The translations under genes and the position numbers were made by a program. Shown here in pieces: positions 1-64,000 of a stretch of DNA of 64,000 nt (the stretch's first letter is position 1; every line of letters begins with the position of its first letter). A model generated the notes under the pieces. It saw only the letters and a program-made list of their open reading frames with translations, was not told the origin of the DNA and made no database searches. The stretch covers positions 1,178,001 to 1,242,000 of the forward strand of contig NZ_CP047650.1 in assembly GCF_009906855.1 (NCBI RefSeq). The letters run 5' to 3'. Source of the DNA: Xylophilus rhododendri. Lineage in GTDB: Bacteria; Pseudomonadota; Gammaproteobacteria; Burkholderiales; Burkholderiaceae_C.

Positions 1-146
1 CCGTCCGCCAGGCGTTTGGCGCCCGCCTCGTCGAAGTCGGCGATCACGACCTTGGCCCCCTCGGCCAGCAGGTCCTTCACCACGGCTTCGCCGATACCCG
101 ATGCCCCACCCGTGACCATGGCCACGCGGTTTTCAAATAACGCCAT
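1..146 (-). CDS. Short-chain dehydrogenase/reductase, N-terminal fragment
   Basis: Only the first 48 residues lie inside the window; the gene runs off the left edge. They begin MALFENRVAMVTGGASGIGE, which contains the TGGxSGIG dinucleotide-binding loop of classical SDRs, followed by the beta2 strand VVIADFDE whose acidic end usually favours NAD over NADP. The active-site Ser/Tyr/Lys are off-window, so the substrate cannot be guessed. The gene diverges from a TetR-family regulator starting at 278, and the 131-bp gap between them contains a palindrome at 218-233. TetR control of this SDR is therefore the simplest inference. Family assignment is firm; function is unknown. Confidence 0.85.
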   Translation of the reverse strand, partial: MALFENRVAMVTGGASGIGEAVVKDLLAEGAKVVIADFDEAGAKRLAD

Positions 147-217
147 TTCGACTGCTCCTTGATTGACACTCGGCTGCGCCACGATGCCGGATCCACGCAA
201 GCCCGATCGACGATAAG

Positions 218-233
218 TATCCGGTACCGTATA
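218..233. promoter_or_regulatory. Candidate TetR operator palindrome
   Basis: The 16-bp element TATCCGGTACCGTATA has a perfect CGGTACCG core and matching TAT/ATA outer bases; only one position pair breaks the symmetry. It lies in the gap between the divergent SDR and TetR genes, 44 bp before the TetR start, where an autoregulatory TetR operator is expected. No binding evidence exists; this is inference from symmetry and position. Confidence 0.45.
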
Positions 234-277
234 TTTTAAATTTCAATCGCGGATCGACTTGTAAGAAAGGTCATGGC

Positions 278-940
278 ATGGCGGACGAGACGCTGCAGGA
301 TCAGAAAGGCCGGCCCACCGGCCGCCCCTCGGTGGAGGCGGCGGGCCAGCTGGAGGAGCAGTTGATGGACGCGGCCCTGGCCGTCTTCATCCGCTGCGGC
401 TATGCCGGCACCAGCATGGAGGCCATCGCACGCGAGGCGGGCGTCACCAAACGCACGCTGTATCGGCGGGCGGTGAGCAAGCCGGCGCTGTTCGTGGAGG
501 TGGTCGAACGCCTGGCGCTGAAGACCGGCGTGCCGCGGCTCAACCGGATCGCGGGCGCGACCCTGGAGCAAAAGCTCCGCAAGGCGAGCGACATCATGCT
601 GGACTGGGTGCTGGACCCGAACGCGCTGGCGCTCTACCGCATGGTCGTCGCCGATGCGGCCCACCATCCCGGCCTGGCCGCCACGGTCGATGGTCCCTTC
701 CAGCGGGCCACCGACGCCATCGCGGCCCTGCTGGCGCAGGACGGCGACCGGCCGGCCGAGACGGTGCGGCTGGGCGCGGGCATGTTCCTGCGCCTGGTGA
801 TTTCCGAACCGCTGGACCGCGCGGCCCAGGGCATCGAGGCCGCCGGCAGCACGCGCCAAAAACGCGCCCGGGCGCACACGGCCGTCGACTTCTTCCTGGC
901 CGGCTGGCGGGCCTGGCGCGAGACCGCTGCTAGGTCGTAG
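278..940 (+). CDS. TetR/AcrR family transcriptional regulator
   Basis: A 220-residue protein, the normal TetR length. The helix-turn-helix is at about residues 28-75 and shows the family signature (AGTSMEAIAREAGVTKRTLY), where the recognition helix follows AGVTKRTLY. The C-terminal part is a helical ligand and dimerisation domain resembling the AefR-like group. An AAGAAAGG-like ribosome site precedes the ATG. It diverges from the SDR at the left edge and ends convergently with the carboxymuconolactone-decarboxylase-like gene, the two stops overlapping by 11 bp. It probably represses the neighbouring SDR. The inducer cannot be predicted. Confidence 0.9.
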   Translation: MADETLQDQKGRPTGRPSVEAAGQLEEQLMDAALAVFIRCGYAGTSMEAIAREAGVTKRTLYRRAVSKPALFVEVVERLALKTGVPRLNRIAGATLEQKLRKASDIMLDWVLDPNALALYRMVVADAAHHPGLAATVDGPFQRATDAIAALLAQDGDRPAETVRLGAGMFLRLVISEPLDRAAQGIEAAGSTRQKRARAHTAVDFFLAGWRAWRETAARS

Positions 941-1706
941 CAAGGCGCGCCAGCGCCGCATCCAGGCGCCCGGCCGCATCCGGATAACCGTTCGAGCCCA
1001 GCCCCTGGCCGAACTGCTGGAGCTGGCCGGTGGTGAGCCCCACGTTGAGGCAGATGCGCACATGGGACAGCAGCTGCGACTCCACCCCCTGCAGGGCGGC
1101 CAGGGCCGCCACCGTCACCAGCTCGCGGGTGCGCCAGTCCAGGTTGTCGCGCGCGAAGATGTCGCCGAAGAGATGGATCTTCAGGAACTGGTCGATGGCC
1201 GGCGCGAACTCGAAGAGCGGCCCGCGCACCGGCGCGCCCGCCAGCTTCGTCTGGTTGGCCGTGCCCACCGCCAGCAGCTGCGCGCCGGTCGGCACCGGCC
1301 CGGCCAGCGCGCCGGGCGCGTCCGTGATGCCGCGCTGGCGCCGCGCCTCCACCACCTTCATCAGCTCGCCCAGGGCGTTGAGGCTGCGGGGGAAACCGGC
1401 GTACGCATACAGCTGCACGATGGCCTCCTTGAGAGGCTCGACGCCCAGGCCGGCATCGAGCCCCGCTTCGAGCGCGCCGGGCAGGCGGGCGACATCGCCG
1501 ATGGCGGTGGCGGCGGCGACCGGCCCCATCGCCAGCTGCAGGGGGGTCAGGGCTTCGGAAGCATTCGGCATCGGTGGGTTCCTCGTGGCTGGTTCAGGGG
1601 CGGGCTGCGCAGGCGCTTGCGCTGCCTGCAGGCCGGACGCGGCCAGCAGGCCGATCACGCCCCGGCGGGCGATGGGCCGGGCTTCAGCGGGCGTGGTACT
1701 GCTCAT
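930..1706 (-). CDS. Exported carboxymuconolactone decarboxylase-like (AhpD-fold) protein
   Basis: The 258-residue protein carries two CMD/AhpD-like helical repeats, about residues 55-120 and 165-250 (for example FARDNLDWRTRELVTVAALA and LSHVRICLNVGLT). The N-terminus ARRGVIGLLAASGLQAAQA looks like a twin-arginine or Sec signal, unusual for this normally cytoplasmic family. If translation begins instead at the internal Met at base 1571 (MPNASEALTP), the signal disappears. The AhpD CxxC pair is absent, so peroxidase activity is unlikely; a decarboxylase or isomerase-like role is possible. Its start overlaps the upstream exported cupin gene by 23 bp, indicating a two-gene operon and supporting the longer form. 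Confidence 0.8.
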   Translation of the reverse strand: MSSTTPAEARPIARRGVIGLLAASGLQAAQAPAQPAPEPATRNPPMPNASEALTPLQLAMGPVAAATAIGDVARLPGALEAGLDAGLGVEPLKEAIVQLYAYAGFPRSLNALGELMKVVEARRQRGITDAPGALAGPVPTGAQLLAVGTANQTKLAGAPVRGPLFEFAPAIDQFLKIHLFGDIFARDNLDWRTRELVTVAALAALQGVESQLLSHVRICLNVGLTTGQLQQFGQGLGSNGYPDAAGRLDAALARLATT

Positions 1707-2172
1707 CGCTCACCTTCTCCATCCACTCGACGTTCTTGCCGTCCGGCGCCATGCCGGTCACGGCCAGATGGGTCATGGCGGTGGCCGGCGCGGCGCCGTG
1801 CCAGTGCTTGACGCCGGGCGGGCACCAGACCACATCGCCGGGGCGGATCTCCTGGATGGGCTTGCCCCATTCCTGCGTCAGCCCGACGCCGGCGGTCACC
1901 GCCAGGTACTGGCCGCGCGGATGGGTGTGCCAGGCCGAGCGCGCACCCGGCTCGAAGGTGACCAGGCCGCCGGAAGCGTTGATGTCGCTGTTGGCCGCGT
2001 AGACCGGGTCGACACGCACGCGCCCGGTGAAGTTGGCTTCGGGCCCGGCCAGCGAGGCCGTGCTGCCGGCGCGGGAGATCTTCTGGCCCGGCAGCGCCGA
2101 GCCGGATTCGCCGATGGCCGAATGCGCGGCGACGGCGCAGGTCAGGCCACCGAGCAGGCGGGTGAAAAGCAT
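1684..2172 (-). CDS. Exported single-domain cupin
   Basis: A 162-residue protein with an N-terminal signal-like segment (MLFTRLLGGLTCAVAAHSA) and one cupin barrel. The metal-binding set is visible as H82, H84 and Q88 in WHTHPRGQYL, with H125 in VKHWHG. This resembles quercetinase-like or (R)-mandelonitrile-lyase-like cupins, which are often found next to CMD-family proteins. It is first in a two-gene minus-strand operon with the CMD protein and diverges from the LysR regulator at 2333 across 160 bp. A periplasmic small-molecule oxygenase or lyase is plausible, but the substrate is unknown. Confidence 0.82.
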   Translation of the reverse strand: MLFTRLLGGLTCAVAAHSAIGESGSALPGQKISRAGSTASLAGPEANFTGRVRVDPVYAANSDINASGGLVTFEPGARSAWHTHPRGQYLAVTAGVGLTQEWGKPIQEIRPGDVVWCPPGVKHWHGAAPATAMTHLAVTGMAPDGKNVEWMEKVSDEQYHAR

Positions 2173-2332
2173 GGGGTTTCCTGTGAGGTGGAAGGCAACA
2201 GTCCACTCTAGGCAGGAAGGCGATTCAGCACTAGCCCGCTACAGTGGCATGAACCTATGGCCCTGGCTCATCAATCCATCCGCCCTGCCCGCCCCAGAAT
2301 GGCCGGCCCCGCCCACCCTGCCCGCCCCTTGC

Positions 2333-3226
2333 ATGAACCGTGAATCCATCGCCGACCTGCTGGCCTTCATCGCCGTGGCGCGCGAGCGCAGCTTCACCCG
2401 GGCCGCCGCCCGCATGGGCGTGTCGCAGTCGGCCTTGAGCCACACCATCCGCGCGCTGGAAACCCGCATGGGCGTGCGCCTGCTCACCCGCACCACCCGC
2501 AGCGTGCTGCCGACCGAGGCCGGCGAACGCCTGCTGGAAACAGTGGCCCCGCGCCTGGAGGAAATCGACGCCGAACTCGCCGCCGTCAGCGAGATGGGCT
2601 CGCGCATCGGCGGCACCATCCGCATCACCGCCATCGACCTGGCGGTGGACGGCCTGATCTGGCCGCGACTGGCGCCGCTGCTGGCGGCCCATCCCGAGCT
2701 GCGGGTGGAGATCAGCACTGACTACCGCATGGTCGACATCGTCGCCGAGCGTTTCGACATCGGCATCCGCTGGGGCGACCAGGTCGCCAAGGACATGATC
2801 GCGGTGCGCATCGCACCCGACATGCGCCAGACCATCGTCGCCACGCCCGCCTACCTGCAGGCCAACGGCGTGCCGCAGTCGCCGCAGGACCTGGCACGGC
2901 ACAGCTGCATCACCCTGCGCCTGGCCAGCAGCGGCGGCCTCTACGCCTGGGAACTGAAGCAGGGCGAGCGCGAGATGCAGGTGCGCGTGGAGGGCCAGGC
3001 CGTCTTCAACGGCGCCTACCAGATGCTCCACGCCGCCCTGTCGGGCACCGGCCTGGCCTTTCTGCCGCAGGACCTGACCGAACCCCATCTGCAGGCCGGG
3101 CGCCTGCAGTCGGTGCTGGCCGACTGGTGCCCGGTGTTCCCCGGCCTGCATGCCTACTACCCCAGCCGGCGGCAGTCCTCCAAGGCGCTGGCGCTGGTGA
3201 TCGACGCCATCCGCCTGCGCGGCTGA
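2333..3226 (+). CDS. LysR family transcriptional regulator
   Basis: 297 residues from the ATG at 2333 (MNRESIADLLAFIAVARERS). The reading frame is open upstream, but those residues are not LysR-like, so the start was placed at the conserved helix-turn-helix. The winged HTH covers residues 1-60 (SFTRAAARMGVSQSALSHTI) and the effector-binding domain about 90-295. The TTRSVLPTEAG segment places it in the AaeR/DmlR-like group. It diverges from the cupin/CMD operon and converges on an SDR 14 bp downstream; either could be its target. A T-N11-A palindrome at 4075-4095 in front of the SDR points to the SDR. Confidence 0.9.
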   Translation: MNRESIADLLAFIAVARERSFTRAAARMGVSQSALSHTIRALETRMGVRLLTRTTRSVLPTEAGERLLETVAPRLEEIDAELAAVSEMGSRIGGTIRITAIDLAVDGLIWPRLAPLLAAHPELRVEISTDYRMVDIVAERFDIGIRWGDQVAKDMIAVRIAPDMRQTIVATPAYLQANGVPQSPQDLARHSCITLRLASSGGLYAWELKQGEREMQVRVEGQAVFNGAYQMLHAALSGTGLAFLPQDLTEPHLQAGRLQSVLADWCPVFPGLHAYYPSRRQSSKALALVIDAIRLRG

Positions 3227-3240
3227 GGCCGCGGCCGCGC

Positions 3241-3999
3241 TCACTGGGCGACGAAACCGCCGTCCACCGGCAGCGCCACGCCCAGCACCATGCTGGCGGC
3301 CGGGCTGCACAGCCACAGCACGGCGGCGGCCACTTCCTCCGGGCGGCCCAGGCGGCCTATGGGCTGGAGCTTGAGGAATTCCCGCATCGCCGCCGGGTCG
3401 ATCTCCTCGCCCATCGGCGTGTCGATGCAGCCCGGGCAGACCGCGTTGACGCGGATGCCGGTGGCCGCCACGTCCAGCGCCGCGGCCTTGGTCAGGCCGA
3501 TCACGCCGTGCTTGCTGGCATGGTAGGCGGCGCGGCCGGCCAGGCCCACCAACCCGCCCAGGGAAGAGCAGTTGACGATGGCGCCGCTGCCCTGGCGCTT
3601 CATCTGCAGCAGCTCGTGTTTCATGAAGGTCCAGACGCCGCGCAGGTTCACCGCCTGGGTGGCGTCGTAGCCCTCGGCCGTCTCCTGCGACATCTCGCAC
3701 ATCGGGCCGAGGATGCCGGCGTTGTTGTAGGCCATGTCGAGCCGGCCGAACTCGGCCACGGTGCGTGCCACCGTCGCCTGGGCCGCGGCCTCGTCGGAGA
3801 CATCGCAGGCGATGCCGATCGCGCGATGGCCTTCGCCGCGCAAGGCGGCCGCTGCCGCTTCGATCCGGGCCGCGTCGCGGTCGACGAGGGTGACGGCTGC
3901 GCCGGAACGCGCGAAGGCCTGCGCGGCGGCCAGGCCCAGGCCGCCGGCGGCGCCGGTGACCAGCGCAACCTGGCCGGTGAAGTCATAGGAGGGGTTCAT
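3241..3999 (-). CDS. SDR family oxidoreductase
   Basis: A classical SDR of 252 residues from the ATG at 3999 (MNPSYDFTGQVALVTG); a TTG start 21 bp upstream is possible but adds no conserved residues. Visible motifs are the cofactor loop TGAAGGLG (residues 16-23), YNNAG (91-95), active-site Ser at 145-146, and Y159-x3-K163 in YHASK. It ends VLGVALPVDGGFVAQ, the usual SDR C-terminal pattern. The aspartate at the end of beta2 (VDRD) suggests NAD preference. It converges on the LysR gene at 2333-3226. The alcohol or ketone substrate is unknown. Confidence 0.88.
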   Translation of the reverse strand: MNPSYDFTGQVALVTGAAGGLGLAAAQAFARSGAAVTLVDRDAARIEAAAAALRGEGHRAIGIACDVSDEAAAQATVARTVAEFGRLDMAYNNAGILGPMCEMSQETAEGYDATQAVNLRGVWTFMKHELLQMKRQGSGAIVNCSSLGGLVGLAGRAAYHASKHGVIGLTKAAALDVAATGIRVNAVCPGCIDTPMGEEIDPAAMREFLKLQPIGRLGRPEEVAAAVLWLCSPAASMVLGVALPVDGGFVAQ

Positions 4000-4074
4000 G
4001 GATCGGTACTCGGGACACAAGCCGCCATGCTAGGAAGTAGCCCGCCCCGGATAAAGACGCCTCCGCGGCATGCG

Positions 4075-4095
4075 CCCATGAGCCGGGCTCATGGG
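4075..4095. promoter_or_regulatory. Near-perfect palindrome with LysR-type T-N11-A box
   Basis: Nine-base arms CCCATGAGC and GCTCATGGG are separated by CGG. The inner part fits the LysR consensus T-N11-A with dyad symmetry. It lies in the 226-bp gap between the SDR start (3999) and the oligomer hydrolase start (4226), about 76 bp upstream of the SDR start, where LysR recognition sites usually sit. A second, shorter palindrome, GCGTTAACGC, lies at 4147-4156 nearer the hydrolase. Assignment to the LysR at 2333 is inference. Confidence 0.45.
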
Positions 4096-4225
4096 TGAAC
4101 GATGTCGCGTGCTTTCAGCAGACAGCGCATCGAAGCCGCACACGTGGCGTTAACGCTAGTGCGCCAACCCGCGTTTGCGGCTTTGATAGGGCGCCCCCGG
4201 CCCCCTGTCAAAAACGGAGACAACG

Positions 4226-6448
4226 ATGCGGACACTTCCTGCGGCCCCTGCCCTGTTCCCACCACCACCGGGTTCGACCCGCGCGGCCACCGGGGCGCTC
4301 GCCGCCCTGCTGCTGTCGGCCTGCGGAGGCGGCGGCCACTCGGCCGCCGCGCCCAACACCATTCCCGCCAACACCACGCAGATCGGCGTCACCGTCTATT
4401 CGGCCAGCGCGCGGGCCGCCGGCACCAGCGCCGACACCCAGGACCTGCTGACCGGCGGCCTGGGCCGCACCGGCCTGGCGGCCGCCACCCCGCCCGCCTA
4501 CGCCAGTGCCACCGCGCCCACCGCCTTCGAGCTGCGGCGCAACGCCATCTACAGCAATTACCGCGGCCTGGTCGACGTGACCGCGGCCGGCGGCTTCGGC
4601 ACCTTCTACGGCCCCAACGTGGATACCGGCGGCACCGCCACCGCCAGCGAGGGCCTGATTCCGGGCCGCGAATACCTGGCCGTGCTGGACGACGGCACCG
4701 GCCGCAAGCGGGTGCCGGTGGCCGTGCAGATCCCGGACAGCTTCAACACCGCCGCGCCCTGCCTGGTGCTCGGGCCGTCTTCGGGCTCGCGCGGGCTCTA
4801 CGGCGCCATCGGCACCTCGGCGGAATGGGGCCTGAAGCACGGCTGCGCCGTCGCCCTGACCGATGCCGGCAAGGGCATCGGCCTGTACGACCTGACGGAC
4901 GACAGCGTGAACCGCATCGACGGCACACGCGCCAGCCGCGCCGCCGCCGGCAGCCTGTCGCATTTCGCCGCCGACATCACCGATGCCGCGCGCGCCGCCT
5001 ACAACGCGCTGCTGCCCAACCGCCTGGCCCTGAAACAGGTGCATTCGCAGCTCAACCCCGAGAAGGACTGGGGCAGCGACACCCTGGCCGCCGCCCGCTA
5101 CGCCTTCTATGCACTCAACGACCGTTTCGGCAACGGCAGCAACACGCTGATCTTCGACCCCAGCAACACCCTGGTGATCGCCGGCTCGGTCTCCAACGGC
5201 GGCGCCGCCGTGCTGCGCGCGGCCGAGCTGGACACGGCCGGCCTGATCGACGGCGTGGTGGCCGGCGAGCCGGTCACCGAGATGCCCACCTCCAGCGGCT
5301 ACGGCATCAGCGTCGGCGGCGTGCCGGTGGCCAATGTCGGCAAGACGCTCGCCGACTTCACCACCTTCGGCAACCTCTACCAGCCCTGCGCCGCCCTGGC
5401 CGCGCCGGCCGCCATGAGCGAGACATCGGTCTTCAACTACCTGGCCTTCTCCTCGCAGACCGCCCGCGCCACGGCACGCTGCGCCGGCCTGGCGGCCAAG
5501 GGCCTGGTCGCCGGGGCCGACACCGCCGCGCAGGCGCTGGACGCCCTCAACAAGCTGCGCAACTACGGCTGGACGCCCGACAGCGACCAGCTGCACAACG
5601 CCCACTACGGCCTGGGCAACGGGCCCATCCTGTCGGCGATGTACCCGCTGAGCTACGGCCGCTTCTCGGTGCTGGACCAGGTGTGCAACACCAGCTTCGC
5701 CCAGGTCGACACCACCGGCAGCCCGGTGCGCGCCAACGCCGCCACGCTGGCCCAGAGCTTCGCCCTGGCCAACGGCACGGCCAACGGCACGCCGGCCTCG
5801 GTGGTCTACAACGACTCGGTGGGCGGTGCCCGGGTGTGGAACCTGGCGACATCGGTCTCGACCGGTACGCAGGATTTCGGGCTGGACAACGCGCTCTGCC
5901 AGCGCGCCCTGGTCACCGGCGTGGACGAGACCGGCGCGCCGCTGACGGCCACCGCCACTTCGACCCGGCCCACCCTGGCCCAGAGCGCCGCCGTGCGCGC
6001 CGGCATGGCCGAGGTGACGGTCACCGGCCGGCTGCGCGCCACGCCCACCCTCATCGTGGCGGGCCGGAACGACACGCTGGTCCCGCTCAACAACAACGCC
6101 CGCGCCTACACCGCCTTCAACAAGACCCTGGAGACCACGGCCAGCCAACTCGGCTACATCGAGGTGACCAACGCCCAGCACTTCGACGGCTTCCTGTCGC
6201 TGAGCGGCTTCGACACCCGCTTCGTGCCGCTGCACGTGTATTTCCTGCGGGCCATGGACGCGATGTACGCCAGGCTGCGCAGCGGCACCGCCCTGCCGCC
6301 CAGCCAGGTGGTGCGCGCCACGCCACGCGGCGGCTCGCCCGGCGCGGCGCCCGCGCTGACGGCGGCCAACCTGCCGCCGATCAGCGCCGCGCCCTTGGCG
6401 GCCGACCAGATCGGGTTCAGCGGCACATCGCTGGCCGTGCCGCAGTAG
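4226..6448 (+). CDS. D-(-)-3-hydroxybutyrate oligomer hydrolase (lipoprotein)
   Basis: A 740-residue protein matching the 3-hydroxybutyrate-oligomer hydrolase family, which cleaves short 3HB oligomers released from poly-3-hydroxybutyrate into monomers. Family landmarks include SRGLYGAIGTSAEWGLKHGC (about residues 192-211) and the serine-hydrolase box GSVSNGG with predicted nucleophile S323; NAQHFDGF near residue 655 could supply the histidine. The N-terminus ends in LLLSACGGGG, a lipobox with C33, so the enzyme is probably secreted and lipid-anchored. The gene stands alone, 226 bp from the divergent SDR. Its presence fits a PHB-using betaproteobacterium. Exact activity is inferred from family. 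Confidence 0.88.
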   Translation: MRTLPAAPALFPPPPGSTRAATGALAALLLSACGGGGHSAAAPNTIPANTTQIGVTVYSASARAAGTSADTQDLLTGGLGRTGLAAATPPAYASATAPTAFELRRNAIYSNYRGLVDVTAAGGFGTFYGPNVDTGGTATASEGLIPGREYLAVLDDGTGRKRVPVAVQIPDSFNTAAPCLVLGPSSGSRGLYGAIGTSAEWGLKHGCAVALTDAGKGIGLYDLTDDSVNRIDGTRASRAAAGSLSHFAADITDAARAAYNALLPNRLALKQVHSQLNPEKDWGSDTLAAARYAFYALNDRFGNGSNTLIFDPSNTLVIAGSVSNGGAAVLRAAELDTAGLIDGVVAGEPVTEMPTSSGYGISVGGVPVANVGKTLADFTTFGNLYQPCAALAAPAAMSETSVFNYLAFSSQTARATARCAGLAAKGLVAGADTAAQALDALNKLRNYGWTPDSDQLHNAHYGLGNGPILSAMYPLSYGRFSVLDQVCNTSFAQVDTTGSPVRANAATLAQSFALANGTANGTPASVVYNDSVGGARVWNLATSVSTGTQDFGLDNALCQRALVTGVDETGAPLTATATSTRPTLAQSAAVRAGMAEVTVTGRLRATPTLIVAGRNDTLVPLNNNARAYTAFNKTLETTASQLGYIEVTNAQHFDGFLSLSGFDTRFVPLHVYFLRAMDAMYARLRSGTALPPSQVVRATPRGGSPGAAPALTAANLPPISAAPLAADQIGFSGTSLAVPQ

Positions 6449-6486
6449 CGCGCAGGACCCGCGGCTGGCGGGCAGCTGACAAGGCC

Positions 6487-8031
6487 TCAGCCGGCCAGGA
6501 AACGATCCGCCGTGCGCAGCGACAGCGCCATGATGGTCAGCGCCGGGTTGGCGGCCATGGCGCTCGGAAACACCGAGTTGTCGCAGAGCCAGAGATTGCC
6601 GATGTCGAAGCTGCGGCCATCCGCATCGACCACGGCGCTGCCGCCGTCGGTCCCCATGCGGCAGGTGCCGATGGTGTGGGCGGTGCGCGGCAGCACCAGG
6701 GTCTGGCTGGCGCCGGCGGCCTCGACGATCTGCCGCATCACCCTCGTCGCATGCCGGTCGATAGCCTGTTCGTTGGCGCCGGCAGTGAAGCTGACGACCG
6801 CCTTGGGCATGCCGAAGTCATCGCATTCGGCGGACAGCTCCAGCCGGTTGCCGTCCGATGGCAGGCATTCGGCGTTGATGCCCACGCCGGACATGAAACG
6901 ATAGCCCTCGATGGCCTCCACCAGCGGCCGGCCCCACAGCCCGGCGCCGCGGGCGATCGTGGTCGCCAGGGTGACGGGCATCACCCCCAGGCTCTGGATC
7001 AGGTAGCCGCCCGCGAAGTCGGCATCCCGGGGCCGCAGCTGGTCCTCGGTCAGCAGCGAGGACGGATAGCCCCGGTGCGAGCGCATCTCGGCATCGAAGC
7101 GGCCCCAGACCTGGGTGGCGCCATGGGCCATGAAGTTGCGGCCGACCTGGCCACTGCTGTTGGCCAGGCCCGTGTGCAGCAAGAGGCGTGGTGTCTCGAT
7201 GCCGCCCGCGCAGAGAAACAGCGCGGCGCAGCGCTGCCGGTGCTCCACGCCGCGATGGCGGTAGACGACGGCATTGACCCGGCCGGCGGCGTCGCGTTCG
7301 ATGGCGTGGACCCGGCATTCGGCGCGGATCTCGGCGCCGTGCGACACCGCCAGCGGCAGGTAGGTCGTGTCCATGCTGGCCTTGGCGGCATTGCGGCAGC
7401 CCTGGTGGCAGGAGCCGCAGTTGGCGCAGGCCTGGCGCAGGCCGCCACCTTCCTGCTGCCAGTCCTGGGAGACCAGCGCCGCCGGTGCGTCCGCGGTGGT
7501 GATGCCGAGTGCTGCGCAGCCGCGCGCCATCATGTCCGCCGAGGCATTGCGGCGAGCAGGGGGCAAGGGGTATCGGCGTGCGGGGTCCCAGGGGTAAAGG
7601 GCCGGCCCGGAGACACCGAGGAAACGCTCCACCTGTTCGATGTAGCCGGTGAGTTCGGCATGGGCGATCGGCCAGTCCTGCCCCAGCCCGCTCAAGGAGC
7701 GCAGCGTCAGGTCGCGTGGATCGGGCCGTGGTGTGAAGGCGCCCCAGTGCAGGGTCGATCCGCCCACGCCGATGCCGCTGTTGTTCGGGCCGAAGGCGGT
7801 GGGGGTGTCGCCGCCGCTCAGGCGTTCTTCCATCCAGTTGATGTCGGTGCCCTCGGTCTCGTCGGGCGTGTGCTGGTCCGGCTCCCAATGACGCCCGGCT
7901 TCCAGGGCCACCACCCGCAGGCCGCGCGCGGCCAGCCGGGCGAGCAGCGGCGCGCCGCCGGCACCGGTGCCGATCACGACCGCATCGACGATCTCGCTTT
8001 CGCCATAACGGCGCATGGCGTCGAGCTTCAT
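6487..8031 (-). CDS. GMC/gluconate 2-dehydrogenase-type FAD oxidoreductase
   Basis: 514 residues. An FAD-binding Rossmann fold opens the protein (VVIGTGAGGAPLLARLAARG, residues 18-37), followed by GIGVGGSTLHWGAF (87-99) and the C-terminal GMC region with HTIGTCRMG and NPALTIMALSLRTADRF. A cysteine cluster at C202, C205, C208 and C212 (CANCGSCHQGC) suggests an iron-sulfur centre, as in membrane-bound FAD sugar and alcohol dehydrogenases. Its start overlaps the stop of the upstream hydrolase/subunit-3 fusion by 4 nt (ATGA), so the two are translationally coupled and probably form one complex. No cytochrome c subunit gene is nearby. Oxidation of an alcohol or sugar is expected; the substrate is unknown. 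Confidence 0.88.
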   Translation of the reverse strand: MKLDAMRRYGESEIVDAVVIGTGAGGAPLLARLAARGLRVVALEAGRHWEPDQHTPDETEGTDINWMEERLSGGDTPTAFGPNNSGIGVGGSTLHWGAFTPRPDPRDLTLRSLSGLGQDWPIAHAELTGYIEQVERFLGVSGPALYPWDPARRYPLPPARRNASADMMARGCAALGITTADAPAALVSQDWQQEGGGLRQACANCGSCHQGCRNAAKASMDTTYLPLAVSHGAEIRAECRVHAIERDAAGRVNAVVYRHRGVEHRQRCAALFLCAGGIETPRLLLHTGLANSSGQVGRNFMAHGATQVWGRFDAEMRSHRGYPSSLLTEDQLRPRDADFAGGYLIQSLGVMPVTLATTIARGAGLWGRPLVEAIEGYRFMSGVGINAECLPSDGNRLELSAECDDFGMPKAVVSFTAGANEQAIDRHATRVMRQIVEAAGASQTLVLPRTAHTIGTCRMGTDGGSAVVDADGRSFDIGNLWLCDNSVFPSAMAANPALTIMALSLRTADRFLAG

Positions 8032-9431
8032 CGCGGCATCTCCGCCAGCGCTTCCCAGGGCTCACGTTCGCCCGCGGCGAGCAGCTCGAACCCCTGTTTT
8101 CGGACACCGTCACCGCCGTTGGCGAAGCCGTCGAAACCCATGCGGGCCATGGTCGCCGGGTGCGCCACCCAGATGCGCACCAGGTCGGCGCGCAGGTCCT
8201 CGAACCAGTGCTGCATCTGCTGCGCGGACAGGGTCGCGAGGCCGAACCCGCCGCTTTCCAGCTGGCTCAGCCTGGCTTGCCGCTCGGGTTCGGGCAGATC
8301 GCCAAAGCCGTCCAGGCCGTCCAGGGCCAGGGCATAGGCCGTTCGATCCGGCGGCATGTCCGCGAAACGCCATCCGTCGCCCTGGCCGGTGGCGAGTTGG
8401 GCATCGATGCGGGCCGCCAGGTCGATCGCGGGAGCGGTCTGCGGAAGCACGCGGTCGGCCAGCGCCCGCAAGGTCTTCAGCTGCGCTGGCGACAGCACGC
8501 CGGGCAGGTAGTCGGGATCGTCGGCGATGGCGCGGGTCGCCAGCGCGGCACGCATGCGCCGGCTGACACGGGCGGAGCCGACGAGGCGCACGAACTCCTC
8601 CGGCATGGCCGGCGAGATCCCCGCGCGCTGGTGCCAGAAGCGTCCGATGTGCCGGGCCACCTCGCGCGGCCGCTCCAGGTGCAGCAGGTGAGCGGCATTG
8701 TTTTCCACCACGATGCTGGCGCGCGGATAGACAAGCGCATTGGTCGCGTGTTGCCCCGCTTCGCCCAGTTCGCCGTCGGCGCTGCCGACGATGATCAGCG
8801 CCGGCAGCTTCAGCGTGCCGACGTCGATCGACCAGTCCTCCCGGCTGCCGCGCTCCAGCCAGGCCAGCCAGGCCTGCCGCGAGCTGCGTTCGAGGTCGTC
8901 GATGGTCAGGCGCTGTGCCACCGGGTCGAGCGGGGCGGCGACATTCGCAGCCACGAAGGCCTGGGCGGCGGCGGCGTCCAGCGGTCCACCGGCCGCCCAG
9001 CCGATCATCTCGCGGCGCTTGTCCTCGTCCATCGGCTCCGGCGAGGGCGGCGAGCCAGCCAGCAGCACCACGCCCGCCAGCCCGAACAGGCCGGGCTCGC
9101 CGGCCAGGGCCCGGGCGGCGACGATGGAGGCGATCTTGCCGCCCATGCTGTGGCCCACGAGGAGCCAGCGTGCCGCGGCGCGTTGCCTGACGATGGCCGC
9201 CACCTGGTCGGCCATGTCGGCCACGCCCAGGTCGGTGGCGTCCCGGGCCTCGCCGAAACCCGGCAGGTCGATGGGCGCGGCTTCGAATTCGGCGTCGAGG
9301 GCGGCGATCACGCCGTCCCAGGCGCGTGCGCTGCCGCCCAGGCCGTGGAGCATGAACAGGACGGGCCTGTCGCCCGTGTTCGATCGAGGAAGCTGGCGCG
9401 GGGATAAAAAGGTGTCAGGGCAATTCGTCAT
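8028..9431 (-). CDS. Alpha/beta hydrolase fused to gluconate 2-dehydrogenase subunit 3-like domain
   Basis: A 467-residue two-domain protein. Residues about 20-270 are an alpha/beta hydrolase: oxyanion-loop HGLGGSARAW, nucleophile elbow GHSMGG with S95, and a late histidine in NAAHLLHLERP. Residues about 305-460 resemble the small gluconate-2-dehydrogenase subunit 3 (LSPAQLKTLRALADRVLPQ, then LSAQQMQHWFEDLRADLVRI). That subunit normally carries its own Tat signal to export the flavoprotein; here a hydrolase replaces it and no signal peptide is evident. The gene is coupled by ATGA overlap to the GMC dehydrogenase. A hydrolase that feeds or processes the dehydrogenase substrate is a reasonable inference. 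The fusion is in frame without any stop. Confidence 0.82.
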   Translation of the reverse strand: MTNCPDTFLSPRQLPRSNTGDRPVLFMLHGLGGSARAWDGVIAALDAEFEAAPIDLPGFGEARDATDLGVADMADQVAAIVRQRAAARWLLVGHSMGGKIASIVAARALAGEPGLFGLAGVVLLAGSPPSPEPMDEDKRREMIGWAAGGPLDAAAAQAFVAANVAAPLDPVAQRLTIDDLERSSRQAWLAWLERGSREDWSIDVGTLKLPALIIVGSADGELGEAGQHATNALVYPRASIVVENNAAHLLHLERPREVARHIGRFWHQRAGISPAMPEEFVRLVGSARVSRRMRAALATRAIADDPDYLPGVLSPAQLKTLRALADRVLPQTAPAIDLAARIDAQLATGQGDGWRFADMPPDRTAYALALDGLDGFGDLPEPERQARLSQLESGGFGLATLSAQQMQHWFEDLRADLVRIWVAHPATMARMGFDGFANGGDGVRKQGFELLAAGEREPWEALAEMPR

Positions 9432-9547
9432 CGTGGCTGCGGTCCTTGGGCAGCCCCGATGATCGGAGCCGCGAACGACCTTCAGCCATGGGCATACCTG
9501 CCATCAGGCAGTAGGCCAAGCGCCTGCCCGATGCCGGACGCGCCCTC

Positions 9548-9916
9548 TCAGGCCCCGACCAGCTTCTTGAACGAGCCCAGCACCGCCGCGCCGTTGAAGG
9601 GCTTGACGATCCAGCCCTTGATGCCGGCCGCCTTGCCGCGCTCCTTCATGGCGGGCGAGTTCTCGGTGGTCAGCATCACGATGTTGACCGCGGCATTGCC
9701 CAGCTCGCCGCGCACCTTCTCGGCCATGGTCAGGCCGTCCATATTGGGCATGTTCACGTCGCAGACCACCAGCTTCACGGCGGGATCGGCCTTGAGCTTG
9801 GCCAGGCCGTCGCGGCCGTCCACCGCGTAGGAAACGCTCAGGCCGTTGTTCTGCAGGAAAGTGCCGACTTCGTTACGGACGGTGCTGGAGTCGTCGACGA
9901 CAAGGATCTGGGCCAT
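9548..9916 (-). CDS. CheY-like single-domain response regulator
   Basis: A 122-residue stand-alone receiver domain. The acidic pair D8-D9 (LVVDDSS), the phospho-acceptor D53 (VVCDVNMPNMDG), the switch Thr in MLTTENS and the lysine in GWIVKPF are all present, so it should be phosphorylatable. There is no output domain, as in CheY. It is the last gene of a five-gene minus-strand chemosensory-like operon and lies 25 bp after the CheX-like gene. Its likely phosphodonor is the H463 Hpt domain of the kinase at 12232-14583. The downstream target is unknown, because no flagellar or pilus gene is nearby. Confidence 0.92.
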   Translation of the reverse strand: MAQILVVDDSSTVRNEVGTFLQNNGLSVSYAVDGRDGLAKLKADPAVKLVVCDVNMPNMDGLTMAEKVRGELGNAAVNIVMLTTENSPAMKERGKAAGIKGWIVKPFNGAAVLGSFKKLVGA

Positions 9917-9941
9917 TTTTTTGAAAAAGACAGTGAGGGGT

Positions 9942-10922
9942 TCAGAAGAGTTCGAGATCGCCGCAAGCCACCAGGCTCTCGGCGGTGAGGTCGTTTTCGC
10001 GGAAGGCGTCGGGCGACCAGTTCAGGCTGAAGACGAAACGCAGGTAGACCACCACCGGCGCGAAGGCCGCGTCGTCCGGCGCATGCAGGGTGCAGCGCAG
10101 GCACAGCTGCGGATCGGTCGAGCCGAAGGAGATGTAGCGGTGCAGGTGGTTGATGACGATGGGCACCTGCGAGCGCGCGGCCTGCAGCGCCTGCTGCTGT
10201 TCGTAGCGGTTCTTGAAGGCGCCCCAGATCAGGTTGGTCAGCTCGCCGAGCAGGCCGTTGAGGCCGCGGAAATCGTCGGCGTCGGCGGCGGCGAGGTAGG
10301 TGCGGTCGGTGCGCACCAGGCGCTCCAGGGCGGCCTCCTCGGTCTGCAGGGTCATGAAGCCGCGGCACCAGTCGCTCTCGATCGGGATCAGCGAAAACAC
10401 CTCGCCGAAGATCAGGCGGTCGCGCACGATGTAGGGCGGGTCGATCTCCAGCCGCATGCCCTTGAACTGGCTGGCGAAGGCATTACGCGCGATCTCGGCG
10501 ATGCCGCGCACCAGCGCGCCGGGATAGGCCAGCGTGAAGATGGACTGCTGCACCGCCGGCACCAGGGTGTGCAGGGTTTCCAGGGTGTAGAGGGCGGCGA
10601 AGCAGGCGCGCTCGCCGGCCGGCATTTCGTCGGCCGAAGCCTGGCTTTCGGTGCGCAGGAAGAGGGGCAGCTCGGGGCGCAGCGCGTGGATGCGCTGGCC
10701 CAAAGTGCGGCCGGCGTGGGCGTCCTCGCCCATCTTCTCGGGCAGGAAGATGGCGCCCAGGTCGATGTTGGAGGCCAGCACCGACAGGATGTTCTCGGCC
10801 AGCACCTTGTGGGCCTGCAGCTGGTTGAGCTGGCAGAAGGCGCCGATGGCCTCGCGGTGGGCGGGGCTGGGTTCCAGCACCAGCACCTTGCTGGTGAGGG
10901 TGTTCGGGGTGTCGCTCGACAT
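9942..10922 (-). CDS. Degenerate receiver fused to CheX/CheC-like phosphatase domain
   Basis: 326 residues. The N-terminal segment, about 10-130, has the receiver shape (SKVLVLEPSPAHREAIGAFC), but the acidic pair is EP and the phospho-acceptor strand reads AIFLPEKM, so it is a pseudo-receiver. The C-terminal segment, about 135-320, resembles CheC/CheX-type CheY-P phosphatases: GELTNLIWGAFKNRY gives the E-x-x-N catalytic pair E227 and N230. It lies 30 bp after the other CheX-like gene and before CheY. It probably dephosphorylates or tunes the neighbouring CheY. The assignment rests on motif and context; overall similarity to characterised CheX is weak. Confidence 0.68.
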   Translation of the reverse strand: MSSDTPNTLTSKVLVLEPSPAHREAIGAFCQLNQLQAHKVLAENILSVLASNIDLGAIFLPEKMGEDAHAGRTLGQRIHALRPELPLFLRTESQASADEMPAGERACFAALYTLETLHTLVPAVQQSIFTLAYPGALVRGIAEIARNAFASQFKGMRLEIDPPYIVRDRLIFGEVFSLIPIESDWCRGFMTLQTEEAALERLVRTDRTYLAAADADDFRGLNGLLGELTNLIWGAFKNRYEQQQALQAARSQVPIVINHLHRYISFGSTDPQLCLRCTLHAPDDAAFAPVVVYLRFVFSLNWSPDAFRENDLTAESLVACGDLELF

Positions 10923-10952
10923 GCTTGGAATGAAGGGAAGGAAAGCGGGGGT

Positions 10953-11504
10953 TCAGAAGAATTCGAGTTCGCCGGCGACTTCCGGCTGCGCCTCGGGCCA
11001 CCAGTCGAAATCCATCTCGCGGCGGGCATCGGCGCAGAGCGTGGCCAGCACCCGGGTGCCGCCCAGCTCCACCCGGAAATGCCGCAGGTGCTGGTGCGCC
11101 AGCCCCTGCACATAGCCAGCGCTGCGGCTGTCGATGATGTGCGGGGTGGACATGCCGGTCTGCTGGTAGAAGCGGCCGATCTCGCGGTTGACGGTGCCGC
11201 AGCACATATTGGCGCTCTCGCAGACCGAGTCGCGCAGGGCCTGCTCGGACTCGTCGCCCGGCGTCAGGCGGCCGACCTGCTCCAGGTAGTCGCGGGTGGC
11301 GCGGTCGCGCGGCAGGTACATGGCGATCACCAGGCGGAAGGTGTGCGAGGCCAGCATCAGCACCACCATGTAGGCGCCGGCCGGCGGCACCAGGCTGTCG
11401 ACCGGCTCGACCTGCACCGTGGCGCCGGGCGGCGCGGGCAAGGCGTTCTGCAGGCCCAGGGACACCATGCGGTCCAGGCTGTCGCGGGCTGAGGTGCTGA
11501 TCAT
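10953..11504 (-). CDS. CheX/CheC-like chemotaxis phosphatase
   Basis: A 183-residue protein whose centre reads CESANMCCGTVNREIGRFYQ: the CheC/CheX signature E-x-x-N (E96, N99) followed by a conserved glycine. Further on comes a segment of the type STPHIIDSRSAGYVQG, which in the family precedes the second half of the fold. There is no signal peptide or membrane segment. Its start overlaps the end of the mini-MCP gene by 4 nt, and the second CheX-like gene follows after 30 bp. A phosphatase for the cluster's CheY is the best guess. Two such proteins beside one CheY is unusual. Confidence 0.68.
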   Translation of the reverse strand: MISTSARDSLDRMVSLGLQNALPAPPGATVQVEPVDSLVPPAGAYMVVLMLASHTFRLVIAMYLPRDRATRDYLEQVGRLTPGDESEQALRDSVCESANMCCGTVNREIGRFYQQTGMSTPHIIDSRSAGYVQGLAHQHLRHFRVELGGTRVLATLCADARREMDFDWWPEAQPEVAGELEFF

Positions 11505-12235
11505 GCGGTCTCGGCCGGTGCCGCCAGCAATTCCATGCTCTTGCGGTTGGTCAGCTCCAGGCCGCGCACCGCGCCGATGATCATGCGGCCGCTGGCCTGC
11601 ATGTCCTGGAAGGTGGCGGTGGTGATCAGGTCGTTCTGGTAGAGGGCGCTGCGGTAGTCGGCCGACAGCGCCTCGGCGCGCGCCGACAGCTCGCGCATCT
11701 CGGTGGCCACCACGCCGAAGCCGCGGCCCAGCGGGCCGGCATGCGCCGCCTCGATCGAGGCGTTGAGGCCCACGATCACCATCTGCCGCACGATCTGCGC
11801 GAAATCGTCGTTCTTGGAATGCATCTGGCGGTTGTGGTCCAGCAGCTGCTTCATGTCGGCATGCCAGCGGTCGAAGGTCATCTCCACGCCTTGCAGCTCT
11901 TCCAGCGAGGACGACAGCGTGCCGGCCTGGCGCAGGGCATTGCCGCGGCTGTTGCCCAGCTGGTCGAGCAGGGACTGGAGTTCCTCGAACTCGCTGCGCA
12001 TGCGGGTCCAGCCGGCCTGCAGGTCCAGGCTGCGCTGCTGGGACAGCTCCAGTTCTGCCTGCATCCGGGTGTCCACCACCTCGGTCTCGGCGCGGACCTG
12101 CATCCGCGCCTGGTCGTCGGCCAGCGTCTGGGCGGCCTGCAGGGCCCGCGCCTGGCGCCGCTGGCGCAGCAGCAGGGGCAGCAGGATCAGCGCGCCGAGC
12201 AGCAGCCCGGCGCAGAACGGCAGGGCGGCCATCAT
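11501..12235 (-). CDS. Minimal membrane-anchored MCP-like signalling protein
   Basis: 244 residues. One N-terminal membrane helix (ALPFCAGLLLGALILLPLLL) is followed immediately by a long coiled coil and then the methyl-accepting-protein tip, about residues 145-190 (VGLNASIEAAHAGPLGRGFG, continuing VVATEMRELS), matching the family's ALNAAIEAARAGE-GRGFAVVA pattern. There is no periplasmic sensor, no HAMP domain, and the signalling hairpin is much shorter than in normal MCPs. The start overlaps the kinase stop by 4 nt (ATGA) and its own end overlaps the CheX-like start by 4 nt. It may scaffold or modulate the adjacent membrane kinase rather than sense ligand itself. Confidence 0.75.
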   Translation of the reverse strand: MMAALPFCAGLLLGALILLPLLLRQRRQARALQAAQTLADDQARMQVRAETEVVDTRMQAELELSQQRSLDLQAGWTRMRSEFEELQSLLDQLGNSRGNALRQAGTLSSSLEELQGVEMTFDRWHADMKQLLDHNRQMHSKNDDFAQIVRQMVIVGLNASIEAAHAGPLGRGFGVVATEMRELSARAEALSADYRSALYQNDLITTATFQDMQASGRMIIGAVRGLELTNRKSMELLAAPAETA

Positions 12236-14583
12236 GCCGCGACCGCCTTCAGCACACGGCTGCGGATGGCCGCCCGGGCGGGCAGCGTCACCAGCAAGGC
12301 GAAAGGCCGGCTGGCATCGCCCGGGCGGCCGTGCAGCGCAATGGCGATGCTGCCGCCGTCGGACTCCACGAAGCCGCGCACGGCATCCATGCCGACCCCG
12401 CGGCCGGAGACATCGGTGACCGAGGCGGCCGTGGAGAAACCGGCGGCGAAGATCAGCTCGGCGGCTTCCTCGTCGTTCACCGAAGCGGCGTCGGCGATCA
12501 GGCCGCGCTGCACCGCGCGTTCGCGGATGGCGGCCAGGTTCAGGCCCTTGCCGTCGTCCGACAGCGTCAGCAGCAGGCGTTCCGCGTCCAGTTCGGCATG
12601 CAGGCGGATGCTGCCGGCGGCAGGCTTGCCATGGGCGATGCGTTCCAGCGCGGCTTCGATGCCATGGTCCATCGAGTTGCGGAACATGTGCATGAAGGCA
12701 TTACGCAGCGGGCCGGCGAACTGGGTGTGGATACGCAGGCCGTGGTCGTCGATGGCCAGCTGCGGCGGCTCCTTGCCCAGCTCGTGCGCCAGGGCGGGCA
12801 GCGAATCGGTCACGCCCTGCAGCAGCTGGGCCAGGCGTTCGGTGCCGGCGGCGCGCAGGGTCTCGCGCACCTCGTGCACCGCATCGCCCAGGGCCGGCTG
12901 GCCGGCGGCTTCGCCGCTGTCCAGGCGTTCCAGCATGGCCTGCACATCGTGGCGGGCGACCATCACGAACTTCTCGGCATCGCCGCGCCGGCCGGGGCCG
13001 GTGCGGCCCAGCTTCACCGCGTTGATCTGGGTGTATTCCTCCAGCACCGAGCGCACGGCGGCGATGTCCAGCAGCAGCTCCTCGGTGGACCACTGGGCCT
13101 GGCCGCTGCGCAGCGCGTCGTAATGCTGCTCGCTGTGATGCACCACGTCGGTCAGCTGGCGCAGGCCGTAGGTGCGGGCATTGCCCTTGATGGTGTGCAT
13201 GTTGCGGAACAGCAGCTTGACCGTGTCGCCGCGCTCGTGCGCCTGGGCCCGGTGGGCATGGTCGATGGCGGCTTCGTTCTCGGCCAGGAAGCTGGTCGAG
13301 CCTTCGATGAAGGCATGGAACTTCTCGTGCTGCACCGCCAGGATCTCGCCGATGATTTCCAGCTCGCGCTTCTGCGCGCTGGCCGCGCGCGCCAGGGCCC
13401 GCAGCTCGGTCACGTCGCGCAGGCAGAGCATCAGGCGCTGGATGTTGCCGTGTTCGTCGGTGATCGGCGCCCAGCTCAGGTCCAGGATCTTGCGGCGGCC
13501 GTCGGCCATGGCCAGACTGACCTCGGCCGGCAGCAGGTGGGCGTTGAACTCGAAGTTCATCTCGTCCTCGCCGATGCAGGCCTGCAGCGCCGCCTCGATC
13601 TGCGAGAGCGCGTCGGCGCCCAGTTCGGTCTGCTCGAACACCAGGGTCATCACCGGGCGGCGGGCGATGTCTTCGGTCTCCAGGATGGCGCGCAGGTGGT
13701 CCGAATACTCGGGATGCACCAGGCCTTCGGCCTCCACCGTCAGGATGCCCTGCGGGATGTACTGCAGCATGGCGTGGATGTCGGCCGCCTTCTGCTTGAC
13801 CAGGGCGGTGCTCTCCTCGATCTTCTCGACCATGGCGTTGAAGGCCAGCATGGAGCGGCCGATCTCGTCACGGCGCGTCACCGACAGGCGGTGGGTGAAG
13901 TCCTGGCTGGTGGCGATCTCGGTCATCTTGCCTTCCATCTCGGCGATGGGAAACACGATCTGGCGATACAGCAGCCAGCCGATCACGCCCAGGCCCAGCA
14001 CGGCCAGCAGGCTGATCGCGGTGAGGGTGGCGCTGGTGCTGGTCAGGCGCTGGTTGAGGCTGGCGATGGCGGCATCCTTGCTGCGGCGCTTCTCCACCTG
14101 CACCGCCTCGATCATCTGGCCCTGCTCGCGCAGGTACTGCTCCACCGTCGCGCCCATGTTGGCCTCGGCCATCTCCTTCTGGCCGGCGAGCTTGAACTTG
14201 GCGGTGTCGTTGATCGAGTCGAAGTAGTTGCGCAGGCTTTCCTGGGCTTCCTTGATCAGGCCGCGCTGGGCATCGCTGTCGGCCTGCTGCAGCTGGTCGG
14301 CGAAGAGCTTCTGCAGCACCTCTTTCTTGCCGTTGAGTTCGCCGAGCAGCTGCTGGGTGGTGTCGGCATCGGGCGCCGCCACCAGGCCCAGGGCGGCGAT
14401 CTGCACTTCCTGCAGCCGCACCATGAGTTCGGTGGACTTGAGGGTGCTCGGCACGACCTGTTCGGTGACCACCCGCACTTCGGCGGAGTTGCTGCGGGAC
14501 TGGTAGACGGCGTAGCCGCCGATCAGGGCGAGGGCCCCGAAGACGAGGGCGATGAGCAGGATGATGCGCTGGCGGATATTCAT
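12232..14583 (-). CDS. Membrane-bound CheA-like histidine kinase with Hpt domain
   Basis: 783 residues. Order: transmembrane helix (about 8-28), periplasmic four-helix-bundle sensor (about 30-180, 4HB_MCP-like), second helix (about 186-207), HAMP (about 208-262), PAS-like domain (about 268-395), Hpt domain with phospho-histidine H463 (RNMHTIKGNARTYGL), and a CheA-type ATPase (about 600-770) with N-box FRNSMDHGIE, DDGKGLN (675-681) and GRGVGMD. The protein ends just after the ATPase: there is no CheW-like P5 domain, which canonical CheA needs for receptor coupling. It thus combines receptor and CheA functions in one chain. It is the first gene of the operon and is coupled by ATGA overlap to the mini-MCP. 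The signal is unknown. Confidence 0.85.
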   Translation of the reverse strand: MNIRQRIILLIALVFGALALIGGYAVYQSRSNSAEVRVVTEQVVPSTLKSTELMVRLQEVQIAALGLVAAPDADTTQQLLGELNGKKEVLQKLFADQLQQADSDAQRGLIKEAQESLRNYFDSINDTAKFKLAGQKEMAEANMGATVEQYLREQGQMIEAVQVEKRRSKDAAIASLNQRLTSTSATLTAISLLAVLGLGVIGWLLYRQIVFPIAEMEGKMTEIATSQDFTHRLSVTRRDEIGRSMLAFNAMVEKIEESTALVKQKAADIHAMLQYIPQGILTVEAEGLVHPEYSDHLRAILETEDIARRPVMTLVFEQTELGADALSQIEAALQACIGEDEMNFEFNAHLLPAEVSLAMADGRRKILDLSWAPITDEHGNIQRLMLCLRDVTELRALARAASAQKRELEIIGEILAVQHEKFHAFIEGSTSFLAENEAAIDHAHRAQAHERGDTVKLLFRNMHTIKGNARTYGLRQLTDVVHHSEQHYDALRSGQAQWSTEELLLDIAAVRSVLEEYTQINAVKLGRTGPGRRGDAEKFVMVARHDVQAMLERLDSGEAAGQPALGDAVHEVRETLRAAGTERLAQLLQGVTDSLPALAHELGKEPPQLAIDDHGLRIHTQFAGPLRNAFMHMFRNSMDHGIEAALERIAHGKPAAGSIRLHAELDAERLLLTLSDDGKGLNLAAIRERAVQRGLIADAASVNDEEAAELIFAAGFSTAASVTDVSGRGVGMDAVRGFVESDGGSIAIALHGRPGDASRPFALLVTLPARAAIRSRVLKAVAA

Positions 14584-14646
14584 GGCGGGACAATCGTGGA
14601 GCCGGGCGCCCGGGTGGGTCCGGGCGTGGCGCGATTGTTCAAGCCC

Positions 14647-14671
14647 AAAAAGTCGGCCTCATTACCGACTT
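14647..14671 (-). terminator. Rho-independent terminator after the DadA-like gene
   Basis: Read on the minus strand, the stem AAGTCGG / CCGACTT with an 8-nt loop runs into a five-T tract that continues from the last stem bases. It lies between the stop of the DadA-like oxidase (14716) and the start of the CheA-like kinase (14583). This position would separate the two minus-strand transcription units. The stem is only 7 bp, so strength is uncertain. Confidence 0.55.
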
Positions 14672-14715
14672 GTAAATCGGGATTTCCCTAGGCCGCCAGC
14701 CTCACGCTCCGCTGC

Positions 14716-15993
14716 TCAAAAAGCATCGGCCAGCCGGCGTGCGGTGCCGAAAGCCAGCGTCAGGCCGAGCGCGCCATGGCCGACGTTGAGGAAGAGGTTT
14801 TCGACGCCGCCGGACCGGCCGACGATGGGCAGCGAGGTCGGCGTGGCCGGCCGCAGCCCCGCCCAGGGCACGGCGGCGCCGATGTCCACCGCGCCGCCGA
14901 AGGCCTCCTGCGTGCAGGCCTGGAGCTGTTCGATGCGGCGCGGATCGACGGCGCCGTCCCGCGCGCCGATCTCCACGAAACCGGCCACCCGCAGGCGGTC
15001 GCCGATGCGGGCATAGACCACCTTGCGTTTGGCATCGGTCACGCTGACCGAGGGCACGGCCGCCGGGTCCCGCACCGGCACGGTGATGCTGTAGCCCTTC
15101 AGGGGATAGACCGGCACCCGCAGTCCAGCGCTGGCCGCCAGGGCGGCGCTGCCGGCGCCGCCGGCCAGCACCAGCGCATCCACCGGGCGATCGCCCGCCG
15201 AGCTGAGCAGGCGCGACACCCGCGCGCCTTCGCGGCGCAGGCCATGCACCGTCACGCCGTATTCGAAGACCACGCCGCGGGAACGCAGCACCTCTTCGGT
15301 GTTGCGGCACAAGGCCAGGCCATCGATGGCGCATTCGTCGGGCGTGTAGATCGATCCGGCCACCGCACCGCGGAACGAAGCCAGTGCCGGCTCGTGGGCC
15401 AGGAATCCATCGCCGGGCAGGGCCGATTGCAAAGGCCCGTGCGGCGCCTGCAGCTCGGCCTGGCGGCGGCCCGCGTCGAACGAAGACTGCGTGGCGTACA
15501 GCACCAGTTTGCCGCTGCGCGAGAAGGACAGCGCCTCGGCCGAGGCGCCGGCGATCCATTGCTCCGTCTCCTGACGGCTCAACGCGCCCAGCGCCAGCAG
15601 CTCCAGGGTGGAGCGCTGTGCGACCGGGGCGCTGCAGGCACGCAGGAACTCCCACATCCAGCGCCATTGCCGCACATCGGCCCGGGGCGTGATGTGCAGG
15701 GGGCCGTGGCGGCTCAACATCAGGCCCGGCACGTCGAAGGGCAGGCCGGGCTGCGCCAGCGGCGCCACATAGCCGTAGCTCAGCTGGCAGCCATTGCCGC
15801 CGCTGGCGCCCTGCCCGGCGGCAGCGGCCCGGTCGATGACCGTGACCTGGTGGCCGGCGCGGCTCAGGGCGGCGGCCGAGGCCAGGCCGACGATGCCGGC
15901 GCCGATGACCGTCACCTGCCGGGGCCTGGCGGAGGCAGTGGTGGCGGACCAGTAGTCGGCGGTCGGCGGCGCCGAATCCGGGAAGCTCGTCAT
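14716..15993 (-). CDS. DadA-like FAD-dependent D-amino-acid dehydrogenase/oxidase
   Basis: 425 residues from the ATG at 15993; an in-frame start 45 bp upstream would add an unconserved Ala/Arg-rich tail. The FAD motif VTVIGAGIVGLASAAALSRA is near the N-terminus, and GGNGCQLSYGYVAPLAQPG follows, typical of the DadA group (small subunit-like D-amino-acid dehydrogenases of the DAO superfamily). The C-terminal WAGLRPATPTSLPIVG and NVGHGALGLTLAFGTARRLA are family landmarks. It oxidises an amino acid or amine with FAD and would pass electrons to the quinone pool. It lies about 100 bp downstream of a LysR gene on the same strand, so co-transcription or control by that regulator is likely. A probable terminator follows. 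Confidence 0.85.
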   Translation of the reverse strand: MTSFPDSAPPTADYWSATTASARPRQVTVIGAGIVGLASAAALSRAGHQVTVIDRAAAAGQGASGGNGCQLSYGYVAPLAQPGLPFDVPGLMLSRHGPLHITPRADVRQWRWMWEFLRACSAPVAQRSTLELLALGALSRQETEQWIAGASAEALSFSRSGKLVLYATQSSFDAGRRQAELQAPHGPLQSALPGDGFLAHEPALASFRGAVAGSIYTPDECAIDGLALCRNTEEVLRSRGVVFEYGVTVHGLRREGARVSRLLSSAGDRPVDALVLAGGAGSAALAASAGLRVPVYPLKGYSITVPVRDPAAVPSVSVTDAKRKVVYARIGDRLRVAGFVEIGARDGAVDPRRIEQLQACTQEAFGGAVDIGAAVPWAGLRPATPTSLPIVGRSGGVENLFLNVGHGALGLTLAFGTARRLADAF

Positions 15994-16093
15994 GGCGCGT
16001 GCGGCTCGTGCGGTGGATGCGGCCCCATGGCCGAGCACCGCAGTATTGGGGCTGGGCGGCCCGGGCGCTACTGAAGAAAAGCGGGTCGACCAT

Positions 16094-17020
16094 TCATTTT
16101 GGAATGGCCGCAGCGGCGGGCTCCTGCCGCAGCCGCCCGCCCACTGCCTCCAGGAACAGCACCAGCGCCTCCGAACGCTGCGCCGTGGCCTCCTGCAGGG
16201 CCACCACCGCCACCGAAACTTCCGGCGTCACCGGCCGGATGCGCAGGGCCGAGCCCATCGCCGCGGCGGTGAACTCATCGACCAGGGCGAAGCCCAGGCC
16301 CTGCGCCGCCAGCGCGCAGGCCACGGCGTAGGTGCGGGTTTCCAGGGCGGCGATGGGTTCGGGCGCATCGTCCGTGGCGTCGGTGGCCACCCAGGCTTCG
16401 CGGATGCGCTGGGCGAACGGGTCGCTGCCGCCGATGCCGATCCAGCGCGCGCGGTCGAGCGTCGCCAGGACCACCGCGGCTTCCGCCTCGCCCTGCGCCG
16501 CCGGAGCGCCGGCTTCCAGGTGCACCGCCCGCGCCGCCCCGATGGTGGTGCTGCGCAGCCGGCTGCTCACCGGCTGCTCGAAGACCAGGGCGATGTCGAT
16601 GTCCAGGCTCAGGCACTGCTCGGCCAGTTCCACGCCGTTGCCGGTGGTGATGTCCACCGACACCCCCGGGCAACGCTGCCGGAAGTCGGCGATGGCCCCC
16701 GGCATCAGGCCGATGCCCAGGCTCGGCAGGCAGCCGATGCGCAGATGGCCGCCCGGCGTGCGGCGCAGGTTGCGGGCCATTCGCTGCACCGTGTCGGCCT
16801 GGGCGAACAGCAGCGAGGTCTGGCCGAACAGCTGCTCGGCCTCGCGTGTGGCGATCAGCCGTCCGCGCACCCGCTCGAACAGGGTCAGGCCCAGCGCATG
16901 CTCGGCCTGCGCCAGGGCCTTGCTGGCGGCGGACTGCGAAAGATGCAGCCATTCGGCGGCGCCGCTGACCGAGCCGGTGCGCATCACGGCGTGGAAGATC
17001 TCGATGTTTCGCAGGCGCAT
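16094..17020 (-). CDS. LysR family transcriptional regulator
   Basis: 308 residues with the N-terminal winged HTH MRLRNIEIFHAVMRTGSVSG continuing AAEWLHLSQSAASKALAQAE, and a substrate-binding-like effector domain from about residue 92 (GHLRIGCLPSLGIGLMPGAI). The N-terminus resembles regulators of amino-acid catabolism such as NocR/OccR-type proteins. It sits upstream of the DadA-like gene on the same strand and diverges from the Bug-protein gene at 17135 across 114 bp, which includes CTTTAAAG within a GC-rich dyad. Control of the DadA-like oxidase is the likely role. Confidence 0.9.
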   Translation of the reverse strand: MRLRNIEIFHAVMRTGSVSGAAEWLHLSQSAASKALAQAEHALGLTLFERVRGRLIATREAEQLFGQTSLLFAQADTVQRMARNLRRTPGGHLRIGCLPSLGIGLMPGAIADFRQRCPGVSVDITTGNGVELAEQCLSLDIDIALVFEQPVSSRLRSTTIGAARAVHLEAGAPAAQGEAEAAVVLATLDRARWIGIGGSDPFAQRIREAWVATDATDDAPEPIAALETRTYAVACALAAQGLGFALVDEFTAAAMGSALRIRPVTPEVSVAVVALQEATAQRSEALVLFLEAVGGRLRQEPAAAAIPK

Positions 17021-17134
17021 GGCGGTCGGGTCAAAGACAAGCGTAAGGGTTTGCCGACTTTAAAGCCGGTGCCACTACACTCTGTTTGGGCACGTGTTCA
17101 TGACCTTGGTGGGCATGGCCTGAAAGAGGAATCC

Positions 17135-18106
17135 ATGCACCCGTTTCCGCCGAGTCGGCGCGCTGCCATCGCGGCTTTGCTGAGTCCTGCCTGCATGTCG
17201 GTGAGCGCGCAGCCGGCGCTGCGGCAGGTGCGCCCGACCGAACTCATCGTGCCCGCGGGCCGGGGCGGGCCGCTGGACGTCACCGCCAACATCCTGGCCG
17301 AGGCCATGGGCCGGCAATGGCGCCAGCGGGTGTCGCTGCAGCACACGGCGGGCGCGGTGCCCGGTGCGCTGGCGGTGGCGCGCAGCAATCCGGACGGCAG
17401 CCGCATCGGACTGGCCTCGCCGGCGCTGTGCATCAACGCCGCCCTGCGCGATTCGCTGCCCTACTCCACCCTGGCCGACCTGGCGCCAGTCTGCCAGCTG
17501 GGCAATTTCGAGTACGGCATCTTCGTCAACCCGGCGCTGCCGGTGCGTGACGTGGCGGAGTTGATCGCCTATGTGCAGCGCGCCAGGCAGCCGGTGCGTT
17601 ACGCCAGCCCGGGCGTGGGCACGGGATCGCATCTGGCGGCGGAATCCCTGGCGCATGAAGCCGGCCTGAAGCTGGAGCATGTGCCCTTCCCCACTAACGG
17701 CGCGGCCGAGAAGGCGGTGGCCGACGGCCAGATCGGCATCCTGTTCAACGGCCTGGTCGCCTCGGTCTCCGAGACCCGCAAGCTGCCGGTGCGCCTGGTC
17801 GCCCTGATGGGCGAACGCCGGGTGGCCGATGCGGCCGGCGTCTCCTCGGTGGCGCAGGTGCTGCCCGGTTTCGAATTCACCGGCACGCTGGGCGTGATCG
17901 CGCCGCGCGGCCTGCCCTTCGGCCTGCTCAGGCGCCTGGGGCAGGACATCACCGAGATGGTCAACGAGCCCGGCATCCGCCGCCGCCTGGCCGAGGTCGG
18001 CACGGAGGTGGTCGCCTCCTCGCCGGACGAATACGAAAGCCGGCTGCGGGCCGACATCGCGCGCTGGCGCCTGGTGGGCCGCATCACCCAGGTGCGGCTG
18101 CGCTGA
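17135..18106 (+). CDS. Bug/TctC-family tripartite tricarboxylate substrate-binding protein
   Basis: 323 residues from the ATG at 17135, preceded by AGAGGA. The N-terminal signal (FPPSRRAAIAALLSPACMSVSA) directs it to the periplasm. The Bug fold is recognisable from LIVPAGRGGPLDVTANILAE, YASPGVGTGSHLAAESLAHE and the C-terminal helix region. The usual VENRPGA loop after strand 2 is divergent here (LQHTAGAVPG), so ligand specificity may differ from the common carboxylate type. No TctA/TctB membrane genes adjoin it, as is usual for orphan Bug proteins in Burkholderiales. The LysR gene at 18166 follows in the same direction. Confidence 0.87.
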   Translation: MHPFPPSRRAAIAALLSPACMSVSAQPALRQVRPTELIVPAGRGGPLDVTANILAEAMGRQWRQRVSLQHTAGAVPGALAVARSNPDGSRIGLASPALCINAALRDSLPYSTLADLAPVCQLGNFEYGIFVNPALPVRDVAELIAYVQRARQPVRYASPGVGTGSHLAAESLAHEAGLKLEHVPFPTNGAAEKAVADGQIGILFNGLVASVSETRKLPVRLVALMGERRVADAAGVSSVAQVLPGFEFTGTLGVIAPRGLPFGLLRRLGQDITEMVNEPGIRRRLAEVGTEVVASSPDEYESRLRADIARWRLVGRITQVRLR

Positions 18107-18165
18107 GGCATGTTCGCGGGTTCTGCCGATCCGGCCTTCGCCGGCTCCGGCGTACCCTGCTGCCC

Positions 18166-19065
18166 ATGGACCTCAAGCAACTGCGCTATTTCGTCGCCGT
18201 GGCCGAAGAACTCAACTTCAGCCGCGCGGCCGACCGGCTGCACATCTCCCAGCCGCCGCTGTCCCAGCAGATCAAGGTGCTGGAAGAAGAAATGGGCGTG
18301 CAGCTGCTCGCCCGCAATTCGCGCGGCGTGCGGCTGACCGATGCGGGCGCGGTCTTCCTGCGCGAGAGCCGGCTGCTGCTGGAGCAGTTCGGCGCCGCCA
18401 TCCAGGCCACCCGCCATGCCAGCCGCAGCAATGCCGGCACCATCCGCCTGGGCGTGGCCACCTCGGGCCTGTTCAGCGTGATCCCCGGGCTGATGGCGCA
18501 GATGCGGGCCGACTTCCCCCATGTGGAGCTGCGGGTGCGCGACATGCAGTCCGACGAGCAGGTGCTGGCCGTGGCCCAGGGCGCGCTGGACCTGGGCATC
18601 GTGCATGTGAAGCCCGAACGCATGAACGTGGGCCGGCAGGCGCTCTACAGCGAGCCCTTCGCCCTGGTGCTGCCGGCGGACCATGCCGGCGCGAGCGGGC
18701 CGATGCGGCCGCTGGCGCACTGGGCCGAGGAGCCCATGGTCGCCCTGTCACGGGAGCATGCGCCCACCGTGTTCGACGCGGTCATCGCCTGCTGCTCGGC
18801 CGCGGGTTTCAGCCCCGACATCCGGCATACCGCACGCAATCCGATGACCATCTTCCAGATGGTGCGCAGCGGCTTCGGCATCGCCCTGGTGCCGCGCAGC
18901 TACCGGGAGAGCGCCTATCCGGGTGTCGTCTTCCGCGAGCTCGAAAGCAGCGCAGGCCAGGTAAGGCTGGAGATCATCTGGAGCGAACGCAATGCCTCGG
19001 AGCTGGCGCAGAAGATCGTGCGCGAGCTGGTGCCGCGCCTGGCCGCGGCGCTGCAGGCGCGCTGA
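18166..19065 (+). CDS. LysR family transcriptional regulator
   Basis: 299 residues. The HTH region MDLKQLRYFVAVAEELNFSR continuing AADRLHISQPPLSQQIKVLE is typical of the CbbR/BenM/CatM-like group that binds aromatic or dicarboxylic acid effectors. The effector domain runs from about residue 90. It is 59 bp downstream of a Bug gene and converges on the 3-hydroxyisobutyrate-dehydrogenase-like gene with a 4-bp gap. It could regulate the Bug gene or the convergent ALDH operon. No terminator-like hairpin separates the convergent genes. Confidence 0.9.
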   Translation: MDLKQLRYFVAVAEELNFSRAADRLHISQPPLSQQIKVLEEEMGVQLLARNSRGVRLTDAGAVFLRESRLLLEQFGAAIQATRHASRSNAGTIRLGVATSGLFSVIPGLMAQMRADFPHVELRVRDMQSDEQVLAVAQGALDLGIVHVKPERMNVGRQALYSEPFALVLPADHAGASGPMRPLAHWAEEPMVALSREHAPTVFDAVIACCSAAGFSPDIRHTARNPMTIFQMVRSGFGIALVPRSYRESAYPGVVFRELESSAGQVRLEIIWSERNASELAQKIVRELVPRLAAALQAR

Positions 19066-19069
19066 GGCC

Positions 19070-19966
19070 TCAAGCAGGCTGCGCAGCCACACGGCCGTCC
19101 ACCAGCCGGATCATGGCGGGGTGGTAGTTCTTGGAGAAACCCGCGTCCCGCGTCCGGCACAGCAGCCCGTGGGTGTACTGCGCGATATGCGGCTCGAAGC
19201 CGCCCTCGGCCGCCAGGGCCAGGGCCAGCGAGGCATCCTTGATCGCATAGTCCACCGGGAAGACCTTCTCCGGAAAGCTGTCCGGCACCAGCGACTTCAT
19301 GCCGTGGTTGCGCAGCGCGAAGCTGTCGGCCGAGCCCTGGGACAGGGCCTCGAACAGCTCCTTGCCGTCCATGCCGGCGCGCCGGCCGATGGTGAGCACC
19401 TCCGACAGCGCGTTCACCGTCATGAACACCATGATGTTGTTGAGGATCTTCACGATCTGGCCGCAGCCGGTGCCTCCGCAGTGCAGCACATCGCTGCCCA
19501 TGCAGCCCAGCAGGGGGCGCAGGCGTTCGAACTGGTCCGCGCTGCCGCCCACCGTGATGAACAGCGTGCCGCTGGCCGCCGCCGCCGCGGTGCGGGCCAC
19601 CGGCGCATCGACGAACTCGATGCCGGCCGCGGCGAGCTTGCTGGCCAGGGCGCGGCTGCGGGCCACCTCGCTGGTGCTCATGTCCACGATCATCCGGGGC
19701 GCGGGCGAGGCCTGCATCAGGGTGGCGCATACCGTCTCGACCTGGGCGATGGACGGCAGGGACAGGAAGACGATGTCCGAGGCCTGCGCCAGCGCTTCGA
19801 GCGAGGGCTCGGCGATGCCGCCCTTGGCCGCGAGGCGCTCGACCGGCGCGGCGCTCTGGTCGTACACATGCACCGGCAGGCCCGACTTGCCGATCAGGTT
19901 GGCGCACATGGGCTCGCCCATCACGCCGAGGCCTACGAATCCGATGTTTTCGATCTGGGTGGTCAT
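19070..19966 (-). CDS. 3-hydroxyisobutyrate dehydrogenase-like NAD(P)-dependent beta-hydroxyacid dehydrogenase
   Basis: 298 residues from the ATG at 19966 (MTTQIENIGFVGLGVMGEPM). The Rossmann motif GLGVMG and the substrate-binding segment DAPVARTAAAAASGTLFITV match the beta-hydroxyacid dehydrogenase family. The catalytic lysine lies in GCGQIVKILNNIMV. These enzymes oxidise 3-hydroxyisobutyrate, tartronate semialdehyde or related acids with NAD(P). It is the last gene of an operon after an aldehyde dehydrogenase and a Bug protein, which suggests that an imported hydroxy acid is oxidised first to a semialdehyde and then to an acid. The specific substrate is not determinable. Confidence 0.88.
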   Translation of the reverse strand: MTTQIENIGFVGLGVMGEPMCANLIGKSGLPVHVYDQSAAPVERLAAKGGIAEPSLEALAQASDIVFLSLPSIAQVETVCATLMQASPAPRMIVDMSTSEVARSRALASKLAAAGIEFVDAPVARTAAAAASGTLFITVGGSADQFERLRPLLGCMGSDVLHCGGTGCGQIVKILNNIMVFMTVNALSEVLTIGRRAGMDGKELFEALSQGSADSFALRNHGMKSLVPDSFPEKVFPVDYAIKDASLALALAAEGGFEPHIAQYTHGLLCRTRDAGFSKNYHPAMIRLVDGRVAAQPA

Positions 19967-20007
19967 GGATCTGGTTTCCTTTGAAAGGGATGGAAGGACG
20001 GGTCCGC

Positions 20008-21006
20008 TCACTCGTTCAGGCGGATCTGCGCGGCACTGACCAGCTCCTGGTCCAGCGCCGCCTCGCGTGCGATGAAGGTGCTGAATTCCGAGGGCGAGGA
20101 CGCCACCGTCTGGAAGAACATGGAGGACAGGCGCGACACCACGGCCGGCGCCTGCATCACCGCCTTGAACTCGCTGTTGAGCCGGCCGACGATGTCCGCG
20201 GGCGTGCCGGCCGGTGTCCAGATGCCGTACCAGCTGGGCATGTCGAAATCGGGAAAACCGCTCTCGGCCACCGTCGGCAGCTCCGGCAGCTGCGGCAGCC
20301 GCTTGGGTGTGGTCACCGCCAGCGCCCGCAGGCTGCCGCCCTTGACCTGCGGATAGGCCGATGCCATGGGCTCGACCATGGCCGCCACATGCATGCCGAT
20401 CAGGTCGTTGATCGCCGGCGCGCCGCCCTTGTAGGGCACGATGGGCATGTCGACCCTGGCCTTGACTTTCAGCAGCTCGGCCGCCAGGTGCCCCGCCGCG
20501 CCATAGGCCGCCGTGGCCCACTGCACCTCGCCCGGCCGCTGGCGGGCATCGGCCAGCAGCTGCTGCAGGGTGGTGTAGGGGCTGTGGGCCGACACGATCA
20601 CCAGCTGCGGCAGGGCGCCGAGATAGGTGACCGGCGTGAAATCCTTCTGCGTGTCGTAGGTGGTGGTGCCCACCATGATCAGCGGGTTGACCACCTGCAG
20701 CGAGGCATTGAGCAGCAGCGTGTAGCCGTCCGGCGCCGAGCGTTTCACATGCTGCGCGCCCAGCACGCTGTTGGCGCCCGGCCGGTTCTCGATGACGACC
20801 GGCTGGCCCAACTGCGCCTGCAGCTGCGGCGCGATGACACGGGCCACCGTGTCCACCGAGCCGCCCGGCGGAAAGGGCACGACCAGCTTGATCGCCCGGT
20901 TGGGATACGCCTGCGCCCAGGCATTGGCGCCGCTGGCCGCCGCGGCCAGGCCGGCGCCGGCCAGCAGCAGGCCGCGCCGGCCTGGCGGGAAGAGAGTCTT
21001 TCGCAT
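20008..21006 (-). CDS. Bug/TctC-family substrate-binding protein
   Basis: 332 residues with a twin-arginine-like export signal (GRRGLLLAGAGLAAAASGA, then NAWAQAYP). Bug landmarks are all present: LVVPFPPGGSVDTVARVIAP, VIENRPGANSVLGAQ, the PDGYTLLLN strand, and GLPTVAES-like LPTVAESGFPDFD near the C-terminus. It should bind a carboxylate in the periplasm. The gene lies between an aldehyde dehydrogenase (26 bp upstream) and the 3-hydroxyisobutyrate-dehydrogenase-like gene (41 bp downstream), so it probably captures the compound that the operon degrades. TctA and TctB are absent. Confidence 0.9.
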   Translation of the reverse strand: MRKTLFPPGRRGLLLAGAGLAAAASGANAWAQAYPNRAIKLVVPFPPGGSVDTVARVIAPQLQAQLGQPVVIENRPGANSVLGAQHVKRSAPDGYTLLLNASLQVVNPLIMVGTTTYDTQKDFTPVTYLGALPQLVIVSAHSPYTTLQQLLADARQRPGEVQWATAAYGAAGHLAAELLKVKARVDMPIVPYKGGAPAINDLIGMHVAAMVEPMASAYPQVKGGSLRALAVTTPKRLPQLPELPTVAESGFPDFDMPSWYGIWTPAGTPADIVGRLNSEFKAVMQAPAVVSRLSSMFFQTVASSPSEFSTFIAREAALDQELVSAAQIRLNE

Positions 21007-21032
21007 GTCTTGTCTCCGGTGGTGGCTGTTGT

Positions 21033-22511
21033 TCAGCTCTTGATGGCGAAGGGATCGCGCTCGGCATCCGAGTAATCGATCATCACGTTGCGGGTCGTCA
21101 TGTACTCCAGCAGCCCGGCCTCGCCGCGCTCCCGGCCTATGCCCGATTCCTTGAAGCCGCCGAAGGGCGCCTGCGCGGCCACCGCCCGGTAGGTGTTGAC
21201 CCAGACGCTGCCGGCCTGCATCGCGCCGCTGACCCGCATCACCCGGCCGATGTCCCGGGACCAGATGCCGGCCGCCAGCCCGTAGCGGCTGTCGTTGGCC
21301 ATGGCGACGGCCTCGGCCTCGGTATCGAAGGGGATGGCGGCCAGCACCGGGCCGAAGATCTCCTCCTGCGCCAGGTGGCTGCGGTTGTCCACGTCGGCGA
21401 AGACGGTGGGCTGCACGAAGTAGCCGCTGTCCAGGCCCGGCCCGGTGGCGCGGGCGCCGCCGGTCATCAGCCGGGCGCCGGAGGCCCTGGCGCCCTCGAT
21501 GGCGGAGAGGATGCGGCGGAACTGCGGCTCGTTGGCCACCGTGCCCATCTCGGTCTGCGGATCGACCGGATCGCCCATACGGATCTTCGCGGCCCGCTCG
21601 GCCACCCGCTGCACCACCTCCTCGTACACCGGCCGCTGCACCAGCAGGCGCGAGCCGGCCACGCAGGTCTGGCCGGTGGCGCCGAAGATGCCGGCCAGGG
21701 CGCCGACCACCGCCTTGTCGAGGTCGGCGTCGTCGAAGACGATGTTGGGCGACTTGCCGCCCAGCTCCAGCGTCACCGGCACCAGCCGGCGGCCGGCCGC
21801 CGCGGCGATCTCCCGGCCCACGCCCGGGCTGCCGGTGAAACTCACCCGCATCACCCCGGGCGCCTCCACCAGCGCGCGGCCGGCATCGGCACCGCCGGTG
21901 ATCACGTTGAAGACGCCGGGCGGAAAGCCCGCCTCCTCGACCAGCGCCGCGAATTCCAGCGTGGACACGGACGCATGCTCCGAAGGCTTCACCACCACGC
22001 AGTTGCCCGCCGCCAGGGCCGGCGCCAGCTTGTTGGCCAGCAGCGCCAGCGGCGAGTTCCAGGCGGTGATCAGCGCCACCACGCCGTAGGGCTCGCGCAC
22101 CAGGTAGTCGAGCACCTGGGCCTGGTCCAGCGGGATCTGCTGGCCGAAAAGCTTGTCGGCATAACCGGCGAAGAAACGCAGCTGGCGGCCCACCCATTTC
22201 ATCTGCGGCTGGGTCTCGCGCACGATCTTGCCGTTGTCGCTGCTCTCCAGAATGGACATGCGCTCGGCGGCGGCCTCGATCAGCTGCGCCAGCTTCAGCA
22301 TCAGCGCCGCGCGGGCGATGCCGGGGGTGTGGCGCCAGGTGTCCCGATAGGCGCGCTGCGCGGCCTCCACGGCGGCGGCCACGTCGGCTGCATCGGCATC
22401 GGGTATTTCCGCCCACACCTGGCCGGTGTAGGGGTTCACGCTGGGCAGCATGCGGCCGGACAGGGGCGCGACATATCGGCCGGCTATATACAGCTGGTAC
22501 TTGCGGGTCAT
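21033..22511 (-). CDS. NAD(P)-dependent aldehyde dehydrogenase
   Basis: 492 residues, standard ALDH length. Catalytic residues are visible: N152 in AWNSP, E249 in LELGG and C283 in GQTCVAGSR, plus the cofactor loop FTGSPGVG and the C-terminal PFGGFKESGIGRERG. An AAGGAGAC ribosome site precedes the ATG. It heads a three-gene minus-strand operon (ALDH, Bug, beta-hydroxyacid dehydrogenase). The flavin-reductase gene upstream ends at 22606 in its own terminator, so the ALDH probably has its own promoter in the 83-bp gap. The substrate aldehyde is unknown; a semialdehyde from a hydroxy acid is plausible from context. Confidence 0.92.
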   Translation of the reverse strand: MTRKYQLYIAGRYVAPLSGRMLPSVNPYTGQVWAEIPDADAADVAAAVEAAQRAYRDTWRHTPGIARAALMLKLAQLIEAAAERMSILESSDNGKIVRETQPQMKWVGRQLRFFAGYADKLFGQQIPLDQAQVLDYLVREPYGVVALITAWNSPLALLANKLAPALAAGNCVVVKPSEHASVSTLEFAALVEEAGFPPGVFNVITGGADAGRALVEAPGVMRVSFTGSPGVGREIAAAAGRRLVPVTLELGGKSPNIVFDDADLDKAVVGALAGIFGATGQTCVAGSRLLVQRPVYEEVVQRVAERAAKIRMGDPVDPQTEMGTVANEPQFRRILSAIEGARASGARLMTGGARATGPGLDSGYFVQPTVFADVDNRSHLAQEEIFGPVLAAIPFDTEAEAVAMANDSRYGLAAGIWSRDIGRVMRVSGAMQAGSVWVNTYRAVAAQAPFGGFKESGIGRERGEAGLLEYMTTRNVMIDYSDAERDPFAIKS

Positions 22512-22594
22512 CGAGTCTCCTTTTTCTTCAAACTGCCGGTCTGCGCCGGAGCGGCACAGACTCTAGGAGCGGCGCCGCGGCCGCGTCCAATACG

Positions 22595-22622
22595 AAAAAC
22601 GTCTTTCAACTATTCGAAAGAC
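22595..22622 (-). terminator. Rho-independent terminator overlapping the flavin-reductase stop codon
   Basis: On the minus strand, GTCTTTC pairs with GAAAGAC across an 8-nt loop, followed by a five-T run. The stop codon of the flavin-reductase fusion (22606-22608) lies inside the hairpin, so its last codons form the 5' arm. This would insulate the reductase gene from the ALDH operon downstream. Confidence 0.7.
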
Positions 22623-23712
22623 AGGGGGGCTGGGCCGCCGCCTGCTCCGGCTTCCAGCCCAGGCGCAGGGACAGCATGCGGGCCGCCGCCGCGAGCGCCG
22701 CCGGCACCGCGCCGTCCCAGTCCGCGGGCAGGCGCTCGGCCTCGCAGGTGGTGGACAGGGCCAGCACCATCTGCCCGGCCGCACCGAACACCGGCGCGCT
22801 GAAGGCATTGACGGTGACCTGGTGCCGCTGCGAGGGCGCAGCGCCCACCGAACGGGCGATGCCGTGCTGGCGCGCCTCTTGCAGCCGCTGTTCGAAGCAG
22901 CCCTGGTCGGCATTGGCCGCGGCGGCGCGTGCGCCCAGTTCACGCTCCACCGCCGCCTGCACCGTCTGGCCGCACATGAAGGCGGCGAAGGCCAGGCCGG
23001 TGGCCGACTGGGTCAGGCTCACCAGCACGCCGGTCTGCAGATAGGGGCTGACCGGATGGCTCGACGGCTCCCAGCGCACGATGGTCGGCCCGTGGCTGCC
23101 CCACACCGCCAGGCCCAGGGTGCGCTGGCCGATGTCCTCGCAGATCTGCGGCATGGCCGCCGCGGCCAGGCGTGCGGCCTCTACCGCCGGCAGCGTGGTC
23201 ACCCCGGCCTGCGCGCCCACATGGCCGCCCAGGTCGTGCGCGAAGGTGACCATGTAGCGCCCGTCGCCGAAGGCCAGCGACTTGCGCGGCAGCCGTTCGA
23301 TGTGTTCCACCTGGCCGATGAAGACGATATGGTCGCCGCCCGGATAGGCCGCCACCTTGCGGCATTCCAGCGTGGCCGCACAGCCCTCGATCACCGGCAC
23401 GCCGCCCAGCCCCGTGCGCACCGCGATCTCGGCGAACTTGTCGCCGCCGGATTTGGCGAAACGGTTGGCCACATGCACCTGGTCGTCGGCCATGATGTTG
23501 ACCACGAAACGCTCCGCATCGCGGAAGGCCGCATGGCTGCTCGATGTGAGCGCCTGGCTCCAGAGGATCAGCGGCGGATCCAGCGAGACCGAGCTGAAGG
23601 AATTGGCGGTGACGCCGTAGGGCACGCCCTCCGCATCCACCGTGGTGACCACCGTCACCCCGGTGGGAAAGGCGCCCAGCGCCTGGCGCAGTTGCCGGCT
23701 GTCGAAGTTCAT
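22606..23712 (-). CDS. Flavin reductase fused to an IclR-type effector-binding domain
   Basis: 368 residues from the ATG at 23712. Residues about 5-160 are a flavin reductase (QALGAFPTGVTVVTTVDAEG, VTANSFSSVSLDPPLILWSQ, then the YPGGDHIVFIGQVEH segment) of the type that supplies reduced FMN to two-component monooxygenases. Residues about 175-365 resemble the ligand-binding half of IclR regulators (RTLGLAVWGSHGPTIVRWEP, then SATGLAFAAFM and the late ALSTTCEAERL), without any DNA-binding helix-turn-helix. The partner monooxygenase is divergent at 23998. By analogy with the MarR-like tail of the p-hydroxyphenylacetate hydroxylase reductase, the extra domain may let substrate stimulate FMN reduction. 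That function is inference. Confidence 0.82.
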   Translation of the reverse strand: MNFDSRQLRQALGAFPTGVTVVTTVDAEGVPYGVTANSFSSVSLDPPLILWSQALTSSSHAAFRDAERFVVNIMADDQVHVANRFAKSGGDKFAEIAVRTGLGGVPVIEGCAATLECRKVAAYPGGDHIVFIGQVEHIERLPRKSLAFGDGRYMVTFAHDLGGHVGAQAGVTTLPAVEAARLAAAAMPQICEDIGQRTLGLAVWGSHGPTIVRWEPSSHPVSPYLQTGVLVSLTQSATGLAFAAFMCGQTVQAAVERELGARAAAANADQGCFEQRLQEARQHGIARSVGAAPSQRHQVTVNAFSAPVFGAAGQMVLALSTTCEAERLPADWDGAVPAALAAAARMLSLRLGWKPEQAAAQPPCLSNS

Positions 23713-23846
23713 GCGGCCACCTCCGCCGCATCGCAATGGCAAAAGCAAAAGAGATCCACGAGCACTCCATCCATGAACGATGGGCCAGTGTCGAAGCCCC
23801 GCGTTCCACGGACAAATCGCCAGATGCAATGGACTCATGGAGCAAA

Positions 23847-23886
23847 CCAATAAATCGCGGCGGCGGCCTGCGGATCGATTCATTGG
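23847..23886. promoter_or_regulatory. Long inverted repeat in the divergent monooxygenase/reductase promoter
   Basis: Arms CCAATAAATCG and CGATTCATTGG match at 10 of 11 positions across an 18-bp GC-rich spacer. The repeat lies in the middle of the 285-bp gap between the divergent flavin-reductase and monooxygenase genes, a position suited to coordinate control of both. No other strong signal was noticed in this gap. The DNA-binding protein is not obvious; the LysR at 29546 is the nearest candidate. Confidence 0.45.
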
Positions 23887-23997
23887 CGGCGGCTATAGCT
23901 TCATTGCAGACCGGAAATTGCCCCCGGCGCCCCGATTGGCAAACATGCCGCACCTGCCCAGAACGGCATGGACCCTTGCCCAAACGAAAGCCGACCG

Positions 23998-25359
23998 ATG
24001 ACCCAAGCACAACGTCAGATGACGCTCATCGCCTTCATGCAGGCGCAGAACTGCACCAACTACGCAGGCTCCTGGCGCCACCCGGCCAGCATGACCGACT
24101 ACCTCTCGCCGGAGTACTACCAGCGCGTGGCCCGCACCCTGGAGGAAGGCAAGTTCGACATGGCCTTCTTCGATGACCGCCTGGCCATGCCCGACATCTA
24201 CGGCCACAGCCACGAGGAGACGGTGCGCAGCGGCGTGCGCGCCATCAAGCTGGAGCCCACCTCGGTGCTGATGGCCATGGCCATGGTCACCAGCCGGCTC
24301 GGCCTGGGCGCCACCTACTCCACCACCTATTACGAGCCCTTCCACGTGGCCCGGCTCTTCGCCACCCTGGACCTGATGACCAAGGGCCGCGTGGCCTGGA
24401 ACGTGGTCACCTCGATGAACGATTCCGAGGCCGCCAATTTCGGCCAGGACGAACACCTGGAACACGACCTGCGCTACGACCGCGCCGACGAGTTCATGGA
24501 AGTCGTCATGGGCCACTGGGACACCTGGCAGGAAGGCGCCATCCTGGCCGACAAGGAGAGCGGCACCTTCGCCGATCCCGCCAAGGTGCACCGGCTGGAC
24601 CACCAGGGCCGCTTCTTCAGCTCGCGCGGCCCGCTGTCGGTGCCACGTTCGCAGCAGGGCCATCCGGTCATCCTGCAGGCCGGCCAGAGCGGGCGCGGCC
24701 TGGCCTTCGCCTCGCGCTGGGCCGAGCTGGTGTTCGCCAAGTACCCGACGCTGGAGAACGGCAGGAAGCAGTACAAGGCGCTCAAGGACGGCATCGCCAA
24801 TGCCGGCCGCGACCCCGCCTCGGTACGCATCGCGCCGGAGCTGAAGATCATCGTCGCCGAGACCGAGAGCCTGGCCCGCGAGAAGCGCGACGAGATCGCC
24901 AGCACCTCGCGCCCCATCGACGGCCTGACCATGATCGGCGAGACGCTCAACATCGACTTCTCCGGCCGCCCCTACGACGAGCCCTTCACCGATGCCGAGC
25001 TGGCCGCCGTCTCCTGGCAGAGCCTGCGCGACAAGGTGGTGCAGGTCAGCGGCAAGAAGAACCCCTCGGTGCGCGACTTCGTCGAATCCTCCGGCCGCGG
25101 CACGCTCAACGACGGGCCCTGTTTCGTCGGCACCGGCAAGCAGGTGGCCGACCAGATGGAGGAATGGTTCAAGACCGCCTGCGACGGCTTCGTGCTCTCC
25201 GGCACCACCGTGCCCGGCACCTACGAGGACATCGTGCGCCTGGTCGTGCCCGAGCTGCAGAAGCGCGGCCTGTTCCGCAAGGAATACCAGGGCACGACCC
25301 TGCGCGACACGCTGGGCGTGCCACGGCCGAATGCCGGCGACTGGAAGAAGGTGGCGTGA
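23998..25359 (+). CDS. FMN-dependent monooxygenase, NtaA/SnaA/DszA family (LLM class)
   Basis: 453 residues from the ATG at 23998 (MTQAQRQMTLIAFMQAQNCT). The family pattern is clear: FFDDRLAMPDIYG, the TTYYEPFHVARLFATLDLMT segment, KGRVAWNVVTSMNDSEAANF and LDHQGRFFSSRGPLSVPRS. These are TIM-barrel enzymes that use externally supplied FMNH2 and oxygen to oxidise amino-polycarboxylates, sulfur compounds or similar substrates. The reductase is the divergent gene at 22606. It is the first gene of an operon with AtuA-family, DUF4387, Bug and MmgE/PrpD genes, and its TGA overlaps the AtuA start by 1 nt (TGATG). The substrate is unknown. Confidence 0.9.
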   Translation: MTQAQRQMTLIAFMQAQNCTNYAGSWRHPASMTDYLSPEYYQRVARTLEEGKFDMAFFDDRLAMPDIYGHSHEETVRSGVRAIKLEPTSVLMAMAMVTSRLGLGATYSTTYYEPFHVARLFATLDLMTKGRVAWNVVTSMNDSEAANFGQDEHLEHDLRYDRADEFMEVVMGHWDTWQEGAILADKESGTFADPAKVHRLDHQGRFFSSRGPLSVPRSQQGHPVILQAGQSGRGLAFASRWAELVFAKYPTLENGRKQYKALKDGIANAGRDPASVRIAPELKIIVAETESLAREKRDEIASTSRPIDGLTMIGETLNIDFSGRPYDEPFTDAELAAVSWQSLRDKVVQVSGKKNPSVRDFVESSGRGTLNDGPCFVGTGKQVADQMEEWFKTACDGFVLSGTTVPGTYEDIVRLVVPELQKRGLFRKEYQGTTLRDTLGVPRPNAGDWKKVA

Positions 25360-26741
25360 TGACGGGGCCGAAGAAGACGGTGACCATGATGTCGGCCAGC
25401 GGCATCCTGGGCTATGGCTTTCCCGAGGCCTCGCTGGAGGCCGCCCTGGCCCGCAAGCCCGACATGATCGGCGTGGACGGCGGCAGCTCCGACCCCGGCC
25501 CGCACTACCTGGGTTCGGGCAAGACACTCAACTCGCGCCTGGCGATGAAACGCGACCTCTCGCTGCTGCTGCGCGGCGCGATCCGCAACGGCATCCCGAT
25601 GATGGTCGGCACCTGCGGCGGCGCGGGCGGAAAGCCGCATCTGGAAGCCTGCGCGGACATCATCCGCGAGGTGGCGCGCGAGCACGGGCTGAGCTTCAGG
25701 ATGGCGCTGATCCACGCCGAGCAGGACGCTGCATTCATCGTCGAGCAGCTCGAAGCCGGCAAGGTGCGCCCGCTCAACAATGCGCCGCAGATAGGCGCAG
25801 AGGACATCCGCGGCGCGGAACGCATCGTCGGCATGATGGGCCCCGAGCCCTACCGGGCGGCGCTCGCCGCCGGGGCCCAGGTGATCCTGGGCGGACGCGG
25901 CACCGATCCCGCGCCCTGGGTGGCCCTGGCCATGCACCACGGCCTGCCGCCGGCGCCCGCCTGGTACGCCGGCAAGATGCTGGAGTGCGCCTGCAACGCG
26001 GCCATCCCCAAGAAACACGACTGCCTGCTGGTGACCGTGGGCGAGGACTTCGTCGAGGCCGAGCCGCTGAACCCGGAGCTGCGCTGCACGCCGCTGTCGG
26101 TGGCGGTGCAGGCCCTGCACGAGAACGCCAGCCCGGTGATCCGCCATGAGCCCGGCGGCATCGTGGATTCCACCGACTGCCGCATCGAGGCGGTCACCGA
26201 GCGCATCGTGCGCATCACCGGCATGCGCTGGAAACCCATGCCCTACAGCATCAAGCTCGAAGGCGCGCGGATGGTGGGCTACAGCGCCATCGCCATCGCC
26301 GCCACGCGCGATCCGGGGCTGATCGGGCAGATCGACAGCTTTCTGGACTTCGTGCGCGGCTCCACCGCCACCAAGGTCACGGCGCTGGGCATCTCGCCGG
26401 CCGACTACCAGCTGGTCATCCGCGCCTATGGCCGCGACGGCGTGATGGGCGCCTGGGAGCCGCACGCCGAGCTGGCGCCGGTGGAGCTGGCGCTGATCGC
26501 GGAGGTGGTCGCCAAAAACCAGGAGACGGCCAACGCCGCCCTCTCGCTGGCGCGGGTGACGCTGCTGCATTCGGACTTCCCCGGCCGCATGTGCCGCGAG
26601 GGAAACATGGCCTTCCCCTTCTCGCCCTCGGACATCGAACGCGGCGCGATCTACGAATTCATGCTGCAGCACGTGGTCGAGATCGAAGACCCGCTGCGCA
26701 TGTTCCCCATCAGCTACGAAGACGTCGGAGCAAGCGCATGA
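25359..26741 (+). CDS. AtuA-family protein (DUF1446, acyclic terpene utilisation-like)
   Basis: 460 residues from the ATG at 25359, which overlaps the monooxygenase stop. The protein matches the AtuA/DUF1446 family: MSASGILGYGFPEASLEAAL, PDMIGVDGGSSDPGPHYLGS, MVGTCGGAGGKPHLEA and the repeated small-residue loop ILGGRGTDPAPWVALA. AtuA is required for citronellol and geraniol use in pseudomonads, but its reaction remains unproven and many homologues lie outside terpene clusters. Here it is followed directly by a DUF4387 gene (4-nt overlap), a recurrent partner. The pair may be a two-subunit enzyme acting on the product of the flavin monooxygenase. Confidence 0.85.
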   Translation: MTGPKKTVTMMSASGILGYGFPEASLEAALARKPDMIGVDGGSSDPGPHYLGSGKTLNSRLAMKRDLSLLLRGAIRNGIPMMVGTCGGAGGKPHLEACADIIREVAREHGLSFRMALIHAEQDAAFIVEQLEAGKVRPLNNAPQIGAEDIRGAERIVGMMGPEPYRAALAAGAQVILGGRGTDPAPWVALAMHHGLPPAPAWYAGKMLECACNAAIPKKHDCLLVTVGEDFVEAEPLNPELRCTPLSVAVQALHENASPVIRHEPGGIVDSTDCRIEAVTERIVRITGMRWKPMPYSIKLEGARMVGYSAIAIAATRDPGLIGQIDSFLDFVRGSTATKVTALGISPADYQLVIRAYGRDGVMGAWEPHAELAPVELALIAEVVAKNQETANAALSLARVTLLHSDFPGRMCREGNMAFPFSPSDIERGAIYEFMLQHVVEIEDPLRMFPISYEDVGASA

Positions 26742-27049
26742 CCCGCCTGAAGGACATCGCCAAGGCCTGCAAGAGCAAGAACGCCGGGCCCTTCCACATC
26801 ACGCTGGACATCATGTTCGACCAGCCCGCGCTGTTCGAGCGGGTGCGCGCCTCGGGCGTGGTCAGCGCGGAACTCATCGCCCGCCTGTACGGCGTGCCGG
26901 TGGGCGAGGTGCTGTTCACCGAATACCCGCCGGCCCTGGCCTGGAAGGCGACCATCCCGCGCCGCATCGCCTCCGGCGCGGTGGGCGACACCGACGTCTA
27001 CGGCGCGCAGCAGCATGCGCCGCTGCTGGACATCGAGATACCGGACTGA
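26738..27049 (+). CDS. DUF4387 family small protein
   Basis: 103 residues from the ATG at 26738, overlapping the AtuA stop by 4 nt (ATGA). The sequence (KACKSKNAGPFHITLDIMFD, then EVLFTEYPPALAWKATIPR and GDTDVYGAQQHAPLLDI) matches the DUF4387 family, which is usually encoded next to AtuA/DUF1446 proteins or fused to them. No catalytic residue is assigned in this family. Strict coupling to the AtuA gene suggests an obligate partner subunit. Cytoplasmic; no signal peptide. Confidence 0.85.
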   Translation: MTRLKDIAKACKSKNAGPFHITLDIMFDQPALFERVRASGVVSAELIARLYGVPVGEVLFTEYPPALAWKATIPRRIASGAVGDTDVYGAQQHAPLLDIEIPD

Positions 27050-27059
27050 AGGCCGCGCC

Positions 27060-28031
27060 ATGACCCTGCATCGCAGAACCCTGTGCGCCGCCTCCCTCGG
27101 CCTGCTGGCCGCCCGCCCGTCCTGGGCGCAGGATGGCTACCCCAGCAAGCCGATCCGCATCGTCGTGCCCTTCGCCCCCGGCGGCGGCACCGACTTCTCG
27201 GCCCGCGTCTTCAGCGCCAAACTCGGCGAACGGCTCGGACAGCCGGTCACCGTGGAGAACCGCCCCGGCGCCGCCTCCACCCTGGGCACCGCCTATGCGG
27301 TGAAGTCGCCGCCGGACGGCTACACCCTGCTGGTCATCTCCGGCAGCTATGTGGTCAACCCCAGCCTCTACAAGCTGGGCTTCGATCCGGTCAACGACGT
27401 GGAGCCCATCATCCAGCTGACCGAAAGCGGCTATGTGCTGGTGATCAACCCCAGGGTGCCGGCGCAGAACCTGGCCGATCTGCTGGAGCTGATGCGCCGG
27501 CGCCCGGGCGAGCTGACCTATGCCTCCAGCGGCCAGGGCGGCCATCTGCAGGTGGTGACCGAATACATGCTGGGCCTGGCCAGGGTGCAGGCCAAACACA
27601 TCCCCTACCGCGGCACCGGCCCGGCCGTGGCCGATGTGCTGGCCGGCACGGTGGACATGATGTTCGGCGGCACCGAAGCCCTGATGCAGTACGTGGCCGC
27701 CGGCAAGCTGCGCGCCATCGCCGTCGGCACACCGAAGCGGCTGGCCGCGTATCCGGACCTGCCGACGGTGGCGGAAGCGGGAGTTCCCGGATACGAGGTC
27801 GTGGCCTGGCACGGCATGCTGGCGCCCAAGGGCACGCCGCCGCAGATCGTCGCCCTGCTCAACCGCCACATGAACGCGGTGGTGCACGACAAGGCGATCA
27901 ACGAAAAGATCGCGCCCCAGGGCGTGGACGGCGCGGGCGGCACACCCGAACAGTTCCGCGCCCTGCTCAAGACCGAGATCGAACGCTACGCCCAGGTGGT
28001 GCGCGACGCCCACATCAAGGCCGGCGAATGA
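27060..28031 (+). CDS. Bug/TctC-family substrate-binding protein
   Basis: 323 residues with a Sec-type signal (LHRRTLCAASLGLLAARPSWA). It contains the Bug signatures RIVVPFAPGGGTDFSARVFS, VENRPGAASTLGTAYAV, PDGYTLLVI and LPTVAEAGVPGYE. It binds a carboxylate-type ligand in the periplasm. It is located 10 bp after the DUF4387 gene, with MmgE/PrpD following 34 bp later, so it likely delivers the substrate of this monooxygenase operon. No membrane partners TctA/TctB are encoded nearby. Confidence 0.9.
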   Translation: MTLHRRTLCAASLGLLAARPSWAQDGYPSKPIRIVVPFAPGGGTDFSARVFSAKLGERLGQPVTVENRPGAASTLGTAYAVKSPPDGYTLLVISGSYVVNPSLYKLGFDPVNDVEPIIQLTESGYVLVINPRVPAQNLADLLELMRRRPGELTYASSGQGGHLQVVTEYMLGLARVQAKHIPYRGTGPAVADVLAGTVDMMFGGTEALMQYVAAGKLRAIAVGTPKRLAAYPDLPTVAEAGVPGYEVVAWHGMLAPKGTPPQIVALLNRHMNAVVHDKAINEKIAPQGVDGAGGTPEQFRALLKTEIERYAQVVRDAHIKAGE

Positions 28032-28065
28032 CACACCCTGCTGGAACCCAAGGAGACCGGACACC

Positions 28066-29475
28066 ATGAAGAACGAGACAGCCCAGCTGGCCGCGGCCAC
28101 GCCCAATATCGCCGCCGCCATCGCCCGCTTCGCGGCCGCGCTGCAGCCGGCGGACATCCCGGCCGAGGTCTGGAGCAAGTCGGTGCACCACATCATGGAT
28201 GCCGTCGGCCTGGCTTTCGCCTCCCACCATTTCCCCTTCGCCGCGCCAGGCCTGGCCGGCATCGCCGCGGCCGGATCGCCCGGCGCCGCCACCGTCGTCG
28301 GCAGCCCGCTGCGCCTGGCGCCGCGCGACGCCGCCCTGGCCAACGGCTACCTGATGCATGCGCTGGATTTCGACGACACCCATCCCGGCGCCATCGTCCA
28401 TCCCACCGTGGCCTGCCTGCCCACCGCGCTGGCGCTGTGCGAGGACCTGGACCTGAACTGGGGCCAGCTCGTCGCCGCCTACGTGGCCGGCATGGAGACC
28501 AGCATCCGCATCGGCCGGGCGGTCAAGGGGGGCTTCCACCATGCGGGCTTCCATGCGACCGGGCTGGTCTCGCATTTCAGCGCGGCGGTGATCGCCGGCA
28601 AGCTGATGGGCCTGGACGCCGCCCAGCTCACCGGCGCGCAGGGCATCGCGGCCAGCACGGCTTCGGGCGTGCAGGTCTTCCTGGAGACCGGCGCCTGGAC
28701 CAAACGCCTGCATCCCGGCTGGGGCGCCATGGCCGGCATCACCGCCGCCACGCTGGTGCGCCACGGCTTCGATGCGCCGGTGCGACCCTACGAGGGCCGC
28801 TTCGGTTTCTTCGAGACCCATATGCAGACGCATATGCAGGGCGTGGACCTGGCCTCCATGGCCGCCGGCCTGGGCAGCGAGTGGACGCTGCTGGACACCG
28901 CCATCAAGCCCTACCCGGTCTGCCATTTCATCCACGGCGCCGCCGAGGCCGCGCTGCAGCTGCACGGCACGCTGCAGCCCGGCGAGCAGATCCGCCACAT
29001 CCGCATCGAACTGCCCGCCGACACCCTGCCCATCGTCGCCGAGCCGCATGCCGCCAAGGCGGTGCCGCGCACCGACTACGAAGCCAAGTTCAGCGCCCAC
29101 TTCGTGGTGGCCACCTGCCTGCTGCGCGGCCGTTTCGGCCTGGCCGAGCTGGAGGCGGCGAGCCTGGCCGATCCGGAGATCCTGGCCCTGTGCCAGCAAG
29201 TGGAATGCGTGGCCGAAGAGGGTTCGACCTTCCCCAAGCACTTCTCCGGCGCGGTGACCTTGACCCTGGCCTCGGGCGAGACGCGCAGCTGCCGCATCCC
29301 GGTCAACCTCGGCAGCGGCGAGCGGGCGCTGGGCCGGGACGACATCGTCGCCAAGTTCCGCGGCACCGCCGGCGTGCGCCTGTCGCCCAAACGCACCGAC
29401 GCCGTGCTGCAGGCCCTGCTCACGGCCACGCCCGCGACGCCGGTGCGCGCGATTACCGCCGTGCTGGGGGCCTAG
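28066..29475 (+). CDS. MmgE/PrpD family protein
   Basis: 469 residues, the usual length for this family, with an AAGGAGAC ribosome site. Landmarks are VHHIMDAVGLAFASHHF, the early substrate loop ALDFDDTHPGAIVHPTVAC, GFHATGLVSHFSAAVIAGKL, and KPYPVCHFIHGAAEAAL in the middle. Family members include 2-methylcitrate dehydratase and cis-aconitate decarboxylase, so a dehydratase, decarboxylase or isomerase acting on a polycarboxylate is expected. It closes the operon that starts with the flavin monooxygenase; NtaA-type enzymes also act on polycarboxylates, which fits. The precise reaction is unknown. Confidence 0.88.
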   Translation: MKNETAQLAAATPNIAAAIARFAAALQPADIPAEVWSKSVHHIMDAVGLAFASHHFPFAAPGLAGIAAAGSPGAATVVGSPLRLAPRDAALANGYLMHALDFDDTHPGAIVHPTVACLPTALALCEDLDLNWGQLVAAYVAGMETSIRIGRAVKGGFHHAGFHATGLVSHFSAAVIAGKLMGLDAAQLTGAQGIAASTASGVQVFLETGAWTKRLHPGWGAMAGITAATLVRHGFDAPVRPYEGRFGFFETHMQTHMQGVDLASMAAGLGSEWTLLDTAIKPYPVCHFIHGAAEAALQLHGTLQPGEQIRHIRIELPADTLPIVAEPHAAKAVPRTDYEAKFSAHFVVATCLLRGRFGLAELEAASLADPEILALCQQVECVAEEGSTFPKHFSGAVTLTLASGETRSCRIPVNLGSGERALGRDDIVAKFRGTAGVRLSPKRTDAVLQALLTATPATPVRAITAVLGA

Positions 29476-29545
29476 TCAAGCGTGAATACGACGCCCCGCG
29501 GACGGCGTGGTCGCGGCATTTCGCGGGAGCGGCTGGATTAAGCTC

Positions 29546-30499
29546 ATGGCGAGTGTCTTTCCCGATTCCGCCAATGCCGAGGGTGCCGTGAACCCATTGC
29601 CGCAGCTGCGCTTCCACCTGCCCGAGCTGGAGACTTTTCTGGTGGTGCTGGAGGAGCGCAGTTTCAGCCGGGCGGCCGAGCGCCTGTGCATCTCGCAGCC
29701 CTCGGTGTCCAACCGGGTCAAGCGGCTGGAGAACGTGCTGCGGGTCAAGCTCATCACCCGCACCACCCGCAGCGTGGAAGCGACCACCGACGGCACCCTG
29801 CTGCGCGTGGCGGCCGAGGAAGCGCTGGCCGGGCTGTACGCGGTGCTGCAGCAGTTCCGCGACCGCTCGGAGGCGGCGCGCAACCGGGTGGTGATCGCGG
29901 CCACGCCGATGATCGCGGCCACCTTCATGCCGCACATCATCCATTCCTATTCGGCGACCTTTCCGGATGTGCAGGTGGTGCTGCGCGACATGCCTTTCGA
30001 GACCTTGCTCAAGACCATAGGCGACGGCTCGGCGGACATCGGCGTGACCGCGCTGGACGGCGACTACGACAACCTGCTGTTCCAGCCCCTGGCCGAGGAG
30101 CCGGTGGTGCTGGTCGTCACCGCCCGGCATCCGCTGGCCCGCCAGCGGGAGGTGTCGCTGGAGACGGTGCTGCCCTATCGCATGATCTTCCTGGAGCGCT
30201 ACACCGGCCTGCGGGAGCGGCTGTCCTCGGCCTTCTCGGGCTTCGGCGCGGCCTTCGAGGCTTCCACCGCCGCCACCCTGCCGGCCCTGATGGGGCTGAT
30301 CGACACCGGCAGCTGCGTGACCTTCCTGCCCCGCTCCATGGCGCAGACCAATGCGCGGGAATCGCGCGCCATCGTGGAGCTGTCGGACTTCTGCGCGGTG
30401 CGCAGCTACGGCAGCATCGTCGCCCGCAAGGCGGTGCTGACCACCGCCGTGCAGAGTTTCCGCGACCATCTGCACAGAGACTTTCAGCCGCTCTTCTAG
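29546..30499 (+). CDS. LysR family transcriptional regulator
   Basis: 317 residues from the ATG at 29546. A GTG at 29588 with GAGGGT in front of it is an equally reasonable start and still precedes the HTH (LPELETFLVVLEERSFSRAA continuing ERLCISQPSVSNRVKRLE). The effector domain starts near residue 105 (VVIAATPMIAATFMPHIIHS). It lies 70 bp behind the MmgE/PrpD gene in the same direction. It is the best local candidate for control of the monooxygenase operon. No palindrome was noticed in the short gap before it. Confidence 0.88.
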   Translation: MASVFPDSANAEGAVNPLPQLRFHLPELETFLVVLEERSFSRAAERLCISQPSVSNRVKRLENVLRVKLITRTTRSVEATTDGTLLRVAAEEALAGLYAVLQQFRDRSEAARNRVVIAATPMIAATFMPHIIHSYSATFPDVQVVLRDMPFETLLKTIGDGSADIGVTALDGDYDNLLFQPLAEEPVVLVVTARHPLARQREVSLETVLPYRMIFLERYTGLRERLSSAFSGFGAAFEASTAATLPALMGLIDTGSCVTFLPRSMAQTNARESRAIVELSDFCAVRSYGSIVARKAVLTTAVQSFRDHLHRDFQPLF

Positions 30500-30599
30500 G
30501 CGCGCGGCCCGTCGCGGCCATCCTGCCCGCCGCACCATCGGCGTGCGTGTTCCGGCTTCGACAGGGCAAGGGTGTACCCCGATGGCTGGCCTGGTAATT

Positions 30600-30618
30600 G
30601 CTGTGCAAATTACACAGC
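30600..30618. promoter_or_regulatory. Inverted repeat upstream of the XRE-cupin regulator
   Basis: Perfect 6-bp arms GCTGTG and CACAGC are separated by CAAATTA, with partial symmetry through the AT-rich centre (TGTGCAAATTACACA). The site is AT-rich in an otherwise GC-rich context and ends 31 bp before the GTG start at 30650. It is a good candidate autoregulatory operator for the XRE-cupin protein. The rest of the 150-bp gap before it shows nothing recognisable. Confidence 0.5.
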
Positions 30619-30649
30619 CAGATAAGTTTCACACCAGACCACCGCCTTC

Positions 30650-31306
30650 GTGAAAAGCAACCCCCAGCCACCCTCCGTCGACATCGGCGCCCCCGCGGCC
30701 CAGCCGCGGCGCATCCATTCGGTGGTGGACCTGTGGCTGGGCGAACAGCTGCGCCACCAGCGCAAGACCCTGGGCCTGCCGCTGCAGCAGCTGGCCGACA
30801 AGTGCGGCATCTCGGTCAGCCTGCTCAGCCAGATCGAGCGCGGCCTGCGCTCCATCTCCATGCGCACCCTGGTGGCCCTGGCCGCCGAGCTGCGGCTGCC
30901 GATGGAGACCCTGATCCGCAACAGCCAGCACGGCCAGGCGGATGCCGACGACGAGCAGGCCGGCGGCTTCGTGGTGCGCGCCGGCCAGCACCAGCGCGTC
31001 GACCTGGGCAACAAGGGCATCCACAAGGAGAACCTCACGCCGCCGGCCGCCAGCGGCGGAGTCGAGCTCTACCGCGCCACCATCGAGCCCGGCGGCTCCA
31101 CCGGCGACGCCCTGTATTTCACCCAGCAGGGCGAGCAGATCGGCCATGTCATCCAGGGCCAGCTCGAACTCTTCGTGCGCGACCGGCTGTACCAGCTGCG
31201 GGTCGGCGACAGCTTCTGCTACGACGCCACCGCGCCGCGCCGCTGGCGCAACCCCGGCAACACCCCCACGGTGGTGCTGTGGGCCATCACCCGCCTGGCC
31301 CGGTGA
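30650..31306 (+). CDS. XRE-family regulator with C-terminal cupin (PuuR-like architecture)
   Basis: 218 residues starting at a GTG (MKSNPQPPSVDIGAPAAQ). The helix-turn-helix lies at about 28-88 (LGLPLQQLADKCGISVSLLS then QIERGLRSISMRTL). A cupin effector barrel occupies about 125-215 (TQQGEQIGHVIQGQLELFVR, VGDSFCYDATAPRRWRN). This design is shared with PuuR and similar repressors of polyamine and amino-acid catabolism. It precedes a polar-amino-acid ABC transporter and a PuuB-like oxidase on the same strand, so it most likely represses that operon through the inverted repeat at 30600-30618. The ligand is unknown. Confidence 0.88.
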   Translation: MKSNPQPPSVDIGAPAAQPRRIHSVVDLWLGEQLRHQRKTLGLPLQQLADKCGISVSLLSQIERGLRSISMRTLVALAAELRLPMETLIRNSQHGQADADDEQAGGFVVRAGQHQRVDLGNKGIHKENLTPPAASGGVELYRATIEPGGSTGDALYFTQQGEQIGHVIQGQLELFVRDRLYQLRVGDSFCYDATAPRRWRNPGNTPTVVLWAITRLAR

Positions 31307-31367
31307 ACCCGTTTTTTCCCCGTCCCGCTCCACCCTGTCTTTCATCCACCCCCAAAAGGAACGCACC

Positions 31368-32123
31368 ATGAAACTTCCCGTGATCGTCGCTTCCCTGATC
31401 GCCGCCTTCGCGCTGTCCGTCGCCGCGCCGGCCTCCGCCCAGCCCGTGCTCAAGGTGGCGTCCACGCCCACCGGCAGCCCCTTCACCTTCCTCGACACCA
31501 AGACCAACACCATCGACGGCGTGATGGTCGACATCGTCAACGCGGTCGGCAAGGAAGCCGGCTTCGGCGTGCAGATCGAGCCGATGCAGTTCTCGGCGCT
31601 GATCGCCTCGCTCACCTCCAAGCGGGTGGACCTGATCTCGGCGGCCATGTTCATCACGCCCACCCGCCTGGAAGTGGTGGACTTCTCGCAGCCCATCTAC
31701 AGCTACGGCGAAGGCATCGTGGTGCCGGTCGGCGACAAGACCGCCTATGTCAACCTGGCCGACCTCAAGGGCAAGCGCATCGGCGTGCAGGTGGGCACCG
31801 CCTTCGTCGATCCGGTGCAAAAGAGCGGCCTGTTCAGCGAAGTCAAGCTCTACGACACCACCGCCGACCTGATGCGCGACGCCAACGCCGGCCGCATCGA
31901 CGCCGGCATGCTCGACTACCCGATCGCCGCCTTCGCGGTCGGCCGCGGCACCTTCCCCAACCTGCGCATGGTCACCACCTTCAAGCCGACCATGGTCAAC
32001 AGCATCGGCATCGCCGCGCGCAAGGGCGAGACCGAGACCATGGACAAGGTCAATGCCGCCGTCACCAAACTCAAGGCCAACGGCGCCATCGACGCCATCC
32101 TGAAGAAGTGGGGCCTGATCTGA
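31368..32123 (+). CDS. Polar amino-acid type ABC transporter periplasmic binding protein
   Basis: 251 residues with a clear Sec signal ([20 protein letters not shown] ending PASA). The family-3 solute-binding fold shows as [56 protein letters not shown] and [16 protein letters not shown]. It captures an amino acid, opine or related amine in the periplasm and passes it to the permease and ATPase that follow at 32171 and 32821. An AAAAGGA ribosome site lies 10 bp before the ATG. Specificity is unclear; the oxidase downstream suggests an amine or amino acid. Confidence 0.92.
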
Positions 32124-32170
32124 TCCGCGCCGCCGCAGCAGCAGCGCAACGCGCCTGAGGAAAAGCCTCC

Positions 32171-32824
32171 ATGCTCCAGTTCTTCCACCATGCGCAGGAA
32201 TTCCTGCCGATCCTGCTCAAGGGCGCCTGGCTCACCATCCTGGTGACGCTGGGCTCGCTGGCCCTGTCCACGGTGCTCGGCCTGGTCTGGGCGGTGATGC
32301 GGGTCTCGGGAATCCCCTTCCTGATGTACCTGAGCGCCTGCATCATCAACCTGCTGCGCGGGCTGCCGATCATCGTGCTGCTCTTCGTGCTGTATTTCGT
32401 GATGCCGGACATCGGCATCTCGCTGTCGGCACTGCAGGCCGGCATCCTGGGCCTGGGCATCGCCTACTCGGCCTACCAGGCGGAGAACTTCCGCGCCGGC
32501 ATCGAGGCGGTGGACCACGGCCAGATCGAGGCGGCGCGCGCCATGGGCATGGGCTGGGGGCTGATGATGCGGCGGGTGATCCTGCCGCAGGCGGTCAAGA
32601 TCGTGCTGCCGCCCTACGGCAACATCATGATCATGATGCTCAAGGACTCCTCGCAGGCCTCCACCATCACCGTGGCCGAACTGGCGCTGCAGGGCCGGCT
32701 GATCGCCACCTCCACCTTCCAGAACGCCACCGTGTTCACCCTGGTCGCGCTGATCTACCTGGTCATGTGCGTGCCGCTGATCCTGCTGGTGCGCCACCTG
32801 GAAAAACGAGGGAGCAAGAAATGA
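32171..32824 (+). CDS. Polar amino-acid type ABC transporter permease
   Basis: 217 residues with five predicted membrane helices and the conserved cytoplasmic EAA loop ([20 protein letters not shown], then [12 protein letters not shown]) that docks the ATPase. It belongs to the HisM/GlnP group, whose members often work as a homodimer when, as here, only one permease gene is present. The gene follows the binding protein after 47 bp and overlaps the ATPase start by 4 nt (ATGA), so permease and ATPase are made in coupled amounts. Confidence 0.93.
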
Positions 32825-33552
32825 TCGAGATCCGCGGACTGCAGAAGTCCTACGGCCAGAACCAGGTGCTCAAAGGCATAGACGCCACCGTGTCCAAGGG
32901 CGAGGTGGTCTGCATCGTCGGGCCCTCGGGCTCGGGCAAGTCGACCATCCTGCGCTGCATCAACGGCCTGGAGAGCTACAACGGCGGCAGCATCACCATC
33001 CATGGCCAGAAGGTGGACAACCAGTCGCCCACCATCAAGGCGATACGCACCGAAGTGGCCATGGTGTTCCAGCGCTTCAACCTGTTCCCGCACCGCACCG
33101 TGCTGGAGAACGTGACCGAGGGCCCGATCTTCGTCAAGGGCGAGGACCGGGCCACCGCCACCGCCCGCGCCCGCGAGCTGCTGGCCAGCGTGGGCCTGGC
33201 CGACAAGGAGAACGCCCATCCGCCGCAGCTCTCCGGCGGCCAGCAGCAGCGGGTGGCCATCGCCCGCGCGCTGGCCATGCAGCCCGAGGCCATCCTGTTC
33301 GACGAACCCACCTCGGCGCTGGACCCCGAACTGGTCGGCGATGTGCTGGGCGTGATGCGGAAACTCGCCGAGGCCGGCATGACCATGGTGGTCGTCACCC
33401 ACGAGATGCAGTTCGCCCGCGAGGTGGCCGACCGGGTGATGTTCATCGACCGCGGCGTCATCGTCGAACAGGGGCCTGCCCGCGAGGTCCTGAACAACCC
33501 GCAGAACCCGCGCACGCAGGATTTCCTGCGGCGTGTCCTTCATCCGATGTGA
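32821..33552 (+). CDS. Polar amino-acid type ABC transporter ATPase
   Basis: 243 residues from the ATG at 32821, which overlaps the permease stop. Walker A is GPSGSGKST (about 34-42), the Q-loop [10 protein letters not shown], the ABC signature LSGGQQQR and Walker [15 protein letters not shown], followed by the switch histidine in [15 protein letters not shown]. It is a GlnQ/HisP-type ATPase powering uptake of the ligand bound by the protein at 31368. Its own stop overlaps the start of the FAD oxidoreductase gene (ATGA), linking transport and catabolism. Confidence 0.94.
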
Positions 33553-34859
33553 GGCCTGACGGCATGTCCCAAGCATTCTTCCCCCTGAGCCCCTCGCTCT
33601 GGGCCGCCACCGCCGCCCCGGCGCCCGAAACCGTTGCGCTGCAGGAGGACAAGAAAGCCGACGTGGTCATCGTCGGCGCCGGCTTCTGCGGCCTGAGCAC
33701 CGCCCTGCACCTGGCCGAGCGCGGCGTGCGGGTGGTGGTGCTGGAGGCCGAGGAGATCGGCTTCGGCGGCTCCGGCCGCAACGGCGGCCAGGTGATCCCC
33801 GGCCTGAAGTACGACCCCAGCGAGCTGCTCGCCAAGTTCGGCCCCGAGAAGGGCCAGCGCCTGGTCGACTTCGCCGGCAGCACCGCCGACGCGGTGTTCG
33901 ACCTGATCGCCAAACACAAGATGGACGTGCCCCATGTGCGCCAGGGCTGGATCCAGGGCTCGCACAACCCCGAGGCCCTGAAGATGGCCGAGCGCCGCAG
34001 CCGCGACTGGAGCGCCCAGGGCGTGGCCGCGCGCCTGCTCGACAAGGCCGAGACCGCCCGCCTGCTGGGCACCGACAAATACCTGGGCGGCTGGGAAGAC
34101 CCGCGCGGCGGCGGCGTGCAGCCGCTGAGTTATGTGCGTGGACTGGCGCGCGCGGCGATGGCCGCCGGCGTCGTCATCCACACCCGCAGCCCGGTCAAGC
34201 AGCTGGCGCAGGTGAAAGGCGGCTGGCAGGCCGTGACCGCCGGCGGCGCCCGGGTGAGCGCCGAGCGGGTGGTGCTGTGCACCAACGGCTATACCGACGG
34301 GCTCTGGCCGCAGTTGAAGAAGACCATCATCAACGCCAACTCCTTCCAGATCGCCACCGAGCCGCTGCCCGAATCGGTGCGCCGCGCCATCCTGCCGGGC
34401 GGCCAGGTGTCCTCCGATGCGCGCAACCTGCTGCTGTACTACCGCATCGACCACACCGGCCGGCTGCTGATGGGCGGACGCGGCTCCTTCGCCGAGCCGG
34501 ACCCGGCCGACCGGGGCGCCTGGGCGCACCTCGAAGGTGCCGTGGCCAAGCTGTTCCCGCAGGCGGCGAAGGTGCCCATCGCCTACCGCTGGTGCGGCCA
34601 TGTCGCCGTCACCCGCGACTACCTGCCGCACCTGCACGAGCCGGCGCCGGGCCTCTTGATCGACATCGGCTGCATGGGCCGCGGCGTGGGCCTGCAGACC
34701 CGCATGGGCCAGGCGCTGGCGGCCTATGTGGCGACCGGCGACAAGACCGCCCTGCCGGTGGCGCCGTCGGTCATCAAGCCCTTTCCCTTCTTCGGGCTGC
34801 GGCTGGCCTATGTCTCGGCGGTGATCGCCTGGTACCGCATGACCGACGGCGGCGTCTGA
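33549..34859 (+). CDS. PuuB-like FAD-dependent amine/amino-acid oxidoreductase
   Basis: 436 residues from an ATG overlapping the ATPase stop; a second ATG at 33564 is also possible. The DAO-family FAD motif is [20 protein letters not shown], followed by [18 protein letters not shown], typical of gamma-glutamylputrescine oxidase and related enzymes. The C-terminal [20 protein letters not shown] supports the family. It oxidises an amine or amino acid with FAD, probably the compound imported by the coupled ABC transporter and sensed by the PuuR-like regulator. No gamma-glutamylputrescine synthetase gene is adjacent, so the substrate need not be a gamma-glutamyl amine. Confidence 0.87.
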
Positions 34860-34919
34860 GCCGGGCGCGGCCCTGCCGCGCTTATTGCCGGGCTGAATAA
34901 ATGCATACGCATAAGCCAT

Positions 34920-34947
34920 TTCTGTTGTGCATCGGCGGCCAACAGAA
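34920..34947. promoter_or_regulatory. Inverted repeat upstream of the branched-chain ABC operon
   Basis: Perfect 8-bp arms TTCTGTTG and CAACAGAA flank a 12-bp spacer. The repeat is 48 bp before the binding-protein start at 34996, just downstream of an AT-rich stretch (GAATAAATGCATACGCATAA, 34894-34913) that could hold the promoter. It may be an operator for the IclR regulator at 40529 or another factor. No experimental support. Confidence 0.4.
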
Positions 34948-34995
34948 TGCTCCGGAGCGCCTCCCGACAGGCGCCCAACACCCCGGAGACAAAAC

Positions 34996-36171
34996 ATGCG
35001 AAAAGCCACCCGTGCCGCCCTGGCAGCCCTGCCCCTGGCCTTCCTGGCAAGCCAGGCCTGGGCCCAGCAGGAAACCCTGAAGATCGGCGCCATCGTCACC
35101 CTCTCCGGCCCCGGCGCTGCCTGGGGCCAGGCGATGAAGAACGCGGCCGAGCTGGCCGCCGACAAGGCCAACGGCGCGGGCGGCCTGGAGGTGGGCGGCA
35201 GGAAGTACAAGGTCGAGGTCGTCGCCTACGACGACAAGTACCAGGCCGGCGAGGCCGTCACCGTGGCCAACCGGCTGGTGTTCGAGGACAAGGTCAAGTT
35301 CATCATCGGCCCCACCGGCTCCGCCCCCACGCTGGCGGTGCAGCCCACCACCGAGAAGAACGGCGTGATGACCAGCACCCTGGGCTTCACCGACAAGGCC
35401 CTGGCCGCCGCCAAGCCGCTGAGCTTCCGCCCGGTGATCACCACCATGGAATTCGCCGAACCGCAGATCGCCTGGATGATCAGGAACCAGGGCGTGAAGA
35501 AGGCCGGCGGCCTGTTCCCCAACGACGAGTCCGGCCAGGTCATCGCACGCGACCTGGACGCGGCCTACAAACGCCACGGCGGCGAGCTGGCCGCCAAGGA
35601 ATTCTTCGAGCGCGAACGGGTGGACTTCACCCCCCTGCTCACCCGCATGCTGGCGCGCGGCATCGACACCATCGAACTCGACGGCAACTCGCCCGCCACC
35701 GCCGGCCTGATCACCAAGCAGGCGCGGGAACTGGGCTTCAAGGGCAAGATCGTGCGCACCGGCGGCCCCGCCACGGCCGAGCTGGTGACGGTGGCCGGCA
35801 AGGACGCCGCCGAGGGCATGATCGTGCACGCCGCCATAGACCCCAGCCTGCCCTCTACCCGCGCATATCTCGACCAGTACACCGCCAAGTACAAGGTGGC
35901 GCCCAACGGCTTCAGCCCGGCTTTCTACGACTTCGCCACCATGCTGTTCGAGGCCATGCGCCGCGCCGGCACCACCACCGACGCCACGAAGGTGGCCGGC
36001 GAGATGGAAAAGATGCGCGACTTCCCCGGCGTGCTCGGCAAGCTCAACTGGACCGGCAAGGCCAGCTACGGCATAGACCGGCAGATGGCCGTGCCCTTCT
36101 ATGTCGCCGAGATCAAGGGCGGCACCGAGACCATCCTGGCCCGCTGCACCGTCGCCGACGGCTGCAAGTAA
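34996..36171 (+). CDS. Branched-chain amino-acid type ABC transporter binding protein
   Basis: 391 residues with a Sec signal (MRKATRAALAALPLAFLASQ ending AWA). The type I periplasmic binding fold is shown by LKIGAIVTLSGPGAAWGQAM, YDDKYQAGEAVTVANRLVFE, FIIGPTGSAPTLAVQPTTEK and a C-terminal segment PNGFSPAFYDFATMLFEAMR. It is the LivJ-like binding component for the LivHMGF-type transporter encoded immediately after it. Such systems in Burkholderiales often carry aromatic acids, amides or urea rather than branched-chain amino acids. The linked amidohydrolase at 39504 suggests a carboxylate or lactone-type ligand. Confidence 0.92.
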   Translation: MRKATRAALAALPLAFLASQAWAQQETLKIGAIVTLSGPGAAWGQAMKNAAELAADKANGAGGLEVGGRKYKVEVVAYDDKYQAGEAVTVANRLVFEDKVKFIIGPTGSAPTLAVQPTTEKNGVMTSTLGFTDKALAAAKPLSFRPVITTMEFAEPQIAWMIRNQGVKKAGGLFPNDESGQVIARDLDAAYKRHGGELAAKEFFERERVDFTPLLTRMLARGIDTIELDGNSPATAGLITKQARELGFKGKIVRTGGPATAELVTVAGKDAAEGMIVHAAIDPSLPSTRAYLDQYTAKYKVAPNGFSPAFYDFATMLFEAMRRAGTTTDATKVAGEMEKMRDFPGVLGKLNWTGKASYGIDRQMAVPFYVAEIKGGTETILARCTVADGCK

Positions 36172-36188
36172 GCACCGGCGCGCGCGAC

Positions 36189-37058
36189 ATGGACTGGCAC
36201 CTGCTGCTGGGCCAGGCGACCGTCAACGGACTGGTCGTCGGCCTGCTCTACCTGCTGATGGCCGTGGGTTTCACCCTGGTCTTCGGCGTGATGCGCATGG
36301 TGAACTTCGCCCACGGCGAGTTCTACATGCTGGGCGCCTTCTGCGCCTACTACCTGACGGTGAAGGCCGGCCTGCCCTTCCTGGTCGCGGTGGCGGCCAG
36401 CTTCGTGCTGGTGGGCCTGGGCGGCTGCCTGATCGAGGCGGTGATCCTGAAGCCCTTCCGCCACGACGAACTCAACGGGATGATCGTCACCATCGGCCTG
36501 GCGCTGATCGTGCAGAACCTGGCGCTGATCGCCTTCGGGCCGGATCCGGTGTCGTTGCCCTCGATCACCTCCGGCTCCTCCAGCGTGCTGGGGGTGAACG
36601 TGCCCAACTCGCGGCTCTACGTGGTGGGCTGCGCGGTGGCGGTGCTGGCCCTGCTCTACGGCTTTCTCAAGCATTCGCGCGCCGGGCGTGGCCTGCGCGC
36701 GGTGGTGGAAGACCCGCAGACGGCTTCCATCCAGGGCGTGCGGGCGCGGCTCTACTACCCGCTGGGCTTCGGCATCGGCGTGGGCCTGGCGGCAGTGGGC
36801 GGGGCGCTGATGGCGCCGCTGTTCTCGGTCTCGCCCTTCATGGGGCAGGCGCCGCTGCTGAAGGCCTTCATGGTGGTGATCCTGGGCGGTCTGGGCAGCA
36901 TCCCCGGAGCGGCCATCGCCGGCCTGCTGCTGGGGCTGCTGGAGAGCTATTCCTCGCTGTTCCTCAGCAGCAGCACCGGCGACATGCTGATCTTCGTGCT
37001 GGTGGTGCTGGGCATGCTGGCCTTTCCGCGCGGCGTGATCGGCCGGGGGGAGGCCTGA
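36189..37058 (+). CDS. livH: LivH-type ABC transporter permease
   Basis: 289 residues from the ATG at 36189 (MDWHLLLGQATVNGLVVGLL). Eight or so hydrophobic helices and the family signatures LVFGVMRMVNFAHGEFYMLG and VVILGGLGSIPGAAIAGLLL identify the LivH subunit of branched-chain-type ABC importers. It lies 17 bp after the binding-protein stop and 1 bp before the LivM start. It forms the inner-membrane channel together with the protein at 37060. Confidence 0.93.
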   Translation: MDWHLLLGQATVNGLVVGLLYLLMAVGFTLVFGVMRMVNFAHGEFYMLGAFCAYYLTVKAGLPFLVAVAASFVLVGLGGCLIEAVILKPFRHDELNGMIVTIGLALIVQNLALIAFGPDPVSLPSITSGSSSVLGVNVPNSRLYVVGCAVAVLALLYGFLKHSRAGRGLRAVVEDPQTASIQGVRARLYYPLGFGIGVGLAAVGGALMAPLFSVSPFMGQAPLLKAFMVVILGGLGSIPGAAIAGLLLGLLESYSSLFLSSSTGDMLIFVLVVLGMLAFPRGVIGRGEA

Positions 37059-37059
37059 G

Positions 37060-38037
37060 ATGAACACCTCCACCCTGAAGGCCGCAGCCATGCCCGCCAC
37101 GCCCCGTACCCTGCCGCTGAAGATCGTGCTCGGCCTGGCGCTGGCGGCCCTGGCGCTCTGGCCCTGGAGCGCCGGGCAGTTCGTGCTGCACCTGGCGGCG
37201 CTGGCCTGCATCAACATCGTGATCGTCAACGGGCTGTCCATCATCGAGCGCTCGGGGCAGCTGTCCTTCGGGCATTCGGCGCCGGTGGCCATGGGGGCCT
37301 ACGGGGCGGTGCTGCTGTCAGCGCAACTGGGGCTGGGCAGCCTCTCCTCGCTGGCGCTGGCGCTCGTGGCCTGCGCCGTCGTCTCGGGCGCGATCGGCTG
37401 GGTGATCCTGCGGCTGCGCGGGGTGTACTTCGTGCTGGTCACCTTCGCCTTCGCCGAGCTGGTGCGCCTGGTGCTGCTGGATGCGGCGCCGGTCACCGGC
37501 GGGGCCAACGGCATCGCCAATATCGCGCCGCTGGAGATCGCCGGCTTCGCCTTCGATACCCGCGAGCGTTTCTACGGCCTGGCGCTGGCCACGGCGGCGG
37601 CCTCGGTGGCGCTGATGGTGTGGCTGTTCCGCCGCCCACTCGGCCAGGCCATCGTGGCGGTGGCGGCCAACCCGGCGCTGGCCGAATCCACCGGCCTGAA
37701 CGTGAGCCGGCTGCAGCTGGTGGCCTATGTGCTGGGCTGCACCCTGGCGGCGCTGGGCGGGGCATTGACGGCGCGCTACATCGGCTTCATCTCACCGGAG
37801 TCCTTCAACACCGGCACTTCGGTGGCCTTCATCACCATGCTGGTGATCGGCGGGCGACGTTCGCTCTTCGGGCCGATGCTGGGCGCGCTGGTGCTCACGC
37901 CGCTGCCCGAGCTGTTCCGCGGCGCGGTGCAGACGCAGCAGATCTTCTACGGCGCGGCGCTGATCCTGATCCTGCGTTTCCTGCCCGGCGGCATCGCCGG
38001 CCTGCTGCGGCTGACCGGCCGGGGAGGTGCACGATGA
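37060..38037 (+). CDS. livM: LivM-type ABC transporter permease
   Basis: 325 residues. Hydrophobic helices throughout, with LivM landmarks NIVIVNGLSIIERSGQLSFG, VYFVLVTFAFAELVRLVLLD and FITMLVIGGRRSLFGPMLGA. The GHSA motif after LSFG matches the conserved LivM loop facing the ATPases. It overlaps the LivG start by 4 nt (ATGA). It pairs with LivH to form the transmembrane part of the importer. Confidence 0.93.
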   Translation: MNTSTLKAAAMPATPRTLPLKIVLGLALAALALWPWSAGQFVLHLAALACINIVIVNGLSIIERSGQLSFGHSAPVAMGAYGAVLLSAQLGLGSLSSLALALVACAVVSGAIGWVILRLRGVYFVLVTFAFAELVRLVLLDAAPVTGGANGIANIAPLEIAGFAFDTRERFYGLALATAAASVALMVWLFRRPLGQAIVAVAANPALAESTGLNVSRLQLVAYVLGCTLAALGGALTARYIGFISPESFNTGTSVAFITMLVIGGRRSLFGPMLGALVLTPLPELFRGAVQTQQIFYGAALILILRFLPGGIAGLLRLTGRGGAR

Positions 38038-38813
38038 GCGCCCTGCTCCAGGTCCAACAGTTGACCAAGCTCTTCGGCGGGCTGGCCGCCGTGCGCGATC
38101 TCTCCTTCGAAGTGGAAAAAGGCAGCATCGTCGGCCTGATAGGCCCCAACGGCGCCGGCAAGACCACCGCCTTCAGCACCATCGGCGGCGCGCTCTCGGC
38201 CAGCCGCGGACGGGTGGTGTTCGACGGGGTGGACATCACCGGCAAACGCCCCAGCGCCATCGCCGGGCTGGGGCTGGGGCGCACCTTCCAGTCCACCATG
38301 TCCTTCGCCGGCGAGACGGTGGCGCGCAACATCGAATGCGCCCTGCTCTCGCGCATCCAGGGCTCGGCACCGCAGCGGCTGATGGGGCGCCGCCGCGCGC
38401 TGCTGCCGCACGGCGAGATCGGCCGCGAGGTGGACCGCATCGTCGAGATAGTGAAGCTGCAGGAGTGGCGCGATGTGCCCGCCGGCTCGCTGGCCTACGG
38501 GCTGCAGAAGAAGCTGGGCATCGCGATCGCGCTGGCGGCCAGCCCCTCGATGCTGCTGATGGACGAGCCGGCTGCCGGCCTCAACCACGAGGAATGCAGG
38601 GAGCTGACCCGCCTGCTGCGCCAGCTGCGCGAGGAGCTGGGCCTGACGCTGCTGCTGGTGGAGCACCACATGGCCATCGTGATGGAGGTCTGCCAGCACA
38701 TCGTGGTGATGGTGCAGGGCGAGAAGATCGCCGAAGGCAGCCCGGAAGCGATACGCGCCGATCCGGCGGTCGTCGAAGCCTACCTGGGAGCGCCCGACTA
38801 TGCACATGCTTGA
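38034..38813 (+). CDS. livG: LivG-type ABC transporter ATPase
   Basis: 259 residues from the ATG at 38034. Walker A GPNGAGKTT, the LivG-type segment GLGLGRTFQSTMSFAGETVA and Walker B MLLMDEPAAGLNHEE are clear, followed by VEHHMAIVMEVC. The ABC signature is relaxed to AYGLQKK instead of SYGxQR, which is tolerated in this subfamily. Overlaps at both ends (4 nt with LivM, 14 nt with LivF) indicate tight translational coupling. Confidence 0.93.
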   Translation: MSALLQVQQLTKLFGGLAAVRDLSFEVEKGSIVGLIGPNGAGKTTAFSTIGGALSASRGRVVFDGVDITGKRPSAIAGLGLGRTFQSTMSFAGETVARNIECALLSRIQGSAPQRLMGRRRALLPHGEIGREVDRIVEIVKLQEWRDVPAGSLAYGLQKKLGIAIALAASPSMLLMDEPAAGLNHEECRELTRLLRQLREELGLTLLLVEHHMAIVMEVCQHIVVMVQGEKIAEGSPEAIRADPAVVEAYLGAPDYAHA

Positions 38814-39507
38814 AGTGGAGGGCGTGAGTGTCCATTACGGGCTGCTCCAGGCCGTGTCCTCGGTGGCCTTCTCGGTCGCGAAGGGCGAAGTGGTGGCGCT
38901 GATCGGCTCCAACGGCGCGGGCAAGAGCAGCACCCTGAAGGCGGTGGCCGGTATCGTGGCCAGCCGCGGTTCGATCCGGCTGGAAGGCGAGCCGGTGGAG
39001 CGCCTGGGGCCGGAGCAGCGGGTGCAGCGCGGCATCGCGCTATCGCCCGAAGGCCGGCGCCTCTTCGGCCGCATGACGGTGCTGGAGAACCTGCAGGTCG
39101 GCGCGCACACCATCAAGTCGGCGGCCGAGCGCTCGGAAACGCTGAAATGGATCTACGGCCTGTTCCCGCGGGTGCACGAACGCCGGGCGCAGCTGGCCGG
39201 ATCGCTCTCCGGCGGCGAGCAGCAGATGGTGGCCATAGGCCGCGCGCTGATGGCCCGGCCGCGCCTGCTGATGCTGGACGAGCCCTCGCTCGGCATCGCG
39301 CCCAAGGTGGTGGCCGAGATCGCCGATGCGATCCGCAAGCTCAACGCTGGCGGCATGAGCATCGTGCTGGTGGAGCAGAACGCGCGGCTGGCGCTGCGCC
39401 TGGCGCACCAGGCCTATGCGCTGGAGCGCGGCGAGGTGGTGAAGTCCGGCAAGGGCGCGGAGCTGCTCGACGATCCTTTTGTCCGCAAGGCCTATCTGGG
39501 GGTATGA
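38800..39507 (+). CDS. livF: LivF-type ABC transporter ATPase
   Basis: 235 residues from the ATG at 38800; a second in-frame ATG at 38806 (MLEVEGVSVHYGLLQ) is possible. Walker A GSNGAGKSS, Q-loop-adjacent LSPEGRRLFGRMTVLENL, the signature LSGGEQQM and Walker B LLMLDEPSLGIAPK match LivF. It pairs with LivG as the second nucleotide-binding subunit. Its stop overlaps the amidohydrolase start by 4 nt, tying transport to hydrolysis. Confidence 0.93.
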   Translation: MHMLEVEGVSVHYGLLQAVSSVAFSVAKGEVVALIGSNGAGKSSTLKAVAGIVASRGSIRLEGEPVERLGPEQRVQRGIALSPEGRRLFGRMTVLENLQVGAHTIKSAAERSETLKWIYGLFPRVHERRAQLAGSLSGGEQQMVAIGRALMARPRLLMLDEPSLGIAPKVVAEIADAIRKLNAGGMSIVLVEQNARLALRLAHQAYALERGEVVKSGKGAELLDDPFVRKAYLGV

Positions 39508-40568
39508 AGATGGCGGTCACACACGATGCCGGCTTGCTGCAGGTGGAGCAGCGCAGGCCCGATCCCGAATGGCTGGCGCGCGGCCTGGAGGCGGCGCTGG
39601 AGCCGGAGCTGCCGGTGCTGGATGCGCACCACCATTTCTCGGAACACTGGGGCGGCTACCTGCCGCAGGACCTGCTGGCCGACGGCCAGGGCCACGACAT
39701 CCGCGCCACCGTCTATGTGCAGTGCGGCTGGCACTACCGCAGCGACGGTCCCGAGGCGCTGCGGCCGGTGGGCGAGACCGAGGCGGTGGTCGCCTGCTCG
39801 CGCCAGGCCAATGCCGGCCAGGACCGTACCCGGGTGGCCGCGGCCATCGTGGGATATGCCGACCTGCGCCTGGGCGAAGCCGCCGATGCGGTGCTGGCCG
39901 CCCAGGTGGCGGCGGGCGATGGGCGCTTTCGCGGCATCCGCAACAGCGGCGCCTTCGATCCGGAGTTCCGCCACGGCGTGCTGGCCCGGCCGATGGAGCA
40001 CCTGTATGCGGACGCCGCCTTCCGCGCGGGATATGCCTGCCTGGCGCGGCACGGCCTGTCCTTCGACGCCTGGGTCTACCACCCGCAGCTGCGCGATGTG
40101 CTGGAGCTGGCGCAGGCCTTTCCGGACACACCGCTCATCCTCGACCATGTGGGCGGCCTGCTGGGCGTGGCCCGCTACCGCGACGATCCACGGATGGCGC
40201 AGGCCGAATGGCTGCCCTGGATACGCCGGCTGGCCGAATGCCCGAACGTGTCGGTCAAGCTCGGCGGGCTGGGCACGGCCGTCTTCGGCTTCGACTTCAG
40301 CGAGCGCGCACGGCCGCCCTCCTCGCAAGAACTGGCCGAGGCCTGGCGGCCGGCCATCGAGCCGGTGATCGAGTCCTTCGGCGCCGGCCGCTGTTTCTTC
40401 GAAAGCAACTTCCCGGTGGACCGCAGCGTCGCGCCTTACGGCGTGGTGTGGAACGCCCTCAAGCGCCTGGCAGCCGGCGCCAGCGCCGACGACAAACGCC
40501 TGCTGTTCCACGACACGGCGTCGCGCGTCTACCGGATCGGCTCTTTGGCGGAGGCCCCGGCCAAGTAA
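39504..40568 (+). CDS. Amidohydrolase family 2 (PF04909-type) metal-dependent hydrolase
   Basis: 354 residues from the ATG at 39504. The metal motif DAHHHF is near residue 40, LILDHVGG supplies the mid-barrel histidine and FESNFPVDRS the C-terminal acidic residue. The family hydrolyses lactones or amides or decarboxylates aromatic and dicarboxylic acids (2-pyrone-4,6-dicarboxylate lactonase, ACMSD-like). It is the last gene of the Liv-type ABC operon (4-nt overlap), so it probably acts first on the imported compound. Its 3' end overlaps the convergent IclR gene by 40 bp. The substrate is unknown. Confidence 0.87.
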   Translation: MKMAVTHDAGLLQVEQRRPDPEWLARGLEAALEPELPVLDAHHHFSEHWGGYLPQDLLADGQGHDIRATVYVQCGWHYRSDGPEALRPVGETEAVVACSRQANAGQDRTRVAAAIVGYADLRLGEAADAVLAAQVAAGDGRFRGIRNSGAFDPEFRHGVLARPMEHLYADAAFRAGYACLARHGLSFDAWVYHPQLRDVLELAQAFPDTPLILDHVGGLLGVARYRDDPRMAQAEWLPWIRRLAECPNVSVKLGGLGTAVFGFDFSERARPPSSQELAEAWRPAIEPVIESFGAGRCFFESNFPVDRSVAPYGVVWNALKRLAAGASADDKRLLFHDTASRVYRIGSLAEAPAK

Positions 40569-41284
40569 GCGCCGGCCAGCCTGGTCATGATGGCGGCCAC
40601 CTCCTCGATGCGGCCCTGCAGCCGGTAGGTCGGCCCGCCCACCAGCACCGCCAGCTGCCGGTGCGGCAGGCCCAGGGGGATGGCCACGCCGCCCAGCTCC
40701 TGGGTGTATTCGGCCTGCCCCAGGAACCAGCCGCGCTGGCTGGAGCGGGCGATCTCCTGCTCCACCGCTTCGGCCGACATCAGCGTGGTGTCGGTATAGC
40801 GCCGGAACTCGGCCTTGCGCAGGATGGTGGCCCGCTCCTGCGGCTGCATCTGCGACAGCAGCGCGCGGCCGGTGGCGGTGACATGCATGGGGATCTGCTT
40901 GCCGCTGCGTGCGGTGTAGCGGATCGCATGGGGCGACTCCACCGCGTCGATGAACAGCGCGAACGCGCCGCTGGCCGCGGCCAGCGCGGCCGTCTCGCCG
41001 GTCTGTTCGACCAGGGCCTGCAGCAGTTCGTGCAGCCAGGCGGGGATGGGCTGGGCCTGCTCGATGCGGCCGATCAGCACCGCCCATTGCGGCGTGGGGT
41101 AGTAACCCTCGCGCGCCCGGGGCTCGTAGAGGAAACCCCGGGCCGCCAGCGTGCCCAGCAGGTTGAAGGCGCTCGACCTCGGCCAGTCGAAATGCCGGGC
41201 GATCTCGGCCAGCGTGGCCGGCCTGCGGTACTCGGCGAAGAACTCGATCAGGTCCAGGACGTTGGCGGCTTGTTTGACGTTCAC
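40529..41284 (-). CDS. IclR family transcriptional regulator
   Basis: 251 residues. The winged HTH is at about 1-60 (MNVKQAANVLDLIEFFAEYR, ATLAEIARHFDWPRSSAFNL) and the effector domain about 75-245 (GRIEQAQPIPAWLHELLQAL, MHVTATGRALLSQMQPQER). It diverges from the CoA-transferase operon at 41423; the 138-bp gap contains a perfect 11-bp inverted repeat at 41374-41414. It also converges on the amidohydrolase with a 40-bp overlap. It is the leading candidate to control the CoA-ester operon, with the GntR at 49377 a possible co-regulator. Confidence 0.91.
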   Translation of the reverse strand: MNVKQAANVLDLIEFFAEYRRPATLAEIARHFDWPRSSAFNLLGTLAARGFLYEPRAREGYYPTPQWAVLIGRIEQAQPIPAWLHELLQALVEQTGETAALAAASGAFALFIDAVESPHAIRYTARSGKQIPMHVTATGRALLSQMQPQERATILRKAEFRRYTDTTLMSAEAVEQEIARSSQRGWFLGQAEYTQELGGVAIPLGLPHRQLAVLVGGPTYRLQGRIEEVAAIMTRLAGAYLAGASAKEPIR

Positions 41285-41373
41285 GAGGCGTTTGGATCAG
41301 GCGGTGTGTCGGAGGGCGAAATGGATTGTCGCGCCCCCGGCGGTGATAACACCTAGGCCGCGCCGTTGTTTAT

Positions 41374-41414
41374 TCATTCCTGTGTACGTATGATTTGTTC
41401 ATGCACAGGAATGA
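41374..41414. promoter_or_regulatory. Perfect 11-bp inverted repeat with embedded TGTACGTATGA element
   Basis: Arms TCATTCCTGTG (41374-41384) and CACAGGAATGA (41404-41414) are exact reverse complements with a 19-bp spacer. Inside, GTGTACGTATGA (41382-41393) matches the GntR-promoter element at 50258-50269 in 11 of 12 positions. The repeat ends 9 bp before the CoA-transferase start, so a bound repressor would block transcription or translation initiation. It also argues against the more upstream in-frame starts. IclR and GntR binding are inferred. Confidence 0.6.
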
Positions 41415-41422
41415 TATTTGAC

Positions 41423-42655
41423 ATGGGCCCGCTTGCTTCGATCAAGGTCATCGACATGACCTCCGTCCTGATGGGCCCCTTCGCCTCCCAGGCGCTGGGC
41501 GACATGGGCGCCGACGTGGTGAAGATCGAATCCCCGCAGGGCGACCTGGTGCGGCAGATCGGCCCGATGCGCCACGAGGGCATGGGGCCGGTCTTCCTCA
41601 ACGCCAACCGCAACAAGCGCAGCGTCGTGCTGGACCTGAAGCAGCCCGCCGGCCTGGCCGCGCTGCACCGCCTGATCGCCGATGCCGACGTGCTGATGTA
41701 CAACCTGCGCCCCCAGGCCATGGCCCGCCTGGGGCTGGCCTACGAGCAGGTGGCGGCGCTGAACCCCCGCATCGTCTACGCCGGCCTGTTCGGCTTCGGC
41801 CAGGACGGCCCCTATGCCGCCCGGCCGGCCTACGACGACCTGATCCAGGGCGCCTGCGGCCTGCCCTTCCTGGTGGCCCAGGCCTCGGGCGGCATTCCGC
41901 GTTATGTGCCGACCGCCATGGCAGACCGCGTCGTCGGGCTGACCGCCGTCGGCGCCATCCTGGCGGCGGTGCTGGCCTGCCAGCGCACGGGGCGCGGCGA
42001 CCGGGTGGATATCCCGATGTTCGAGACCATGGTCGGCTTCGTGCTCGGCGACCACCTCGGCGGCCTGAGCTTCGAGCCGCCGCTGGACGGCGGCGGCTAC
42101 GCCCGCCAGCTCTCGCCGGAACGCCGGCCCTACCGCACGCAGGACGGCTACATCTGCGCCCTGGTCTACAACGACAAGCAGTGGAGCGGCTTCCTGCGCG
42201 AGATCGGCCAGGAGGCGCTGATGCGCGAGGACCCGCGCTTCGCCTCCTACGCCGGCCGCTCGCGCAACATCGACTACGTCTACGGCGAACTGGCCCGCAT
42301 CTTCGAGGGCAGGACCACCGCCGAATGGACCGCCCTGCTGCAGCGCGCCGACGTGCCCTTCATGCCCATGCACGACCTGCAGAGCGTGCTGCAGGACCCG
42401 CACCTGCAGGCCACAGGCTTCTTCTCGACGGTGGAGCATCCCAGCGAAGGGACTCTGCGCGGCATGCGTGCCCCGGCGCAGTGGCGCAACCATGTGCCCG
42501 GCCCCGCCCGCCCTGCGCCGCGCCAGGGCGAACACACGGTGGAGGTGCTGCGCCAGGCCGGCTTCGGCCCGCAAGAAATCGAGGCCCTGCTGGCCGATGG
42601 CATCGCCGTCGCGGCGGACGAGCCCGCCAGCGCCGAAGGAGGCCGCGCCCCATGA
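41423..42655 (+). CDS. CaiB/BaiF (family III) CoA transferase
   Basis: 410 residues from the ATG at 41423 (MGPLASIKVIDMTSVLMGPF), chosen because AGGA lies 12 nt upstream and the operator covers earlier starts. Family III features are visible: ADVVKIESPQGDLVR, LNANRNKRSVVLDLKQPAG, and D168 in MADRVVGLTAVGAI at the position of the catalytic aspartate. It moves CoA between carboxylic acids. It is first in a seven-gene operon with lyase, second CoA transferase, crotonase, acyl-CoA dehydrogenase, Bug protein and ligase. It overlaps the lyase start by 4 nt. The substrate acid is unknown. Confidence 0.9.
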   Translation: MGPLASIKVIDMTSVLMGPFASQALGDMGADVVKIESPQGDLVRQIGPMRHEGMGPVFLNANRNKRSVVLDLKQPAGLAALHRLIADADVLMYNLRPQAMARLGLAYEQVAALNPRIVYAGLFGFGQDGPYAARPAYDDLIQGACGLPFLVAQASGGIPRYVPTAMADRVVGLTAVGAILAAVLACQRTGRGDRVDIPMFETMVGFVLGDHLGGLSFEPPLDGGGYARQLSPERRPYRTQDGYICALVYNDKQWSGFLREIGQEALMREDPRFASYAGRSRNIDYVYGELARIFEGRTTAEWTALLQRADVPFMPMHDLQSVLQDPHLQATGFFSTVEHPSEGTLRGMRAPAQWRNHVPGPARPAPRQGEHTVEVLRQAGFGPQEIEALLADGIAVAADEPASAEGGRAP

Positions 42656-43518
42656 TCCGCTCCCTTTTCTTCGCTCCGGCCAACCGGCCCGAGCTGGTCG
42701 CCAAGTTCGTGCGTTTCCAGGCCGATTGCAGTGTCGTCGACCTGGAAGACGGCACCCCGCCCGCCGAGAAGGCATCGGCCCGGGACCGGCTGCAGGAGAC
42801 GGTGCGGCAGGCCCGCGCCGCCGGCCTGCACAAGACGCTGGCGGTGCGTGTCAACGTGCCCGATTCGCCGCACTACCTGGCCGACCTGGAGGCCGCCTTC
42901 GCCTGCGACATCGACTGCGTGGTGATCCCCAAGCTGGAGCAGGTGGAGCAGGCCTTCCCGGCCGCGCACTGGATACGCCAGCTCGACGCCGCCCAGCCGC
43001 GCGCCAGGCCGCGTTTCATCGTCGGCGGCATCGAATCGGTGCGCGGCGTGCTGAACGCCGTGAAGCTGTGCGACGAGACACCCGCGCTCGGCGCGGTGTA
43101 TTTCGGCGCGGAGGACTTCGCCGCCGACATCGGCGGCCGGCGCAGCCGCGGCGGCGCGGAAGTGGCCACCGCCCGCTCCTGGGTGGTGATGGCCGCCCGC
43201 GCGGCCGATCGCATCGCCCTCGACCAGGCCGTGCTCGACATCCGCGACGACACGCTCTACCTGCAGGACGCCGCGGCCGGCCGCGACCTGGGCTACCAGG
43301 GCAAGATCTGCGTGGCGCCGGCCCAGGTGGCGCTGGCCCACCAGGCCTTCTCGCCCACCGATGCCGAACGCGACTACGCCCGCCGCCTGGTGGACGCCTA
43401 CGGCGCGGCCACCGCACGCGGCATAGGCACCATCGATTTCGAAGGCCGCATGGTGGATGGCCCGCTGCTCAAACGCTCGCTGGCGGTGCTGGCGGCTCCC
43501 GCGGCCGGGGAACACTGA
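42652..43518 (+). CDS. HpcH/HpaI-family (CitE-like) CoA-ester lyase
   Basis: 288 residues from the ATG at 42652. It resembles citrate-lyase-beta-like and malyl/citramalyl-CoA lyases: RSLFFAPANRPELVAKF, the metal and active-site segment VVDLEDGTPPAEKASAR, then RVNVPDSPHY, VVIPKLEQVEQ and FIVGGIESVRGVLNA. The acidic residue in FGAEDFAADIG probably helps bind magnesium. It would split a 3-hydroxyacyl-CoA such as malyl- or citramalyl-CoA into acetyl-CoA plus an oxoacid. It is coupled to the CaiB gene upstream and followed 1 bp later by a second CoA transferase. The exact substrate is inference. Confidence 0.88.
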   Translation: MIRSLFFAPANRPELVAKFVRFQADCSVVDLEDGTPPAEKASARDRLQETVRQARAAGLHKTLAVRVNVPDSPHYLADLEAAFACDIDCVVIPKLEQVEQAFPAAHWIRQLDAAQPRARPRFIVGGIESVRGVLNAVKLCDETPALGAVYFGAEDFAADIGGRRSRGGAEVATARSWVVMAARAADRIALDQAVLDIRDDTLYLQDAAAGRDLGYQGKICVAPAQVALAHQAFSPTDAERDYARRLVDAYGAATARGIGTIDFEGRMVDGPLLKRSLAVLAAPAAGEH

Positions 43519-43519
43519 G

Positions 43520-44788
43520 ATGGCCCGCACCTTGGATCTCGGCGCACTCGACCTGGGCGAATGGGTACGCCCGGGCGACGGCATCGTCTTCGGCCAGGGC
43601 ACCGGCGAGCCGCTCAGCCTGACCGAACGCCTGGTGGAACAGCGACAGCACTACAGCGGCGCCACCGTCTTCTTCGGCACCTGCTTCTCGCACACCTTCC
43701 AGGCCGGACACACCGACCACCTGCGGTTTCGCGGCATCAGCGGCATAGGCACCATGCGCAGGCTGGTGACGGCGGGCGCGCTCGATCCGATCCCCGCCCA
43801 TGTCTCGGCCGTGGCCGGCCTGATCGCATCCGGCGCCGTGGCCTGCGACGTGGTGATGCTGCTGGTGAGCCCCGCCAACGAGCATGGCGAACACAGCTTC
43901 GGCCTGGTCAACGACTACCTGCGCAGCGCCATCGCCCGGGCGCGGGTGGTGATCGCCGAGGTCAGCAGCCAGGTGCCCTGGACACCCTGCGACCGGCCGC
44001 TGAAGGCCGACGAGATCACCGTCGCCGTGTTCACCGACCGCGCGCCGCTGGAACTGCCGGCCGCGCCCTTCGGCGAGCTGGAGCGCAGCATCGCCCGCCA
44101 CATCGCGGAGCTGATCCCCGACCGCGCCACGCTGCAGATGGGCATAGGCGGCGTGCCGGAGGCCATCGTCGCCCTGCTGTCGGACCGCCGCGGGCTGGGC
44201 GTGCATTCCGGCATGGTCGGCGACTCGCTGGTCGAGCTGATGGAAAGCGGCGCGGTCACCAATGCCCACAAGGGGCTGGACGAAGGCGTGACCATCACCG
44301 GCGTGCTCTTCGGCACACCCCGGCTGTACCGCTTCGCCCACCGCAATACCGCCATCCGCCTGTGCCCCACCCGCCATACCCACCACGCAGCCACGCTGGC
44401 CCGGGTGCGCAGGCTGGTGGCGGTGAACTCGGCGCTGGAGATCGACCTCACCGGCCAGGTCAACGCCGAGGCGATCGGCGCCGACTACATCGGCGCGGTC
44501 GGCGGCCAGGTGGATTTCGTGCGCGGCGCGGCGCTGTCCGAAGGCGGCGTCTCCATCATGGCGCTGACGGCCACCGGCAAGCGCGGCGACAGCAAACTCG
44601 TCGCCCGGCTCTCCGGCCCGGTGACCACCGCACGCAGCGACGTGGATGTGGTCGCCACCGAATTCGGCGTGGCCCATCTGCGCGGCCTGGGCCTGCGCCA
44701 GCGGGTGCGCGCCCTGGCCGCCATCGCCGCGCCGCAACACCGCGAGCGCCTGCTGGCCGAGGCGCGGCAAGTCTGGGGAGAGCCATGA
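43520..44788 (+). CDS. Acetyl-CoA hydrolase/transferase family (4-hydroxybutyrate/itaconate CoA-transferase-like)
   Basis: 422 residues from the ATG at 43520. The two-domain family is recognised by VRPGDGIVFGQGTGEPLSLT, VSPANEHGEHSFG, LQMGIGGVPEAIVALL and the C-terminal half VAVNSALEIDLTGQVNAEAI plus GGQVDFVRGAALSEGG. Members transfer CoA to 4-hydroxybutyrate, succinate or, in RipA/Ict enzymes, itaconate. Alongside the CitE-like lyase it resembles the activation step of C5-dicarboxylate degradation. It overlaps the crotonase start by 4 nt. Having two different CoA transferases and a CoA ligase in one operon suggests several acids are activated. Confidence 0.87.
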   Translation: MARTLDLGALDLGEWVRPGDGIVFGQGTGEPLSLTERLVEQRQHYSGATVFFGTCFSHTFQAGHTDHLRFRGISGIGTMRRLVTAGALDPIPAHVSAVAGLIASGAVACDVVMLLVSPANEHGEHSFGLVNDYLRSAIARARVVIAEVSSQVPWTPCDRPLKADEITVAVFTDRAPLELPAAPFGELERSIARHIAELIPDRATLQMGIGGVPEAIVALLSDRRGLGVHSGMVGDSLVELMESGAVTNAHKGLDEGVTITGVLFGTPRLYRFAHRNTAIRLCPTRHTHHAATLARVRRLVAVNSALEIDLTGQVNAEAIGADYIGAVGGQVDFVRGAALSEGGVSIMALTATGKRGDSKLVARLSGPVTTARSDVDVVATEFGVAHLRGLGLRQRVRALAAIAAPQHRERLLAEARQVWGEP

Positions 44789-45558
44789 ACCTGAGCGACG
44801 AGATCCGCTACGAGCTGCTCGAGGGCCGCATCGCCCTGGTCACCATCGACCGGCCGGCCCAGCGCAACGCCATCAACCGCGGCGTGGTGGCCGGCCTGCG
44901 CGAGGCCTGGCGCCGCATCGGGGACGACGATTCGGTGCGGGTGGCCATCCTCACCGGCAGCGGCGACAAGGCCTTCTGCGCCGGCATGGACCTGAAGGAG
45001 GCCGCCGCCCTGCAGCTCAAGGTGCCGCCGCGCGACATGCTGCCGGTGCTGGGCGAGGTGGACTTCATCGACAAGCCGGTGATCGCCGCGGTCAACGGCG
45101 GCGCCTATGCCGGCGGCTGGCTGTTCGCGCAGATGTGCGACCTGTGCATCGCCGCCGAGCATGCCCTCTTCGGTATCACCGAGGCCCGGGTCGGCCGCGG
45201 CATGCCCTGGGCCGCGCCGCTCATCCACATGCTGCCGCAGCGCATCGTGATGGAGCTGCTGCTGACCGGCAAGCCGATGACGGCCCAGCGCCTGCAGGGC
45301 CTGGGCTATGTCAACGAGGTGGTGCCGGCCGCGCAGCTGCAGGAACGCGCGCTGCAGATGGCGCGCGACATCGCCGACAACGCGCCGCTGACGGTGAAGG
45401 CGGCGCGCGAGCTGGTCTACCTCTCCACCGAGATGGGCCGCTCGGCCGCGCTGCGGGCAGCGCGGCATGTCTTCGAGGGGGTCTACCTCAGCGAGGACGC
45501 GCAGGAAGGCCCGCGCGCCTTCGCCGAGAAACGCCCGCCCCGCTGGACCGGCCGCTGA
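44785..45558 (+). CDS. Enoyl-CoA hydratase/isomerase (crotonase) with one catalytic Glu replaced
   Basis: 257 residues from the ATG at 44785. Crotonase features: RPAQRNAINRGVVAGLREAW, oxyanion-hole segment DKAFCAGMDLKEA and AAVNGGAYAGGWLFAQMCDL. Aligning CD in AQMCDL and FG in FGITEARVG with rat hydratase places E164 at the conserved position (TEA) but substitutes Leu for E144. Loss of one glutamate is typical of crotonase members that act as isomerases, hydrolases or dehydratases with one acid/base. It lies between the second CoA transferase and the acyl-CoA dehydrogenase. A non-standard hydratase or isomerase step is likely. Confidence 0.88.
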   Translation: MNLSDEIRYELLEGRIALVTIDRPAQRNAINRGVVAGLREAWRRIGDDDSVRVAILTGSGDKAFCAGMDLKEAAALQLKVPPRDMLPVLGEVDFIDKPVIAAVNGGAYAGGWLFAQMCDLCIAAEHALFGITEARVGRGMPWAAPLIHMLPQRIVMELLLTGKPMTAQRLQGLGYVNEVVPAAQLQERALQMARDIADNAPLTVKAARELVYLSTEMGRSAALRAARHVFEGVYLSEDAQEGPRAFAEKRPPRWTGR

Positions 45559-45598
45559 GCGGCACCCAGCCTTTCCCCGCAACCGAACGACCGCAGAC

Positions 45599-46771
45599 AT
45601 GAACTTCGAACTGAGCCCCGAACAGGAGTCGATCCGCGCAGCGGTGAAGGACCTGTGCGCCCGTTTCCCCGAGTCCTACTGGCGCGAGCGCGACACCGAC
45701 GGCGTCTTCCCCCACGCCTTCTACCGCGCCATGGGCGAGGCCGGCTGGCTGGGCATCGCCATCCCCGAGGCCTATGGCGGCGCCGGGCTCGGCGTGCAGG
45801 AAGCCGCGCTGATGATGCAGACCGTGGCCGAATCCGGCGCCTGCCTCAGCGGCTGCTCGGCGGTGCACATCAATGTCTTCGGCCTGATGCCGGTGGCCGT
45901 CTTCGGCACCGAGGAGCAGAAGCAGCGCATGCTGCCGCCGATGGCGCGCGGCGAAGTGAAGTCCTGCTTCGCCGTCACCGAGCCCGACGCCGGCCTCAAC
46001 ACCACCCGCCTGAAGACCCGCGCGGTGCGCCAGGGCGACAAGTACGTGGTGCATGGCCAGAAGGTCTGGATCTCCACCGCGCAGGTGGCCGACAAGATGC
46101 TGCTGCTGGCCCGCACCACGCCCGAGGACGAACTGCCGCCGGACCGCAAGTCGCACGGCCTGTCGCTCTTCTATACCGACCTCGACCGCAGCCGGGTCGA
46201 CGTGCGCCTGATCGAGAAGATGGGCCGCAAATGCGTGGACAGCAACGAGCTCTTCATCGACGGCCTGGAGATTCCCGTGCAGGACCGCATCGGCGAGGAA
46301 GGCAAGGGCTTCAAGTACATCCTGCACGGCATGAACCCCGAGCGCATCCTGCTGGCGGCCGAGGCCGTCGGCGTGGGCCGCATCGCGCTGGAGAAGGCCG
46401 CCGCCTATGCCCGGGAGCGGGTGGTGTTCGACCGCCCGATCGGCAGGAACCAGTCGATCCAGCATCCGCTGGCGCGCAACTGGGTGGAACTGCAAGCGGC
46501 CGAGCTGCTGACCCGGCAGGCCGCCTGGCTCTACGACAACGGCCGGGACTGCGGGGCCGAGGCCAATGCGGCCAAGTACTTCGCCGCGGAGGCCGGCTTC
46601 AAGGCCTGCGAACGCGCCATCCTGACGCACGGCGGCATGGGCTACTCGAAGGAGTTCCATGTCGAGCGCTACCTGCGCGAAATCATGATCACCCGCATCG
46701 CGCCGGTGAGCGCCGAGCTGATCCTGAGCCATATCGCCGAACGGGTCCTGGGCCAGCCCAAGTCCTACTGA
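45599..46771 (+). CDS. Acyl-CoA dehydrogenase with non-canonical active-site base
   Basis: 390 residues. Landmarks are SPEQESIRAAVKDLC, LGIAIPEAYGGAGLGVQEAA, CFAVTEPDAGLNTTRLKTRA, VVHGQKVWISTAQVADKMLL and THGGMGYSKEFHVERYLREI. The position that carries the catalytic glutamate in medium-chain enzymes (YEGT) reads IAPVS here, so the base must lie elsewhere, as in isovaleryl- or long-chain-type enzymes, or the activity differs. FAD-dependent alpha,beta-oxidation of an acyl-CoA is still the best call. It follows the crotonase by 40 bp and precedes a Bug gene. The C-terminal VLGQPKSY resembles a subgroup common in proteobacterial CoA operons. Confidence 0.9.
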   Translation: MNFELSPEQESIRAAVKDLCARFPESYWRERDTDGVFPHAFYRAMGEAGWLGIAIPEAYGGAGLGVQEAALMMQTVAESGACLSGCSAVHINVFGLMPVAVFGTEEQKQRMLPPMARGEVKSCFAVTEPDAGLNTTRLKTRAVRQGDKYVVHGQKVWISTAQVADKMLLLARTTPEDELPPDRKSHGLSLFYTDLDRSRVDVRLIEKMGRKCVDSNELFIDGLEIPVQDRIGEEGKGFKYILHGMNPERILLAAEAVGVGRIALEKAAAYARERVVFDRPIGRNQSIQHPLARNWVELQAAELLTRQAAWLYDNGRDCGAEANAAKYFAAEAGFKACERAILTHGGMGYSKEFHVERYLREIMITRIAPVSAELILSHIAERVLGQPKSY

Positions 46772-46794
46772 CCACCACAAGACAGGAGACATCC

Positions 46795-47805
46795 ATGAGC
46801 CGCTACCCAGATCCCGGACGGGGCCGCCGCGCCGCCGTGCGCACCTTGGCCCGCATCGGCGCGCTGTGCTGCCTTGCCGGCGCCGCCGCGGGCGCTTCCG
46901 CGCAGGCCTGGCCGACCCGGCCGATACGGCTGATCGTGCCGGCCGCCCCCGGCGGCAGCGCCGATCCGCTGGCCCGCCTGGCGGCCGAGGAGCTGGGGCG
47001 CACGCTGCAGCAATCGGTCATCGTCGAGAACCGGCCCGGCGCCAACGGCAACCTGGGCTCGGCCTTCGTGGTGAAGTCGCCGGCCGATGGCTACACGCTG
47101 CTGTTCGGCTGGTCGGGCACCGTCGTCACCGCCGCCACCCTGTACCAGTCCAAGCCCTACAACCCGCAGCGCGACCTGGATGCCATCGTCACCATCGGCT
47201 CGGTGCCCAACGTGATCCTGGTGCACCCCTCGATTCCCGCCAGCACCATCCCGGAGCTGACGGCCTACGCCCGGCAGAACCCCGGCCAGCTCAACTTCGG
47301 CTCTACCGGCAGCGGCAGCTCCTACCACCTCTCGGGCGAGCTCTACAACAAGACGCAGGGCGTCTCGATGGTGCATGTGCCCTACACCTCGCCCGGCGCG
47401 GTACTGACCGACCTGATGGCCGGCCGGCTGCAACTGGCGTTTCCCGGGGTGGTGGCGGCCGCACCCTTCGTGCACGATGGCAAGCTGCGCGCCCTGGCCG
47501 TCATGTCGGACAAACGCTCCAGCGTGCTGCCCGAGGTGCCGACCACGGCCGAGGCGGGTTTCCCGGCCCTGACATCGGACACCTGGTTCGGCCTGTTCGC
47601 ACCGAAGAACACGCCGCCGGAGGTCCGCGCCAGGATCAACGAAGCCATCAACAACGCGCTGAAGGACCCGGGTTTTCGCGGCCGGCTGACCACCCTGGGC
47701 TACACCCCGCTGGGCGGCACGCAGGAACAGTTCGCGCAGACCCTGGGAGAAGACATCAGGAAGTGGGGCGAAGTCGTGCGTTTCTCCGGCGCCAAGATCG
47801 ACTGA
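46795..47805 (+). CDS. Bug/TctC-family substrate-binding protein
   Basis: 336 residues from the ATG at 46795, with GACAGGAGAC in front of it. The export signal is RRAAVRTLARIGALCCLAGA ending ASAQAWP. Bug landmarks are LIVPAAPGGSADPLARLAAE, VENRPGANGNLGSAFVV, ADGYTLLFG, STGSGSSYHLSGELYN and VPTTAEAGFPAL. It presumably captures the acid degraded by the surrounding CoA-ester operon. As in the other Bug loci of this window, no TctAB membrane genes are present. Confidence 0.91.
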   Translation: MSRYPDPGRGRRAAVRTLARIGALCCLAGAAAGASAQAWPTRPIRLIVPAAPGGSADPLARLAAEELGRTLQQSVIVENRPGANGNLGSAFVVKSPADGYTLLFGWSGTVVTAATLYQSKPYNPQRDLDAIVTIGSVPNVILVHPSIPASTIPELTAYARQNPGQLNFGSTGSGSSYHLSGELYNKTQGVSMVHVPYTSPGAVLTDLMAGRLQLAFPGVVAAAPFVHDGKLRALAVMSDKRSSVLPEVPTTAEAGFPALTSDTWFGLFAPKNTPPEVRARINEAINNALKDPGFRGRLTTLGYTPLGGTQEQFAQTLGEDIRKWGEVVRFSGAKID

Positions 47806-47834
47806 GACCCACGGGCATCGAACGGAGACCGTGC

Positions 47835-49364
47835 ATGAACATCGCCGAATGGCTGGCCCGGACGGCCGCCGCCGCGCCCGACGCGCCCGCCCTGCTGGTC
47901 GGCACCGAGCCGGCCGGCAGCTACCGGGACTTCGCCGCCCGGGCCGCCGCCGTCGCCGCCTGGCTGGTGCGGGAAAAGGCCTTCAGACCCGGCGACCGCG
48001 CTGCCTTCTTCATGGGCAACCGCGTCGAGTACCTGTGGCTGATGTATGGCGTGTGGTTCGCCGGCGGCGTGGTGGTGCCGGTCAATGCCAAGCTGCACTG
48101 GAAGGAAGTGGGCACCATCGTCGAGGACAGCCAGGCGGCCGTGCTGTTCGTGGAGGACGCCTCGCCGGCCCCCCTGCCCGCCGCTTGCGGCACCCACATC
48201 GTGCAGCTGGATGAGCTGGCCGCGCTCGCCGATGCCGTCGGCGAGCGGCCAGCGGCGCCAGTACCACGCCTCGACAGCGACCTCGCCTGGCTCTTCTACA
48301 CCTCCGGCACCACCGGCAGACCCAAGGGCGTGATGCTGTCCCACGGCAACCTGGTGGCGATGTCGCTGAGCTACCTGGCGGACGTGGACGAGGTGAGCGC
48401 GGCCGATGCCACGCTCTACGCTGCGCCGATCTCGCATGGCGCGGGCCTCTACAACTTCGTGCATGTGCTGCGCGGCGCGCGCCATGTGCTGCCGCCCTCC
48501 GGCGGTTTCGATGCCGACGAGGTGCTGGCGCTGGCGCGCGGCTGCGGCCGCCTGTCCCTGTTCGCCGCGCCCACCATGGTGCGGCGGCTGACCGACGCGG
48601 CGCGGCGCAAGGGCGATGCGGCCGAGGGCCTGCGCACCCTGGTCTACGGCGGCGGCCCGATGTACCTGGCGGACATCGAAGAGGCGCTGGAAGTCTTCGG
48701 CCCGCGTTTCGTGCAGATCTACGGACAGGGCGAATCGCCGATGTGCATCACCGCCCTGTCCCGCGACTGCATCGGCGGGCAGGGCCATCCCCGCTGGCGC
48801 GAGCGGCTGGGCAGCGTCGGCCGGGCGCAGAGCTGCGTGGAGGTGGCGGTGGTGGATACCGCCGGCCAGCCCCTGGCCGCCGGCGCCATCGGCGAGATCG
48901 TGGTGCGCGGCGCCACTGTCATGGCCGGCTACTGGCGCAACCCCGCCGGCACCGCGGCCGCCCTGCGCGAGGGCTGGCTGTGGACCGGCGACCTGGGCAC
49001 GCTCGACAGCGAGGGCTTTCTCACGTTGATCGACCGGTCCAAGGACGTGATCATCTCCGGCGGCTCCAACATCTACCCGCGCGAGGTGGAGGAATGCCTG
49101 CTGCTGCACCCCGGCGTGCACGAGGCCTGCGCCATCGGCGAGCCCGACCGGGAATGGGGCGAGAACGTGGTGGCCTTCGTCGTGGCGCGGCCCGGCCATG
49201 CCCTCGACGATGGCCTGCTGGAGGCGCATTGCCTCGCCCATATGGCCCGCTTCAAGCGGCCCAAGCGCTACCGCTTCGTCGCCGAACTGCCGAAGAATCA
49301 CAACGGCAAGATCGTCAAGGCCGAGCTGCGGGCCGGCATGGCCGCAGCCCCTTCTGCGGCCTGA
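47835..49364 (+). CDS. AMP-forming acyl-CoA synthetase/ligase
   Basis: 509 residues. ANL-family motifs are complete: the phosphate loop FYTSGTTGRPKGVMLSHGN, the YGQGESPM A5-like segment, WTGDLG, DRSKDVIISGGSNIYPREVE and the C-terminal lysine in NHNGKIVKAEL. It activates a carboxylic acid to its CoA thioester with ATP. It is the last gene of the CoA-ester operon, 30 bp after the Bug gene, and converges on the GntR regulator with a 12-bp gap. It resembles medium-chain or aromatic acid ligases. Which acid it uses cannot be told. Confidence 0.92.
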   Translation: MNIAEWLARTAAAAPDAPALLVGTEPAGSYRDFAARAAAVAAWLVREKAFRPGDRAAFFMGNRVEYLWLMYGVWFAGGVVVPVNAKLHWKEVGTIVEDSQAAVLFVEDASPAPLPAACGTHIVQLDELAALADAVGERPAAPVPRLDSDLAWLFYTSGTTGRPKGVMLSHGNLVAMSLSYLADVDEVSAADATLYAAPISHGAGLYNFVHVLRGARHVLPPSGGFDADEVLALARGCGRLSLFAAPTMVRRLTDAARRKGDAAEGLRTLVYGGGPMYLADIEEALEVFGPRFVQIYGQGESPMCITALSRDCIGGQGHPRWRERLGSVGRAQSCVEVAVVDTAGQPLAAGAIGEIVVRGATVMAGYWRNPAGTAAALREGWLWTGDLGTLDSEGFLTLIDRSKDVIISGGSNIYPREVEECLLLHPGVHEACAIGEPDREWGENVVAFVVARPGHALDDGLLEAHCLAHMARFKRPKRYRFVAELPKNHNGKIVKAELRAGMAAAPSAA

Positions 49365-49376
49365 GCCGCCGCCGCC

Positions 49377-50204
49377 TCAAGCCCGTTGCAGCTTCATGGT
49401 GAAGCGGAACTTCTCGGCCGGATAGAGGTTGACCGACACCTCCGCCACCTGCCCCCGGCTGGTGCGGTAGACGCGCCGCACCTCGACCACGCTGGCGCCG
49501 GCTTCGAGCTGCAGGCCGGCATGCACATGGGCCGGCACCGGGCACACCCGCAGCGTCTGCTCCACCTCGACCAGGCGCTCGCCGAACATGTCCTCGATCA
49601 GCTGCCAGATCGGTCCACGCTGGCGGTTCATCAGGCGTTCGACACCGGCGTATTCGCGGGCCACGAAGACCTCGGTCCAGCAGATCGGCTGATCGCCCTG
49701 CGCCGGGTCCTGGTCCTGGTGGTAGCGAAAGCCCTGCAGCTGCAGCCAGGGTCCCGGGGCGGGCAACTCCAGGGCGGGATCGCGGCCGTCGATCAGCTCG
49801 CTGCGCTCCACCACATAGCGGCTTTCGGTGGCATAGGCGATCAGCTCGTCGATCGAGGCCACCCGGTGCACATTGAAGTGGGTGGCCGGCGGTGGCGGCA
49901 TCACCGTGGTGCCGGAGCCCTGGCGCGAGGACACCAGGCCGTCCACCCGCAGCTGCCGCAGGGCCTCGCGCACCGTGTGGCGGCTGACGGCGAATTTGCC
50001 GGCCAGCTCGTCCTCGGTCGGCAGCTGGGTGCCCACCCGGTAGACGCCACGCAGGATGTCGGCCCGCAGCGACTGCACCAGCTGGCGCCAGAGCGGCTCG
50101 CCCACGCTTCGCGTGAGCTGGGCCGGGGCGCGGGCGCGCGGGGTTTTCCTGGCGGGTGCCGGTGGGGTGGAGGGGGCGGGTCTGGGCATGGGCGGATTCT
50201 GCAT
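49377..50204 (-). CDS. GntR-family regulator, HutC subgroup (UTRA domain)
   Basis: 275 residues from the ATG at 50204; a GTG at 50216 and an ATG at 50189 are alternatives. After a Pro/Ala-rich tail, the winged HTH spans about 38-105 (ILRGVYRVGTQLPTEDELAG, VSRHTVREALRQLRVDGLVS). The UTRA ligand domain follows (about 125-270: ICWTEVFVAREYAGVERLMN, QTLRVCPVPAHVHAGLQLEA). It diverges from the cupin/Bug/amidohydrolase operon at 50448 and converges on the acyl-CoA ligase. Elements with a GT-N4-AC-like core at 50258 and 50394, and near 41382, are candidate binding sites. Confidence 0.91.
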   Translation of the reverse strand: MQNPPMPRPAPSTPPAPARKTPRARAPAQLTRSVGEPLWRQLVQSLRADILRGVYRVGTQLPTEDELAGKFAVSRHTVREALRQLRVDGLVSSRQGSGTTVMPPPPATHFNVHRVASIDELIAYATESRYVVERSELIDGRDPALELPAPGPWLQLQGFRYHQDQDPAQGDQPICWTEVFVAREYAGVERLMNRQRGPIWQLIEDMFGERLVEVEQTLRVCPVPAHVHAGLQLEAGASVVEVRRVYRTSRGQVAEVSVNLYPAEKFRFTMKLQRA

Positions 50205-50257
50205 GAGGCGCCGCACAGGTCCGCGGCCGACGTGTCGGGCGGAATCCGGCCTTTCAT

Positions 50258-50269
50258 TTGTACGTATGA
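50258..50269. promoter_or_regulatory. Candidate GntR/HutC operator, site 1
   Basis: TTGTACGTATGA lies 54 bp upstream of the GntR start in the 243-bp divergent gap to the cupin gene. It shares 11 of 12 bases with GTGTACGTATGA at 41382-41393 in front of the CoA-transferase operon. The GT-N4-A core is similar to HutC-group operators. Autoregulation plus control of the remote operon is inferred from this match. Confidence 0.5.
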
Positions 50270-50393
50270 CTGCGTCGATTGCCGCCAGAAACCGTCACAA
50301 GCCGGTGCAACGAAATTCCATCCCTTGACCTTCCCGTCGTTCGGTCGGGGTTATCCCGGAAGTGGCATCCAGCTTGTCTGGCTAACATTCCTC

Positions 50394-50405
50394 TTGTCCG
50401 TACAA
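50394..50405. promoter_or_regulatory. Candidate GntR/HutC operator, site 2
   Basis: TTGTCCGTACAA is a near-palindrome (TTGT-CCGT-ACAA) 42 bp before the cupin start and on the opposite side of the gap from site 1. It fits the same TTGTxCGTAxxA pattern. A related half, TTGTCTGGCTAAC, lies just before it at 50374-50386. One site per promoter fits coordinated repression of both divergent genes. Confidence 0.5.
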
Positions 50406-50447
50406 CCCAGATGGCCGCCAGCAAGGGCCGATGCCGAGGACCCCGCC

Positions 50448-50963
50448 ATGAACCATCCCGCCGATCTCCCCTCGCTTGCCACCCGGCATTGCTTTTCCAT
50501 GCGAAACCTGCCGCTGCTCGACGGCGGCGCCACCATGGAGCTGCTGGGCCTTTCGCCCATGCTGTGGGCGCATTCCAAGGTCTATTCGACCGGCGGCGAG
50601 AACGCGCTGCACTGCCACGACACCGAGGACCATGTCTTCCTCATCCTGCAGGGCGAGGCGAGTTTCCATTTCGGCGACGGCAGCTCGGCCGAGGTGAAGG
50701 CCTTCGAGGGTGTGATGGTTCCGCACGGCACGCTCTACCGCTTCCATGCCCATGAGGCGGCCGGCAACCTGGTGATGTTCCGGGTGGGCGCCGCGCTGGT
50801 GAAGGACTCCTCCGACCTGCATCCCAAATTCAACATCCCCAAGGAGGCCCTGCAGAACCGCAGCGACAGCAGCGGCCGCGCGGCGCCAGGCGATGCCAAG
50901 GCCAACGGCGTGGCCGCGCAGCCCACCGTGTTCCGCCCGGGCGCCTTCTTCGCACCCGACTAA
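50448..50963 (+). CDS. Cupin domain protein
   Basis: 171 residues from the ATG at 50448, preceded by GAGGA. One cupin barrel is visible with metal-ligand candidates in ENALHCHDTEDHVFLILQGE (two His and a Glu) and the later His in VMVPHGTLYRFHAH. There is no signal peptide. It heads an operon with a Bug protein and an amidohydrolase and diverges from the GntR regulator. It may be a dioxygenase, isomerase or decarboxylase acting on the same compound. The C-terminal 40 residues are low in conservation. The reaction is unknown. Confidence 0.83.
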   Translation: MNHPADLPSLATRHCFSMRNLPLLDGGATMELLGLSPMLWAHSKVYSTGGENALHCHDTEDHVFLILQGEASFHFGDGSSAEVKAFEGVMVPHGTLYRFHAHEAAGNLVMFRVGAALVKDSSDLHPKFNIPKEALQNRSDSSGRAAPGDAKANGVAAQPTVFRPGAFFAPD

Positions 50964-50981
50964 AAAGAGGAGACAGCCGCC

Positions 50982-51947
50982 ATGCACCGTAGAACCCTGC
51001 TGCGCGCCAGCGCCCTGGCCGCCGCCACCTCGGCCGCTGGCCTGGCGCGGGCACAGAACTATCCCTCGCGCCCCATCACCCTGATCGTGCCCTACGCCGC
51101 CGGCGGCAATGCGGACTTCGTCGCCCGGCTCTTCGCCGACGCGCTGGGCCGCAACATCGGCCAGGCGGTGGTGGTGGACAACAAGGCCGGCGGCGGCGGC
51201 GCCATCGGCGCGATGCAGGTGATCGGCTCGCGGCCGGACGGCCACACCCTGCTGTTCTCGGCCACCAGCGTGTTCTCGGTCACGCCGCATCTGGTGAAGG
51301 TGGGCTACGGGCTGCACAGCGCCCGCCCGGTCTGCCTGGTCAGCAAGACACCGATGGTGCTGGTGGTGCGCAAGTCCAGCAAGTACAAGACCCTGGCCGA
51401 CCTGCTGCAGGGCGCCAAGGCCTCGCCCGGCGGCATTCCCATGGGCTACGGCGGCCTGGGCACACCCAACCACCTGGCCATGCTGATGCTGGAGGGCATC
51501 GCCGGGGTGCAGTTCAACGGCGTGCCCTACAAGGGCTCCGGCCCCATGCTGCAGGACATGCTGGCCGGCCAGATCGAGCTGGCGGCGGACCAGTACTCCA
51601 CCTCGCGCCCCTACATCGAATCCGGCGACCTGCTGCCGCTGGCCGTCTTCGGCCAGCGCATGGCCGCCCTGCCCGACGTGCCGTCGATCTCCTCGATCGG
51701 CAAGGAGCCCTACGACGTGTCCACCTTCCTCGGCCTGGCCGCGCCGCTGGCCACGCCCGACGCGGTGGTCGCCACCGTGCAGAAGGCCGCCGCCAAGGCG
51801 CTGGAGGACGCGGGTTTCGTGGCCAGCATGGCCAAGCTCGGCGCCGCGGTGCAGCCGGGCCAGGCGGCCGACTACGAACGCCTGCTGCAGGGCGAGAACG
51901 AATTCATCCGCCAGATGGTGGCGGCCGGCCGCATCCGGCCGGAATGA
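50982..51947 (+). CDS. Bug/TctC-family substrate-binding protein
   Basis: 321 residues with a signal of Tat or Sec type (MHRRTLLRASALAAATSAAG ending LARA). The Bug signatures are LIVPYAAGGNADFVARLFAD, VVVDNKAGGGGAIGAMQ, PDGHTLLFS, GGLGTPNHLAMLMLEG and the polar PYKGSGPMLQDML. AAAGAGGAG gives a strong ribosome site. It is sandwiched between the cupin gene (18 bp) and the amidohydrolase gene (13 bp), so it probably captures the amidohydrolase substrate. This is the fifth Bug gene in the window. Confidence 0.91.
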   Translation: MHRRTLLRASALAAATSAAGLARAQNYPSRPITLIVPYAAGGNADFVARLFADALGRNIGQAVVVDNKAGGGGAIGAMQVIGSRPDGHTLLFSATSVFSVTPHLVKVGYGLHSARPVCLVSKTPMVLVVRKSSKYKTLADLLQGAKASPGGIPMGYGGLGTPNHLAMLMLEGIAGVQFNGVPYKGSGPMLQDMLAGQIELAADQYSTSRPYIESGDLLPLAVFGQRMAALPDVPSISSIGKEPYDVSTFLGLAAPLATPDAVVATVQKAAAKALEDAGFVASMAKLGAAVQPGQAADYERLLQGENEFIRQMVAAGRIRPE

Positions 51948-51960
51948 AAGGACGACGGAC

Positions 51961-52875
51961 ATGAGCATCGCCACCGGCCGCAGCCTTTCCGAGCCCGATC
52001 CGCCGCCGGATCCGCAGCCCCATCCGCCGCGCGGCTTCACCCTGCCGCGCGGCGCGACGGATTGCCATGCCCATGTGGTCGGGCCGGAGGGCTACATCCC
52101 CCAGCGCAGCTACACGCCCCATCCGGCGCCGGCCGAGGCCTATCTGCGCATGCTCGATGCGACCGGCATGGACCGCGGCGTGCTGGTGCAGGTCAGCGTG
52201 CACGGCAGCGACAACCGCCTGCTGATGGAGACGCTGAAGCAGCATCCCCGGCGCCTGCGCGGCATCGCCGTGGCACCGCACGACCTGCCCGAGGCCGGTT
52301 GGCGGGCGCTGAAGGAGTCCGGCGTGGTCGGACTGCGCCTGAACACCACCACCGGAGGCGGCGTGGGCACGGCGGCGCTGGAGCAGTACGAGGCGATCTG
52401 CCTGGAGCTGGGCTGGCACCTGCAGTTCCTGGTGGAGGCGGCGCAGATCCCCGCGCTGGCACCGCGCATCGCCCGCCTGCGGGTGCCGGCGGTGTTCGAC
52501 CACATGGGTTATGTGCGGCCTTCTATGGCCGGCGGCGAGGCGGCCCGCACCCTGCTGCAGCTGGTGCGCGACGGGGCCTGGGCCAAGCTCTCGGGCGGCT
52601 TCCGCATCTCGCAATCGCCGGCGCCCTACCACGACACCGTGGCCTTCGCCGCCGCCCTGGCCGAGGCCGGGCCCGGGCGCTGCGTGTGGGGTTCGGACTG
52701 GCCGCATGTGAGTTTCGGCGGCGTGATGCCCAACCCGGGCGACCTGCTGGACTTGCTGGCACAGGCGGTGCCGGACGAGGCGGCCCGGCAGGCGGTGCTG
52801 GTGGACAACCCGGCGCGGCTCTATGGCTTCGAGCTTGCTGGGACGGCGCAAGCGGCCGATGCGGCCTCGCCATGA
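51961..52875 (+). CDS. Amidohydrolase, 2-pyrone-4,6-dicarboxylate lactonase-like
   Basis: 304 residues. The PF04909 pattern is clear: DCHAHVVGP metal motif near residue 38, VSVHGSDNRLLMETLKQHP, VFDHMGYVRP with the barrel histidine, and the C-terminal WGSDWPHVSFGG whose Asp is the catalytic residue in the LigI lactonase group. GAP-rich residues 10-25 form a tail. Hydrolysis of a lactone or dicarboxylate is likely. It ends the GntR-linked cupin/Bug operon. The family includes PDC lactonase and related dicarboxylate hydrolases, and the substrate is not fixed. Confidence 0.87.
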   Translation: MSIATGRSLSEPDPPPDPQPHPPRGFTLPRGATDCHAHVVGPEGYIPQRSYTPHPAPAEAYLRMLDATGMDRGVLVQVSVHGSDNRLLMETLKQHPRRLRGIAVAPHDLPEAGWRALKESGVVGLRLNTTTGGGVGTAALEQYEAICLELGWHLQFLVEAAQIPALAPRIARLRVPAVFDHMGYVRPSMAGGEAARTLLQLVRDGAWAKLSGGFRISQSPAPYHDTVAFAAALAEAGPGRCVWGSDWPHVSFGGVMPNPGDLLDLLAQAVPDEAARQAVLVDNPARLYGFELAGTAQAADAASP

Positions 52876-52906
52876 ATGGCGAGGCCTGGGCGCCAAGGCG
52901 TCGTGT

Positions 52907-53023
52907 TCAGAAGGTCAAGCAGTAGCCGATGGCTTGCGCAACGGCGCAGCCAGCAGCCGACAGCACCACTGCGAGGCCGACGCCCCGTCGCACGAACAGC
53001 GCTTTGGTTGCCGCGCGGGTCAT
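52907..53023 (-). CDS. 38-residue membrane peptide coupled to the ferritin-like gene
   Basis: The ATG at 53021-53023 overlaps the stop of the ferritin-like gene by 4 nt (ATGA), the arrangement used for translational coupling elsewhere in this window. The product begins [20 protein letters not shown], continues [18 protein letters not shown], and is mostly one hydrophobic helix with positive residues on the N-terminal side, plus two cysteines. It fits a small inner-membrane protein. No homologue is recognised. It could also be a chance ORF; coupling and composition support it being real. Confidence 0.45.
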
Positions 53024-53985
53024 GCGAAAGCGCTGCTCAGAACCAGGCTGCCGTTGAGCCCCGCAGGGAAGAAGCCTCCGCTGTTCACCGCGCCCGGATT
53101 CAGGTAGACGATGTTGAGCACGTCGCCCGGGCTGCGGCTGTAGGCGATGCCATTGGCATCCAGGGGCACGATGTTCGACGCGCCCGACGCGTCGGGCGCA
53201 ATCCCCTGGTCGTCGTCGATGGAGTTGTCGAGGGAGTCTCGCGCGTCGGAAATCTTTCCGGCCGCCGTCTGTGCGTCCACGCCCTTCGAGTACAGCACCG
53301 TCCGGACCAGGCCGGCATGGTAGGCCTCGGCAGCCAGGATGCCGGCTGCCGCTTCGAGGTAGGTCTTGTTGCTGATGAGCGGCGATGCGCCCTTGTACGC
53401 CGTCACACCCACGTCCTCGAAGATGAAGGCCCCGAGGAGGAAGTTGATGTCGTTGGCGTAAGGATTGAAGGCGGTGCCGGCAGCGACCAGGCCAGCGGCT
53501 TGCGCGGCCTTGGAGAAGGCCCCGTTCGGATTGGTACCGCCGATGTCGATGCTGGGCATGGCCACCGCGGAACTGCCGAGTGCGGACCGCAGAAACAGCA
53601 CATGGGCCAATTCGTCGGCTGCGATCTCCTTGGCATAAGCGGCGACCAGGGGGTCGCTGAAGGGCACCGCCGCGCCAGCGGTCACCGTACCCCGGGTTCC
53701 GGCGCCCGTGGTGGCCGAATCGGGCAGGCCCGCGCCCGTCGTGGCGTAGAGGTAGAACTGCGCTTCGAGGTATTCCAGATTCAAGGCGAAGTTGAGGATT
53801 TCCGGGTCGGTCGGACCATCGGCCGCCACGGAGTTGCCTCCGCCTCCGCCACACGCGGTGAGAATCGCGCCGCCAGCTACGCCGGCAGCGAAACCACTGG
53901 TCTTGCGAAAGAACATCCTGCGTTCCTTGAGTTTGTCGGAACGGCGCTTCAGCATGGACAGGGGGGAATCGGGAAAGTCAATCAT
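53020..53985 (-). CDS. Ferritin-like domain protein, probable Tat-exported lipoprotein
   Basis: 321 residues. The N-terminus has [14 protein letters not shown] (Tat-like) and then [13 protein letters not shown], a lipobox with Cys near residue 45. The four-helix ferritin-like domain shows repeated acidic and His motifs: [41 protein letters not shown] and [14 protein letters not shown], which together could bind a di-iron centre. Such proteins are associated with desiccation and stress in some bacteria, but activity is unproven. GGAGAG precedes the start. It is followed by a coupled small membrane peptide. The 252-bp gap to the FAD hydroxylase has only a CCCAGG/CCTGGG dyad at 54024-54045. Confidence 0.87.
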
Positions 53986-54237
53986 GGTCTCTCCAATGGA
54001 AGGATGAGAAGCACATAGAAGGGCCCAGGCGGGTTGAAACCTGGGAACAAGAGGACAAGCGACACAAGCTTTGCCGCAGCGCTACGGCTCTTCATGTGGC
54101 TATGCATCCTCATAGTGTTGTGTACGGCCCGGCGCGGCGTGTGGATGCGGGTCGTGTGTAGGACTGGACGCCGAACGTCATTTCCCCCATCCCCGCTGAT
54201 CGGCCCTCACCCGCTCCTGACGATCGAGTGCTGGGCA

Positions 54238-55770
54238 TCAGATCGCCCGACCTTCACCGAACCACCGGATGCAAATGCTGTCGAGCTCAGCCTCGTCCGG
54301 CCTGCCATCGCTGGCCCATGCCACCACGCCATCCGGCCGGACCAGCACCGCGGCCAGCCCCAGGCTGCCTGTCGCATCCGCAGTCAGATACATAAGCGGC
54401 CCAGGCCAGCGACGTGCGAATACGCGCAAGGGTGCGCCAGCGCCGAAGTCCAACAGAAGGCCCTTGCCACTCCGGAGCTGCTGTCCCACTCGCGTACCGT
54501 CGTCGAGGGTGAAATCCGGCACGCTGCGCCCGACCAGCGGGTGGCCGGTGCCGAGTGGGTATCGCAGCCCCGTGCCCCAGACGCGTTCCGCGAAATAGGT
54601 CGCGCCGTCCGGCGTCTCGATGAGGTCGCGCAGGATGGCTTCCAGCGCGCGCGAGCTTGCGCTGGGCCGCATCACACCCACCTGCGCGCGCGACCAGTCG
54701 AGCACTTGCGCGCCCACCCGGTGCCGCTCCGCGAAGTAGGAGTCGAGCAACGCTTCCGGCATGTGGCCCCGTTGGACCGACGCGAGTTTCCAGCCGAGGT
54801 TCATCGCATCGCCCAGGCCCAGGTTCAGGCCCTGGCCGCCCAGCGGCGAATGGATATGGGCGGCATCACCGGCCAGCAGCACCCGGCCGCTGCGATACGC
54901 CGTGGCCTGACTGGCGCGGTCCGTCCAGCTCGTCGCCTGACGGAGCGCGTTCACGACGAGATCGGTGCCCGAAATGCGCCGCAGGACCGCCTGCACATGG
55001 TCGAGCGTGATGGGCCGCGAGCGATGGAAAGCGCCCCCGTCGAAATCGACCATGGCGATGACGCCGGGCGCCTGGTGGTTGTACATGCCCGAGGGCGTGT
55101 AGTGGCGGCCGGGCGGCAGCCGGTCGGGGTCGGCCAGTTCGACTTCGACCGAATAACCGGTGAACTCGGGATCGGTGCCGGGAAATTCGAATCCGCCGAG
55201 CTTGCGCACGGTGCTGCGCCCGCCGTCGCATCCGACCAGCCAGCACGCCCTGAAGGTTTCGCCCGCCGTGTGGATGGTCACCGCGTGGTCCGACTGCTCG
55301 AACGAGGTGACCCCGATACCACGCCGCAGGGCCACTCCGGTGGCCGCCGCGCGGGCGGCCAGCACGGTCTCGATCTGCTCCATCGTCGTGGCCATGCCGC
55401 TGGCTGCCGGGCCCGGGAGGCGATACACCCACCGCGATTCGTCGATGTGTTCCGCGAAGAACGGGATGCCGGCGAAGTGGCCACCCGGACGGCGCGCCTG
55501 CCGGCCCGCTTGCGCGGCCGGCACGAGCGGGGACTGGGCGGTCAACGCGTCCAGCAATCCGCGCCGGTAGAAGGCCTCGACGCTCGGGACCGAAAGCCCG
55601 CGCATGCCGAAAGGCAGGCGCTTCAGCGGCGCAGCCGGGTCTTCGGCCTGCTCCAGCACCAGGACGGAGAGATGGAAAAGACGAAGCTCGCAGGCCAGGA
55701 AAAGGCCGACCGGACCGGCGCCGGCGATGACGACGTCATAGGGAGGAATATCGTGCATGAACTGCTCCAT
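54238..55770 (-). CDS. FAD-dependent aromatic hydroxylase (PheA/TfdB/MhpA group)
   Basis: 510 residues from the ATG at 55770; the ATG at 55758 (MHDIPPYD) is also reasonable. The FAD motif is VVIAGAGPVGLFLACELRLF, the DG segment LVGCDGGRSTVRKLGG and the second FAD motif GRVLLAGDAAHIHSPLGGQG, then LNLGLGDAMNLGWKLA. A thioredoxin-like C-terminal domain (VLVRPDGVVAWASDG) follows, as in phenol hydroxylase-type enzymes and in antibiotic-modifying Rox-like proteins. It hydroxylates an aromatic or polyketide compound with NAD(P)H and oxygen. It stands alone, 213 bp after the terminator-like element downstream of the SDR. Substrate is unknown. Confidence 0.88.
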   Translation of the reverse strand: MEQFMHDIPPYDVVIAGAGPVGLFLACELRLFHLSVLVLEQAEDPAAPLKRLPFGMRGLSVPSVEAFYRRGLLDALTAQSPLVPAAQAGRQARRPGGHFAGIPFFAEHIDESRWVYRLPGPAASGMATTMEQIETVLAARAAATGVALRRGIGVTSFEQSDHAVTIHTAGETFRACWLVGCDGGRSTVRKLGGFEFPGTDPEFTGYSVEVELADPDRLPPGRHYTPSGMYNHQAPGVIAMVDFDGGAFHRSRPITLDHVQAVLRRISGTDLVVNALRQATSWTDRASQATAYRSGRVLLAGDAAHIHSPLGGQGLNLGLGDAMNLGWKLASVQRGHMPEALLDSYFAERHRVGAQVLDWSRAQVGVMRPSASSRALEAILRDLIETPDGATYFAERVWGTGLRYPLGTGHPLVGRSVPDFTLDDGTRVGQQLRSGKGLLLDFGAGAPLRVFARRWPGPLMYLTADATGSLGLAAVLVRPDGVVAWASDGRPDEAELDSICIRWFGEGRAI

Positions 55771-55899
55771 GTGATCGTTCGACCGGAGCAGCTCGCGACA
55801 TGAGAACCACACGGACGAACGACGGATGCCTTGCGGCATCCGCTATTCGTCGTGGGGTTCTCCGGGCAAGCGGAAAACAGAGCTTCCCTGAAGGGAAAG

Positions 55900-55932
55900 G
55901 GCCCGGGCTTACCAAACCGGGCCTGCCTTTTT
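55900..55932. terminator. GC-rich hairpin with T tract between SDR and FAD hydroxylase genes
   Basis: GGCCCGG pairs with CCGGGCC across a 10-nt loop and is followed on the plus strand by TGCCTTTTT. No plus-strand gene ends here; on the minus strand the hairpin lies 51 bp past the SDR stop (55984) and is followed by a weaker T-rich tract. It probably ends the SDR operon. A small TTCCC/GGGAA hairpin adjoins it at 55884-55897. Confidence 0.4.
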
Positions 55933-55983
55933 CGACATCGAAATTCTAGTGCCAGGGCTGCCGGCGCCATCGGCGTCACCGTT

Positions 55984-56691
55984 TCACCAGGGCAAGGCGG
56001 CGCCCTGGTAATCCAGGTACCGGTTGTCGCCGCTTCCCGCGTGGCGTTCGACCACCTGCAGGATGCCCTCGACACTGGGCTCCACTTCGATCTCCGCCTC
56101 GACCGTTCCGTCCAGCGTGCCCATGGCGGTGCGAACCCATCCGGGATGGATGCTCAGCACCGTCAGCCCGCTCGCCGCGTTTTCCGCATGCAGGCCGCGC
56201 GCGAGCATGTTGAGCGCGACCTTGCTGGCGCGATAGAGCTCCAGCCCGCCTTCGCGGTTCAGGCCGATGCTGGCGCGGTGCGAGGACATGAAGGCCAGCG
56301 TTCCGCGCGGCTTCAGGTGCGCTTCGAGCAGCTGCCGCGCCAGGCGGATCGGACCGAAGGTGTTGGTCATCATGAGGTTCGCCACCTCCTGCGGCGTCAC
56401 CTCCCGGCTGCTCTGGTGCAAGGGGCCCCAGATGCCTGCGTTCATGAAGATCACGTCGAAGCGGCGCGAGCCCAGTTGCTGCTTCAGGGAGGCGACCTGC
56501 GCCGCTTCCGTCACATCGACGGTGCCGGTCTCCAGCCGGGCACGATCGGCTTCACCGGCCCTGCGCAGGGCATCGAGCTCGCCGCCCTCGCGCGCCGTGC
56601 CGAAGACATGCCAGCCCCTGGCGAAGAACTTGTGGGCCATGCCCAGGCCAAGGCCGCGCTCGGCGGCCACGATGAGGATCGATTTGTCCAT
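55984..56691 (-). CDS. SDR family oxidoreductase
   Basis: 235 residues. The cofactor loop is AAERGLGLGMAHKF, a variant of TGxxxGxG; MNAGIWG replaces NNAG, a common divergence. The active site has Ser in AFMSSHRAS and the Tyr-x3-Lys pair in YRASKVALNML. The C-terminus lacks the usual VDGG. It resembles the sniffer/CsgA-like carbonyl reductases. It follows the SDR at 56705 after 13 bp, forming a two-gene unit. It may reduce or oxidise a product made by its partner. The substrate is unknown. Confidence 0.87.
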   Translation of the reverse strand: MDKSILIVAAERGLGLGMAHKFFARGWHVFGTAREGGELDALRRAGEADRARLETGTVDVTEAAQVASLKQQLGSRRFDVIFMNAGIWGPLHQSSREVTPQEVANLMMTNTFGPIRLARQLLEAHLKPRGTLAFMSSHRASIGLNREGGLELYRASKVALNMLARGLHAENAASGLTVLSIHPGWVRTAMGTLDGTVEAEIEVEPSVEGILQVVERHAGSGDNRYLDYQGAALPW

Positions 56692-56704
56692 GGGTTTTCC
56701 TGGT

Positions 56705-57466
56705 TCAGAGTGCGGTGAAGCCGCCGTCCACCATCACGACGGCGCCCGTCATGAAGCTCGACGCGGGCGAAGCAAGAAAGGCGACCACCTCGGCGATCTC
56801 GTGCGGCTGCGCGACGCGGCCCAGCGGATGCACCGATCCGTAGCCCGCCAGCGTGGCCCGGCTGTCGTCGACGATGTCTTTGAGGATGTCGGTCTCGACC
56901 ACACCCGGCGCGACCACGTTGGCGCGAATGCCGGCCGCGCCCTGCTCCACCGCCAGAACCCTGGTCAGCTGTGCGATGGCGCCCTTGGAGGCGGCGTAGG
57001 CCGCGGTGTCGGGCATGCCCACCGAGGCCACGATGGAGGCCAGGTTGACGATGGAGCCGCCCGGCGCCCGCATGTGCCGCAGCGCTTCGCGGCAATGCAG
57101 GAAACAGCCTCTCGCATTGACACCCATGAGCAGGTCCCAATCCTGGACGCTGGTGGCGCCGATGGGCTTGTTGAGGGTCTGGCCGGCGTTGTTGACCAGG
57201 ACGTCCAGCCTCCCGAAACGCTGCAGGGCCAGGGCCATGGTGTCGATGGCGGTCTGCTCCAGCGACACATCGCCGACGAAGCTCGCGACCCGGGGCCCTT
57301 CGAGCAGCCGGACCGCCGGGTTGCGGTCGCTGGCGACCACCTGCGCACCCCTTGCCAGAAGCAGCTCCACGCATGCCCGCCCGATGCCGCGCGCGGCGCC
57401 GGTCACCACGGCCACACGGCCCTGCAGGCTCCAGCTGCGAGGCATCGCCACGCCGGTTTCGTCCAT
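56705..57466 (-). CDS. SDR family oxidoreductase (FabG-like)
   Basis: 253 residues from the ATG at 57466, which has GGAG at the right spacing; an ATG 12 bp further upstream is less well placed. Motifs: TGAARGIG cofactor loop, LVNNAGQTLNKPIG, NLASIVASVGMPDTAAYAAS with the catalytic Tyr and K following (YAASKGAIAQL), and the C-terminal GAVVMVDGGFTAL. Aspartate in SDRNPAV suggests NAD preference. It diverges from the LysR at 57573, with two palindromes in the 106-bp gap, so that regulator is its likely controller. It is the first gene of the two-SDR unit. Confidence 0.89.
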   Translation of the reverse strand: MDETGVAMPRSWSLQGRVAVVTGAARGIGRACVELLLARGAQVVASDRNPAVRLLEGPRVASFVGDVSLEQTAIDTMALALQRFGRLDVLVNNAGQTLNKPIGATSVQDWDLLMGVNARGCFLHCREALRHMRAPGGSIVNLASIVASVGMPDTAAYAASKGAIAQLTRVLAVEQGAAGIRANVVAPGVVETDILKDIVDDSRATLAGYGSVHPLGRVAQPHEIAEVVAFLASPASSFMTGAVVMVDGGFTAL

Positions 57467-57515
57467 TGTTTTCTCCATGAGTCGGCTTCGATCGAAGCAA
57501 GGCATCAACTGTCGA

Positions 57516-57537
57516 CTCCTTAGGAGAATTCCGGAAT
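57516..57537. promoter_or_regulatory. Two adjoining palindromes in the SDR/LysR divergent promoter
   Basis: CTCCTTAGGAG (57516-57526) and ATTCCGGAAT (57528-57537) are each perfect palindromes and nearly touch. They lie 36 bp before the LysR start and 50 bp before the SDR start. Such paired dyads in a LysR divergent gap are typical of recognition and activation sites, although neither fits T-N11-A strictly. Confidence 0.45.
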
Positions 57538-57572
57538 ATCCCGATTTCTTCATTGGCCATTAAGCTGACCTT

Positions 57573-58484
57573 ATGAATGAAGCCACCTTACCCACCGGAA
57601 CCGAGATCGCGCAGCTGCGCACTTTCGTCGTCATCGCCGACACCCTGAGTTTTGCCAGGGCCGCCGAGCGCCTGGGTGTGACGCCTTCGGCCTTGAGCCA
57701 GACCCTCCGTGCCCTAGAAGCGCAGGTCGGCGCCCGCCTGCTCCACCGCACGACCCGCAGTGTTTCGCTGACCGAGGCGGGCACCAGACTGCTCGCCAAC
57801 GCGGCGCCCGCGTTGAAAGAGCTGGGCAGCGCGTTGCAGGCCGCCAAGGAGCACCACAAGCACATCCGCGGGGTGCTGCGCATCCACTGTTTCAGGGTGG
57901 CGGTGGACCTCTTCATCACGCCGGTCCTGCGTGCCTTCCACGAGGCCTATCCGGAGGTGGTGCTCGACCTCGTCATCGACGACCATGTGGTCGACATCGT
58001 GGCCGACGGCTTCGATGCCGCCATTCGCGTCGGCGAGGTGATCGAGAAGGACATGGTCGCGATACGGCTCGGGCCGGACCTGCGGCAAGTCGCGCTCGCA
58101 TCGCCGCAATATCTGGCCCGCCATGGCTGCCCCGCAACCCCGCGCGACCTGGCTGACCACGCCTGCATAGGCTGGCGCTGGCCGGGCCAGGATTTGCCCT
58201 ACCGATGGGAGTTCATGGACGGCACGCAGGCGCTGGATGTCGTGGTTCGTGGACCTCTCATCGCCAACAGCCGCGACTTCTGCGTGCGTGCCGCCGCCGA
58301 AGGGATTGGCATCGCCTTCGCCATAGAAGAAGCCGCAGCCGAGGAAATCAGGAGAGGGCAACTGCTGGTATTACTGGAGGGCTGGTCAGCGCCATTTCCG
58401 GGCTTTCACCTCTGCTTTCCGTCACGCAGGCAAATGGCTCCGGCGTTGCGTGCGTTCATCGACGCTTTGCGTCACGAATCTTGA
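57573..58484 (+). CDS. LysR family transcriptional regulator
   Basis: 303 residues. The HTH is TFVVIADTLSFARAAERLGV continuing TPSALSQTLRALEAQVGARL, and the LLHRTTRSVSLTEAG segment places it in the DmlR/AaeR-like group. The effector domain starts near 95 (GVLRIHCFRVAVDLFITPVL). It diverges from the two-SDR operon and is followed by 119 bp before the MFS pseudogene, where one copy-like short repeat (58545-58578) lies. It probably regulates the SDR operon. Confidence 0.9.
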   Translation: MNEATLPTGTEIAQLRTFVVIADTLSFARAAERLGVTPSALSQTLRALEAQVGARLLHRTTRSVSLTEAGTRLLANAAPALKELGSALQAAKEHHKHIRGVLRIHCFRVAVDLFITPVLRAFHEAYPEVVLDLVIDDHVVDIVADGFDAAIRVGEVIEKDMVAIRLGPDLRQVALASPQYLARHGCPATPRDLADHACIGWRWPGQDLPYRWEFMDGTQALDVVVRGPLIANSRDFCVRAAAEGIGIAFAIEEAAAEEIRRGQLLVLLEGWSAPFPGFHLCFPSRRQMAPALRAFIDALRHES

Positions 58485-58603
58485 TCCGGCACCGGGACTT
58501 GGCGACTGCAAGATGCCGAGCTGAAGACAGCGGCACCTTGCTAACAGCGATATCCGCTTTGCGGCGGACGCAGACGTCCAGGAGAAACCGTTCCGCGTCA
58601 TTT

Positions 58604-59710
58604 TTACCTCTGTCCTTCGCTCAGGCGCTGGAATCGAAGAATCATCCAAGGTCCTGCGAGAGCCCCCAGTCCGGCACTGCTCCATGCCAACGCCCACCCA
58701 GTCCCTGCCTGCGAAAATGTGACTGCCCCCAATCCGAGGCGAGCCCGAATACCCAGGGGCTGACAGCCCCGGCACCGAAGCCCATGACGGAGCGCACCGA
58801 GAAGGCAGCACCAAGCCGGCTGGCTGGCACCACATCGGCCAGCGCCGTCGAATGGACGGATGAATCGGCAATAGCGCACAGGCTGTACCACGCGCCGAAG
58901 CCAGCAAGTAGCCACAGGGGCACTTTTTCCATCCAGCCAAAGCTGAAGGAGCAGAGCAGGCTCGCGCAACTCGCCAGCAGCATGACCGGTGCTCGACCAA
59001 ACCGGTCCGAGGCCGCGCCGCCCAGCAGGCTGCCCGCCATGCTCACGAGATGCGCGCCGGCAGCCAGGCCAATGCCCTGCGCGGTCGACATGCCCCCGCC
59101 CTTTGCGGCGAATGCCATGAAGGCAGGCAGCCACGCCCATAGGGCCATCAACTCCCAGCAGTGTGCGGCGTAGGCGGCGCTACCGGTCATGGCGGGCTTG
59201 TCTTGCAGGGTGTCGCGCAATGCCTGTATCACCGGGTAGGCCTGCGTGGCGCGCTGTGGCTCGTCAGGGCGCATTCGGGACAGCGCCGCCACGGCCACGT
59301 CGAGCCGGAGCCGCGTTCATGGCCAGCAACTGCAGCCCGGGGCTATAGCACCCGCCGGCGCACAGGCCTGTCAGGGCGTAGAGCAAGCTCGCCCTTAACA
59401 GATCACGCGCACCGGCAGCAAACAGCAGGGCCGATAACGCGGTCAGTACGCAGCATGCCAGAAACACACGCCGAGGCCCGACGCGGTCCGCAATGAAGCC
59501 GACGCCGAACAGTGAAACCAGGTAACCCAGGTGCCACGCGCTCTGCACCAGTGCCGCGTTGGATGCTGACAGGCCCCAATCAACCATTACGCGGGGCAGT
59601 ACCCCCGCCCACGCCACCGCGATGGTGGCCTGGAACAGCCTGGTGACGCAGAGCAAAGGCAGCCAACCCGGCTGAGAGGTCGCTGCACTCACGGCTGGCG
59701 CAAGTCGCAC
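58604..59710 (-). pseudogene. Decayed MFS transporter
   Basis: Three lesions break this major-facilitator gene. The first part (59710 to about 59290) encodes about 125 residues with helices 1-4 (PLLCVTRLFQATIAVAWAGV, FIADRVGPRRVF) ending at APARRGRG. A shift moves the frame to one reading VAALSRMRPDEPQRAT, a loop that belongs before helix 7, so helices 5-6 seem deleted. Helices 7-11 follow (CWELMALWAWLPAFMAFA, SDRFGRAPVMLLAS). At a C5/G5 run (58726-58730) the frame shifts again, and helix 12 continues as AGTGWALAWSSAGLGAL. The start overlaps the acetyltransferase end by 22 bp. The whole may once have exported a toxic compound. Confidence 0.75.
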
Positions 59711-60228
59711 TGCATCAGCACGGTATCGACACTCCTGCCGAATTTCTGTCCCACCTGCTCGAAGACGCCCGCTTTGCGGAAGCCAAGGTGCTCATGGAGC
59801 CGGATGGAGCCGGTGGTCTCTTCGTCACGCACGATGACGGCCACCGTCTGCCGCAGACCGAGCTCTCGGCATGCAGCCATTAGCGCCGCAAGAAGTTGCG
59901 GCCCGAGCCCTCGGCCTTGGTGCTGCGGATGGACATAGATGGAGGTCTCCACCGTGCCGCTGTAGCCGACGCGGTTCCGGTAGCGGCCGGCATAGGCGTA
60001 ACCCAGCACCTCATGGCCATCCGCGGCGACCAGCCATGGCAAGCCTTCGCGTCGCAAGGCGTCGTGGCGTCTGTGCATTTCTTCAAGGCTCGGTGGCATC
60101 TCCTCCATGGTGCAGATGGCCGTCCGCACGTAGTGGGCATAGATGGCGTGAATGGCCGGGATATGCGACGTGCGTGCCTCAACAATGGTCGCGGCGGCGG
60201 GCTTCTCAAGGGCGGATGAACATTCCAT
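59689..60228 (-). CDS. Phosphinothricin-type GNAT N-acetyltransferase
   Basis: 179 residues from the ATG at 60228. The GNAT fold matches the phosphinothricin acetyltransferase (PAT) group: IYAHYVRTAICTMEEMPPSL, LPWLVAADGHEVLGYAYAGR, ETSIYVHPQHQGRGLGPQLL with the acetyl-CoA loop, then IRLHEHLGFRKAGVFEQVGQ, KFGRSVDTV. Such enzymes N-acetylate amino-acid-like compounds including methionine sulfoximine and phosphinothricin. The gene overlaps the MFS pseudogene and diverges from the LysR at 60298 across 69 bp. Acetyltransferase plus exporter would fit a detoxification pair, now with a broken transporter. Confidence 0.88.
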   Translation of the reverse strand: MECSSALEKPAAATIVEARTSHIPAIHAIYAHYVRTAICTMEEMPPSLEEMHRRHDALRREGLPWLVAADGHEVLGYAYAGRYRNRVGYSGTVETSIYVHPQHQGRGLGPQLLAALMAACRELGLRQTVAVIVRDEETTGSIRLHEHLGFRKAGVFEQVGQKFGRSVDTVLMQCDLRQP

Positions 60229-60258
60229 GGCGCGATGGTGTTTCAGCGCATGAAATAA

Positions 60259-60279
60259 AAGAAGTTGCCACTGCTTCTT
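60259..60279. promoter_or_regulatory. Inverted repeat between acetyltransferase and LysR genes
   Basis: Arms AAGAAG and CTTCTT are separated by a 9-bp spacer, and a second overlapping dyad TTCTT/AAGAA (60275-60292) follows. Both lie in the 69-bp AT-rich gap between the divergent PAT-like gene and the LysR gene. This is a plausible LysR site, but the arms are short. Confidence 0.3.
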
Positions 60280-60297
60280 CGATGTATAAGAAAAAGT

Positions 60298-61188
60298 ATG
60301 AGTCTGCCGTTCACCCTCGACCAACTGGAAGTCTTCACCTTGGTACTGGACACCGGCAGCTTCTCGGCGGCCGCGCAGCATTTGGGTGTCAGCCAGCCGG
60401 CGGTCAGCGCTCAGGTGCGCGCACTGGAGCGCAAGATGGGCACCCGGCTGCTGGAGCGCGTGGGCCGCACGGTCGGCCCGACGCCCTCTGGCGTCACCCT
60501 GGCAGGCCATGCCCGCGCATTATTAGAAGCCGGTCGCCAGACAACCGAGGCCGTGGCGAATCACGGTGAAGGAGTCAGCGGTACTGTGCGTCTAGGCACT
60601 GGCGCGACGGCATGTCTGCACCTGCTGCCCCGCATCCTCCAACGCATCCGCCGCGACCATCCTGCGCTGCACGTGGCGGTGTCCACAGGGAACACGGATG
60701 ACATCGTGCGCCGCGTCGAGCTGAACGCCTTGGACCTGGCCTTCGTGACCCTGCCCGTGTCCAGCCGCACCATGGCGGTGACACCGACGCTGCGAGACGA
60801 TTTCGTCGTGGTGGCCTCCCTTGGGGCCGCCCGCTTGCCGGCGACGGTCAAGGCGACAGACCTCGCCGACATTCCGATGGTTCTATTCGAATCGGGCAGC
60901 AACACAAGGCTGCAGGTGGAATCTTGGCTGTTGGCCGCCGGCGTGCGCGTACGGCCGGCGATGGAGCTTGGCAGCATCGAGGCCATCAAGGAGATGGTTT
61001 ATGCGGGCCTTGGCTGCAGCATCCTGCCCGTGATGGCCTTGCGCGGTGCAGACATGAAACGGCTGCAAAGCCGGGCGTTGCATCCTGCACTATCCCGGGA
61101 GCTCGGGCTGGTCATGCGACAAGACAAGCCGCTCAGCCGAGGCATGCAGGTGCTGGTGTCCGCGCTGAGTTCCAGCAAGAGTCGGTGA
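60298..61188 (+). CDS. LysR family transcriptional regulator
   Basis: 296 residues from the ATG at 60298 (MSLPFTLDQLEVFTLVLDTG). HTH: SFSAAAQHLGVSQPAVSAQV then RALERKMGTRLLERVGRTVG. The effector domain starts near residue 92 (GTVRLGTGATACLHLLPRIL), with a conserved interior AIKEMVYAGLGCSILPVMAL, as in CysB/CbbR-like proteins. It diverges from the acetyltransferase gene, its likely target. The 133-bp stretch after it has one degenerate short repeat (61221-61245) and no gene. Confidence 0.9.
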   Translation: MSLPFTLDQLEVFTLVLDTGSFSAAAQHLGVSQPAVSAQVRALERKMGTRLLERVGRTVGPTPSGVTLAGHARALLEAGRQTTEAVANHGEGVSGTVRLGTGATACLHLLPRILQRIRRDHPALHVAVSTGNTDDIVRRVELNALDLAFVTLPVSSRTMAVTPTLRDDFVVVASLGAARLPATVKATDLADIPMVLFESGSNTRLQVESWLLAAGVRVRPAMELGSIEAIKEMVYAGLGCSILPVMALRGADMKRLQSRALHPALSRELGLVMRQDKPLSRGMQVLVSALSSSKSR

Positions 61189-61321
61189 CTGGTGCGAGCC
61201 CGTTGCTTCTTCGCTTGCGACGTCCGTTATCGCTGCAAAGCGGACTCGTGCGAATTCACGGGGAGGCCGTGATTCAAGCCATGTCTAGGCATTTACGTGG
61301 GCAGCATGATTGACTGCGTCA

Positions 61322-62260
61322 CTAGACTCGAACTGCGGAGACACGGTGCATGGCCTGAGGCGACTGCCCGAACGCCCGCAGGAATGACTGGCGCATCCGT
61401 TCACGGTCACCAAATCCGGTTTCACGCGCGATGACTTCCAGCGGGTGATGGCTGGTCTCCATCATCAACCGTGCCGCCTCCACCCGCAGCCGTTCGACCG
61501 CCTTGGCCGGGCTCTGCCCGGTTTCCTCCTTGAAGACCCGGCTGAACTGACGCGGGCTCAGGCGTGCGGCATCGGCAAGTACCTCGACGGACAGATCGCT
61601 CGCGAGGTTTTCCTTTACGTACGCCAGCGCGGTCTGGACGCGGTCCGAGCGGGCATCGAGTTCCAGCAGCGTCGAAAACTGCGACTGTCCACCACCCCGC
61701 CGCTGGTAGATGACCAGTTTGCGCGCGACCGAAAGGGCCACGTCGCGTCCCAGATCGCGCTCCACCACCGCCAGAGCGAGGTCCAGGCCGGCGCTCATGC
61801 CGGCCGATGTCCAGACCTGGCCGTCGGTCACGAATATCCGGTCCTCGTCCAGTTGGACCTGCGGATAGCGCTTCTGGAAGGCCCGGGCATGGAACCAGTG
61901 CGTCGTGGCCTTCTTGCCGTCCAGGACGCCTGCCTCGGCCAGCACGAAGGCACCGGTGCAGATGGAGGCGATGCGCCGCGACTGGTCTGCCGATGCCCGC
62001 ACATAGTCGATGGTGGCCGCAGACGGCATGCGGCAGTCGTTGTCGCCGCTGACGATCAGCGTGTCGAACACCCGGTCACTCCATGGCTCGGTGTGCACGG
62101 CGAATCCTTGCGACGAAGGCACACCGCCGCCTGTTTCCGAGACCAGCACGAAGTCATAGGCTGGCTCGCCGTTGACCAGGTTGGCGTATTCGAATGCCGT
62201 GGCCACGGCCAACGCCAGGGACTGAAAGCCGGGGAAGACGAGTAATGCGACGCTGTGCAT
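61322..62260 (-). CDS. GlxA-type regulator (DJ-1/PfpI domain plus AraC HTH)
   Basis: 312 residues. The N-terminal DJ-1/PfpI-like domain (about 1-170) has the nucleophile-elbow segment ASICTGAFVLAEAGVL with a Cys, and SVALLVFPGFQSLALAVATA at the start. The AraC-type HTH is at about 215-305 (VEVLADAARLSPRQFSRVFK, EVIARETGFGDRERMRQSFL). Such regulators sense metabolites and activate catabolic or stress genes. It diverges from the SDR/tautomerase unit at 62434, across 173 bp containing an ACGCCGC/GCGGCGT hairpin (62285-62302). It probably controls that unit. Confidence 0.92.
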   Translation of the reverse strand: MHSVALLVFPGFQSLALAVATAFEYANLVNGEPAYDFVLVSETGGGVPSSQGFAVHTEPWSDRVFDTLIVSGDNDCRMPSAATIDYVRASADQSRRIASICTGAFVLAEAGVLDGKKATTHWFHARAFQKRYPQVQLDEDRIFVTDGQVWTSAGMSAGLDLALAVVERDLGRDVALSVARKLVIYQRRGGGQSQFSTLLELDARSDRVQTALAYVKENLASDLSVEVLADAARLSPRQFSRVFKEETGQSPAKAVERLRVEAARLMMETSHHPLEVIARETGFGDRERMRQSFLRAFGQSPQAMHRVSAVRV

Positions 62261-62433
62261 GGCGGGCTCCGGAACAAACGGGATACGCCGCTTCAGCGGC
62301 GTGCGGTCATTGTGCCGCAGCGGACGAAAAACGTGTCCTAAAACATTGGATATATGGCATTGAGGAAATTCCTTGCTGTTGCGACGATGCCGGACATGCG
62401 CTGACCTTCGCCGGCGCTTTCAAGGAAAACGAC

Positions 62434-63234
62434 ATGACCACTTCATCCAGCCTGGGCCGAGCCCTCGTCACCGGCGCCTCCACCGGCATCGGTGCTGTTT
62501 ACGCCGACCGTCTCGCCCGCCGGGGCTATGACCTGATACTGGTCGCCCGCAACGCCGAGCGGCTGGGCCAACTGGCCCAGAAACTTTCCCGCGAGACCGG
62601 GCGCAGCGTCACCCCAGTCGTGGCGGACCTGACCGACAGGGCCGACCTCGCCCGCGTGGAGGCGATCCTGAAGACCGACGCGTCCATCACGATGCTGGTC
62701 AACAACGCAGGCGTCGGCTCGGTGGCGTCCATCCTGCAGGCGGACGTGGAGGCCATGGACGGCATGTTGGCGCTCAACGTCACCGCGCTCACCCGGCTGA
62801 CTTACGCCGCCGCGCCGGCTTTTGTGGCGCGAGGGGCCGGAACCATCGTCAACATCGCTTCGGTGGTGGGCGTGGCCGTCGAACTGCTCAACGGGGTCTA
62901 CGGCGCATCCAAGGCCTATGTGCTGGCCTTTGGCCATTCGCTGCAGCGCGACTTGGCTGACAAGGGCGTACGCATCCAAACGGTGATGCCCGGTGCCACC
63001 GCGACCGAGTTCTGGGATGTGGCTGGCTATGCGCCGCAGAAGGAGTCGCCCATCACCATGTCGGCCGCGCACCTCGTGGACGCGGCGCTGGCCGCCCTGG
63101 ATGCGGGCGAGCTGGTAACGATTCCAGGCCTGCACGACGAAGCCGCCTGGATGCAATGGGAGGCAGACCGCCGCGCCCTCACACCGCGCTTCGCCAACGC
63201 CACACCGGCGCCACGCTACGGCGTGCCGGCCTGA
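62434..63234 (+). CDS. SDR family oxidoreductase
   Basis: 266 residues from the ATG at 62434 (MTTSSSLGRALVTGASTGIG), with AAGGAAAAC in front. The cofactor loop is TGASTGIG, then LILVARNAERLGQLAQ with Arg after beta2, which favours NADP. NNAGVGS, Ser in IVNIASVVG and Tyr-x3-Lys in YGASKAYVLAF complete the active site. It resembles the DltE/YqjQ-like SDR group. It diverges from GlxA and is followed after 32 bp by a tautomerase gene. The pair may process an oxo acid or enol. Substrate unknown. Confidence 0.89.
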   Translation: MTTSSSLGRALVTGASTGIGAVYADRLARRGYDLILVARNAERLGQLAQKLSRETGRSVTPVVADLTDRADLARVEAILKTDASITMLVNNAGVGSVASILQADVEAMDGMLALNVTALTRLTYAAAPAFVARGAGTIVNIASVVGVAVELLNGVYGASKAYVLAFGHSLQRDLADKGVRIQTVMPGATATEFWDVAGYAPQKESPITMSAAHLVDAALAALDAGELVTIPGLHDEAAWMQWEADRRALTPRFANATPAPRYGVPA

Positions 63235-63266
63235 GCCGATACTGCCGCACGACTCCGGAGCCCACC

Positions 63267-63662
63267 ATGCCCTACCTGCAACTCGACCTGAACGAGCACT
63301 ACCCGACCGCCACCAAACAGCGCCTGGCCGAGGCCATGTGCCGCACCTATGCGGACATGATGTCGGTGGATGTGCGCCGCATCAGCGTCGCTTTCCGCGA
63401 GCTGGGCGAAGGCGGCGTCTGGCGCATGCCGGACCCGAACGCTCCTGCCGTGCCGGTGGCGCTCATGATGCTGGACATCCGCAAGGGGCGGACGCCCGAG
63501 TTGCGCATGGCGCTGGCCCAGGCCCTATGCGCCCTGTGCATCGAGCACCTGGGCCTGCGCGAGGACCGCCTGAACGTCGACTTCACGCAGCACACGGGCG
63601 ACGAGATGTACCACCCCACACTGGGAGGCTACAGCCCCGATTGGACGGCGGAGGAACGCTGA
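63267..63662 (+). CDS. Tautomerase superfamily protein
   Basis: 131 residues from the ATG at 63267, with CTCCGGAG upstream. The N-terminal MPYLQLDLNEHYPTATKQRL gives the catalytic Pro-2 of the 4-oxalocrotonate tautomerase fold. The two-helix pattern KQRLAEAMCRTYADMM and PELRMALAQALCALCIEHLG is also typical. The C-terminal extension (HTGDEMYHPTLGGYSPDW) is longer than in the 60-residue enzymes and fits the tautomerase/dehalogenase-like members of about 130 residues. It is coupled to the SDR. The following 264 bp hold no recognisable gene; a short degenerate repeat lies at about 63776-63806. Confidence 0.88.
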   Translation: MPYLQLDLNEHYPTATKQRLAEAMCRTYADMMSVDVRRISVAFRELGEGGVWRMPDPNAPAVPVALMMLDIRKGRTPELRMALAQALCALCIEHLGLREDRLNVDFTQHTGDEMYHPTLGGYSPDWTAEER

Positions 63663-63926
63663 CACAACATTTTTCGGGTAGCCATCGCCATCTCCACGGT
63701 GCTGCTGACGCTTGTCGCGATGGGTGCTGGATGTGGCTCGAGTCGCGCGTCGCCGAACAGCATCGGTGACCGCTAAGGACGTCCGCCATGCAGCGATAGC
63801 CGTCAGTGCGGCGCGGCGGCCGTTCCAACCAGTTTTTTCGCCGCCCTGGCTGCGGCATGCATAAGGCCCGCTTCCGCTGCATGGCGGACATGACCCAGGG
63901 GGCAGCACAAGGCGAAAAGTGCTACG

Positions 63927-64000
63927 TCAACCCCCGCAAGATCGCTCGGCCAGCCCCATTTCGACGAAGCCCGCGAACGCTCTTGCCTTTGCACTGGCCA
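63927..64000 (-). CDS. C-terminal fragment, possibly a LysR regulator
   Basis: Only 23 residues before a stop are in the window, reading ASAKARAFAGFVEMGL and then AERSCGG. This is like the last helix of LysR proteins (often PAKVRAFVDFV), and a LysR gene convergent on the tautomerase would be normal here. The evidence is short and the identity tentative. The sequence continues beyond the right edge. Confidence 0.35.
   Translation of the reverse strand, partial: ASAKARAFAGFVEMGLAERSCGG

Follow-up and report, generated by a model that had tools for sequence, protein, structure and literature searches.

Five minus-strand genes at positions 9548–14583 of the window (the whole stretch of 64,000 nucleotides of Xylophilus rhododendri DNA that was analyzed) code for a CheA-like membrane kinase and a mini-receptor that has no sensor, along with a CheY and two proteins of the CheX fold. 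Does such a collection of chemotaxis parts signal by itself, or does it work with the ordinary chemotaxis system? Gene and domain analysis confirmed the five-gene chemosensory-like cluster claimed in an earlier note on this DNA, and the set is a genuine, conserved bacterial signaling module made from rearranged chemotaxis parts. In all likelihood it cooperates with the ordinary chemotaxis system instead of acting by itself. The principal new finding is a tail at the C-terminus that both CheX proteins share. No published description of the five-gene operon or of its tail was found in the literature searched, in keeping with the earlier note's view that it is a candidate for an undescribed system.

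The kinase (12232–14583, minus strand) matches a 4HB sensor, HAMP, a PAS-like domain, Hpt, and a CheA-type HATPase, and has two hydrophobic stretches that we read as transmembrane segments. PF01627 and PF02518 score above their cut-offs, identifying the Hpt and CheA-type HATPase domains, as do 4HB_MCP_1 and HAMP, which give the protein its own sensor, unlike canonical CheA. The NCBIfam CheA models cover the ATPase, yet score far under their cut-offs. The predicted phosphorylated Hpt histidine, His463 (codon 13195–13197, minus strand), is invariant in the six-row alignment A1, as is the HTIKGNARTYG around it. A kinase without P5 had been proposed, and this was borne out: the CheW/P5 domain (PF01584) is absent from the window's kinase, where just 32 residues follow the ATPase match, from all ten family kinases scanned, and from the precomputed domains among the 120 kinase homologues listed. 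Across the ten scanned kinases the sensor is exchanged between lineages (4HB-HAMP, 7TMR-DISM-like, or PAS). A relative of the kinase region, as distinct from the whole operon, is encoded by 434 stretches.

Among 75 loci with at least 4 kb downstream, the window included, the kinase, mini-receptor, chx1, and cheY genes are all present in 73, which settles in the affirmative whether these genes co-occur. Counted singly, kin is found in 75 of these loci, cheY in 74, mcp and chx1 in 73 each, and chx2 in 41. The chx2 gene is therefore an optional member, and the "double phosphatase control" ascribed to the operon is not general. Nine chx2–cheY pairs were found without the other operon genes, and the locus of one of 49 carriers (L057) shows the kinase, chx2, and cheY only. 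The carriers are mostly Betaproteobacteria; within the class sampled, two further families also have the module, with complete five-gene operons and both tails (L206 and L207).

The mini-MCP (11501–12235, minus strand) consists of a single N-terminal hydrophobic stretch, read as a transmembrane segment, a short coiled coil, and an MCP tip. It lies above the PF00015 cut-off and possesses the signaling hairpin tip of MCP chemoreceptors at residues 149–186 (11678–11791, minus strand; column counts over 120 homologues), and no sensor family exceeded its cut-off across the 244 amino acids. At the tip position numbered 373 in Tsr, a Phe in that receptor, 92 of the 120 homologues have Arg, and array packing may therefore differ. 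The mini-MCP gene is immediately followed by chx1 in 77/77 loci but itself comes right after the kinase gene in only 64/77, so that the mini-receptor travels with chx1 more than with the kinase, and the receptor–kinase pair envisaged previously is not supported. This adjacency suggests that the mini-MCP and chx1 constitute an array-anchored phosphatase. Proteins that combine a CheZ-like segment with an MCP tip and also bear a related tail, found in other genomes and in the second che cluster of this genome, provide a precedent for a receptor tip and a phosphatase as one unit.

Both CheX-type proteins have the CheX fold and the ExxN motif, as had been claimed. Chx1 (10953–11504, minus strand) carries E96/N99, invariant in 32 rows, and ends in GELEFF followed by the stop codon (10953–10973, minus strand; motif matched in 32/32 aligned rows); structure prediction for its residues 171–183 is of low confidence. 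Chx2 (9942–10922, minus strand) is a fusion of a degenerate receiver fold (residues 9–132) to a CheX fold (residues 130–302), in which E227/N230 are invariant in 28 rows. Where the phospho-accepting Asp would probably lie, judging by where the predicted strand β3 ends, chx2 has Glu62 (10737–10739, minus strand; Glu in 26/28 rows). Chx2 ends in GDLELF and the stop codon (9942–9962, minus strand), and the motif is matched in 28/28 aligned rows. The last protein is a full CheY, as originally described, with a single receiver domain and D53 (9548–9916, minus strand).

The module occurs almost only in flagellated bacteria. CheW was detected in 49/49 carrier genomes, FliM in 48/49 (the exception is the metagenome bin G190), and CheD in 48/49 (the exception is G188). 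In the family sample, FliM was present in 7/7 carriers versus 103/143 non-carriers; the association is significant when the 49-genome set is included with the family sample (Fisher p ~8e-6, with samples that differ in make-up and kinship ignored) and is not seen in the family sample's seven carriers alone (p 0.19). A PilT-family match (threshold E 1e-120) was obtained in only 29/50 carriers and none in the other 21/50, suggesting that pili are not required. The flagellar side is thus the likelier output. The FliM and CheW counts argue against the "self-contained" relay proposed earlier, here read as one in which the operon proteins would partner only each other and CheY-P would bind an effector encoded elsewhere, with a non-flagellar output such as biofilm, a transcription factor, or a surface response. 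Also against it are the canonical tip that the mini-MCP retains though the operon offers no P5 partner, and the tails, which recur on two proteins of the flagellar cluster, CheD and a CheZ-like protein. Several observations do favor it. No output gene, flagellar or other, is widely shared beside the operon, where no neighbor cluster occurs in more than 27/75 loci. The presumed promoter region (14584–14715, minus strand) separates the kinase from the nearest ORF upstream (14716–16038); no sigma-28-like site was found in it, and the count over upstream regions was 0/85 (one loose consensus, longest-ORF starts), giving no sign of flagellar regulon control. Operon CheYs form a separate group in a quick tree that carries no support values; identity of the window's CheY to CheYs of the chx2–cheY pairs is 64–69%, compared with 38 and 43% for the two CheYs encoded in this genome's che clusters. 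In addition, FlmD of Comamonas, a single-domain regulator with a non-motor target, offers a precedent: it works through SoxR (PMC8880074). Weighing both sides, we consider a self-contained relay improbable. Joint action with ordinary chemotaxis is probable because the module is nearly restricted to flagellated bacteria and because its tail is shared with other chemotaxis proteins.

The tail, G-[ED]-[LIM]-[ED]-[LFM]-F, ends both CheX proteins in 60/60 aligned rows. In the flagellar cluster of this genome, CheD and a CheZ-like protein end in close variants; elsewhere, such variants are found on CheD, CheZ-like, GGDEF, and receptor proteins of other genomes. The motif is absent from two Silvimonas CheD genes, and in the class sample the pattern occurs at 105 places versus 32 for the reversed pattern, which represents a real background. 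CheZ binds CheY through its C-terminal peptide, and the tail resembles that peptide in being C-terminal, Phe-ending, and on a CheY phosphatase. However, the ordinary CheZ of the same clusters has a different ending (...DDLL[EA]SLGF versus G-x-[ILV]-[DE]-[LFM]-F). The partner is perhaps a CheY: tailed phosphatase genes adjoin cheY, since a chx gene is its next upstream neighbor among the five genes in 73/78 loci, the chx2–cheY pairs stand apart from the operon, and the tailed CheZ-like gene precedes cheY-cheA in this genome. This gene order speaks against a tail that anchors proteins to a general hub at the cell pole or in the array (e.g., a FimV/HubP-type landmark, CheW, or CheA), by which the CheX proteins would share a localization signal with the CheD, CheZ-like, GGDEF, and receptor proteins. 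Hub anchoring is nonetheless a serious, if less probable, reading: the tails occur on catalytically unrelated proteins, including diguanylate cyclases and the receptors L219 and L236, whose tails fit poorly with CheY docking, and the final 70 residues of CheD from Burkholderia-type clusters contain as many as three copies. We regard it as very unlikely that the tail is a variant, with Ile/Leu/Val for Trp, of xWxxF, the pentapeptide through which chemoreceptors bind CheR, and that it tethers proteins to methylation enzymes. The shape and terminal position are similar, and receptors in two che clusters (L150 and L151) end in DDWEEF and ADWESF, but Trp is found at that position in 0/60 aligned CheX tails, many CheD copies are internal, and neither CheX nor GGDEF proteins are known to be methylation substrates.

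We propose, at about an even chance, that the operon is an accessory chemosensory kinase–phosphatase module feeding into, or trimming, flagellar chemotaxis. The kinase, bearing its own sensor, Hpt, and CheA-type ATPase with no P5, would serve as the input and phosphorylate the operon CheY at D53 via H463. Chx1, and chx2 where present, would dephosphorylate CheY-P, judging from their fold and ExxN motif, and the degenerate receiver of chx2 may regulate or position it. Because the mini-MCP keeps the canonical hairpin tip and chx1 always directly follows, its most likely role is to hold the phosphatase at CheW/CheA arrays, not to signal to the operon kinase. The tail would be a docking peptide, with a CheY-type receiver as the leading guess for its target, and, given the co-occurrence with FliM and CheW, the output would be directed at the flagellar motor or at adaptation of the motor. 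More broadly, we lean slightly toward the joint view that an ELF tail, G-[DE]-[ILV]-[DE]-[LF]-F, located at the C-terminus or close to it and sometimes repeated, is an unrecognized docking code in Beta- and Gammaproteobacteria that recruits CheD and CheX, together with CheZ-like phosphatases, diguanylate cyclases, and certain receptors, to a single shared chemosensory partner, and that the operon is a side module with a P5-less membrane sensor kinase of its own, acting on the flagellar chemotaxis machinery by means of this code and a receptor tip that lacks a sensor. If true, many genomes have a chemosensory input that bypasses receptor–CheW–P5 coupling, the tail offers a handle on the placement of phosphatases, deamidase, and c-di-GMP enzymes in proteobacterial arrays, and the receptor tip–phosphatase unit is an unusual route for bringing dephosphorylation to the array.

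The operon shares Hpt, a CheA-type ATPase, an MCP tip, CheY, and a CheX-type protein with canonical CheA–CheW–MCP pathways. Unlike them, it has a sensor and HAMP fused to the kinase, lacks the P5/CheW domain, encodes the receptor tip separately without a sensor, and contains no CheR, CheB, or CheW. Berry et al. 2023 (PMC10782961) give the canonical classes as F1–F17, Tfp, and ACF, and a CheW domain in 100% of surveyed CheA sequences; P5-less kinases are therefore outside that survey, and this type of input, if real, escapes any survey in which CheA is recognized by the CheW domain. MAC proteins (MiST3) with a MAC1/MAC2 profile are named in PMC6943060. Compared with CheX/CheC phosphatases (Thermotoga CheX, 1XKO; Borrelia CheX–CheY complex, 3HZH), the fold and ExxN are alike, whereas chx1 is too divergent to reach the Pfam cut-off, chx2 has an extra degenerate receiver, and both are tailed. 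In the CheC–CheD–CheY feedback of Bacillus subtilis (PMC3513319), CheD likewise belongs to the same adaptation network as a CheC-type protein, whereas here CheD and CheX have a peptide tail in common. We also considered and rejected identity with Pil-Chp/Flm systems, the known type to which the cluster might have belonged: the kinase has no CheW domain of the ChpA type, and a Chp-like locus lies elsewhere in this genome, around 2.138–2.148 Mb. The likeness lies in the single-domain regulators of Flm, which comes from a comamonad; Flm has a Tfp-class CheA-like kinase together with a chemoreceptor and a CheW-like adaptor (PMC6391922 and PMC8880074), and the operon described here differs from it.

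The five minus-strand ORFs of the operon (kinase, mini-MCP, chx1, chx2 and cheY; window 9548–14583) lie where the earlier note had placed them, as confirmed by an ORF reading of the window. In a Pfam scan the kinase matched 4HB_MCP_1, HAMP, Hpt and HATPase_c, together with a weakly scoring PAS; CheW was not among the domains found. There is no room for P5, the CheW-binding domain of CheA, because just 32 residues follow the ATPase match, and the absence of P5 claimed in that note is thus borne out. The mini-MCP consists of a single N-terminal hydrophobic stretch and a short MCP tip. The CheX-fold protein chx2 scores above the Pfam CheX cut-off and chx1 below it. The kinase sensor differs between homologues. 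Among ten scanned kinases, most have 4HB with HAMP (4HB below the cut-off in some), two have 7TMR-DISM (one barely over the cut-off, one below), one has PAS, and another has no recognised sensor. Elsewhere in the window, an ORF at 8028–9431, in which an alpha/beta-hydrolase is fused to a gluconate 2-dehydrogenase subunit 3-like domain, overlaps a GMC oxidoreductase (6487–8031), and a 3HB-oligomer hydrolase lies at 4226–6448 (3HBOH, E 1.5e-279).

The kinase was matched at E 1e-60 or better in 7 of 150 family-sample genomes, including our own, a lower bound because just six candidates per genome were scored. Mini-MCP, chx1 and cheY adjoin the kinase in all seven carriers and chx2 in four. The HAMP-to-Hpt region served as probe for a scan of genome contigs, which yielded 487 pattern matches; tblastn confirmed 434, and the best 80 of these formed the locus set, the remaining 354 being left out. 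By their record titles, most of the 80 belong to genera of Burkholderiales or Neisseriales; some bear odd taxon labels (L029, Pantoea; L053, Akkermansia). Removal of two duplicates (L016 and L017) from the 87 loci L009–L095 left 85, of which 75 extend 4 kb beyond the kinase. The co-occurrence of five genes in order, raised in the earlier note, held in part across these 75 loci: mini-MCP and chx1 (73 each) and cheY (74) accompany the kinase almost throughout, whereas chx2 is present in 41 and the full window order kin-mcp-chx1-chx2-cheY in 32. The other orders were kin-mcp-chx1-cheY (28), kin-chx2-cheY-mcp-chx1 (6), kin-cheY-mcp-chx1 (5), mcp-chx1-chx2-cheY-kin (2), kin-chx2-cheY (1, L057) and the kinase alone (1, L048). 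At L015:7523–9871, the kinase match is split over two reading frames, either an assembly error or a broken gene. In a class-wide sample, 5 of 369 genomes, our own counted, have a kinase match at E 1e-20. Two members of other families hold the complete gene set in the window order, each with the tail on chx1 and chx2. Another genome has two long kinase relatives of about 1,090 residues (L208 and L209), with mini-MCP and chx absent nearby and with GAF and HAMP domains in that of L208, and the last has a weak relative alone.

By stop-to-stop distance, chx1 directly follows the mini-MCP in 77 of 77 loci with both genes, and the kinase directly precedes the mini-MCP in 64 of the 77. Among the five genes, the one next upstream of cheY is a chx in 73 of 78 loci. 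Nine family-sample genomes without a kinase match at E 1e-60 hold a bare chx2-cheY pair (L132–L140), with no kinase, mini-MCP or chx1 nearby and with chx2 ending in the tail described below; one further genome has chx2 alone (L141). The stable units are therefore the receptor tip with its predicted phosphatase, and the phosphatase with CheY.

The C-terminal tail G-[ED]-[LIM]-[ED]-[LFM]-F is present in 32/32 chx1 and 28/28 chx2 rows of alignments hand-picked from 77 and 45 sequences, respectively. In larger alignments, the chx1 consensus is GELE.F with every named residue at ≥95%, and G, L and F reach ≥95% in chx2. The chx1 tail is as invariant as ExxN, though rows fall to 26% identity with the window copy. 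In our whole genome the strict DNA pattern occurs in two places, the ends of chx1 and chx2, and a shorter pattern gave no further place. The 150 family genomes contain 33 places in 29 genomes (reversed pattern, 3), one of which ends in TGG rather than a stop. By ORF reading, the remaining 32 comprise the 11 chx genes that belong to the seven operons and 21 genes from elsewhere, which encode 10 chx2, 6 GGDEF proteins, 3 CheD (one a C-terminal piece only) and 2 proteins labelled CheZ-like by a D-x-x-x-Q motif. Pfam, run on 7 of the 21 non-operon proteins, returned CheX for two, GGDEF for two and CheD for one, whereas neither CheZ-like protein matched any family. GGDEF genes ending in GDIELF at L144 and L146 lie near very large kinase ORFs (1,682 and 2,030 aa) that look ChpA-like.

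With the pattern relaxed at one position, the tail also appears in our own flagellar cluster, where CheD (L098:11965–12687, ~1.752 Mb) ends in GGSVDLF and a short CheZ-like protein before cheY-cheA (L098:16679–17179, ~1.757 Mb), which has no chemotaxis Pfam match, ends in AGSIELF. Among the 30 best-placed CheD loci from carriers, [IV][DE]LF ends the protein or stops a single residue before its end in 12, and lies within the last 50 residues in the other 18. One CheD has three tail copies within its last 70 residues, and CheD of Burkholderia-type clusters has two or three [IV]ELF copies in its C-terminal tail (L158, L160, L164, L169–L171, L174 and L185). Outside the 30 loci, Formivibrio CheD has tail variants, and the motif is absent from two Silvimonas CheD genes. 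In the class sample the pattern occurs in 74 of 369 genomes; it has a real background there, since the reversed pattern gives 32 places vs 105. Of 29 fetched class loci, 4 end in TGG and 4 are very short ORFs; the remaining 21 encode 14 CheZ-like proteins (labelled by a QF-x-D-x-x-x-Q motif), 3 CheD, 1 CheX, 1 GGDEF protein and 2 receptors, with Pfam run on 10 of them. An MCP signalling domain precedes the CheZ-like segment in three of five CheZ-like proteins scanned. Our genome encodes such a protein (387 aa; L100:15299–16462, genome 1,259,299–1,260,462, ~17 kb past the window end), with an MCP tip, a CheZ-like QFQDRVSQ segment and the ending EEITFF, directly upstream of cheY in the second che cluster; similarly built proteins occur elsewhere in the class. 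That tail-bearing genes adjoin cheY favours a CheY-type receiver as the tail's partner; the presence of the tail on receptors and cyclases points instead to a hub.

In the mini-MCP tip, numbered in what we take to be Tsr positions, L380, N381 and E385 are each conserved in 120/120 listed homologues and V398 is V or I in all of them; E402 is kept in 119 and R388 in 108, the window copy having His at 388. Residue 373, Phe in Tsr, is Arg in 92 of the 120. From its sequence, the tip looks suited to a CheW- or P5-like partner encoded outside the operon. CheW is absent from the window, as the earlier note had it: the window spans 1,178,001–1,242,000 of the 5.85-Mb contig, and all seven CheW-domain places of that contig lie elsewhere. 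The contig has a flagellar che cluster at ~1.751–1.757 Mb (FliM at 1.762 Mb), the second che cluster at ~1.252–1.260 Mb, and a locus at ~2.138–2.148 Mb that we read as Chp-like.

Carrier genomes were searched for 50 of the best 80 loci, L032 being left out to give 49 genomes. FliM was found in 48 of 49, the exception being a metagenome bin, and in the family sample in 7/7 carriers vs 103/143 others (p 0.19 for these seven alone). Pooled, the contrast is 55/56 vs 103/143 (p ~8e-6), from unmatched samples and with kinship ignored. Counted in carriers only, CheW is present in 49/49 and CheD in 48/49. The module does not seem to require type IV pili, because a PilT-family match (E 1e-120; carriers only) was obtained in just 29 of 50 carriers, our own genome included.

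Based on the observed architecture, folds, catalytic motifs, conservation, co-occurrence and shared tail of the module, we propose that the sensor kinase and a CheX phosphatase anchored at the receptor tip would both act on one CheY, and that the tail and receptor tip would wire the module to the flagellar system. Phosphotransfer, phosphatase activity, array anchoring and docking are the predicted steps of this scheme.

Among the literature matches listed, no description of the operon or tail was found. In the excerpted text of Berry et al. 2023 (PMC10782961), all CheA sequences of the set have a CheW domain, and HATPase plus CheW suffices to find CheA. The operon kinase type, which lacks that domain, falls outside that set. 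MiST 3.0, in its excerpt, gives pathway classes and MAC proteins (PMC6943060). The Comamonas Flm pathway is Tfp-class in the excerpts of its two reports and differs from the operon (PMC6391922, PMC8880074).
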